Part shown: positions 1 through 42,220 of the stretch, one piece after another
Numbering within the stretch: the first letter of the stretch is position 1
Layout of the letters: every line of letters begins with the position of its first letter
Source of the DNA: Rhodoferax sp.
GTDB lineage: Bacteria > Pseudomonadota > Gammaproteobacteria > Burkholderiales > Burkholderiaceae_C
NCBI GenBank assembly: GCA_011391545.1
Contig: JAABQI010000285.1
Coordinates: 1-42,220, forward strand
DNA length: 42,220 nt
Direction: 5' to 3'
Notes under the pieces: generated by a model
What the model saw: only the letters and a program-made list of their open reading frames with translations
The model's database searches: none
Told to the model about the DNA's origin: nothing
Position numbers and translations under genes: made by a program

Positions 1-135
1 GCGCATGTGCTTGTCGTCCATCGAGAAACCCAGCGGCTCCACCAGGTGCAGGGTGCAGCCGGTGTTGGCCGCCAGGCGAATGACGTTGCCGGTGTTGGGG
101 GGGATTTCAGGCTCGACCAGGACGATATGGAACAT
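1..135 (-). CDS. trmL: tRNA (cytidine(34)-2'-O)-methyltransferase TrmL, N-terminal part (truncated by window edge)
   Basis: Reverse-strand translation from the ATG at 135 gives [45 protein letters not shown], the typical N-terminus of TrmL-type SPOUT methyltransferases. Confidence 0.85.
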
Positions 136-213
136 CGCTGAATTGTCATGCAAGTGAGTTGGGGGCAGAGCACGTCGCCAGGCGGGTGGTCTGACCCGCA
201 AAATTTTCTATTC

Positions 214-909
214 CTATTCAGTGCGCGCGACCACCAGGCCGGTGATGTGGGCGGCACCGGCGGCCCTGAGCACCCGTGCCGCGGTGTAGAGCGAGGTGCC
301 GGTGGTCATCACGTCGTCCACCAGCACCAGGCGCGCGCCCTTCAACAAGGACGCTTTGAGCGGGTCCACCGCAAAGGCCTGGTTCAGGCTGGTCAGCCGT
401 TGGGCGCGCTTGAGGGTGTGCTGCGCCGGCGTGTCGGCAACGCGCAGCAGGACATCGGCGCGGGTTTTGCGCGGGTTGAGTTGCTGCGCCAGCAGCAGCG
501 CCTGGTTGTAGCCGCGCACCTGCAGGCGCTGCCGGGACAGCGGCATGGGCAGCAACAGGTCGGCCGCATCGAGTGCATGCTCGACCCAGGGCGTGGCCTT
601 GAGCAGATCGGCAAAGAACCTGACCACGGCGGGTTGGTCGTGAAACTTGAAGTCGGCCATCAAATGCGCCCAGGGAAAAGCGTAGGACACGGCTGCCAGG
701 CACAGGTCCAGCGGCGGTGCTTCTTTCAGGCAGGCACCGCATCGCGTCAAACCGGCGGGCAAGGGCAGGGCGCAGCTGCCACAGCGGTGCAGGGGTTGGG
801 CAAATTCGGCCACGCAGGCGTCGCAAACGGGTTGCGCCGGCCAGCTGCGGCAAACGCGGCACTGGCTGGCGGGTGGGCGCAACATCCCTGAAAACAGGCT
901 TGTGAACAT
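214..909 (-). CDS. comF: ComF family phosphoribosyltransferase
   Basis: N-terminal CxxC pairs and the PRPP motif LVLVDDVMTTGTSLYTAARVLRAAGA. Start likely MFTSLFSGM at 909; the ORF track extends to 948. Confidence 0.85.
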   Translation of the reverse strand: MFTSLFSGMLRPPASQCRVCRSWPAQPVCDACVAEFAQPLHRCGSCALPLPAGLTRCGACLKEAPPLDLCLAAVSYAFPWAHLMADFKFHDQPAVVRFFADLLKATPWVEHALDAADLLLPMPLSRQRLQVRGYNQALLLAQQLNPRKTRADVLLRVADTPAQHTLKRAQRLTSLNQAFAVDPLKASLLKGARLVLVDDVMTTGTSLYTAARVLRAAGAAHITGLVVARTE

Positions 910-946
910 ACAGTCAATATACTCGCGTCTCTTTTTCAAATGCGCC

Positions 947-1867
947 ATGGCTGACCAAAACCCTCCCTCCGTTGACCCTCAGGCCGCGCGGCGCTGGCAC
1001 AAGCGGCCGGTGGCCGAGTCTGCCTGGCTGCATGAAGAGGTGGCGCGGCGCATGCAGGAGCGGCTCGACTGGATCAAGAGTCAGCCCCAGAGCTGGGTGC
1101 ATTGGGCGCCGCTCAATGGCGGGATGGAGGCCCATGCCTTGTTGCAGCAACGCTACCCGAAGGCGGCCTGTACCCTGGTCGAGACCAGCGAGGCGCGCGC
1201 CCAGCATGTCGCGCGGAACGTGGCACCGCCCTGGTGGCAGGCGCAGCGCTGGTTGCACGCCAAGCCCCAGGTGGTCACGCAAGTGACGCAGCCCGCCCAG
1301 ATGCTGTGGGCCAACATGAGTTTGCACATGACCGATCAGCCCCAGGCCTTGCTGCAGCAGTGGCATCAGGCCCTGGCGGTGGATGGCTTCCTGATGTTTT
1401 CCTGTCTCGGTCCCGATACGCTGAGGGAATTGCGCGCGCTGTACCGGGCTTTGGGCTGGCCCGCGCCGAGCCATGAATTCACCGACATGCACGATTGGGG
1501 CGACATGTTGGTGGCGGCTGGTTTTGCCGAGCCGGTGATGGACATGGAGCGCATCACGCTCACGTTCGAGACGCCGCAGCGCGTGCTGCAGGAATTAAGG
1601 GGCCTGGGGCGCAACCTCCATCTGGAGCGCTTTCAGGCTTTGCGCGGGCGCCGCTGGCACGGCCAGTTGCTGCAGGCCATCGAAAATAGCGCCATGCAAG
1701 TCACGTTTGAAGTGGTGTATGGCCATGCCTTCAAGCCGGCATCCAAGCTCTCGGTGCGGGCGCAAAGTGAAATTTCCCTGGATCAGATGCGCGCCGCCCT
1801 GACGCGCGGCAAAGTCCAGGGCGCTGCTCGCGCCATTCCAAAATCGGGTCTTGACCAATATGAATGA
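947..1867 (+). CDS. BioC-like SAM-dependent methyltransferase
   Basis: MADQNPPSVDPQAARRWHKRPVAESAWLHEEVARRM...; contains FLMFSCLGPDTLRELRALYRALGW and a C-terminal BioC-like region. Start chosen at ATG 947 within ORF 902..1867. Confidence 0.7.
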   Translation: MADQNPPSVDPQAARRWHKRPVAESAWLHEEVARRMQERLDWIKSQPQSWVHWAPLNGGMEAHALLQQRYPKAACTLVETSEARAQHVARNVAPPWWQAQRWLHAKPQVVTQVTQPAQMLWANMSLHMTDQPQALLQQWHQALAVDGFLMFSCLGPDTLRELRALYRALGWPAPSHEFTDMHDWGDMLVAAGFAEPVMDMERITLTFETPQRVLQELRGLGRNLHLERFQALRGRRWHGQLLQAIENSAMQVTFEVVYGHAFKPASKLSVRAQSEISLDQMRAALTRGKVQGAARAIPKSGLDQYE

Positions 1868-2087
1868 ATTTGAATTTCGCTGGGTGCTGATGGTGCTGGT
1901 TCTGCTGATTTTTGGCTTGTCGTTTGCGGCGCTGTTGTGGGCGGCTTGGCGTCACCATCGCCGTGGCGACCTGGATAGGGGCAACTTTCATAGCTCACTG
2001 GCTGTCGAGATGGCCTGGACGGTTGCGCCTTGCATCATCGTGTTGCTGCTGGTATGGCCGACGGCGCGCGTTTTCTGGACCCATTGA
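1860..2087 (+). CDS. Small membrane protein resembling only the transmembrane hairpin of cytochrome c oxidase subunit II
   Basis: MNEFEFRWVLMVLVLLIFGLSFAALLWAAWRHHRRGD...AVEMAWTVAPCIIVLLLVWPTARVFWTH. Two TM segments with the COX2 TM2-type motif VExxWTxxP; the ORF stops before any CuA domain. ATG overlaps the upstream stop. Confidence 0.65.
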   Translation: MNEFEFRWVLMVLVLLIFGLSFAALLWAAWRHHRRGDLDRGNFHSSLAVEMAWTVAPCIIVLLLVWPTARVFWTH

Positions 2088-2232
2088 CCGCACCAGGATT
2101 GCCTTGGGTATGGGGTTTCCCCCTGTGTTTTACGGGCAATTTTGGGAGGATGATCCATTAGAATAGATTGATAGATGTCAACCAAACGTTCAATCGTTGA
2201 CCATCACTCCCCCAAAAGAAGGACAGCAATTT

Positions 2233-3084
2233 ATGCGTAGCATGTACAAGTTTGCCCTGAGCGTTCTGCTGGCGTCAGGTTCGGCTGCCGCTTTGGCGGG
2301 ATATGCCTACAATTTTCCGGATCCGGTGACACCGATTGCCCGCGAAACGCTGCACATGCACAACCTGGTGATGGTGGTGATCCTGGTGCTGTTTTTCCTG
2401 GTGTTTGGTCTGTTGATCTATTCTTTTCGCGTGCATCGCAAGGACGCCGGTTACAAGGCGGCCAATTACACGGGACCGACCAACCGCAAGCAATGGCTCT
2501 GGGTGCTGTCACCGTTTGCCCTGCTGGCCTTCCTTGATTACGTGGTAATTGGTATCCCTGCCTACCATGCGGTGGTGATGTACGAAGACACCAAGACCGA
2601 CGCCGAATTGGTGGTGAAGGTGACGGGCAGCCAGTGGTTGTGGCAATACGAGTTTCCTGCTGAGGGCGTGAGCTTCACCAGTCGCATGACGACCCCGCGC
2701 GATCAAATTGACAGCGGCGCTGCCAAGGGTGAGCATTACCTGCTGGAGGTGGACAACCCGCTGGTCTTGCCTGTGAACAAAAAAGTGCGTTTCATCACCA
2801 CCTCGAATGACGTGATCCACAGCTGGTGGGTGCCGGCGTTTGGTGTCAAGCGCGATGCGGTTCCTGGCTTCCTGCGGGAATTCTGGGCCACGGTTGAAAA
2901 AACCGGCACCTACCGCGGTCAATGTTCCGAGTTGTGTGGCAAGGAGCACGGTTTCATGCCGGTCGTGGTCAATGTGGTGACTCAGGAAGAGTTCGCCACC
3001 TGGCTGGCCAGCAAAAAGGCCGCAGCGGCACCAACAGCGGCCGTTGCGCCCGTTGCGCAGCTGGTGCTTGCAAAAGCTCAGTAA
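2233..3084 (+). CDS. coxB: Cytochrome c oxidase subunit II
   Basis: CuA site CSELCGKEHGFMPVVV; VKVTGSQWLWQYEFP; signal peptide. ATG 2233 preceded by a purine-rich RBS (ORF track uses TTG 2197). Confidence 0.93.
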   Translation: MRSMYKFALSVLLASGSAAALAGYAYNFPDPVTPIARETLHMHNLVMVVILVLFFLVFGLLIYSFRVHRKDAGYKAANYTGPTNRKQWLWVLSPFALLAFLDYVVIGIPAYHAVVMYEDTKTDAELVVKVTGSQWLWQYEFPAEGVSFTSRMTTPRDQIDSGAAKGEHYLLEVDNPLVLPVNKKVRFITTSNDVIHSWWVPAFGVKRDAVPGFLREFWATVEKTGTYRGQCSELCGKEHGFMPVVVNVVTQEEFATWLASKKAAAAPTAAVAPVAQLVLAKAQ

Positions 3085-3124
3085 TCCCGTATCAGTTTTA
3101 GAAATTCAGCAGAAGGAGTTGGCA

Positions 3125-4729
3125 ATGGCACACGATATGGCACATGGCTTGCCGGTAGGTGATTCCCATGCGGGGCATTACAAGGGGGGTTGGCTGCGCT
3201 GGCTGGAAACCACCAACCACAAAGACATCGGGATCATGTACCTGATTTTTGGCTTTGCCATGCTGTTTGTCGGTGGCGCCATGATTCTGGTGGTGCGCGC
3301 CGAGTTGTTTCAGCCCGGCCTGCAATTTGTGCAGCCCGAGCTGTTCAACCAGTTGATCACCCTGCATGGTTTGGTCATGGTGTTTGGCTTTGCCATGCCG
3401 GCGGCCACCGGCCTGGCCAATTACATGCTGCCCATGATGATTGGCGCGCCTGACATGGCGCTGCCCCGTTTGAACAACTGGGGTTTCTGGATCTTGCCGC
3501 CAGCGGCCATCATGCTGACGCTGCCGTTCTTCCTTGGTTTGATGGGTGTTGGCCCAGGTGGCGTCGATACCGGCTGGACCATGTACGCACCGCTGTCGAT
3601 TCAAAGCGGCTGGGGCATGGACTTTGCCATTTTTGCCATTCACATGCTCGGTGTGTCGTCCATTCTGGGCTCGATCAACGTGATTGTGACCATCTTGAAC
3701 ATGCGCGCGCCCGGCATGACCATCATGAAGATGCCGCTGTTCGCCCATGGCTTCCTGATGACGGCCGTGCTGCTCATCACCATCATGCCGGTGTTTGCCG
3801 GGGGTGTGACGATGGTGCTGATGGACCGTCACTTTGGCACCCATTTCTTCAACGCCGCCGGTGGTGGTGACCCGGTGCTGTGGCAACACATCTTCTGGTT
3901 CATGGGCCACCCCGAGGTGTATGTGCTGCTGCTGCCGATTGCCGGCGCGCTGCCGCATGTGTTTTCGGCCTTTGCCCGCAAGCCGATTTATGGTTACAAG
4001 GCGCAGGTGTATTCCTTCTGGTGGATTGCCGGACTGGGCTTGATCGTGTGGGCGCACCACATGTTCACCAGCGGCATGTCGCTGGGCGGGCAGCTCTATT
4101 TCATGTACATCACCATGGCGATCTCGTTCCCGCTGGCGGTGCTGTTTTTCTGCTGGATAGCCACGGTCTGGCAGGGTTCCATTTCGTTTGAGACGCCGAT
4201 GCTGTTTGCCCTGGGCTTCCTGGTGTTGTTTGGCTGGGGCGGCCTGACCGGCCTGGCCCTGTCGGACGCCGCCGCCGACCCGCAGTACCACAACGCCTAC
4301 TTCCTGGTGGCGCACTTCCATTACGCGTTTTACCCGTCGGCGGTGATGGGGGCGATGGCGGCGGTGTATTACTGGCTGCCCAAGTGGACCGGCCACATGC
4401 TTGATGAAACCATGGGCAAGTGGCACTTCTGGGTGGCCGTGGTGGGCTTCAACCTGACCTTCATTCCGCAGTTTTTTGTCGGCCTGGCGGGCATGCCGCG
4501 CCGTATTCCAGACTACCCGCTCATGTTCACCGAATGGAACATGCTGTCGAGCATTGGTGCCTTTATTCTGGGTGCGTCCCATCTGATCTTTGTCTATAAC
4601 GTGGTCAAGACCATCAAGGGTGGTGAAAAGGCGGGTGACAAGGCATGGGAAGGTGCCGAGGGTCTGGAGTGGACTGTGCCATCCCCCGCGCCCTACCACA
4701 CCTTCGAGACGCCTCCGGTCATCAAGTAA
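3125..4729 (+). CDS. coxA: Cytochrome c oxidase subunit I
   Basis: TNHKDIG, GAPDMALPRLNN, GHPEVYVLLLP, WAHHMFTSGM, VAHFHY and GMPRRIPDY motifs. ATG 3125. Confidence 0.96.
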   Translation: MAHDMAHGLPVGDSHAGHYKGGWLRWLETTNHKDIGIMYLIFGFAMLFVGGAMILVVRAELFQPGLQFVQPELFNQLITLHGLVMVFGFAMPAATGLANYMLPMMIGAPDMALPRLNNWGFWILPPAAIMLTLPFFLGLMGVGPGGVDTGWTMYAPLSIQSGWGMDFAIFAIHMLGVSSILGSINVIVTILNMRAPGMTIMKMPLFAHGFLMTAVLLITIMPVFAGGVTMVLMDRHFGTHFFNAAGGGDPVLWQHIFWFMGHPEVYVLLLPIAGALPHVFSAFARKPIYGYKAQVYSFWWIAGLGLIVWAHHMFTSGMSLGGQLYFMYITMAISFPLAVLFFCWIATVWQGSISFETPMLFALGFLVLFGWGGLTGLALSDAAADPQYHNAYFLVAHFHYAFYPSAVMGAMAAVYYWLPKWTGHMLDETMGKWHFWVAVVGFNLTFIPQFFVGLAGMPRRIPDYPLMFTEWNMLSSIGAFILGASHLIFVYNVVKTIKGGEKAGDKAWEGAEGLEWTVPSPAPYHTFETPPVIK

Positions 4730-4747
4730 GTTGAGTTCGAGACACCG

Positions 4748-4894
4748 ATGAAATTGCCTGAAACGCAAAACAGCCCCTTTGATGCGGCCGAGTGGGAAAA
4801 GCGCAAGCGTGGCAACAAGCGCCTGGGCTACGTCATTGCTGTCATTGTGTTGGCCATATTTTTGGGTTCCATATGGAAATACCGCCCCTTTTGA
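4748..4894 (+). CDS. Small single-TM protein between coxA and ctaG (putative oxidase small assembly/accessory protein)
   Basis: 48-aa ORF MKLPETQNSPFDAAEWEKRKRGNKRLGYVIAVIVLAIFLGSIWKYRPF*, one TM helix; overlaps the ctaG start by 22 nt. Too short to appear in the ORF track. Confidence 0.7.
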   Translation: MKLPETQNSPFDAAEWEKRKRGNKRLGYVIAVIVLAIFLGSIWKYRPF

Positions 4895-5445
4895 CAGGAC
4901 AGACCGGGGCTGAGCGTCAGCGCAGCAATGTGCGGATGGCGATCAAGCTCGGTTTTGTGGCCCTGTTCTTTGTCGGTTTTGGCTTCGGCATGGTGCCCCT
5001 GTACGACGTGTTTTGCGAGATCACCGGACTCAACGGCAAAACCAACAGCGTGGCCATGGAGGCAAACAAAAACACGCAGGTCGATCTGTCGCGCTCGGTC
5101 AACGTCGAGTTCTTGAGCCACACCATGCCCGGCGTGGGCCTGAGCTTCAAGCCCGAGCAGTTCTCCATTCGCATCCACCCCGGCGAGATTTCCCGCATGA
5201 ATTACACCGTGACCAACAACAGTGACCAGGTGTTTGTGGGGCAGGCCATTCCCAGTGTGACCCCCGCGGTGGCGTCGCTGCACTTTGAGAAGCTGGAGTG
5301 TTTCTGCTTCGAGCAGCAAACCTTCCAGCCGGGCGAGTCGCGCACCATGCCTGTGGTGTTTGTCGTCAATCCGAAGATGGACCGTGATCTGCGCACCGTG
5401 ACGCTCTCGTACACATTTTTTGAAGCCATCAAGACAAAAAGCTGA
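4873..5445 (+). CDS. ctaG: Cytochrome c oxidase assembly protein CtaG/Cox11
   Basis: MVPLYDVFCEITGLNGKT and KLECFCFEQQTFQPGESRTMPVVFVVNP (Cox11 CFCF copper motif). Confidence 0.93.
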   Translation: MEIPPLLTGQTGAERQRSNVRMAIKLGFVALFFVGFGFGMVPLYDVFCEITGLNGKTNSVAMEANKNTQVDLSRSVNVEFLSHTMPGVGLSFKPEQFSIRIHPGEISRMNYTVTNNSDQVFVGQAIPSVTPAVASLHFEKLECFCFEQQTFQPGESRTMPVVFVVNPKMDRDLRTVTLSYTFFEAIKTKS

Positions 5446-5460
5446 CCGTTAAGGAAAAAA

Positions 5461-6324
5461 ATGACAAACGCTACCCAAGCTACTGCGCGCGGACATTACT
5501 TTGTGCCGGCTGCCAGCCATTACTCGACGTTCTTGTCGGTCGGCATCTTCATGCTCGCCCTCGGCTTCATTTTCAGGATCAACGGCATTCCCCCAGGCAT
5601 CTGGAGCATGCTGATTGGCGCAGCGCTGATCATTTATGTGATTGTGGGCTGGTTTGGCGAATTGATCAGTGAAAACCTGCGCGGCGCCTACACCCTGTGG
5701 GAAGACCGCTCCTACCGCATCGGCATGGTCTGGTTCATCTTCTCTGAGGTGATGTTTTTCGCCTGCTTCTTCGGTGCGCTGTATTACCTTCGCCAGATTT
5801 CGCTGCCGGAGCTGGGTGGCTACGAGGCGATGTTTACGCCCTATGAAAAGTTCACCAGTGCCTGGCCCAGCGCCGGCCCAATGGGCGACCCCTTCACCCC
5901 GATGGCTGCCTGGGGCATTCCCGCCATCAACACCATGCTGCTGCTGACATCAGGTGCCACGCTGACCTGGGCGCACTGGGGCCTCATCAAAGGCAAGCAA
6001 AGCCAGCTCACCTGGGGTCTGGCCATGACGGTCGCGCTGGGCATCACCTTCATGGGTTTTCAGGTGTATGAATACGCCCATGCCTATGCCGAGATGGGCC
6101 TGACGCTGGGTGCTGGTGTTTATGGCGCCACGTTTTACATCCTGACCGGTTTTCACGGCATGCACGTCACCTTGGGCACCATCATGCTGATCGTCATGCT
6201 GGGGCGTGGCATGAAAGGTCACTTCTCGGAGCACAACCATTTTTCCTTTGAGGCGGTGGCCTGGTACTGGCACTTTGTGGACGTGGTCTGGCTGATTCTG
6301 TTTGTGTTTGTTTACATTCTTTAA
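5461..6324 (+). CDS. coxC: Cytochrome c oxidase subunit III
   Basis: SEVMFFACFFGALYY, TGFHGMHVTLGT, AVAWYWHFVDVVWLILFVFVY. Confidence 0.95.
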   Translation: MTNATQATARGHYFVPAASHYSTFLSVGIFMLALGFIFRINGIPPGIWSMLIGAALIIYVIVGWFGELISENLRGAYTLWEDRSYRIGMVWFIFSEVMFFACFFGALYYLRQISLPELGGYEAMFTPYEKFTSAWPSAGPMGDPFTPMAAWGIPAINTMLLLTSGATLTWAHWGLIKGKQSQLTWGLAMTVALGITFMGFQVYEYAHAYAEMGLTLGAGVYGATFYILTGFHGMHVTLGTIMLIVMLGRGMKGHFSEHNHFSFEAVAWYWHFVDVVWLILFVFVYIL

Positions 6325-6357
6325 GACTGCCATTCACCCGCCATTGTTGGCCGGCAC

Positions 6358-6373
6358 GCCCGCGAAAGCGGGC
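6358..6373. terminator. Short hairpin GCCCGC-GAAA-GCGGGC between convergent coxC and the DUF2909-type gene
   Basis: Perfect 6-bp stem with GNRA-type loop in the convergent intergenic region; T-tract weak. Confidence 0.45.
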
Positions 6374-6381
6374 TTCAGAGA

Positions 6382-6588
6382 TCAGCCCCGGCCTGGAATC
6401 AGGCCGAAATAAAAGCTGGCGACCAGCACCACAAACAAGCCGATCGACAAGCTGATGCGCACGGTCAGGGCTTGCACCACCCGTTTGCGCTTGTCCGGGT
6501 CGTCGGTCTTGAAGAGCAGGGCCAGCGCACTGAATAGGCTTACCAAAATCAGTGCCAAGGTTCCCAGAATTAAAATTTTCGCCAGCAT
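6382..6588 (-). CDS. Twin-transmembrane protein (DUF2909-like)
   Basis: 68 aa MLAKILILGTLALILVSLFSALALLFKTDDPDKRKRVVQALTVRISLSIGLFVVLVASFYFGLIPGRG; conserved position between coxC and surf1. The ORF track start (7269) is a shadow extension. Confidence 0.8.
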   Translation of the reverse strand: MLAKILILGTLALILVSLFSALALLFKTDDPDKRKRVVQALTVRISLSIGLFVVLVASFYFGLIPGRG

Positions 6589-6618
6589 CGCAGTCTCTTT
6601 GAAAAGTTTGACTGCATT

Positions 6619-7359
6619 ATGCTTTTTAACCATTGGCCCATGTTCCAGAATCGTTTCCAAATCCGCCTGATCCCCACGTTGGCCATGCTGCTGGGCCTGG
6701 TCATGTTCATCTATCTTGGGCTTTGGCAAAGCGGCAAGGGTGACCGTCTGGCCCTGGAACTGGCGCAGCGCGCGCAGCGCAGCCAGTTGGGTCCCACCGT
6801 GATGACCGGGCAATTGGTGGATGCCCAGGCGGCACAGGATGCAGCCTTCAACGTGATGGGGACCTACGAGGCGCAGCACCAGATTTTTCTGGACAACCGC
6901 CAGGAGAATGACCAGCCCGGCGTCCACGTCATCACCCCCTTGAAGATTGAAGGGAGTGAAACCCGTGTCCTGATCAACCGTGGCTGGATTGGCTGGACCC
7001 AGGGGCGCTCGGTGCTGCCGGTGGTGGCAACACCCGACGGCCGGGTAAAGATTACCGGCATCGCCAACGTCCCGTCCACCAAGAAGTTTTTCCTGATGCC
7101 GGAGCATGCCGAGGCGCAGGCCACGCTGTGGTCGCGGGTGGACCTGCAGCGCTTCGAGAAACTGGTTGGCCATCCGCTGCAGCCGGTCGTTTTGCAGCAG
7201 ACCGGCGGTGACGCGCCCGACACGCTGGTGCGCCGTTGGATGCCCCCGGAAGACCGCGTGGGCATGCACCGGGGCTATGCGTTTCAGTGGTTTGGCATGG
7301 CGGCTGCGCTGCTGCTGTTTTACCTGTTTGCCAGTTTCCGAAAAAGTGAGACGTCATGA
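6619..7359 (+). CDS. SURF1 family cytochrome oxidase biogenesis protein
   Basis: N- and C-terminal TM helices, VLINRGWIGW, location in the cox cluster. Confidence 0.88.
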   Translation: MLFNHWPMFQNRFQIRLIPTLAMLLGLVMFIYLGLWQSGKGDRLALELAQRAQRSQLGPTVMTGQLVDAQAAQDAAFNVMGTYEAQHQIFLDNRQENDQPGVHVITPLKIEGSETRVLINRGWIGWTQGRSVLPVVATPDGRVKITGIANVPSTKKFFLMPEHAEAQATLWSRVDLQRFEKLVGHPLQPVVLQQTGGDAPDTLVRRWMPPEDRVGMHRGYAFQWFGMAAALLLFYLFASFRKSETS

Positions 7360-8033
7360 GCCAGCCGCAACCGGACGAAGTGCTGGGGCTGACCGTGCAT
7401 TCCTTGCCCAAGCCGGGCGAGGCGGCTGGATCTGCTTCGAGCGGCCGTTTGAAGCTGCTGGCGATTCTGCTGGCCTGTTCACTGCCGGTGTTGGTGGCTT
7501 ATTTTGTTTTTTACGTGGTGCGTCCGCAGGGCGAGGCGCACCTCGGGGAGCTGATCACACCGGTGCGGCCGGTGCCCGCAGCACAGGGCACTGGACTGGA
7601 CGGGGCGCTGGTGCCCTTGCCTTCGCTCAAGGCGCAGTGGCTGCTGGTCAAGGTCGATGGTGGCGCCTGCGTGCAGGACTGCCAGAAGCAATTGACGGTC
7701 CTGCGTCAGTTTCGCCTGATGCTGGGCAAGGACATGGACCGCCTGGACTGGCTCTGGCTGATCAACGACCAGGCGCCGGTGTCGCCCGCGCTGGCAGCCG
7801 GCCTCAAGCACGACGGCGCCACCGTGCTGCGCGTCGATGCCGACACGCTGGCCGCCTGGCTGCCAGCGCCCGCGGGCAAAGCGCAGCAGGACTTCATTTA
7901 CGTGGTGGACCCGATGGGCAACACCATGATGCGCTTCCCCTCCACGCTTGACAGCGCGGCAGCAAGCAAAGCCAAGCGCGACATGGCGCATTTGCTGCGC
8001 GCCTCCTTGACATGGGATTCCCCTGGGCGCTAA
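7356..8033 (+). CDS. Membrane-anchored thioredoxin-like cox cluster protein (hypothetical)
   Basis: Overlaps surf1 end (ATGA); single TM then a thioredoxin-like domain LLVKVDGGACVQDCQKQL; sits between surf1 and ctaA. Confidence 0.7.
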   Translation: MSQPQPDEVLGLTVHSLPKPGEAAGSASSGRLKLLAILLACSLPVLVAYFVFYVVRPQGEAHLGELITPVRPVPAAQGTGLDGALVPLPSLKAQWLLVKVDGGACVQDCQKQLTVLRQFRLMLGKDMDRLDWLWLINDQAPVSPALAAGLKHDGATVLRVDADTLAAWLPAPAGKAQQDFIYVVDPMGNTMMRFPSTLDSAAASKAKRDMAHLLRASLTWDSPGR

Positions 8034-8056
8034 GGCGCGTCACCAGGCCGCACCCC

Positions 8057-9259
8057 ATGAACGCGCAACCCCTTTACGACCTGACGCCGCTGGCCAGCCT
8101 GCTGGGCCTGGGCGCGTTGCTGGCGTTGGGCCCGCTGGCATGGATCTACTGGCGCAACCGCCGCAGCGCGCCGCTGCATCGGCTGCAGGCCTTGCGCCTG
8201 TTCACCCTGTTTCTGACCTTTGACTTGATCCTGTTCGGCGCCTTTACCCGGCTCACCGATTCGGGACTGGGCTGCCCGGACTGGCCCGGTTGCTACGGCA
8301 ACACCTCGCCGCTGGGAGCCCGTCATGCCATCACGGCGGCGCAAGACGCCATGCCCACTGGCCCGGTGACGCAGGCCAAGGCCTGGATCGAGATGATTCA
8401 CCGCTACCTGGCCACAGGGGTTGGTGCCTTGATCCTGATGTTGACCGTGGCCAGCTGGCGGAACTGGCGCGCCCGCGTTCGCTCGGGACCGGCGGGTCGC
8501 TGGGTTGAGCTGTCGCCCTGGTGGGCCACTTTCACCCTGTTCTGGGTCTGCTTGCAGGGCGCGTTTGGTGCCTGGACGGTCACTTGGAAGCTGTTTCCAG
8601 CCATCGTCACGCTGCATTTGGCTGGCGCTCTTGTGCTGCTCGCGCTGCTGGCCGTGCTGGTCGTGCGTGGCAGCACCGCCACCGTGCCACTGGCCATGTC
8701 GCAGCCAATGCGGCGCTGGCTGGCGCTGGTCGTTGCCTTGCTCGGGCTGCAAATATTGCTGGGCGGCTGGGTCAGCACCAATTACGCGGTGCTGGCGTGC
8801 AGCGACTTTCCCCAGTGCCAAAACCGCTGGTGGCCCGAGATGAATTTTCAGCAAGGGTTTGAACTTTGGCGCCACCTGGGCGTGACCGGGACCGGCGAGC
8901 CCATCAGCTTTGCCGCCCTGACCGCCATTCACTATGTGCACCGGCTGATGGCCTACGTGGTGTTGACGCTGCTGGCGGTGCTGGCCTGGCAGTTGAACCG
9001 CCTGGCCGCGTGGCGCGTCCACAGCCGCGTGCTGGCGGCGCTGGTCGGCCTGCAACTGGCCACCGGCCTGAGCAATGTGGTGCTGGACTGGCCGCTGTGG
9101 GCGGCGCTGCTGCACACCGGGGGCGCGGCCGCGCTGGTGCTGACGCTGACCTGGATCGCGGCGAGCGCGGCGCCCGTCACCCGCGCAGCGGTGCCTGCCA
9201 CGCTGCGCGCCCGCGCCGCCGCCCTGCCAGAGCAGACCGAATCCGGAGGGCTCGCATGA
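8057..9259 (+). CDS. ctaA: Heme A synthase (COX15/CtaA)
   Basis: [39 protein letters not shown]; multiple TM helices. Confidence 0.93.
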
Positions 9260-10149
9260 GCACCCTGGCCCGTCCCACAGTCATGTCGGTGTTTGCGCAG
9301 TATTACGCGCTGACCAAGCCGCGCGTGATCCAGTTGATCGTGTTTTGCGCCCTGATCGGCATGGTGCTGGCGGTGCCCGGCGTGCCGTCCTGGCGCGAGG
9401 TGGGCGTGGCCGCCATCGCCTGCCTGGGCATCTGGCTGGTGGCGGGCGCTGCGGCAGCCCTCAATTGCATCATCGAAAAAAGCATTGACGCCAAGATGAA
9501 GCGCACCGCCTGGCGTCCCACCGCCAAGGGCGAGCTCGGCGACCGGCAAACGCTGTTGTTTTCAGCCACCCTGTGCGCAGCCGGCTCGGGCCTGCTGTAC
9601 TTTGCGGTGAACCCGCTCACCATGTGGCTCACGTTTGCCACCTTCATCGGTTATGCGGTCATTTACACCGTGATCCTGAAGCCGCTGACCCCGCAAAACA
9701 TCGTGATCGGCGGGGCCTCCGGCGCCATGCCGCCGGTGCTGGGCTGGGCCGCCATGGCTGGCAATGTGGGGCCGGAAGCGCTGATTTTGTTTTTGATCAT
9801 CTTCCTGTGGACGCCGCCGCACTTCTGGGCGCTGGCGCTTTACCGGGTGGAGGACTACCGCAAGTCCGGCCTGCCGATGCTGCCGGTCACGCATGGCAAC
9901 GAATTCACCCGGCTGATGGTGCTGCTCTACACCTTCATCCTGCTGGCTGCCTGTTTGCTGCCGTTCATCTACGGCATGAGTTCCTGGCTGTACCTGGTTG
10001 TTGCGGTGCTGCTCAACGCCGTGTTTATTCTGCATGCGTACTGGTTGTGGCGCGACTACTCCGACCTGCTGGCGCGCAAAACCTTTCGTTTCTCGCTGAT
10101 CCACCTGAGCCTGCTGTTTGCCGCCCTGCTGATCGACCATTACCTCTGA
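9256..10149 (+). CDS. ctaB: Protoheme IX farnesyltransferase (CtaB/CyoE)
   Basis: [73 protein letters not shown] overlaps the ctaA stop. Confidence 0.95.
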
Positions 10150-10201
10150 CGGCCATTCGTTCGCCGGTGCCTGTCCTCTGGCCCGGTTTATCATCGACGG
10201 C

Positions 10202-10813
10202 ATGAACAAACGAAACGCACTCAAATCACTGGCGGCCTGCGCCATGCTGGCAGGCACGTCGAGCCTTTTTGTGGCTTGCTCGCCCAACGCCCCCCAATTC
10301 ACCGCCATTGACATCACCGGCGCCGATTACGCCAAGGACTTCGCACTGACCGACCACAACGGCCAGGCGCGCACGCTCAAGGACTTTCAGGGCAAGATTG
10401 TCATGGTGTTCTTTGGCTACACCCAGTGCCCGGACGTGTGCCCGACGTCGATGGCCGAGATGGCCGAGATCAAGCGGCTGCTGGGCAAGGACGGCGAGCG
10501 CATCCAGGGCATTTTCATCACCGTCGATCCCGGGCGCGACCAACCCGAGATGCTCAAGGAATACATGGCCGCCTTCGACCCCAGCTTTCTGGCGCTGGTG
10601 CCGACGCCGGAGCAACTCGTCGCGCTGGCCAAGGACTACAAGGTCTATTACAAAAAAGTGGACGGCCCCACGCCCACCAGCTACACCATGGACCACACGG
10701 CAGGCAGCTATGTCTACGACACGAGCGGCAAGCTGCGCCTGTTCACGCGCTACGGCACCAAGCCCGAGTTGACGGCAGCCGACATCAAGCAGTTGCTCGC
10801 TCAAGCGTCATAA
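10202..10813 (+). CDS. SCO1/SenC family copper chaperone
   Basis: GYTQCPDVCPTSMAEM (CxxxC), ITVDPGRDQPEMLKEY, DHTAGSYVYD. Confidence 0.93.
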   Translation: MNKRNALKSLAACAMLAGTSSLFVACSPNAPQFTAIDITGADYAKDFALTDHNGQARTLKDFQGKIVMVFFGYTQCPDVCPTSMAEMAEIKRLLGKDGERIQGIFITVDPGRDQPEMLKEYMAAFDPSFLALVPTPEQLVALAKDYKVYYKKVDGPTPTSYTMDHTAGSYVYDTSGKLRLFTRYGTKPELTAADIKQLLAQAS

Positions 10814-10845
10814 CAGCGCCGGTGCCGCCCGGCTAATATGCGGGC

Positions 10846-12285
10846 ATGACAACGACTTCGCTGGCGTTCCTGCTGCAGTTGGCGCAGGTGATTGCGCCCC
10901 CGCTCTATCTGGCCTGCGCGCTGGCAGTGACGGTGCACGCCCTGCTCAACAAGCGGGAAGTGCACACGGCCATTGGATGGATCGCGCTGGCCTGGCTGAC
11001 GCCGCTGCTGGGCGCCTTGCTGTACCTGATGCTCGGCGTGAACCGCATCCAGCGCGCCGGTGTGGCCCTGGGGCTGAAGGACACCTGGCACGGCGAGGGT
11101 TGCAGCGCGGCTGATACCGATGGCCCCTGTCTGCCTGAACTCGAGGGCGTCAACCGGCTCGCCGGCGGCATCAACGACCGCAGCTTGCTTGCCGGCAATG
11201 CGGTGACGCCGCTGGTTCAAGGCGATGAGGCCTTCCCGGCCATGCTCGCCGCGATTGACGGCGCGCGCCACTCGGTGACGCTGCTGAGCTACATTTTTAA
11301 TGACGATGCGGCCGGGCGCCCTTTTCTGCAGGCGCTGGTGCGGGCAAAGGGGCGAGGGGTGCAGGTGCGGGTGCTCATCGATGCGGTGGGCGCGCGCTAC
11401 AGCCGCGTCAGCATGGTCAAGCAACTGCGTCTTGCCGGCGTGCCCGTGGCGGCATTTCTGCCGCCGCGCCTGACCCGCTTGCTGGCGCAGGCCAACCTGC
11501 GCAACCACCGCAAGATCATGGTGGTCGATGGCACGCTCGGCTTCACCGGCGGCATGAACATCAGTGCCAGTCACTGGCTGTCTAAGCAGCCGCCGAAGGC
11601 TTTTCAGTGCCTGCATTTCGCGGTGCGCGGTCCGGTGGTGACCGACCTGCAGCGCACCTTTGCCATCGACTGGGGCTTTACCACCGGCGAGAGCCTGCTA
11701 GGCAGCCCGTGGTTTGCCGACAACCCGCCGTGCGGGCCGGTGCTGGCGCGCGGCGTCTCCGACGGCCCGGATGCCGACATCGACCGCATGCGCCTGGTGA
11801 TGCTGGGTGCGTTGGCCAAGGCGCGCCAGCGGGTGCGCATCGTCACGCCCTATTTTTTGCCCGACAACGTGCTGCTCACCACGCTGCAGGTGACGGCCTT
11901 GCGCGGTGTCGCGGTGGACATAGTGCTGCCCGGGCGCAGCAACCTGCCCTTGATCGACTGGGCCATGCGGCCGCAGTGTGCCGACCTGGTTGCCAGCGGC
12001 TGCCGGGTGCACCTGACCGGCCCGGCGTTTGACCATACCAAACTGTTTCTGGTGGACGATGCCTGGTCGCTGATCGGCTCCACCAACTGGGACGCGCGCA
12101 GCCTGCGCCTGAATTTTGAATACAACCTTGAATGTCACGATGCGCAACTGGTGCGGCAACTCGATGTGCTGGTCGAAACGCGCATAAAGCGCGCGCACCG
12201 GCTCACTGCGGCTGAAATCGAGGGCCAATCTTTGGCGGGGCGGCTGCGCGACCGGCTGGTCTGGCTGCTGTCACCTTACCTGTAA
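10846..12285 (+). CDS. Cardiolipin synthase (phospholipase D superfamily)
   Basis: Two HKD motifs: NHRKIMVVDGTLGFTGGMN and DHTKLFLVDDAWSLIGSTNWD; N-terminal TM helices. Confidence 0.92.
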   Translation: MTTTSLAFLLQLAQVIAPPLYLACALAVTVHALLNKREVHTAIGWIALAWLTPLLGALLYLMLGVNRIQRAGVALGLKDTWHGEGCSAADTDGPCLPELEGVNRLAGGINDRSLLAGNAVTPLVQGDEAFPAMLAAIDGARHSVTLLSYIFNDDAAGRPFLQALVRAKGRGVQVRVLIDAVGARYSRVSMVKQLRLAGVPVAAFLPPRLTRLLAQANLRNHRKIMVVDGTLGFTGGMNISASHWLSKQPPKAFQCLHFAVRGPVVTDLQRTFAIDWGFTTGESLLGSPWFADNPPCGPVLARGVSDGPDADIDRMRLVMLGALAKARQRVRIVTPYFLPDNVLLTTLQVTALRGVAVDIVLPGRSNLPLIDWAMRPQCADLVASGCRVHLTGPAFDHTKLFLVDDAWSLIGSTNWDARSLRLNFEYNLECHDAQLVRQLDVLVETRIKRAHRLTAAEIEGQSLAGRLRDRLVWLLSPYL

Positions 12286-12426
12286 TGCAGAACTGCCCGG
12301 CAGATGCCTTGCCCCTTGTGCGTGAACCCTGCGAAACATCATGTCAGTGGTGCCGGGCGTGAGGTAAAGTGTCGCTGTTGATTGCTTCATCCGGTCGAGT
12401 GGCCGGATATAACTCAGGAGAAAAAT

Positions 12427-12780
12427 ATGCAAATCCAAGTCAATACCGACGACCACGTTCAAGGTGGCGATTCCCTGGCCCAATGGGTGCGCGACGAAGC
12501 TGGCAACCGCCTGGCCCGTTTGAAAGAGCATGTGACCCGTCTGGAAGTCTTTTTGACCGATGTGGACGGCGCCAAATCGGGCGTCAAGGACAAGCGCTGT
12601 CGTCTGGAGGCCCGCGTGGTCAACCGCAAGCCGGTCACGGTCACGGCCGAGGCCGACAAGATGGGGGCTGCCTTGATCGATGCCGTGGAAAAATTGACAC
12701 GCGCTTTGGACGCCGACCTGGGCCGCGTCAAGGACCGCAACAGCCGCGACACGATTCGCACCGCGCAAGATCAAGAGTAG
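12427..12780 (+). CDS. HPF/RaiA-like ribosome-associated protein
   Basis: MQIQVNTDDHVQGGDSLAQWVRDEAGNRLARLKEHVTRLEVFLTDVDG...; HPF/RaiA-type fold pattern. Confidence 0.65.
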   Translation: MQIQVNTDDHVQGGDSLAQWVRDEAGNRLARLKEHVTRLEVFLTDVDGAKSGVKDKRCRLEARVVNRKPVTVTAEADKMGAALIDAVEKLTRALDADLGRVKDRNSRDTIRTAQDQE

Positions 12781-12798
12781 TGGTCAGCCGAGGCCGGT

Positions 12799-14046
12799 TC
12801 AAGCATTGCGAGCCGGTCCCGGTTCGCTTGCCACTTCGGCAGCATCCAGAGTGTCCGCTTTGATGGTGTCGCCCGACCAGCGCAGCGCCTTGGCGCTGAT
12901 GGGCGGCCCCACCGTTTCGAGCACGGCCACCGCAGCCAGAATAACCGAGCTGACCACCGCACCTTGCAGTTGAAACAGCGTCAGGGTGGTGTTGGCCAGG
13001 CCAATGGCCAGCCCCGCCATCGGGATCAGCAGCAAGCCGGTGGTGGCGGCTTGGCGTCTGCTGGTGCCCAGCAAGTTTGCAGTGAGGCCCACGCCCAGCC
13101 ACTTGGCCAGTGATCGGCCCAGCACCAGCACCAAGGCCGCAGGGGCGTACTGAACCATCTCGGTCAGATGCAGGCTGGCCCCGGCATAGACGAACAGGGC
13201 AATAAAAAACAACTCGAAAGCCGGGCCGAATTCAAGGTTGGCGATCAGCTCGGTGCGCTCGATGCTGCGCACCACGATGCCCAGCACCAATGGGGCGAAC
13301 AAGGTCGAGAGCTTGAGTGTCAACGCCGCGCCCAGCGTGAACGCCACCGCGCCCACCACCAGCGCCAGATGGTACTGGTGCGCCTCCTTGGTCTTGCGCG
13401 CGGCCACGTGCAGCGCCATGCCGATGGCGCCACCCAATGCGGCTGAGCCCAACAATTGGTAAACGGGTCCGCCCACGATGGTGATCAGCGGGGCTTCGGC
13501 GTTGCTGTAAAGCAGCGGCAGCAGCGCGCTGAAAATCAGGAAAGCCAGCACGTTGTTGAGCGCCACCAGGCTCTTGGCGCGTTCGGTCACCGGGCCGCTG
13601 GCGCCGAGCTCATTGGCCACGTGGATCAGCACCGCGGGCGACGACGACACGGCGATGGCGGCAATCACGGCGGCTGCCAGTCCGTGCAGGCCCATCAAGT
13701 CCATGCCAAAAAAAACGACGACAAAGGTCAGCGTGCTTTCCACCAGCGAGATGATGATCAGATGGCGGTCATGCACCAACTGCTTGATGTCGAGCGACAG
13801 ACCCAGCCGGTACAGGATCAGGCCCAGCGCCACGTCAATGATGATGCGAGATTCGGCCAGCGCGGCATAGTCCACCAGGCCAAGCACGTTCGGCCCGGCA
13901 ATCAGACCCACCAGCATGAAGCCGGTAATGCTGGGCAACCATGGCCAGCGGTGCGTCACATAGCCACCCAGGGCACCACAAAATAGCAAGAAGCCAAAGT
14001 AAAACAGCGTGTTGGAGGCCAGGGGCCAATCAGGAAGAAAATTCAT
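12799..14046 (-). CDS. Kef-type cation:proton antiporter (CPA2 family)
   Basis: Polytopic protein with FMLVGLIAGPNVLGLVDYAALAESRIIIDVALGLILYRLGLSLD. Confidence 0.88.
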   Translation of the reverse strand: MNFLPDWPLASNTLFYFGFLLFCGALGGYVTHRWPWLPSITGFMLVGLIAGPNVLGLVDYAALAESRIIIDVALGLILYRLGLSLDIKQLVHDRHLIIISLVESTLTFVVVFFGMDLMGLHGLAAAVIAAIAVSSSPAVLIHVANELGASGPVTERAKSLVALNNVLAFLIFSALLPLLYSNAEAPLITIVGGPVYQLLGSAALGGAIGMALHVAARKTKEAHQYHLALVVGAVAFTLGAALTLKLSTLFAPLVLGIVVRSIERTELIANLEFGPAFELFFIALFVYAGASLHLTEMVQYAPAALVLVLGRSLAKWLGVGLTANLLGTSRRQAATTGLLLIPMAGLAIGLANTTLTLFQLQGAVVSSVILAAVAVLETVGPPISAKALRWSGDTIKADTLDAAEVASEPGPARNA

Positions 14047-14234
14047 GAAGCGATCAAAGGAAGGGAGTTGGACAGCGTTTCAGCCGTGCGGCGCGAAGTA
14101 TCGCACCCCGGGGTTTCAGGAAAATAACGGGAATTTGACCTTCGCCATGTGACCGTCTGATGGATATTTTCCGGGGGACCCTTGTTTTGTGATTCCAGGG
14201 CGGAAAATGCGCGTTTTCTCAAGAAGATACAAGC

Positions 14235-14297
14235 ATGCAATTGATTGATTCACCCCTGGCAGGGTTGGCGGCCAGCGCACCAGGGCGGGTGTCATGA
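14235..14297 (+). CDS. Possible 20-aa leader peptide overlapping the marC start
   Basis: ATG...TGA encoding MQLIDSPLAGLAASAPGRVS*; its stop overlaps the marC ATG (ATGA). Confidence 0.3.
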   Translation: MQLIDSPLAGLAASAPGRVS

Positions 14298-14983
14298 CGC
14301 TTGAACTGCTGGCCGCGCTGGGCAAGAGCTTTCTCTTTGTCCTGGCGGCGCTGTTGCCAATCCTGAATCCGGCCGCCACCGCGCCTATTTTTCTAGGCCT
14401 GACCGAGGGGGCCTCGGCTGAGACGCGGGTTCTGCTGGCGCGGCGCATTTCGCGCAATATTGTTGCGCTGATGCTGGGCTCGATGCTGGTGGGCTCTTAC
14501 GTGCTGGCGTTTTTTGGCATTTCTTTGCCCATTGTGCGGGTCGGCGGGGGCCTGATCGTGGCGGCCACGGCTTGGCGTTTGCTCACCGCCACGCACGCCA
14601 CCGACAGCCGCACCGAACTGGCCGAGGCGTTTACGCCGGAGCAGGCGCGCAAGCAGGCGTTTTATCCGTTGACGTTTCCGATCAGTTGCGGGCCGGGCTC
14701 GATTGCCGCCGCCATCACCGTGGGGGTGACCCTGCATGCTGAAAAACTCACCCTGTCACTCGCGCGCATGGCGGGCGGCGTGCTGGCACTTTTTGCCATT
14801 GGGGTCATCTGCTACCTGGTGTTTCGCTACGCGCAGCGCCTGCTCAGGCCCCTGGGCGAGGCCGGGACTGTCATCTTTCTGCGTTTGTCGGCCTTCATCC
14901 TGCTATGCCTTGGCGTGCAGATTGTCTGGGACGGGCTGAGCGAATTGCTCAGGGGCTTGCTGGTGTCTGCCGGCATCCAATGA
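14294..14983 (+). CDS. MarC family integral membrane protein
   Basis: LPILNPAATAPIFLGLT, FPISCGPGSIAAAITVG, six TM helices. Confidence 0.9.
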   Translation: MTLELLAALGKSFLFVLAALLPILNPAATAPIFLGLTEGASAETRVLLARRISRNIVALMLGSMLVGSYVLAFFGISLPIVRVGGGLIVAATAWRLLTATHATDSRTELAEAFTPEQARKQAFYPLTFPISCGPGSIAAAITVGVTLHAEKLTLSLARMAGGVLALFAIGVICYLVFRYAQRLLRPLGEAGTVIFLRLSAFILLCLGVQIVWDGLSELLRGLLVSAGIQ

Positions 14984-14996
14984 GTTCGCAACTGCC

Positions 14997-16658
14997 ATGA
15001 GCCCGCTCGCCCCTGAATCGCCCCAAGCCAGCGATCCACACCTCCATAGCGAAAGCGAACTGGTCATCGAGGCGCTGGCCTTGGGCAAGAACAAGCGGGT
15101 GCGCAAGCTGCTCGGGCGCATGCACCCCGCCAAAATAGCCGCCCTGCTGGAAATGTTGACGCCGGAGCAACGGCTGGCCTTGTGGCAACAGGTGGATGCC
15201 GCCCTCGAGGGCCGCATCCAGTCGCACCTGAACCACGATTTGAGCGCTCAGCTTGGCGCCGGAGCCGGCGACGATGCAAGCGCAGAGATCGGGGTTTCAA
15301 CACCGGGTGCAGGCGCAGACCCTCACAAGATCAATCACCTGACCCTGGTTCGCCAGGCGCTGGCACAGGGCAAGCTCAAGCGGCTGGCCAAAATCCTGCA
15401 ACGCATGCACCCGGCCAAGGTGGCCGGCATGCTCGAGGGCTTGCCACCCCCGGAGCGCACCAGGGTCTGGAGCATGGTGGACGCCGAGCGCGCCGGCAAA
15501 GTGCTCACCTTTCTGCACGACGAAATCCGCACGGCGCTGGCAGGCGAACTCGATCCGGACGATCTGCTGGCGTCGGTGCAGGCACTGGAGCTCGATGACC
15601 TGGTGGATCTGATCCAGAGCCTGCCTGCCGCGCTGGGCAGCCAACTGATGCAAGCCACCAGTGGCGGACGCCGCCAGCAGTTGGAGTCCATGCTGTCCTA
15701 TGCGCAGGATTCTGCCGGTGGCTTGATGAACATGGACGCGATCGAGGTTCGCGCCAATGTCAAGGTCAGCACCGTGCTGCGCTACCTGCGTTTGCGCGAG
15801 ACCCTGCCGCCACAGACCGACATGTTGATGGTGGTCGACCGCAAAGGCCACTACCAGGGCGTTCTGCGCCTGAGTGCGCTGGTGACCGCCAACCTGGATC
15901 TTCGCGTTGCCGACGTCATGCAGACCGATGTCGAGGGCATTGCCGTGGCCGCCAAAGACACCGCGGTCGCCCGGCTGTTTCAGGACCTTGACCTGCTGTC
16001 GGCGCCGGTGGTGGATGTGCAGGGCCGGCTCATCGGCCGCATCACGGTCGATGACGTGGTGGATGTGATCCGCGACGAGTCTGACCGCACCCTCATGCAG
16101 ATGGCTGGCCTGGACGACGAGGCCGACATGTTTGCCCCGGTGCTGGTGAGTTCGCGCCGGCGTGCGGTGTGGCTGGGCATCAACCTGGTGACGGCTTTCC
16201 TGGCGGCCTGGGTGATCGGGCAGTTTCAGGCCACGCTGACGCAACTGGTGGCGCTGGCTGTGCTGATGCCGATCGTGGCGAGCATGGGCGGCATTGCCGG
16301 CAGCCAGACCCTGACCCTGGTGATTCGCGGGCTGGCGCTGGGGCAGGTGCAACAGGGCAACATCCGCGTGCTGCTGAACCGCGAGGTGGGCATTTCCATC
16401 CTGAACGGCGTGCTCTGGGCGGTGGTGATTGCGCTGCTGGCGGTGGCCTGGTTTGGCAACTGGGGCATTGGCGGTGTGCTGGGCATTGCCATCTTGATCA
16501 ACTTGCTGTGCGCGGCGTTGGCCGGGCTGGCGATTCCGCTGCTGCTGCACCGCCTGGGCATCGACCCTGCGCTGGCGGGCAGCGTGATTTTGACCACAGT
16601 CACCGATGTGATCGGATTTTTTGCTTTTCTCGGCCTGGCGACCGTTTGGCTGCTGTAG
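14997..16658 (+). CDS. mgtE: Magnesium transporter MgtE
   Basis: MgtE_N and CBS domains, GGLMNMDAIEVRANVKVSTVLRYLR, C-terminal TM domain with PIVASMGGIAGSQTLTLVIRGLALG. Confidence 0.93.
   Translation: MSPLAPESPQASDPHLHSESELVIEALALGKNKRVRKLLGRMHPAKIAALLEMLTPEQRLALWQQVDAALEGRIQSHLNHDLSAQLGAGAGDDASAEIGVSTPGAGADPHKINHLTLVRQALAQGKLKRLAKILQRMHPAKVAGMLEGLPPPERTRVWSMVDAERAGKVLTFLHDEIRTALAGELDPDDLLASVQALELDDLVDLIQSLPAALGSQLMQATSGGRRQQLESMLSYAQDSAGGLMNMDAIEVRANVKVSTVLRYLRLRETLPPQTDMLMVVDRKGHYQGVLRLSALVTANLDLRVADVMQTDVEGIAVAAKDTAVARLFQDLDLLSAPVVDVQGRLIGRITVDDVVDVIRDESDRTLMQMAGLDDEADMFAPVLVSSRRRAVWLGINLVTAFLAAWVIGQFQATLTQLVALAVLMPIVASMGGIAGSQTLTLVIRGLALGQVQQGNIRVLLNREVGISILNGVLWAVVIALLAVAWFGNWGIGGVLGIAILINLLCAALAGLAIPLLLHRLGIDPALAGSVILTTVTDVIGFFAFLGLATVWLL
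15060..15515 (+). repeat. Internal duplication of an N-terminal helical segment in mgtE (57-aa repeats at 15060-15230 and 15345-15515)
   Basis: Ungapped alignment by eye of LVIEALALGKNKRVRKLLGRMHPAKIAALLEML... with LVRQALAQGKLKRLAKILQRMHPAKVAGMLEGL...: 29/57 identical. Confidence 0.85.
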
Positions 16659-16694
16659 GAACGCCGGGGCAACGGCAGCTTCCCTCAGGCAGGG

Positions 16695-17684
16695 TTACTG
16701 GTTGGCAACGCCCAGTGTCTTGATGATGCCGCCAAACAGCAGCGTATCGGCCTGGATGCGCTTGGTCATTCCTTCCGGCGATGAGCCCACCACTTGCCAG
16801 CCCTGGGCAAACAGTTTTTGACGAACTTCCGGTGTGCGTGCGATGTCGCTGACCAAGGCGGCCAATTGCGCCACGATGGCGGGCGGCATCGACTTGGGCG
16901 CGGCCACCGCGTTCCAGATTTCCAGGTTGAAATCGGGCACGCCCACTTCGGCCATGCTGGGCAGTTCAGGTGCCAGCGCACTGCGACCGCTGGAGGTGAC
17001 GCCAATGGCGCGCAACTTGTCGCCTTTGACCTGCGCCATGGCCAGTGCGGGCGGAAGCATAGAGAGTTGCAATTGACCGCCGATCATGGCGGTGGCGACC
17101 TGGGCGTAGCCGGGGTAGGGCACGTGAACGGGCTGAGTGCCGGTTTTGCTCTTGAACAGCTCCATGCCGATGTGACCGACGGTGCCAACACCGGGGGAGC
17201 CGTAGTTCCATGTGCTTCCGGCTTGTTTGGCGGCTGCCAGAAAAGTCTGGGCATTGGTGCCAGGTGCAGTTTTGGGTGCCATCAGCACCAGCGGCGAGAC
17301 GCCCACCAGGCTCACTGGCAACAAATCCCTGAGCGGGTCGTAGGGCAGCTTGGGGTTGAGCAGTTTGGCCGTGGTCAGGTTGCCGTTGATCATCAGGCCG
17401 AGGGTGTGGTTATCGGTGGCTTTGGCGACATGGTCGGCGGCGATGTTGCCACCGGCGCCCACCTTGTTTTCGACGATCACCGGCTGACCCAGGGCTTTGG
17501 ACAAGGGCTCTGCCAGCGTGCGCGCGGTCAGGTCAGGCGAAGAGCCGCCGGGAAACCCGACAATGATGCGCAGCGGCTGGCTCGGCCAAGTCGGTGTTTT
17601 GGCAGCACTTTGCGCTGCTGCCAGCAAGGGCAGGGCACTGGCAGCGACTGCAATGACAGTAAGTTTGATCCATTGACGGCGCAT
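16695..17684 (-). CDS. Bug/TctC family tripartite tricarboxylate transporter substrate-binding protein
   Basis: Signal peptide then WPSQPLRIIVGFPGGSSPDLTARTLAEPLSKALGQPVIVENKVGAGGNIAADHVAKA. Confidence 0.92.
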   Translation of the reverse strand: MRRQWIKLTVIAVAASALPLLAAAQSAAKTPTWPSQPLRIIVGFPGGSSPDLTARTLAEPLSKALGQPVIVENKVGAGGNIAADHVAKATDNHTLGLMINGNLTTAKLLNPKLPYDPLRDLLPVSLVGVSPLVLMAPKTAPGTNAQTFLAAAKQAGSTWNYGSPGVGTVGHIGMELFKSKTGTQPVHVPYPGYAQVATAMIGGQLQLSMLPPALAMAQVKGDKLRAIGVTSSGRSALAPELPSMAEVGVPDFNLEIWNAVAAPKSMPPAIVAQLAALVSDIARTPEVRQKLFAQGWQVVGSSPEGMTKRIQADTLLFGGIIKTLGVANQ

Positions 17685-17695
17685 GGTGTTTCCTG

Positions 17696-17733
17696 AAAAA
17701 AATACCCCTGCAGACGGGGCTGTCAGGGGTATT
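17696..17733 (-). terminator. Intrinsic terminator downstream of rpoH
   Basis: Minus strand AATACCCCTG-13 nt-CAGGGGTATT followed by TTTTT; perfect 10-bp arms at 17701-17710 / 17724-17733. Confidence 0.85.
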
Positions 17734-17775
17734 GTGGCCCAAGGGCCGGGCAGTCTTGGCGGGGTCGCCAGCCGT

Positions 17776-18718
17776 TCAGGCAAATTCAACCAGCGCCTTT
17801 TTCATCTTTTTCATGGCGGCCACCTCGATCTGGCGAATGCGCTCTGCGCTGACGCCATAGACCGCGGCCAGGTCGTGCAGCGTCATGCCGCCCGAGTTGT
17901 CATCGTTCACTTTCAGCCAGCGTTCCTCCACAATGTGACGGCTGCGCTCGTCGAGCGTGTCGAGCGCCCGGGCAATGCCGTCGCTGGCCAGCAGGTCGCG
18001 GTGCTGCGCCTCCAGCATGGCGGTGGGTTCGTGCGCGGCATCGGTCAGGTAGGCAATCGGGCCGAAAGCGTCTTCGCCATCGTCGGAAGGGCTGGGGTCG
18101 AGAAGCACATCACCACCGGCCAGGCGCGCTTCCATTTCGATCACTTCTTCACGCTTGACGTGCAACTCGGCCGCCATGGCGTCGATCTGGCCAGGGTTCA
18201 GTGTGGTGCGGTGCGTGTCCAGGTCGGCGGCAGCATCATCACTGTGGTAACGCTGCCGGATGGAGCGCAGGTTGAAAAACAGCTTGCGCTGTGCCTTGGT
18301 GGTGGCGACCTTGACCATGCGCCAGTTTTTCAGGATGTATTCGTGAATTTCGGCCTTGATCCAGTGCATCGCGTAGCTCACCAGGCGCACGCCCTGGTCC
18401 GGATCGAAGCGCTTGACGGCTTTCATCAGGCCCACATTGCCTTCCTGGATCAGGTCGCCATGCGGCAGGCCGTAGCCCAGGTACTGGCGCGCGATGGACA
18501 CCACCAGGCGCAGGTGTGACAGCACCAGCCGACCGGCGGCTTCCACGTCGTTGTCCTGGCGCAGTTTGCGCGCGTAGGACTGTTCTTCTTCCAGGGTCAG
18601 CATGGGCATGCGGTTGACTGCCGAGATATAGGCGTCCAAATGGCCCAATGCGGGCACCACCGACCATGGATTGGTCAAGGCCAGGGGGTTGCCAGAAACG
18701 CCAGTGTGTGTAGACATG
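17776..18718 (-). CDS. rpoH: RNA polymerase sigma-32 factor RpoH
   Basis: LVLSHLRLVVSIARQYLGYGLPHGDLIQEGNVGLMKAVKRFDPDQGVRLVSYAMHWIKAEIHEYILKNWRMVKVATTKAQRKLFFNLR. Confidence 0.97.
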
Positions 18719-18749
18719 CCAGAACTCCTTGTTGCTTTAAGTTGTAATA

Positions 18750-18776
18750 TTAGCACTCTCTGAGAGCGAGTGCTAA
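18750..18776. promoter_or_regulatory. CIRCE element (HrcA operator) upstream of rpoH
   Basis: TTAGCACTC-TCTGAGAGC-GAGTGCTAA: exact 9-bp inverted repeat with 9-nt spacer, 32 bp upstream of the rpoH ATG. Confidence 0.93.
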
Positions 18777-18833
18777 TCAAAAAGTTCAATGATCGGTGAA
18801 GGCGCGGGTCTCTTGGGTAGAGCCGAAGCTGTG

Positions 18834-20003
18834 CTACTCGCCCCCTTTTGGCGGTTCCTTGTGCAGGGTAAAGTCCAGGTCAAGCGGCTGTGCCGCAGAC
18901 GGTTTTGTGATCCTGGATGCCGTTGAGGGCGGGCGATTGCCTGACTCAGGCGCTGCATTGCCAGGCTGGAATACGGCCGCCGCCAGTTCGTCATCGGTGG
19001 GGTGATCCCACCACGAGGAGTTGGCCGTCACATCCGACTTGCGCTGCCTTTGCCAGAGCCACGCCAGGCCGGCCAGACAGAGCAATACCAGGGCGATCAG
19101 GCCGTAAACCAGCGCCATGGGCAGTTGCTGGCCTTTCGCTTGTTGGAGCTGGCCGCGCAGTTCAAGCAGGGAGCGGTCATTCTTGGCCGCGAGTTCCTGC
19201 ATGGCCTTGAGATCGGCTTGCAGCGCGGCAATCTGCCTGCTTTGCAGCAGGGCGTCCTCGGTTGGCGCAAACAGCATGGTGGTGTCCAGCGTGTCCATCC
19301 GGTCGGAGAGGATTTCCAGGGGGTCGAGTTTGAGCATCGGCTTGGCCGGTTGGGGGATCGCTTTTTGTGCCACGCGCGTGACCTTCGGCTTGACGGCTTT
19401 CTTCTTTGGTGCTTTGGCAGTCTTTTTGGCTTTGGTCTTGGCCTGGGATTTGGCCTTGGCCTTCGGTTTGGCTTTCGGCTTGGAGGCTGATGCCTTGCCG
19501 GCGGACGGGCCCGCAACGGCGCGCTGGGGCGATGCTGCCGCGCCAGTGGCGCCAGCAGCGTTCGACGCGGTGGACCGGGTTGCGGCGGTTGGCAAGGTGC
19601 TCAGCGGTACCACGGGTGCGCTGATGCCGGGCGGCAAGTCGGCCAGCAGGACGTAGCGGCGCATCTGGCTGGCACCACACGTGCTGCGGATCTGGATCGC
19701 CACGACGGGTTCGGTCACAACCTCTGGCAATTGCAGACGCAGGGTTTGGGCTTGAACCGTGATGCGAGGCGCCTTTTGCAGCGCCTCGGCATAGTAAATG
19801 TCGGCGCTTAAGCACCCTGCAGCAATCGCTTCATCCTGATCGGCCCGGAACGCAATGCGCAGGTCCAGCGGCATGCCGATCCATGCGTCGCCTTGCACCT
19901 CGCCGAGGGTGAGCGCCTGCGCCGCCAGAACCGAACCCGTCACCAGCACGGTCAGCGCCCTGGCAAGGCGTCGCAGATGGTTTTTCAAGGCAGCTATGCT
20001 CAT
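18834..20003 (-). CDS. FimV-like membrane protein with Lys/Ala-rich linker
   Basis: QALTLGEVQGDAWIGMPLDLRIAF N-terminal FimV-like domain, KPKAKPKAKAKSQAKTKAKK linker, one TM helix. Confidence 0.65.
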   Translation of the reverse strand: MSIAALKNHLRRLARALTVLVTGSVLAAQALTLGEVQGDAWIGMPLDLRIAFRADQDEAIAAGCLSADIYYAEALQKAPRITVQAQTLRLQLPEVVTEPVVAIQIRSTCGASQMRRYVLLADLPPGISAPVVPLSTLPTAATRSTASNAAGATGAAASPQRAVAGPSAGKASASKPKAKPKAKAKSQAKTKAKKTAKAPKKKAVKPKVTRVAQKAIPQPAKPMLKLDPLEILSDRMDTLDTTMLFAPTEDALLQSRQIAALQADLKAMQELAAKNDRSLLELRGQLQQAKGQQLPMALVYGLIALVLLCLAGLAWLWQRQRKSDVTANSSWWDHPTDDELAAAVFQPGNAAPESGNRPPSTASRITKPSAAQPLDLDFTLHKEPPKGGE

Positions 20004-20217
20004 GTTTGTTGTGGGCCTGGCCCTGTCAAATTTTTCAGTGGGACGCAGCGCCGACATTGCGTCCGTCATAATTCAAACCTGCAATTTCCGACAGCATAAC
20101 CGGAGTTGGGCGCCACGGCTCGCCGTGTGATGCGCAAAGCGTCGGTTCCTGCAACTGGAAATGGCGCTTTGGGCATGTCGCAGGTCCTGCCCCTCACTTT
20201 TAACAGGCTCGGATTTT

Positions 20218-21030
20218 ATGTGCCAACTTCTGGGGATGAACAGCCACTTGCCGGCCAGCCTGACGCTGAGCTTTACCGGATTTTCGCAACGCGGCGGCTG
20301 CACCGATCACCATGGGGATGGCTGGGGCATCGCTTTCTTTGAGAGCGATTGCGCCACCACTGGCAAGGGCATCCGCCATTTTGTTGATAAATCGAGCGCT
20401 GCAACCTCGCCCATTGCGCACATGCTCAAAAGTTACCCCATCAAGAGCCACAACGTGATCGCGCATGTTCGCAAGGCCACCGTGGGGCAGGTGGCGCTGG
20501 AAAACTGCCACCCGTTCGTGCGTGAACTGTGGGGCCGCAACTGGGTTTTTGCACACAACGGCGACCTGAAAAACTACGCACCCAGGCTGCACGGCGGTTT
20601 TCACCCGGTGGGCACGACCGACAGCGAACTGGCCTTTTGCTGGCTCATGCAGGAACTCGCTAAATCACACGCCGATGTGCCCTCGGTGGCCGAATTGAGT
20701 TGCACCCTGCGCGAACTGGTGCCGCACATTGCCCGGCATGGCACCTTCAACTTTTTGCTCAGCAACGGCCAGGCCTTGTGGGCGCACGCCACCACCAGGC
20801 TGCATTACGTGCTGCGCGCGCATCCGTTTCACGAGGTGCACCTGAAGGACCAGGATGTCTGCGTCAACTTGGCCGAACTCAACAGCGCGCAAGACCGTCA
20901 GGTGATCGTGGTGACCGAGCCGCTGACCACCGATGAAGCTTGGGTCGCCATGCGGGCCGGTGAACTCCATGTGTTCGTTGGCGGCATGCTGGCGGAGTGC
21001 AGCACGACGGGTAGGGCGCTGGCTGCCTGA
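20218..21030 (+). CDS. Class II glutamine amidotransferase (YafJ-like)
   Basis: MCQLLGMN with Cys2 nucleophile, DGWGIAFFE, NVIAHVRKATVG, NWVFAHNGDL. Confidence 0.9.
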   Translation: MCQLLGMNSHLPASLTLSFTGFSQRGGCTDHHGDGWGIAFFESDCATTGKGIRHFVDKSSAATSPIAHMLKSYPIKSHNVIAHVRKATVGQVALENCHPFVRELWGRNWVFAHNGDLKNYAPRLHGGFHPVGTTDSELAFCWLMQELAKSHADVPSVAELSCTLRELVPHIARHGTFNFLLSNGQALWAHATTRLHYVLRAHPFHEVHLKDQDVCVNLAELNSAQDRQVIVVTEPLTTDEAWVAMRAGELHVFVGGMLAECSTTGRALAA

Positions 21031-21096
21031 CTGGCCCTGAATCAGCCGCTGCGCCAACATGGCGGCCACCGCGCCGGCCTCTGAGACAATGCCGCT

Positions 21097-22062
21097 GTGC
21101 TGCAAATCTTTGTCATTACCTTTCCCTTTTTCGCGCTGGTGCTGTGCGGCTATCTGGCTGCGCGCAGGCGCATGCTGCCGCTCGAAGCCATCCCCGGGCT
21201 GAACGGTTTCGTGCTGTTTTTCGCCCTGCCGTGCATGCTGTACCGCTTTGGCGCCAGCACGCCGATCGGGCAACTGCTCGACGTGGGTGTTTTCACCACC
21301 TGGCTGTTGTGCGCGCTGATCACGGTCGGCTTCACCGTGGCGGTCAGCCTGAATGCGCGCATCGGCTGGAACGACGCCGCATTCGGCGCGCTGGTGGCGG
21401 CATTTCCCAATTCGGGCTTCATGGGCGTGCCGCTGCTGGTGGCCATCATGGGCGCGGCATCGGCCGGGCCGGTGATCCTGACCATGGTGATCGACATGAT
21501 CGTGACCACCTCGCTGTGCATCGCGCTGTCGCGCCTGGATGGCGCTGACGAGCACGGTGCCGCCAAGGCCTTCAAAAAAGCCCTGACGGGGGTGCTGGCC
21601 AACCCCATGCCGTGGGCCATTTTGCTGGGTGCGCTGGTGTCAGTGCTTGGCTGGCAGCCACCCAAACCCGTGGCGCAAACGATTGGCCTGCTGGCCGATG
21701 CGGCCTCGCCGGTGGCGCTGTTCACCATTGGCGCGGTGCTGGCGCGCGCGCAAATGCTCTCCAAGGCGGGTCATGCTGCAGCGCCCGTGCTGCGTGACTA
21801 TTTGCCGGTGGCGCTGTTCAAACTGTTTTTGCATCCGCTGCTGGTGCTGCTGGTGGGCGCCGGGCTGATCAGTCTGGGGTTGCCGCTGTCGCGCTTTGCC
21901 CTTAGCGTGATGGTGCTCACGGCGGCCTTGCCGAGCGCCAGCAATGTGTCGCTGCTGGCCGAGCGCTTTGGCGCCGACAACGGGCGCATTGCGCGCATCA
22001 TTCTGGTCTCTACGGCGGCCGCGTTCGTGACATTTTCACTCGCCGTTTCACTGATGGTCTAG
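21097..22062 (+). CDS. AEC family transporter
   Basis: Ten-TM pattern with FVLFFALPCMLYRFG, AAFPNSGFMGVPLL, LPSASNVSLLAERFG. Confidence 0.88.
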   Translation: MLQIFVITFPFFALVLCGYLAARRRMLPLEAIPGLNGFVLFFALPCMLYRFGASTPIGQLLDVGVFTTWLLCALITVGFTVAVSLNARIGWNDAAFGALVAAFPNSGFMGVPLLVAIMGAASAGPVILTMVIDMIVTTSLCIALSRLDGADEHGAAKAFKKALTGVLANPMPWAILLGALVSVLGWQPPKPVAQTIGLLADAASPVALFTIGAVLARAQMLSKAGHAAAPVLRDYLPVALFKLFLHPLLVLLVGAGLISLGLPLSRFALSVMVLTAALPSASNVSLLAERFGADNGRIARIILVSTAAAFVTFSLAVSLMV

Positions 22063-22102
22063 ACCGTTCGCGAAGACTGTTTTGGCCAGGCATCTTTGCA
22101 TT

Positions 22103-22116
22103 TTGATTTAGATCAA
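22103..22116. promoter_or_regulatory. FNR/ANR-type binding site
   Basis: TTGAT-TTAG-ATCAA, exact match to the consensus TTGAT-N4-ATCAA. Confidence 0.85.
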
Positions 22117-22137
22117 CACCGGGTTTCCCCGGGGGTG

Positions 22138-22143
22138 TGTAAT
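22138..22143 (+). promoter_or_regulatory. Possible -10 element (TGTAAT) of an FNR-dependent promoter
   Basis: Centre of the FNR box (22109.5) is about 41 bp upstream of the TSS predicted from this -10. Confidence 0.45.
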
Positions 22144-22187
22144 CGGCACAGGAAATTTTTTACACCCCCGTTATTTGAAAGATCGCA

Positions 22188-22985
22188 ATGTCCGCCTGGT
22201 TTTCTTACGTCGTTTTCACCGTGGTGGTGGTGCTTGCCAGCACCGCGCTGTTCTTCTTCACGCTGACACGTGGCGCGCTGCTGATGCGCGGTGCCACGGG
22301 GCAACTGACGCACGATGCAGCCCACGTGTACCCCATTTATTCCAACATGCGCCTGATTCGGCTGGTGGACTGGCAGCCGATCATCTCGGCGATCTTGCTG
22401 TTTCAGTACAGCCGTCTGGTGTCCATCATCACGCATGGTTTGCAGCATGCCGACTTGCAGGGAAAACAGGTGTTGATCACCTCGTGCGCCTTTGGCAATG
22501 TGATTCCCCGGGTGGTCGAGGCATCGATCAAGTCGGGTGCCAGCAAGGTGCTGATTGCCGACATCATCCAGAACGAACTGGACCATGCCCAATCCAAGCT
22601 GGATGACTACGCGGGGCAAATTGTCTATACCCAGGACAACGCCGTTGCCATGCAGCAGCCTGATGCCTCGGTGCAGGCCAACGTGATGTTCTTCCTGCTG
22701 CATGAGTTGCCGCACCATCTGAAAGTCGAGGCCTTGAAAGAAGCCATGCGGGTGCTGGCCCCGGGCGGCAAGCTCTATCTGGGCGAGTTTCACCGTCCCC
22801 GCCCGTGGCTGTTGCGCGCCCTGAGCTGGACCTATTTCAAGGTCTTCGAACCCTATGGCCTGGCGCTGTGGAACACCCACGACCCGGTGCTGCAACTGCA
22901 AGCCATGCCCGGCGTGAGTTGCGAGCGCCATACCGCTTTCTTCGGCAATTTCCAGGTGATCGTGGCAACCAAAGCCGCCGCCTGA
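22188..22985 (+). CDS. Class I SAM methyltransferase-like protein, putative rhodoquinone biosynthesis protein RquA
   Basis: N-terminal TM, atypical motif I (VLITSCAFGNVIPRVVEA), VMFFLLHELPHHLKVEALKEAMRVLAPGGKLYLGEFHRPRP and FEPYGLALW, which I recognise as RquA-like. Confidence 0.65.
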   Translation: MSAWFSYVVFTVVVVLASTALFFFTLTRGALLMRGATGQLTHDAAHVYPIYSNMRLIRLVDWQPIISAILLFQYSRLVSIITHGLQHADLQGKQVLITSCAFGNVIPRVVEASIKSGASKVLIADIIQNELDHAQSKLDDYAGQIVYTQDNAVAMQQPDASVQANVMFFLLHELPHHLKVEALKEAMRVLAPGGKLYLGEFHRPRPWLLRALSWTYFKVFEPYGLALWNTHDPVLQLQAMPGVSCERHTAFFGNFQVIVATKAAA

Positions 22986-23009
22986 GCCAAGCCATTTGCC
23001 AATGTCCGC

Positions 23010-25187
<2,178 letters not shown>

Positions 25188-25252
25188 GTGAACTTGCGGA
25201 TATGGCTTTAAGTGCTTGATTTTGAGGGCATTTGTCAGTCATCCAAGTTATC

Positions 25253-25273
25253 TGTGGATAACTTTGTTGATAA
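25253..25273 (-). promoter_or_regulatory. Two closely spaced DnaA-box-like 9-mers upstream of priA
   Basis: TGTGGATAA (25253-25261, exact TTATCCACA on minus) and TGTTGATAA (25265-25273, one mismatch). Confidence 0.5.
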
Positions 25274-25512
25274 CAGGTCGCCAATGCCTGCGAGCCCTTG
25301 AAAATCAAGGCTCCGCTTAGGCTGCACAGAAAAAAGGCAAATTAAATAACGCTTATGAATCAATGGCTTGCAATCGCTATGGGTTTTGTAGCGAGGGGTT
25401 GGGAGACATCTCGCGTTGCTGCATTGCATCACCAAATTTGTGCATAAGTGACAAATAAATTTGCGTTCAAGGCTTCAAAAAAGGTCAAAAAAGTGCTAGC
25501 AGTGCGGCTACA

Positions 25513-25532
25513 GGACGCGCGGTGGCGCGTCC
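25513..25532 (-). terminator. Possible hemE-distal hairpin
   Basis: GGACGCGC-GGTG-GCGCGTCC, 8-bp perfect stem just beyond the hemE stop; no immediate T-tract. Confidence 0.4.
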
Positions 25533-25542
25533 GCGTCGGTGA

Positions 25543-26658
25543 TCAGCAGGCGCCACGCATCTGGCGTGAATGGCTGTGCACGGCCTGCACCAGCGCTGCC
25601 ACATGCTCGGGCGGGGTGTGCTGGCTGATGCCATGGCCCAAATTGAAGATGTGGGTCGGGCCGGCACCCGTGCCGCTGTGCGGGGTGCCAAAGGCGTTCA
25701 GCACCTTCACCACTTCGGCTTCAATTTGCGCCGGCGAGGCGAACAGCACATTGGGGTCCAGATTGCCTTGCAGGGCCTTGCTGCCACCAGCGGTGGCCCG
25801 GGCCTTGGTCAGATTCACCGTCCAGTCCAGTCCCAGCACGTTGCAATCGAGTTGTTCCATCTCGTCGAGCCACAGCCCCCCGCCTTTGGTGAACACAATG
25901 CTGGGAATACGGGCGCCGTTGTATTCCTTGTGCAGTTGCGCCAGCACGCGGCGGGTGTAGGCCAGGCTGAATTCCTGGAACGCGCCATCGGCCAGCACAC
26001 CGCCCCAACTGTCAAAAATCATCACGGCCTGGGCACCGGCTTCAATCTGGGTGTTGAGGTAGAGCGCCACCGCGTCGGCGTTGATCTGCAGCATTTTGTG
26101 CATCAGGTCGGGGCGGCTGTAGAGCATGGTTTTGACCAGACGGTAGTCGTCCGAGCCGGCACCTTCTACCATGTAGCAGGCCAGCGTCCAGGGGCTGCCG
26201 CTGAAGCCGATCAGCGGCACTTTGCCGTCGAGCGCCTTGCGGATCGAGGTGACGGCGTCAAACACATAGCGCAGCTTGGCCATGTCAGGCACCTCAAGCT
26301 TGGCCACTGCCGCCTCGTCGCGCACAGGCGAGGCAAACCTGGGGCCCTCGCCCAGGGCAAAGGACAGCCCCAGGCCCATGGCGTCGGGCACGGTCAGGAT
26401 GTCGCTGAACAAGATGGCGGCATCGATCGGGAAACGCTCCAGCGGCTGCAACGTGACTTCGGTGGCGTAGTCGGTGTTGGTGGCCAAGCCCATGAAGCTG
26501 CCAGCCTTGGCTCGGGTGGCGCGGTATTCGGGCAAAAAGCGCCCGGCCTGACGCATCATCCAGATCGGCGTGTAGTCGGTGGCCTGGCGCAAACAGGCGC
26601 GCAGGAAAGTGTCGTTCTTCAGGGGGGCGTAAGGGTTGGTGGTCGTTGAATTCATCAT
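25543..26658 (-). CDS. hemE: Uroporphyrinogen decarboxylase
   Basis: [61 protein letters not shown]. Confidence 0.97.
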
Positions 26659-26901
26659 CTAATTGTCGCATCCCCCAACGTTAGAGAGGCGCCAGCGCGG
26701 CAAACCCTGGCCTCAAGGCGGAACGCGCTGATGCTGCAGGGGCCTTGGAAAGGTGGATGGCACCGTCGTCAAAGCGGCCGTCGCGGGCGCCGGCCTGGCA
26801 ACAGCGCCAGGTGGAACAGCGCGTGGCAACGGTCACCTTCGTCACGCCACAGGGGTGTGTCGGGTGATTTCTCGGGATCAAGCACCTGATCGTGCTGCAG
26901 G

Positions 26902-29064
26902 CTAGAGCGTCGCCAGCGCGTCGCGCACCTCGCCCACCGACAGGATTTCCGACAGCACCACGGGCGCGCGGCCCGTCTGGTAAAGCACATACACCGGCAC
27001 CCCGTTGCGCCCCAGCTGCGCCAGCGCGGCGGTAATGGTTGGGTCGCGGCGCGTCCAGTCGGCGCGCAGCAGCGTGACTTTGCGGGCGGTGAAGTCGGCC
27101 AGGACCTCATCGTTGGCGAGCGTGGTTTTCTTGTTGTACTGGCAGGTCACGCACCAGGCCGCGGTGAAATCCACAAACACCGGCGCGCCCGAGGCCAGCA
27201 CCTGCTCCACCTTGCCAGGCGCCCAGGGCTGCCACAGCGCCGTGCTGGCCGTGGTGCCAGAATTGTCCAAAGGTTGCGTGACATTGTGGCCAATGGAACC
27301 CAGCAAAAACGCCAGCGCCGCGCCCGATAGCGTCGCCATCACCACGCGGCTTCGGCCCCGCAAGCCCAGCGCCCAGATCACCAGCGCCAGGCTCAGCAGC
27401 AGCGCGAGCAGGGCGGCAGCGCCGTCGATGCCGCTTTGCTGGCCCAGCACCCAGACCAGCCAGACCACGGTGGCAAACATGGGGAACGCCATGGCGTGGC
27501 GGAAGGTGTTCATCCAGGCCCCCGGGCGCGGCAACTGGCGCGCCAGTGCCGGCGACCAGCTGGCCGCCAGATAGGGCAGCGCCATGCCGATCCCCAGCGT
27601 GGCAAAAATCGCCAGCGACTGCTCGGCGGGCAGCGCCAGCGCCAAGCCCAGTGAGGCGCCCATGAAAGGCGCGGTGCAGGGCGAGGCGATCACCACCGCC
27701 AGAATGCCCGACAAAAAGGCATCCACCGACGGGTTTTTGGCTTCCAGCGCGGCCACGCTGCTGGGCACAAACTGGCCAAATTCAAACAAGCCCGCCAGAT
27801 TGAGCCCGATCACGGTGAACAGCACCGCCAGCGCCGCCACCACGGCGGGCGACTGCAGTTGAAATCCCCAGCCCAGTTGCTCGCCAGCGCCGCGCAGCGC
27901 CAGCATCAGCGCGCCCAGGGCGACAAACGACAGCACCACGCCGGCGCTGTAGGCCAGCCCGCCGACGCGCTGGCGGCGCTGGTTGGCGCCATGACGGGCA
28001 AAGCCCACCACCTTGATCGCCAGCACCGGAAACACGCAGGGCATCAGGTTCAGAATCATGCCGCCCAGCAAGGCCCCCAGCAGCGCGACCCAGAGTGAAG
28101 TGGGCAGGCTCAAAGGGGCATTTGCGGACGGGCCGAGCCCTGTCGGGTTCAGCGCCGCGTTGGCTGCACCCGCCACCGCCGTGGGCGCATCAGCGGGCCA
28201 TTCGCCGCTGACCCTGGCCTGGGTGACAAAGCCCAGGCGCTGCTGGCCCACTTGCCCGGCCAGCACCAGCGGCATCACCTCCGGGCTGCTGGCGCGGTGC
28301 TGCGCCATGGGCACAGCCGCCGTCCATATGGCGCCCTGCCAGCTTTGCGTCCATTGGCCCGCGGTCTCGATGATTTCAGGCGTTTCCGGGAAAAAGTCGA
28401 GGGTTTTGCCCTGCAGGCTGGCGGGCAGGCCGGCCACGGACACGTTCAAGGTGTGACCCTGAAGGGTGATGCTGCTGGCATCCTCAAGTGCCACCGGCTG
28501 GGCCTTGAAGGCGGCATCAAAGGTCGCTCCGTTGCTGGCGGTGGAGCCCTTGATCGGGAGGCGCAGCACAAAGGTGCCGTCTTGCGGCACGCATTCGAGC
28601 TTGCACACCAGCCAGCTGGCCTGCAGTTTGACTTCAAGTTCGGAATTTAAAACAGAGGGTTTGAAATCCGGCGTGATGGTCAGCGGCACCGGCAACAGCA
28701 CGCTGCCGTCATAACCGTAGTTGGCCAGATTGCCAATCGGAATCTTGACCGGCAGCGGCCAGGCAATGTCGCCGGCCAACACGCCCGCAGGCAACGTCCA
28801 GCTGAGCGTGGTGGCCAGGCCGGAGTCGCCCGAGTTCTTCCAGTAGGTGTGCCATTCGGGCTGGTGCTTGAGTTGCAGGCCGACCCAGACCGTCTTGCCG
28901 GGCTCGATGCCATCGGGCGCGTGGGCCATCAGCTCGGCTTGCACCTGCTCGGTGGTGACCGTGTTTTTGACGGTCTCCTGCGCCCTGGCGCCAGTGGCCA
29001 GCGCACAAAAAGCAATAAAGAACAAGGCCGCGAAAGACGGCAGCAGGCGTTTCAGGTGGGGCAT
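26902..29064 (-). CDS. DsbD/ScsB-like thiol:disulfide interchange protein
   Basis: N-terminal domain PGKTVWVGLQLKHQPEWHTYWKNSGDSG, central TM domain LMPCVFPVLAIKVVGF, C-terminal thioredoxin domain VDFTAAWCVTCQYNKK. Confidence 0.9.
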   Translation of the reverse strand: MPHLKRLLPSFAALFFIAFCALATGARAQETVKNTVTTEQVQAELMAHAPDGIEPGKTVWVGLQLKHQPEWHTYWKNSGDSGLATTLSWTLPAGVLAGDIAWPLPVKIPIGNLANYGYDGSVLLPVPLTITPDFKPSVLNSELEVKLQASWLVCKLECVPQDGTFVLRLPIKGSTASNGATFDAAFKAQPVALEDASSITLQGHTLNVSVAGLPASLQGKTLDFFPETPEIIETAGQWTQSWQGAIWTAAVPMAQHRASSPEVMPLVLAGQVGQQRLGFVTQARVSGEWPADAPTAVAGAANAALNPTGLGPSANAPLSLPTSLWVALLGALLGGMILNLMPCVFPVLAIKVVGFARHGANQRRQRVGGLAYSAGVVLSFVALGALMLALRGAGEQLGWGFQLQSPAVVAALAVLFTVIGLNLAGLFEFGQFVPSSVAALEAKNPSVDAFLSGILAVVIASPCTAPFMGASLGLALALPAEQSLAIFATLGIGMALPYLAASWSPALARQLPRPGAWMNTFRHAMAFPMFATVVWLVWVLGQQSGIDGAAALLALLLSLALVIWALGLRGRSRVVMATLSGAALAFLLGSIGHNVTQPLDNSGTTASTALWQPWAPGKVEQVLASGAPVFVDFTAAWCVTCQYNKKTTLANDEVLADFTARKVTLLRADWTRRDPTITAALAQLGRNGVPVYVLYQTGRAPVVLSEILSVGEVRDALATL

Positions 29065-29118
29065 GGCGTGGTAGGAGGCGTGGCAGGTCGTGAAGTTCCG
29101 CAGGTTGGCTGCGCCGCC

Positions 29119-29478
29119 TCAATCCTGTGAGTCGTTGGCCGGGAACAGGGAAGACTGTTCAGCCGGTTTGGCAAAGACCGGTGGCAGTTTGGTCGGCGCC
29201 CTGATGCGCAATTGCTTGTTGACATTCATGCGGCCGAACACCACCTCGATGTCGGCCCCCGTCACGCCAAAAAGCGGCGCCAGAAAACGCACCATGTGGT
29301 CGGTCGCACGTCCTGCCACGGGCGCGGCGCAGACGCTGACCTTGAGCTGTTTGCCGTAGGGCTTGCCGATGGCATCCTTGCCGGCGCTGGGTTTGCCCAG
29401 AATATTGACCACCAGCACATCGCCATCCCAGGCGAAGAAGGAGTCACCAGTGAGGTTGCGGGCGCGTTTTTGAGGCAT
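29119..29478 (-). CDS. DUF167 (YggU-like) family protein
   Basis: LVVNILGKPSAGKDAIGKPYGKQLKVSVCAAPVAGRATDHMVRFLAPLFGV. Confidence 0.8.
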   Translation of the reverse strand: MPQKRARNLTGDSFFAWDGDVLVVNILGKPSAGKDAIGKPYGKQLKVSVCAAPVAGRATDHMVRFLAPLFGVTGADIEVVFGRMNVNKQLRIRAPTKLPPVFAKPAEQSSLFPANDSQD

Positions 29479-29519
29479 GGGGGTGATGATACTTGCCTGC
29501 TTCAGGCAGCCCGCACGCG

Positions 29520-30098
29520 CTACCAGGTGCGAACGCGCCCGGTGTCGATGTGGACAAACTGGTCGCGCGGGTAATAGCCCACGCCGCCCGCCTTGAGCGA
29601 CAGGGCCGCATCACGCAACTCGGCCAGCGGCACGCCGGGCAGGCGCACGTCGATGGCCTTGCCGTCCATGTGCAGGCTGTGCTTGGCCACGCCGCCGCCT
29701 CGCGTGCTGCGCAACCGGGCGTTGGTGATCGGACCGCGGTAGCCCGAAATGATTTGATACGACAGCGGCACCCTGCTGCCCAGCACCTGGCGCACGTTGT
29801 GCAGCAGATCGAACAACTGCGGGTCGATCTGGCCGACCTCCCCCGAGTAATGGTCACGCAGGAAGTGGTTCAGCGAGCCCAGCGCCTTCGGCAGGTACTG
29901 CTCGCCCGAGGCATACACCAGGTCGATGCGTTCGCGTGTGTGGGTGTGGTCGAGCATCAGGCTGCGCGCGCTGGGGACGGAAGCCCGCGCGTGCTTGCCA
30001 GCCATTCCCAGCGCGCCGCCGAGCAGCATCACCTGGGCGGAGCGGTGCAGAAAGGAGCGGCGCGAGGGCTGCAGAGAGGTCAGGTGCGAACGTGTCAT
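29520..30098 (-). CDS. DUF882 (YcbK-like) protein with Tat-type signal
   Basis: PSRRSFLHRS twin-arginine motif; YQIISGYRGPITNARLRSTRGGGVAKHSLHMDGKAIDVRLPG. Confidence 0.88.
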   Translation of the reverse strand: MTRSHLTSLQPSRRSFLHRSAQVMLLGGALGMAGKHARASVPSARSLMLDHTHTRERIDLVYASGEQYLPKALGSLNHFLRDHYSGEVGQIDPQLFDLLHNVRQVLGSRVPLSYQIISGYRGPITNARLRSTRGGGVAKHSLHMDGKAIDVRLPGVPLAELRDAALSLKAGGVGYYPRDQFVHIDTGRVRTW

Positions 30099-30149
30099 GG
30101 CGTCATATTTTACGTAACTCGGCAATTGGACAAAGCTCATGGGGTCAAC

Positions 30150-31760
30150 TCATGGGATCAAGGCGGCCGCGTGCTCGCGGAGTGCCTTGGCCAGCAACTG
30201 GTCGTGGCCATAGAGGTCGGGGTAAAAAAACACCCGGCCCGCCTTGACCACCACGGTGCTGTAGGCAATCAGCACGGTGACCGGTTGCGCCAGACGCAGG
30301 GTGCTCGACTGGCCGCTGCTCATCGCTGCCCGGATGCGCTCCTCGGGCCAATCGGGATCGTCCTGCAGCACAAAATTTGCCAGCGCCACCGGGTCCTGCA
30401 CGCGGATACAACCGTGGCTGAAGTCTCGCCGGTCGCGCTCGAACAGGCCTGGCGACGGCGTGTGGTGCAGGTAGATGTTGTCGTTGTTGGGGAAAACGAA
30501 CTTGATGTCGCCCAGCGCATTTTTGGGCCCCGGCCGCTGACGAATGCGCCATGCCCCCGACAGCACAGCGTCCAGGTGCTCAGGCGCCAGCGTGGTGACC
30601 ACCTGGCCGCCGGCCGCGACAAACTCCATGCCCTGGCGCGCCAGATAGCCCGGATCGGCGCGCAAATGGGGCACGGTTTCCTGGCGCGCAATCGAGGGCG
30701 GCACGTTCCAGTAGGGGCTGAACTCGATGAAGCGCATTTCCTCGTCGAACAGGGGGGTGCGCGTGTCCAGCGCCTTGCCGACGATCACCTTCATGGTCAG
30801 CTTGACATTGATTTTTCCGTTCTGCACCTCGTAGGCGCGCAGCATGAACTCAGGCACGTTCACCACCACCATGCGCGATGCCTGACGCAGGGGCGTCCAG
30901 CGCAGCCGCTCCAGGGTCAGCGCAATCTGCTCGGCCCGTTGCGCGGGCGGGACGTTCAGTTGCTGCAGGGTTCTGCGCCCGAGCACGCCGTCGGGCGACA
31001 GTCCGTGGCGTTCCTGAAAACGCATCAGCGCAGCGAGCAATTCCCCTTCAAGCCTTTCCGGAACCGGCGTCCCGGCGGTCAGATCGCCCAGCGCTTGCAG
31101 GCGCTGGGCCAGCAGCGACAGGCCATTCCAGGCCTGCCCGGCGTCCAGCTTGCGTCCGGGCAGGGCCGGCAACGGCGATTGCCAGGCCGGGTGATCGGCC
31201 AAGGCGCGGTAGTGTGCCAGAGCCTGACGCAGCGGCACGGCCATCGGTGCCTGGGTGGCCAGTTGCGCCACCGCCCGGCTCAGCCGCTGCTCGCGCACGG
31301 CCGTGCGCAGCCAAGCGGCGATGTCGGTGGTCGGGCCGGCGGGCGCTGCAAAGTTGGCTTTGATTTGCTGCGGGTTCACCCGCCCGAGGCTCAGATCGCT
31401 CAGGTAGTGCTGCATCGCCTGGGTCAGGGCGTTGTCCAGTTGGGTTTGCTCTGCTGACGTCAGCGCCGGGCCGGCCCCGGCCCGCGTCACGGCCAGGTGC
31501 AGGTCGGGCGCCTGATAGTGGTGTGGCTCCAGGCCCTCATCGGCGGCGGTGAGCAAGAACTGCACCGCTTGCTGCGCCTGCACGGTGGGCCGGTCGGCCT
31601 CGAACCAGAGGGATGGCTCTGTGCCCGGCAGGACGCTTGATGCAGACGCGCCGGTCACGCCCGCCAGGAGCCAGGCGCAGACCAGCCAACAGGCAATCAA
31701 CTTGCGAATGGCTGCCAAAAACCATGCCTTCAAGGCGCCCTCATTTCCGGTGAACTTCAT
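30150..31760 (-). CDS. L,D-transpeptidase, YcbB-like, with peptidoglycan-binding domain
   Basis: RFQERHGLSPDGVLGRRTLQQLN (PG binding) and YLHHTPSPGLFERDRRDFSHGCIRVQDP (YkuD HxxxxxxxxxSHGCIR). Confidence 0.93.
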   Translation of the reverse strand: MKFTGNEGALKAWFLAAIRKLIACWLVCAWLLAGVTGASASSVLPGTEPSLWFEADRPTVQAQQAVQFLLTAADEGLEPHHYQAPDLHLAVTRAGAGPALTSAEQTQLDNALTQAMQHYLSDLSLGRVNPQQIKANFAAPAGPTTDIAAWLRTAVREQRLSRAVAQLATQAPMAVPLRQALAHYRALADHPAWQSPLPALPGRKLDAGQAWNGLSLLAQRLQALGDLTAGTPVPERLEGELLAALMRFQERHGLSPDGVLGRRTLQQLNVPPAQRAEQIALTLERLRWTPLRQASRMVVVNVPEFMLRAYEVQNGKINVKLTMKVIVGKALDTRTPLFDEEMRFIEFSPYWNVPPSIARQETVPHLRADPGYLARQGMEFVAAGGQVVTTLAPEHLDAVLSGAWRIRQRPGPKNALGDIKFVFPNNDNIYLHHTPSPGLFERDRRDFSHGCIRVQDPVALANFVLQDDPDWPEERIRAAMSSGQSSTLRLAQPVTVLIAYSTVVVKAGRVFFYPDLYGHDQLLAKALREHAAALIP

Positions 31761-31788
31761 CGACCCGCGCCATGGCCAGCACTTGACC

Positions 31789-31983
31789 TCACGACGTCTG
31801 GCGCTTGGGCTGAGCTTTGGCTTCCTCGCCCTGTGCCTTCCATTTTTCATAGCATTCAAGGCCGCAAAAGTGGACAACATAGTCTGTGGCCTCGGGCACG
31901 GTGGCTTCGGACACCGGCACTTCCTTCATGCACACATCGCACTGGACCGACTCAAGCGCAACGGGCTTGTCTTTGCTTGTCAT
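31789..31983 (-). CDS. Small Cys-rich putative zinc-binding protein (DUF3330-like)
   Basis: MTSKDKPVALESVQCDVCMKEVPVSEATVPEATDYVVHFCGLECYEKWKAQ...; CxxC plus CxxxC pairs. Confidence 0.65.
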   Translation of the reverse strand: MTSKDKPVALESVQCDVCMKEVPVSEATVPEATDYVVHFCGLECYEKWKAQGEEAKAQPKRQTS

Positions 31984-32243
31984 GACACACTCCTTTATCG
32001 CAGCCATCCGGCAGGTGTTGCCGAGGCAGAGGATGGCGATCCCACTCGGTCACTTTGAAGCCTTGATTCTGGCCACCGCATGGGGATTTGTCCAGCTCAA
32101 TTCCCAAAAGCTCAATTTCCTAAACGCAGCATTGCCCATGGCCGACAAGCAAGCAGCACCTGCAAGCCACATGGCCCATGGCGTCAAACAAAAAAGCCTG
32201 GCCCTTGCGCACCTGCCGCAGCCAAATCTCCGAAGCGGCGTGG

Positions 32244-33476
32244 TCAGGACAGCAGGTCGCACAAGCTGCGTGCAATGACTTGGGTGGCGCGGCGCAGGTC
32301 CTGCAGGTCCAGCCGCTCGTCGGCGCGTTTGGCGTGGGACTCCAGCACGGTGCGCGGCCCGGCGCCATAGATCACGCCCGGAATGCCGCGTTGGGCAAAC
32401 AGGCGCACATCGGTGTACAGCGGCGTGCCCATGGCGGGAATGTCTTCTCCAAAAATGGTTTTGCCATGCTTCTGGATGGCATCGACCAGCGGCTGGTTGC
32501 CGGGCAGAGGCTGCATGGCATGGGCCAGCAGCATGCGCTTGACATCGACCGTGATGCCCGGCAATTTGGCGGCGGCATCAAGAATCAGCTGGCGCAGCGT
32601 GGCTTCGACCTCGGTGGCGTTTTCCTCGGGGATCATGCGCCGGTCGAGCTTGAAGCTGACCGTTCCAGGCACCACGTTGGTGTTGGTGCCGCCGCTGATC
32701 AGCCCGACGTTCAGATAAGGGTGGTTGATGCCCGGCACCTTCGAGCGGATGGCCTTGTACAGCGTGTTTTGCGTGTACAGCGCGTTCAGGATCTGCACCG
32801 CGGCCTGCAAGGCGTCGACACCCGATTCGGGAATGGCGGCGTGCGCCATCTGGCCGTGCACAGTCACTTCGAGTTGCAGGCAGCCGTTGTGCGCGGTGAT
32901 CACCTGGTAGCTGAAGCCCGCGGCAATCATCAAATCGGGTTTTGTCAAATTGTGCTTGAGCAACCAGGCTGGTCCCACCTCGCCGCCAAATTCCTCGTCG
33001 TAGGTGAACAGCAGCTCAATGCTGCCCTTGTTCGGTTTGCAGACCGCCTCAAGCGCGCGCATGGCAAAGGTGAAAGTGGAAAAGTCGCCCTTGCTGACCG
33101 CGCTGGCGCGACCATACACTTTGCCGTCAGCGATCTCGCCGCCGTAGGGGTCGTGCGTCCAGCCTTCGCCCGGGGGCACCACGTCGCCATGGACATTGAG
33201 CGCTATGGTTTTACCGCCCGCACCATAACGATGGCGCACGATCAGGTTGGTGATGCTTTGCAAGCCGGCGGCCTGCACCTCTGCAGCCGGCACCAGGTGC
33301 TTTTCGGCCTCGATGCCCATGGCCTGCAACAGCTCGGCCGTGCGCTCGGCATGGGGCGCGTTGTTGCCCGGCGGTGTGTCGGTGGGGACACGGATGAGTT
33401 CCTGCAGGAAGCGCACCTGTTCGTCAAAGTGGGCGTCGATCCAGGCGTCGAGTTGGGTGTGGGTGGTCATGGGCAT
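32244..33476 (-). CDS. M20 family metallopeptidase (ArgE/DapE/AllC superfamily)
   Basis: LNVHGDVVPPGEGWTHDPYGGEIADGKVYGRASAVSKGDFS, LFTYDEEFGGEVGPAW, GAGPRTVLESHAKRADERL. Confidence 0.9.
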   Translation of the reverse strand: MPMTTHTQLDAWIDAHFDEQVRFLQELIRVPTDTPPGNNAPHAERTAELLQAMGIEAEKHLVPAAEVQAAGLQSITNLIVRHRYGAGGKTIALNVHGDVVPPGEGWTHDPYGGEIADGKVYGRASAVSKGDFSTFTFAMRALEAVCKPNKGSIELLFTYDEEFGGEVGPAWLLKHNLTKPDLMIAAGFSYQVITAHNGCLQLEVTVHGQMAHAAIPESGVDALQAAVQILNALYTQNTLYKAIRSKVPGINHPYLNVGLISGGTNTNVVPGTVSFKLDRRMIPEENATEVEATLRQLILDAAAKLPGITVDVKRMLLAHAMQPLPGNQPLVDAIQKHGKTIFGEDIPAMGTPLYTDVRLFAQRGIPGVIYGAGPRTVLESHAKRADERLDLQDLRRATQVIARSLCDLLS

Positions 33477-33515
33477 AAGGGGCGGTTAGGTCAGGCATTT
33501 ATTGCCACGCTAATT

Positions 33516-33556
33516 GACATTGCGGGAAGCGCTAGCGACGCGGCAATCCATCGGGC
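33516..33556. repeat. Partial/degenerate copy of the palindromic repeat at the 3' end of the uraD-allC fusion
   Basis: GACATTGCGGGAAGCGCTAGCGACGCGGCAATCCATCG resembles the left half of the full element at 34607; includes the stop codon of the CDS. Confidence 0.5.
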
Positions 33557-35415
33557 ATGTCATTGGCTAATTGCATCAGCAGGTGGTTGAAAGCCTCGAC
33601 CGCCAGTTGCATGTCGTCGCTGGTCGTGGATTCGAGCGGGTTGTGGCTGATGCCGGCGTTCTGGCCGCGCACGAACAGCATGGCTTGCGGCATGATCTCA
33701 TGCAGCTTCATGGCATCGTGGCCGGCGCCGCTGGGCATGCGGTGGATCGGCAGGCCCAGGCTGGCCATTGCGTTCTCCCAGCGCTGCTGCCAATCCGGCG
33801 CACTCGGTGCGGCGCTGGCGCGCATGGATTCGGTGAGGTGATAGCTGACCTTGCGTTGCGCGCAAATGTCGGCCAATGCGCTCAACAGGTCGGCCTGCAG
33901 CGCGTCACGCTGCGCATTGCCGGGGGCGCGCAGGTCGAGCGAAAACTGGCAGCGGCCCGGCACCACGTTGACCGAGCCGTTGGGCACATTGAGCTGGCCC
34001 ACGGTGGCGACCGAGTCGCCGTCGCGCAAGGCGCGGCGCTCGCAGGCCAGCATGAATTCGGCAACCGTGCAGGCGGCGTCAAAGCGCTGGTTCATGGGCG
34101 TGGTGCCCGCATGGCAGGCGGTGCCCACCACCTCGCCGCTGTAACGCGCGCTGGCATTGATGGAGGTCACCGCCCCGAGTGGCAGGTTCAGCGCGTTGAG
34201 CACCGGGCCCTGCTCGATATGCACCTCCACAAAGCCCAAATACTTTTCCGGATCGCGTTTGAGATTGGCAATTTGCGCCAGCAAGGAGTCGGTGTCTTGT
34301 GCACTGCTCAGCCCTGCCTGTTGCATGGCGTCGCGCATCGACACCCCGTCGGCATCGCACTGGTCGAGCCAGGCCGGGTTGAAGTCACCGGTGAGCGCGC
34401 CCGAGCCCAGAAAGGTGGCCTTGAAACGCTGGCCTTCCTCTTCGGAAAACGCCGCCACCTCGATGGCGAATGGCAGGCGTTTGCCTGCGCGATGCAGTTC
34501 ACGCACGCAGGCCATGGGCACAAAAATACCGAGGCGGCCGTCGTGTTTGCCACCGTTGCGCACGGTGTCATAGTGGCTGCCGGTGAGCAGGGTTTTGCCA
34601 GGCGCAGTCGTCATTGCGAGCGTAGCGTGGCAATCCAGGCTTTCTGAATCCATGGATTGCCGCGTCGTACCTTCTCGCAATGACGACATCCCGTCATAGC
34701 GCCCCACCACATTGCCCACGGCGTCAATGGCCACACTGTCAAAGCCGCAGGCCTGCATCTGCGCCCGGATGAAAGCGGCGCAGGCGCAGTGCGCATCGGT
34801 CAGGTAGGTCACGGTGAGTTGATCCGGCGCTTCCGAGTACTGGCTCAGTTGCTCCTGCCAGTCCCACACCAAGTCACCCATCTCAGGCGTGATGTCAAAC
34901 TTGTCCTTCAGGCGAAGCTCTGCAATGCGGTGGATGTTGCGCAGGCATTCCTGCATCTCAAAGTCGGGGTGACCGTGCAGGCGGCGCTCAAAAGTGGCCA
35001 TGATCTCGGCCCGGCTCAAGCCCAGGCCACGAGGGCCGCGCACCGCCAGAATGAACGGCCAGCCAAATTTGGCGTTGTAGTCGGCATTGAGCTGCTGCAG
35101 CCGGTCAAATTCTTCTGCGCTGCAGTGGGTCAAGCCGGCCTTGCTTTGCTCGTTGGCTGACTCGGCCGTCAGGCTTTGGGTGACCATGGCCTTGCCCGCC
35201 AGCTCCGGGTGGGCGCGGATCAGGCCAAGCTGGGCCTCGCGCGGGGCGTTGCTCACCACCTGTGTCAGGATGAATTTGAGCTGGGGCAGCGACGAAAACG
35301 GACGCAGTGCCAGCGCGGCTTGTGCAATCCAGGGCGAGTGTTCGTACAGGCCGTCGAGCAGTTGCAGAGCCGCATCTTCCGGGGCGCTGTTGAGTTGATC
35401 CAGGGTCAGGGGCAT
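33532..35415 (-). CDS. Fused OHCU decarboxylase (UraD) - allantoate amidohydrolase (AllC-like Zn hydrolase)
   Basis: N-terminal UraD domain (REAQLGLIRAHPELAGKA, FGWPFILAVRG), C-terminal M20 amidohydrolase (LLTGSHYDTVRNGGKHDGRLGI, EVHIEQGPVLNALNLPLGAVTSI, SGAGHDAMKLHEIMPQAMLFVRGQNAGISHNPLE). Confidence 0.93.
   Translation of the reverse strand: MPLTLDQLNSAPEDAALQLLDGLYEHSPWIAQAALALRPFSSLPQLKFILTQVVSNAPREAQLGLIRAHPELAGKAMVTQSLTAESANEQSKAGLTHCSAEEFDRLQQLNADYNAKFGWPFILAVRGPRGLGLSRAEIMATFERRLHGHPDFEMQECLRNIHRIAELRLKDKFDITPEMGDLVWDWQEQLSQYSEAPDQLTVTYLTDAHCACAAFIRAQMQACGFDSVAIDAVGNVVGRYDGMSSLREGTTRQSMDSESLDCHATLAMTTAPGKTLLTGSHYDTVRNGGKHDGRLGIFVPMACVRELHRAGKRLPFAIEVAAFSEEEGQRFKATFLGSGALTGDFNPAWLDQCDADGVSMRDAMQQAGLSSAQDTDSLLAQIANLKRDPEKYLGFVEVHIEQGPVLNALNLPLGAVTSINASARYSGEVVGTACHAGTTPMNQRFDAACTVAEFMLACERRALRDGDSVATVGQLNVPNGSVNVVPGRCQFSLDLRAPGNAQRDALQADLLSALADICAQRKVSYHLTESMRASAAPSAPDWQQRWENAMASLGLPIHRMPSGAGHDAMKLHEIMPQAMLFVRGQNAGISHNPLESTTSDDMQLAVEAFNHLLMQLANDMPDGLPRR
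34607..34687. repeat. 81-bp palindromic repeat inserted in frame in the AllC-like domain
   Basis: Outer arms GTCGTCATTGCGA (34607-34619) / TCGCAATGACGAC (34675-34687) perfect; inner arms GGCAATCCA / TGGATTGCC perfect. Confidence 0.88.
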
Positions 35416-35427
35416 GGTAGGAACGCT

Positions 35428-36378
35428 TTAGGCTGAATAGGGGTGAATGACTTTCCAGTGCCGCGCAATGTCAATGCGACGGCACACCCACACCTTGTCA
35501 TGCTGAGCGATGTAATCCAGAAAGCGCTGCAGCGCCACAATGCGCCCAGGCCGGCCCAGCAGGCGGCAGTGCATGCCCACGCTCATCATCTTCGGCGCGT
35601 TCAGCCCGGCCGGGTCGCCCTCGGCATACAGCGCATCAAACGAGTCCTTGAGGTACTGAAAAAACGGGTCGGCGTAGGCGTAGCCCTGCGGCAAGGCAAA
35701 ACGCATGTCGTTGCAGTCAAGCGTGTAGGGCACGATCAGTTGTGGCACCACCTCGCCATTGGTCTTGGCCACTGCCATCCAGAACGGCAGGTCGTCGCCG
35801 TAGTAGTCGCTGTCGTAGTCAAAGCCGCCGTAGTCGGCCACCAGCCGGCGCGTGTTGGGGCTGTCGCGCCCGGTGTACCAGCCCAGCGGCCGGCTGCCCA
35901 TGAGTCCGGTCAATATCTCCATGCCACGCGCCATGTGCTCGCGCTCCACGGCTTCGGGCAGGTTCTGGTAATGAATCCAGCGCCAGCCATGGCAGGCAAT
36001 CTCGTGGCCCAATTGTTGGCAGGCCTGTACCAACTCAGGGTAACGCGCCAGGGCCATGCTGACACCAAACACCGTGAGTGGCAGGCCGCGCTGCTCAAAC
36101 TCGCGCAAAATCCGCCACACGCCGGCACGCGAGCCGTATTCGTAAATGCCTTCCATGCTGATGTGCCGGTCCGGGTAGCTGGCCGGGTTGGCCATCTCGG
36201 ACAAAAATTGCTCACTTCCGGCGTCGCCGTGCAGCACGCAGTTCTCGCCACCCTCTTCGTAGTTCAGGACAAACTGCACCGCAATGCGGGCCTGGTCGGG
36301 CCAGCGCGCGTGCGGCGGCTTGGGGCCGTAGCCCTTGAGGTCGCGCGGGTAGGGCAGGGTGCTGTTGTAGTGGCTCAT
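35428..36378 (-). CDS. puuE: Allantoinase PuuE
   Basis: [71 protein letters not shown] polysaccharide-deacetylase-type allantoinase. Confidence 0.95.
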
Positions 36379-36412
36379 GAATTTGTGCGAAGACGGTTGC
36401 TGGCTCCATCGC

Positions 36413-36424
36413 AGTGTATACACT
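36413..36424. promoter_or_regulatory. 12-bp palindrome AGTGTATACACT in the divergent puuE/hiuH promoter region
   Basis: Perfect palindrome in the 72-bp intergenic region between divergent ureide genes. Confidence 0.55.
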
Positions 36425-36450
36425 TTGACCCAATTTTTGAGGGCTTCACC

Positions 36451-36804
36451 ATGGGACTGAGTACGCATGTTTTGGACACCATGCATGGCACGCCGGCGGC
36501 CGGCATGCGGGTGACTTTGTACGCCGCGGAGGGTGACGCCTTGAAGCTGCTCAAGCAGTTCGTGCTGAATCAGGACGGCCGCAACCCGGACGGGTTGCTG
36601 CTGAGTGCCGCGGAATTGCAGCGCGGCAGCTACCGGCTGGTGTTTGACGTGGCGGCGTATTTCAAGTCGCGTGGCGTGGCCCTGCCGGAGCCCAATTTTT
36701 TGAATCAGGTGAATCTGGACTTCGGCGTGGCCAACCCCGGGCAGCATTACCACGTGCCGCTGCTGGTCAGCCCGTGGAGCTATTCAACCTACCGGGGGTC
36801 GTGA
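36451..36804 (+). CDS. hiuH: 5-hydroxyisourate hydrolase (transthyretin-like)
   Basis: [22 protein letters not shown] ... [19 protein letters not shown] with C-terminal YRGS motif. Confidence 0.95.
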
Positions 36805-36814
36805 GGTGGCGGCG

Positions 36815-37330
36815 TTAAAACTGTCCCTCGGTCAGCGTATCGAGCTGGAACAGGCCGCTTTTGTGCCACAGCCAGGTGTCGGTGTAGGTGACCCGGCCCA
36901 TGCGCACGGGAGCCGGGTAGGGTGCTGCCAGGCGCACGGTGCGCTCAATCTCGGCGATCACCTCGGGGGCGTGATTGGGCGCGCGCATCCAGCTGGTGCT
37001 GGTGACCAGGCCCATGCCATCCACCTCGACCTGCAACACGCCCACAGCGTAGAGCAGGGGCGGCATCTTGCCGCGGTAAACCCGCTGCAAATTGCGCTCG
37101 TACAAGTGGCTGGCCGCATCCTGACGGTAAGCACGGGGTGTGATGGCGTTCGACACGTAAGAAGGCACAGCCACAGGTGGGGCCACGACCACGGGGGCTG
37201 GCGGGGGCGGGGGGGCTGGCACGGGAACGGGCGGAGGCGGTGTCGTGGTACATCCAGCCAAAATCGCGGCGGCGCCAGCTGCCAGGCGCAGCGGGATCTG
37301 CTTGAGACGTAATGGGGCAAAAATGTTCAT
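36815..37330 (-). CDS. Proline-rich putative lipoprotein with TonB C-terminal-like region
   Basis: Lipobox-like AAAILAGC, Pro-rich PPPPVPVPAPPPPPAP, then LLYAVGVLQVEVDGMGLVTSTSWMRAPNHAPEVIAEIERTVRLAAPYPAP. Confidence 0.65.
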   Translation of the reverse strand: MNIFAPLRLKQIPLRLAAGAAAILAGCTTTPPPPVPVPAPPPPPAPVVVAPPVAVPSYVSNAITPRAYRQDAASHLYERNLQRVYRGKMPPLLYAVGVLQVEVDGMGLVTSTSWMRAPNHAPEVIAEIERTVRLAAPYPAPVRMGRVTYTDTWLWHKSGLFQLDTLTEGQF

Positions 37331-37451
37331 AGGATGTCTCGAAAAAGGTGATGGCTTGCGCAATCGGATTTTGGCTGCCACTGCCAAAACCGTAATGTGC
37401 CTCAAAAATGAGAGCCTGTAACCCGATATAGACTCATAAAAGTAAGCGATT

Positions 37452-38294
37452 GTGACATCCAGCCAACAACTCATCAAGCTTTTGGCCTCGCAGGACGCCA
37501 TTTGGGTGACGGTGCAGGCGCACCGCGGCTCGGTACCGCGGGAAGCAGGCGCCTGGATGGCTGTGTTTTCCAGCACCTCGATCGGCAGCATTGGCGGTGG
37601 TCATCTGGAGTGGCAGGCCATTGAGCAGGCACGGGCGCAACTGGGTGGACAAGCCGGTGCGCAGTTGCGGCGTTTTGCCCTGGGTCCGTCATTGGGTCAG
37701 TGTTGCGGCGGCGAGGTCACGCTGCAATTTGAGCCCGTAAGCAGCTCAGACAGGCCGCGCTTGCGCCAGCACTTGGCGGCACAGCAGGCGCTGTGGCCGC
37801 CCGTGGCCCTGTTTGGTGGCGGCCATGTGGCGGCCGCGCTGGTGCAGGTGTTGGGTCATTTGCCGTTTTTGGTGCACTGGCTGGACAGCCGCGACGGCAT
37901 TTTCCCTGAAACCCTGCCTGTCAACGTCCATGCCGAGCATTCCGAGCCGGTGAAGCGTGCCGTGGCAGGGCTGGCACCTGGCTCCCGGGTGCTGATCATG
38001 AGCTTCAGCCATGCCGAAGACCTCGACGTGGTGGCCGCCTGCCTGCTGCGCCAGCGCACCCAGCGCGATCTGCCTTTCGTCGGACTGATCGGTAGCCGAA
38101 GCAAATGGGCCACTTTCAGCCGTCGCCTGGCCGAGCGCGGCTTCAGTGCCAAGGAACTGGCGCAAGTCACCTGCCCAATCGGTGTGCCGGGCATTGCCGG
38201 GAAGGCGCCCGAAGTGATTGCTGTGGCGGTGGCGGCACAACTCTTGCTGTTGAATTCAACAATCGACGCAGTTCCGTCATTGCGAACAAAGTGA
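37452..38294 (+). CDS. xdhC: Xanthine dehydrogenase accessory protein XdhC
   Basis: VTVQAHRGSVPREAGAWMAV, IGGGHLEWQAIEQAR, LGQCCGGEVTLQFE, VALFGGGHVAAALVQVLG. Confidence 0.94.
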   Translation: MTSSQQLIKLLASQDAIWVTVQAHRGSVPREAGAWMAVFSSTSIGSIGGGHLEWQAIEQARAQLGGQAGAQLRRFALGPSLGQCCGGEVTLQFEPVSSSDRPRLRQHLAAQQALWPPVALFGGGHVAAALVQVLGHLPFLVHWLDSRDGIFPETLPVNVHAEHSEPVKRAVAGLAPGSRVLIMSFSHAEDLDVVAACLLRQRTQRDLPFVGLIGSRSKWATFSRRLAERGFSAKELAQVTCPIGVPGIAGKAPEVIAVAVAAQLLLLNSTIDAVPSLRTK

Positions 38295-38352
38295 AGCAGT
38301 CCATGACTTCTGAATGCATGGACTGCCACGCTTCGCTCGCAGTGACGGGAAC
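38272..38352. repeat. Copy of the palindromic repeat overlapping the xdhC 3' end
   Basis: Outer arms CCGTCATTGCGA / TCGCAGTGACGG (one mismatch), inner arms GCAGTCCATG / CATGGACTGC (perfect); central TTCTGAAT shared with the copy at 34607. Confidence 0.85.
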
Positions 38353-38374
38353 ATGATCAAACCAAGGAAGCCTG

Positions 38375-39616
38375 ATGGAAAGTTATATTTTGGATTGGCT
38401 CAACCTGCTGCTGCGCTGGGCGCATGTGATCACGGCCATCGCCTGGATCGGTTCCTCGTTTTACTTTGTCTTTCTGGACAGCAGTCTGACCCCGCCCGAA
38501 GACGAAGAACTGAAGAAACAGGGCGTCAGCGGTGAACTGTGGGCGGTGCACGGTGGCGGGTTCTATCACCCGGTCAAATTTGCCGTCAAGCCGCCGCAGT
38601 TGCCCAAGCACCTGCACTGGTTTTACTGGGAAAGCTACAGCACCTGGCTCACCGGCTTTGCGCTGTTTACCGTGTCCTACCTGTGGAGCGCGGGTACCTA
38701 CCTGATCGACAAGTCCAAAATGGACTGGGTACCGTGGCAGGCCGTTACCGTGGCGATTCTGTTTTTGGTGGTGTTCTGGCTGCTGTACGACCTGATCTGT
38801 CGCCTTTATGGGCAACGCAAAAACGGCGAAGCGATCGTGGGCGCCCTGGTGTTTGCGCTGGTCTGTGTGGCAAGCTGGCTGGCCTGTCACTGGTTTGCCG
38901 GGCGCGCGGCCTTTTTGCTGGTGGGAGCCATGCTGGCCACCAGCATGAGCGCCAACGTGGCGCACTGGATCATTCCGGGCCAGCGCAAAATGGTGGCCGC
39001 CATCAAGGCCGGTGAGCCGGTCGACCCGATCCACGGCATCCGCGGCAAGCAGCGCAGCGTGCACAACACCTACTTCACGCTGCCGGTGCTGTTTGCCATG
39101 CTCAGCGGCCACTACAGCTTTACTTACACGCACCCTCAAAACTGGCTGGTGCTGATTGCCATGATGTTTGCCGGTGCGGCAATACGCCAGTTTTTTGTCA
39201 TGCGCCACGGCCACAAGCTGGGCCGCAACGGCAACCCCTTGCCTTATGCCCTGGCCGGCCTGGTGGTGATCGGGGTGGTGATGGTCTGGCTGGCACCTCA
39301 ACCTGCACCCGCGACAGCTCAGGCGGTTGACGGTTCAAATGCGCCAGCGACAGTCGATACTGGTGTCGGCGGCGCCATTGGCTACGCCACGCTGCAACCC
39401 ATCCTGGCGCAGCGCTGCACCCTGTGCCATGGCGCGCAAGTGCAGATGAAAAACGTGCGGCTCGATTCAGCCGCCAATGTCAAGCTGCACGCGCAAAACA
39501 TCTACCAGCAGGTGGTGGTCAGCAAGCTCATGCCCATGACCAACACCACCGGCATCTCGGAGGCAGAGCGCATGGTGATCAAGCAGTGGTTTGAAACAGG
39601 GGCCAAAACCGATTGA
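38375..39616 (+). CDS. puuD: Membrane urate hydroxylase PuuD with C-terminal cytochrome c domain
   Basis: LLLRWAHVITAIAWIGSSFYFVFLDSSL, VHGGGFYHPVKFAVKPPQLPKHLHWFYWESYSTW, C-terminal CTLCH heme motif. Confidence 0.94.
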   Translation: MESYILDWLNLLLRWAHVITAIAWIGSSFYFVFLDSSLTPPEDEELKKQGVSGELWAVHGGGFYHPVKFAVKPPQLPKHLHWFYWESYSTWLTGFALFTVSYLWSAGTYLIDKSKMDWVPWQAVTVAILFLVVFWLLYDLICRLYGQRKNGEAIVGALVFALVCVASWLACHWFAGRAAFLLVGAMLATSMSANVAHWIIPGQRKMVAAIKAGEPVDPIHGIRGKQRSVHNTYFTLPVLFAMLSGHYSFTYTHPQNWLVLIAMMFAGAAIRQFFVMRHGHKLGRNGNPLPYALAGLVVIGVVMVWLAPQPAPATAQAVDGSNAPATVDTGVGGAIGYATLQPILAQRCTLCHGAQVQMKNVRLDSAANVKLHAQNIYQQVVVSKLMPMTNTTGISEAERMVIKQWFETGAKTD

Positions 39617-39635
39617 GGCAACTTTACTGAATTGT

Positions 39636-40049
39636 TCAGCGGCCAACCGATTGCAGCGTCAACGCGTCACCCTCGCCCCCGAAGAACTGGGTCAGCGCCG
39701 TTTGAAACAGCGGCTCCTGCGGCGCGGCCAGGTGAAACAACGTCATGCAGGAGCGAAACTTCAGATCGTCGGGCGAGTGAAAAATGGCATGGGCTGATTT
39801 GTCCTGATGCTGCAGGACGGCCTGTGTGCACTCCCTGAGCCGCGCGCCCAGCACCGGGTGCGCCAGGTAGAGTGCCGCATCGGCCACAAAGTCCAGTCCA
39901 TAAAACCGTGCGGTGGCGCTTCGGCCCAGGGTGCGCAATTGCGGAAACACAAACCACATCCAGTGCGACGTTTTGTCGCCGTTGCGCAGCTCTTGCAAAA
40001 CCTGCGGGTAAACAGGTTCCTGGGCCGTGAGAAAGCGCTGGGTATCCAC
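39636..40049 (-). CDS. DUF1810 family protein
   Basis: RFLTAQEPVYPQVLQELRNGDKTSHWMWFVFPQLRTLGRSATARFYGL. Confidence 0.88.
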   Translation of the reverse strand: MDTQRFLTAQEPVYPQVLQELRNGDKTSHWMWFVFPQLRTLGRSATARFYGLDFVADAALYLAHPVLGARLRECTQAVLQHQDKSAHAIFHSPDDLKFRSCMTLFHLAAPQEPLFQTALTQFFGGEGDALTLQSVGR

Positions 40050-40078
40050 TTTTTACCCCTTCTTGAGCCGCTTAATGC

Positions 40079-40109
40079 AAAAACGGCGGACCGCTGTTGC
40101 GATCCGCCG
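40079..40109 (-). terminator. Intrinsic terminator downstream of the OmpA-family gene
   Basis: Minus strand CGGCGGA...TCCGCCG stem followed by TTTTT. Confidence 0.75.
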
Positions 40110-40135
40110 AAGTCTTGTTGGGGGTCGATTGGCGC

Positions 40136-40783
40136 TTAGCGTGCGCGCTCAGCCAAAAACATCTCGATGCGACGGTTCCTGGCGCGGCCATCCGCGGTGG
40201 CGTTGTCGGCAATGGGCTCGTAGGAGCCGCGGCCGTCGATCTGGATGCGTTGGGAATTGACCCCGCGGGCCACCAGGTAGTTGCGGGCGCTGGCTGCGCG
40301 GTTGATCGACAGCGGGTTGTTGATGGCGTCCGAACCGGTGCTGTCGGTGTGACCGATGATGCGAATCTCGGTGTTGGGCTGGTTGGCCAGGCCCTGTGCA
40401 AACTGGTCAAGGATGGGGCGCAGGTTGGGCTTGATGACCGCGCTGTTGACATCGAACGAAATGTCGCTCGGGATGTTGAGCTTGAGCTGGTTGTCGGCGG
40501 TCTGCATCACGTCCACACCCGTGCCGGCGGTAGCCTGTTCCATTTCAGCTTTTTTCTTCTGCATTTGGGTGGACCAGATATAGCCGCCCAGCGCGCCCAC
40601 GCCGGCACCAATGGCGGCCGACTTGCCGCTGTCGCCAATGGCAACGCCAGCCAGCGCGCCGACACCGGCGCCAATGGCTGTGCTACGCTGCGCCTCGGTC
40701 ATATTTTCGCAACCGCTGAGCAGCACCAGGGTGGCAGCCAGGCCGGCAAGTACCGGACGACTGCGAGTTAGCAAAGTTTTCAT
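40136..40783 (-). CDS. OmpA family lipoprotein with glycine-zipper domain
   Basis: Lipobox LVLLSGC; GAGVGALAGVAIG; OmpA motif IRIIGHTDSTGSDAINNPLSINRAASARNYLVARGV...RARNRRIEM. Confidence 0.94.
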   Translation of the reverse strand: MKTLLTRSRPVLAGLAATLVLLSGCENMTEAQRSTAIGAGVGALAGVAIGDSGKSAAIGAGVGALGGYIWSTQMQKKKAEMEQATAGTGVDVMQTADNQLKLNIPSDISFDVNSAVIKPNLRPILDQFAQGLANQPNTEIRIIGHTDSTGSDAINNPLSINRAASARNYLVARGVNSQRIQIDGRGSYEPIADNATADGRARNRRIEMFLAERAR

Positions 40784-40901
40784 GATGGTTCCTTCGGGGT
40801 TGTTCTTAAAACCAATTTATAACAGCCAATCCGCTGTTTTGTATGTGGGATAGCGAACACTTGTCAAAAAATGTAATGAAAAATTGAGAATCCGCATGGA
40901 G

Positions 40902-41951
40902 TCAGGGCGCCGCCTTGTCGGCCTCGGAGGTAAACGCGTCAGCATAGAACTCGTCTTCGGGCAAACCCGCCTTCACGTAGTCGGCACGCGCCGAGTCCAC
41001 CACAATCGGCGCGCCGCAGGCATAAACCTGGTGGCCGCTCAGATCGGGCAGGTCCTGCAGCACAGCGCGGTGCACGAAGCCGGTGCGCCCTTGCCAGTTG
41101 TCCTCGATCAGCGCGTCGGAAACCACCGGCACATAGCGCAGGTTCGGCATCTCGGCCAATTTGGCTTTCACCCATTCATCCATGTAGAGGTCCGCCGGTC
41201 GGCGGCCGCCCCAATACAGCGTGACCGCGCGCGTGCTGCCCTTGAGCTGCAAGTGCTCGATGATGGCCTTGATCGGTGCAAAACCGGTTCCTGAGGCCAG
41301 CAGAACGATGGGTTTGGTGCTGTCCTCGCGCAGGTAAAAGCTGCCGAATGGCCCCTCGATGCGCAAAATGTCGCGCTCTTTCATGGTGCTGAACACAGGG
41401 TCGGTGAACTTGCCACCGGGCATGTGGCGAATGTGCAGCTCCAGCACCTGGCCGACCAGGTGCGGCGCACTGGCCATGGAGTAACTGCGGCGCAGGCCGC
41501 CCTGCAGCAAAAACTCGATGTACTGGCCGGCGTGGTAGGCAAACACGTCGTTGGCGGGCATTTGCAGCTTTAACACCATGACATCGTGCGAGACTTTTTG
41601 CAGCGAGGTGACGCGCGTCGGCATTTTCTTGATGGGCAAAGCGCCCTCCTGGGTGACCTGGCGCGACTCCAGCACGACGTCGCTCATGGGGCTGGCGCAG
41701 CAGGTCAGCACAAAGCCCTGCGCTTCTTCTACATCGCTGAGCGCCTTGCTCTGGTGCGCGCCGTGGTGCACCGTGCCGCTGATTTTTTTGCATTTGCACG
41801 AGCCGCAAGCGCCGTCCTTGCAGCCGTAGGGCAGGTTGATGCCCTGCGCAATGCCGGCCGCCAGGATGGTTTCTTCGGCTGATACGGCAAATTCACGGCC
41901 GCTGGGCTCGATGGTGATGTGAAAAGCCGTTGGGTTGGCGCTGCCGGTCAT
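40902..41951 (-). CDS. CDP-6-deoxy-delta-3,4-glucoseen reductase-like 2Fe-2S/FAD oxidoreductase
   Basis: N-terminal ferredoxin domain LPYGCKDGACGSCKCKKISG...VLTCCASP; FAD/NAD domain RRSYSMASAP, LLASGTGFAPIKAIIEH. Confidence 0.92.
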   Translation of the reverse strand: MTGSANPTAFHITIEPSGREFAVSAEETILAAGIAQGINLPYGCKDGACGSCKCKKISGTVHHGAHQSKALSDVEEAQGFVLTCCASPMSDVVLESRQVTQEGALPIKKMPTRVTSLQKVSHDVMVLKLQMPANDVFAYHAGQYIEFLLQGGLRRSYSMASAPHLVGQVLELHIRHMPGGKFTDPVFSTMKERDILRIEGPFGSFYLREDSTKPIVLLASGTGFAPIKAIIEHLQLKGSTRAVTLYWGGRRPADLYMDEWVKAKLAEMPNLRYVPVVSDALIEDNWQGRTGFVHRAVLQDLPDLSGHQVYACGAPIVVDSARADYVKAGLPEDEFYADAFTSEADKAAP

Positions 41952-41995
41952 ATTTTGGTTATCCTCAGAGCTTCAAATTGACAAAGGAGCCGATT

Positions 41996-42220
41996 TTGCC
42001 TGCATTGCGAAGCCCCCATGCGCTGCTTTATGCCACCCGGCCGGGCGCCTTGCCGGCGCGTTTCCGGCGCGAACGCGTGCTGCTGGTGGGCTGTGGCGAT
42101 GTCGGCCTGCGCGTGGCCCGAGAGCTGGGGCCACGCGTGCGGCTGCTGGCGCTCACCTCGCAGGCATCGCGCGTGGCCGAGTTGCGCGCTTTGGGTATCA
42201 CGCCGCTGGTGGGCAATCTG
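41996..42220 (+). CDS. NAD(P)-binding epimerase/dehydratase-like protein (N-terminal part, truncated)
   Basis: TTG start after AAAGGAGC; RERVLLVGCGDVGLRVARELGPRVRLLALTSQ Rossmann motif. Confidence 0.75.
   Translation, partial: MPALRSPHALLYATRPGALPARFRRERVLLVGCGDVGLRVARELGPRVRLLALTSQASRVAELRALGITPLVGNL

Follow-up and report, generated by a model that had tools for sequence, protein, structure and literature searches.

A natural clade of A-family cytochrome c oxidases without the K-channel lysine, in Rhodoferax and other beta- and gammaproteobacteria

In bacterial A-type cytochrome c oxidases, the K-path takes up about two protons when the catalytic site is reduced, and the D-path takes up six (PMC6934443). 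Besides the tyrosine, the subunit I residues defining the A-type K-channel are K354, T351 and S291 (PMC3084760), and the cavity at the channel mouth is walled by helices VII, VIII and TM2 (PMC10095113). In Rhodobacter, the K362M mutation blocks the K-path and stalls catalytic-site reduction, and the view of the field is that the D-channel is unable to replace the K-path (PMC10341450). Families B (ba3) and C (cbb3) have no K-channel Lys, and these enzymes are also devoid of a D-channel and keep a K-like Thr/Ser/Tyr path (PMC3084760). The idea of a K-channel loss within family A is not new, since Degli Esposti et al. (2021) marked variants of the K-channel on their tree of family A and discussed independent losses, seven of them under one hypothesis (PMC8239418). 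That tree, however, is of archaeal COX1, and the main text of the paper mentions neither the beta/gamma clade reported here nor the Asp in subunit II or the free-standing hairpin (PMC8239418). A search of openly accessible literature found no description of these three features.

The DNA stretch analysed, hereafter the window (42,220 nt of a Rhodoferax sp. contig; all positions refer to it and all features lie on the + strand unless indicated), encodes CoxA and CoxB within an intact beta-proteobacterial cox operon. The coxA gene (3125–4729; 534 aa; PF00115, 491 bits) codes for subunit I of a K-less A-type oxidase, whose model gave Rhodobacter and Paracoccus subunit I as best Foldseek matches (TM 0.87–0.89). 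Helices VI–X aligned with Paracoccus 1AR1 chain A with zero gaps, the K-channel helix reading PLAVLFFCW in CoxA and PTGIKVFSW in 1AR1. In this alignment, Leu340 (4142–4144, codon ctg) occupies the position of the K-channel Lys (K354 in Paracoccus, K362 in Rhodobacter), Leu337 (4133–4135) that of the Thr (T351/T359), Pro277 (3953–3955) that of the Ser (S291/S299) and Cys343 (4151–4153) that of the Ser/Asn (S357/S365). The Rhodobacter and bovine residue numbers were compared with printed alignments where possible. The original prediction, which had read the ctg codon as a Leu at the K-channel Lys and the FPLAV helix as the K-channel helix, was thus right on both counts; misalignment of the helix is ruled out by the gap-free alignment together with the structural match to solved enzymes. 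A hydrophobic residue at the K-channel Lys is also found in the Rhodobacter K362M oxidase (3OM3) but, unlike that laboratory mutant with an inactive K-channel, the window encodes a natural, selected enzyme in which the whole path is replaced.

No Lys or Glu relocated within helices VI or VIII of CoxA was found, and K292 (Arg in some relatives), where helix VII starts on the cytoplasmic side, is the single basic residue gained in the vicinity. A new Lys or Arg at the old mouth would presumably be unhelpful for capturing protons. Together with Lys292, Gln294 (3998–4006 for the two) lies in the wall of the K-channel-mouth cavity; it was read in all 30 main-clade representatives, the canonical enzymes having Met. 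Ser334 in helix VIII (4124–4126) is Ser in all K-less sequences and usually Ala in canonical enzymes. Nine of the 14 CoxA columns separating the main K-less clade from canonical sequences (a small insertion excluded) fall in the K-channel wall formed by helices VI, VII and VIII, a clustering for which the P value of 4e-6 is descriptive only, as the region was drawn after the columns had been seen. These alignments fully support a clade-wide loss of the K-channel core from subunit I.

The D-channel and the active site had been expected to be intact, and this largely held. The ligands H81, H262, H311, H312, H397 and H399 and the cross-linked Tyr266 are invariant in 29 sequences, and seven of the eight published D-channel residues are retained, including Glu264 of helix VI; the exception is the Ser134 equivalent, which is Gly120 in the window CoxA and Ser in the Sulfuricella type. 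Across the clade, the D-channel residues Y39, N99, D110, N117, S179, N185 and E264 are invariant or nearly so. Of the features by which A-type heme-copper oxygen reductases are recognised (PMC3084760), CoxA thus has the His ligands, the Tyr and the D-channel with its Glu, and lacks the K-channel of Lys354, Thr351 and Ser291. It does not belong to family B or C either, as it has a D-channel and no Thr/Ser/Tyr path. The CtaD/CoxA equivalog TIGR02891 (NCBIfam) scored 654.8 bits, below the curated cut-off of 670.75, and the remaining NCBIfam models scored far lower relative to their own cut-offs. Judged from its sequence, CoxA is therefore an A-family member by descent and by its D-channel, and not a typical two-channel A-type enzyme. 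With the A1-type aa3 oxidases (Paracoccus 1AR1, Rhodobacter 1M56) it shares the fold, the metal ligands, the cross-linked Tyr, the D-channel with its Glu, a CuA subunit II and the operon gene set, and it differs from them in the missing K-channel Lys/Thr/Ser, the replaced entrance Glu, the Asp in TM2 of subunit II and the extra hairpin ORF of its locus.

A further difference was observed at H389-N390 (4289–4294), where Asn is found in place of a Rhodobacter Asp and some relatives have His or Gly. The corresponding residue is D412, a Mg/Mn ligand in Rhodobacter. Close to this site, D381 is a new Asp, invariant across the main K-less clade.

Subunit II, encoded by coxB (2233–3084; 283 aa; COX2 and COX2_TM matches), scored 174 bits with the CoxB equivalog TIGR02866 (NCBIfam), over the curated cut-off of 147.7, and its CuA ligands H196, C231, C235 and H239 are invariant, with E233 and M242 nearly so. 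The alignment places Gln87 (2491–2493) at the K-channel entrance Glu of the ExxWTxxP motif (E101-II in Rhodobacter). Of the Gln or Lys (2488–2493) originally proposed for this position, the Gln was thus confirmed and the Lys was not, K86 (2488–2490) being the adjacent residue. Among homologues, most K-less members have Gln at the entrance, the sister group has Arg and the Methylotenera types keep Glu.

A residue absent from canonical enzymes, Asp102 (2536–2538), was found in the middle of TM2. It is invariant in the K-less clade, occurring in every readable K-less subunit II, the deep sister group included, and the canonical ones, more than 70, all lack it; in the main clade, it sits inside a short TM2 insertion. 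In AlphaFold (AF2) models built from 29 sequences, of moderate confidence, residues 85–119 form a single unbroken helix with D102 at its centre. The residue lies 15 positions above the entrance, on the conserved face of TM2 according to conservation mapping, and by homology it would lie about as deep as the heme a3 site. On an ideal helix, it is directed 100–170 degrees off the entrance position.

Most K-less relatives have a CoxB of 380–410 aa with a CxxCH domain at the C-terminus and, in this fusion to cytochrome c, resemble caa3-type A-family oxidases; the window CoxB, unlike these, has no cytochrome c domain, and the canonical caa3 sequences read here keep the K-channel. Since Rhodoferax-type loci have CoxB both with and without the domain, it was probably lost within the Rhodoferax-type branch.

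The divergence extends beyond the two subunits, so that the description 'otherwise canonical', given in the original prediction, had to be abandoned: coxB, coxA, ctaG, coxC and SURF1 are all strongly divergent, a buried Asp lies in an insertion within TM2, and the mouth wall is rebuilt. Downstream of coxA lie a small cytochrome oxidase assembly ORF (4748–4894; 48 aa; NF038351 at 23.9 bits, just under the cut-off of 27.5), ctaG for the CuB assembly factor (4873–5445), coxC for subunit III (5461–6324) and a SURF1-like gene (6619–7359), the last of the divergent block. Between coxC and SURF1, a 68-aa ORF with two TM segments (6382–6588, - strand) is conserved in K-less operons and was not found in the canonical congener L159. 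Identity to L159 is 41% for coxB, 58% for coxA, 45% for ctaG, 45% for coxC and 37% for SURF1, against 77–98% for the coxB-SURF1 block compared with K-less congeners (ctaG 77–94%, coxC 87–93%, SURF1 78–86%). The flanking genes comF, bioC, the gene after SURF1, ctaA, ctaB and sco are 51–85% identical to those of L159. Comparison of window positions 214–12285 with L159 gave a sharp mosaic, the divergent coxB-SURF1 segment lying between orthologous flanks, and the K-less block occupies the place that the canonical block has in the canonical congener. Since coxB-SURF1 is divergent while the flanks remain orthologous, coxB to SURF1 look to have been replaced in place as a block.

A search of named genomes, mostly MAGs, with a discriminating fragment retrieved at least 80 loci from separate species-level genomes, all K-less. 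Carriers are Rhodoferax and other Comamonadaceae MAGs, Rhizobacter, Sulfuricella sp. T08, Methylotenera, Methylopumilus, and Rhodocyclaceae and gammaproteobacterial MAGs. Methylophilaceae are among the families in the clade. The helix motif is nonetheless rare, being matched in 13 of 399 genomes in an even sample of the order and 3 of 369 in one of the class, counts that include the window's own genome and some matches that are not CoxA. Within the genus, 15 genomes have a K-less CoxA (84–98% identical to that of the window where full-length), 15 have a canonical one (about 60%), with the K-channel Lys read in all 15, and none has both. Both enzymes occur together in some gammaproteobacterial genomes (G115, G193). 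No second, canonical CoxA was found in the window genome, which is 79% complete, or in the complete, single-contig congener G010, in which coxA of the K-less kind is the only A-type oxidase gene, accompanied by a cbb3-like gene, a bd gene and a third, more distant family member, perhaps NOR-like.

In a tree computed from an alignment excluding the K-channel columns, 33 K-less and 39 Lys-bearing CoxA representatives were split on a single branch (support 100/98), and the loss of the Lys in subunit I maps as one change. A deep sister group of other gammaproteobacteria (L133, L144 and L150) falls on the K-less side; its members have Leu or Ile for the Lys, Val for the Thr and Ala or Gly for the Ser, with Arg at the entrance Glu and the TM2 Asp present in subunit II. 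Among close relatives, coxA has a median dN/dS of 0.034, which indicates strong purifying selection. As K-less and Lys-bearing sequences separate on one branch, the K-less CoxA is, on this phylogeny, a single old change that has been retained and not local drift; drift or a pseudogene is ruled out by dN/dS of about 0.03 and conservation across the clade. The prediction that random drift was not at work was borne out by the at least 80 loci sharing the change and by the gathering of the separating columns in the K-channel wall. Among 52 further CoxA of the phylum, one independent K loss was found (L209, genome G859). This divergent A-like oxidase is altered in both channels, Gln standing at the K-channel Lys and Asn at the D-channel Asp, with the Glu retained. 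L209 is without the TM2 Asp, which is therefore not obligate after loss of the Lys.

The correlated loss of both channel ends in two subunits, as initially proposed, needs to be restated. The entrance Glu is indeed gone in most members, but the Methylotenera types keep it without the Lys, so strict coupling of the two losses was rejected. Since the loss in subunit I is a single change on the tree, the correlation amounts to one event, and it cannot serve as repeated evidence. Moreover, a His and a Glu from the mouth motif are still present in this genus, on another polypeptide. This is encoded by orfS (1860–2087), a previously unannotated ORF of 75 aa upstream of coxB, consisting of a lone subunit II transmembrane hairpin (Pfam COX2_TM, PF02790, 28.4 bits over residues 9–67, gathering cut-off 22.8) with the mouth motif NFHSSLAVEMAW (H44, E50); a profile search found only the hairpin and no CuA domain. 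The motif NFHxSxxVExxW is thus retained by OrfS and lost from CoxB. The ORF is present at 46 loci, with H44, E50, W53 and P57 invariant in 36 distinct sequences and a median dN/dS of 0.096. Of the 15 K-less genomes in the genus, 14 have it (the contig of the fifteenth begins inside coxB), against none of the 15 canonical ones (Fisher P 2e-7, shared ancestry not corrected for). In a hairpin tree, made by a quick method on a short alignment with few columns, K-less CoxB formed its own group (SH-aLRT 100) and OrfS fell outside it, with canonical CoxB, so OrfS was rejected as a copy of K-less CoxB. Nor is it a universal part of K-less operons, being confined to the Rhodoferax-type branch and one Thiobacillus MAG, where it has 130 aa and a signal-like N-terminus. 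In the simplest reading, orfS would be a remnant of the displaced canonical coxB, since retained for a purpose, and its product is a candidate new subunit or assembly factor.

That the enzyme works is argued by its one origin, its long retention, the low dN/dS and its place as sole A-type oxidase in G010. If a selected enzyme has no K-path, the protons of that path must be taken elsewhere, and altered proton uptake in the reductive phase, already implied in the original prediction, would follow from established work (PMC10341450). We tentatively favour, at somewhat less than even odds, a working A-family oxidase (aa3, derived from caa3) that has lost the K-channel and takes protons via the D-channel alone. 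The old K-path would then carry no protons and the D-channel would supply all proton uptake. Helices VI–VIII in their remodelled form, together with the subunit II Asp102, would close off the former path and tune the site; orfS would be what is left of the displaced canonical CoxB, a stump retained in the role of a small subunit or an assembly helper. This reading is supported by the replacement of the Lys, Thr, Ser and entrance Glu with the D-channel and metal sites kept; the inability ascribed to the Rhodobacter D-channel counts against it.

The new invariant polar residues D102-II, Q294, S334 and C343 hint instead at a route that was rebuilt rather than sealed. A K-path moved to the subunit I/II interface, running from K/R292, Q294 and Cys343 to D102, which would assume the role of the Lys, and from there on to Ser334 and Tyr266, OrfS perhaps supplying a His/Glu mouth in the Rhodoferax branch, is a serious alternative, since the changes fell in helices VII, VIII and TM2 bordering the cavity, and one that we consider possible but doubtful. 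It would account for the exclusive presence of D102, mid-helix and on the conserved face, in K-less subunit II, for the concentration of altered subunit I columns in helices VI–VIII and for the mouth His and Glu kept by orfS. On the other hand, D102 faces away from the entrance position and could instead have a partner in TM1, for example H43 or N44; loss of the Lys and gain of the Asp are one event, an association without replicates that cannot establish coupling, and the independent loss in L209 came without a TM2 Asp. The more specific proposal of a K-channel rebuilt across subunits, with the TM2 Asp replacing the Lys and OrfS as a new small subunit supplying the mouth in the Rhodoferax branch, appears unlikely.

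Quite improbable, in our judgement, is a slow or weakly coupled enzyme, whose reductive phase would be rate-limiting without a K-path and tolerable in slow-growing or low-oxygen bacteria with cbb3 and bd oxidases. The cbb3-like and bd genes of the complete congener agree with it, and K-blocked mutants of model enzymes still deliver one electron to the site (PMC10341450), but it is the only A-type oxidase of G010 and strong purifying selection extends over many families, Methylophilaceae and Sulfuricella included. A degenerate, non-functional or artefactual CoxA, for which only the MAG-like, incomplete assembly of the window genome could speak, is practically dismissed by the gap-free alignment, the loci from many genomes including a complete one, the low dN/dS and the intact operon.

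The need for two channels and for the K-channel Lys in A-type oxidases has been inferred largely from mutants of a few model enzymes. The favoured reading of uptake through the D-channel alone, if true, would give the K-less enzymes a single proton inlet, as in families B and C, and make them the mirror image of those families, which use the K-like path only. A large natural clade is without the K-channel Lys, and the K-less and canonical species within one genus are natural test pairs: either one inlet, the D-channel, serves the whole catalytic cycle or another proton route exists.
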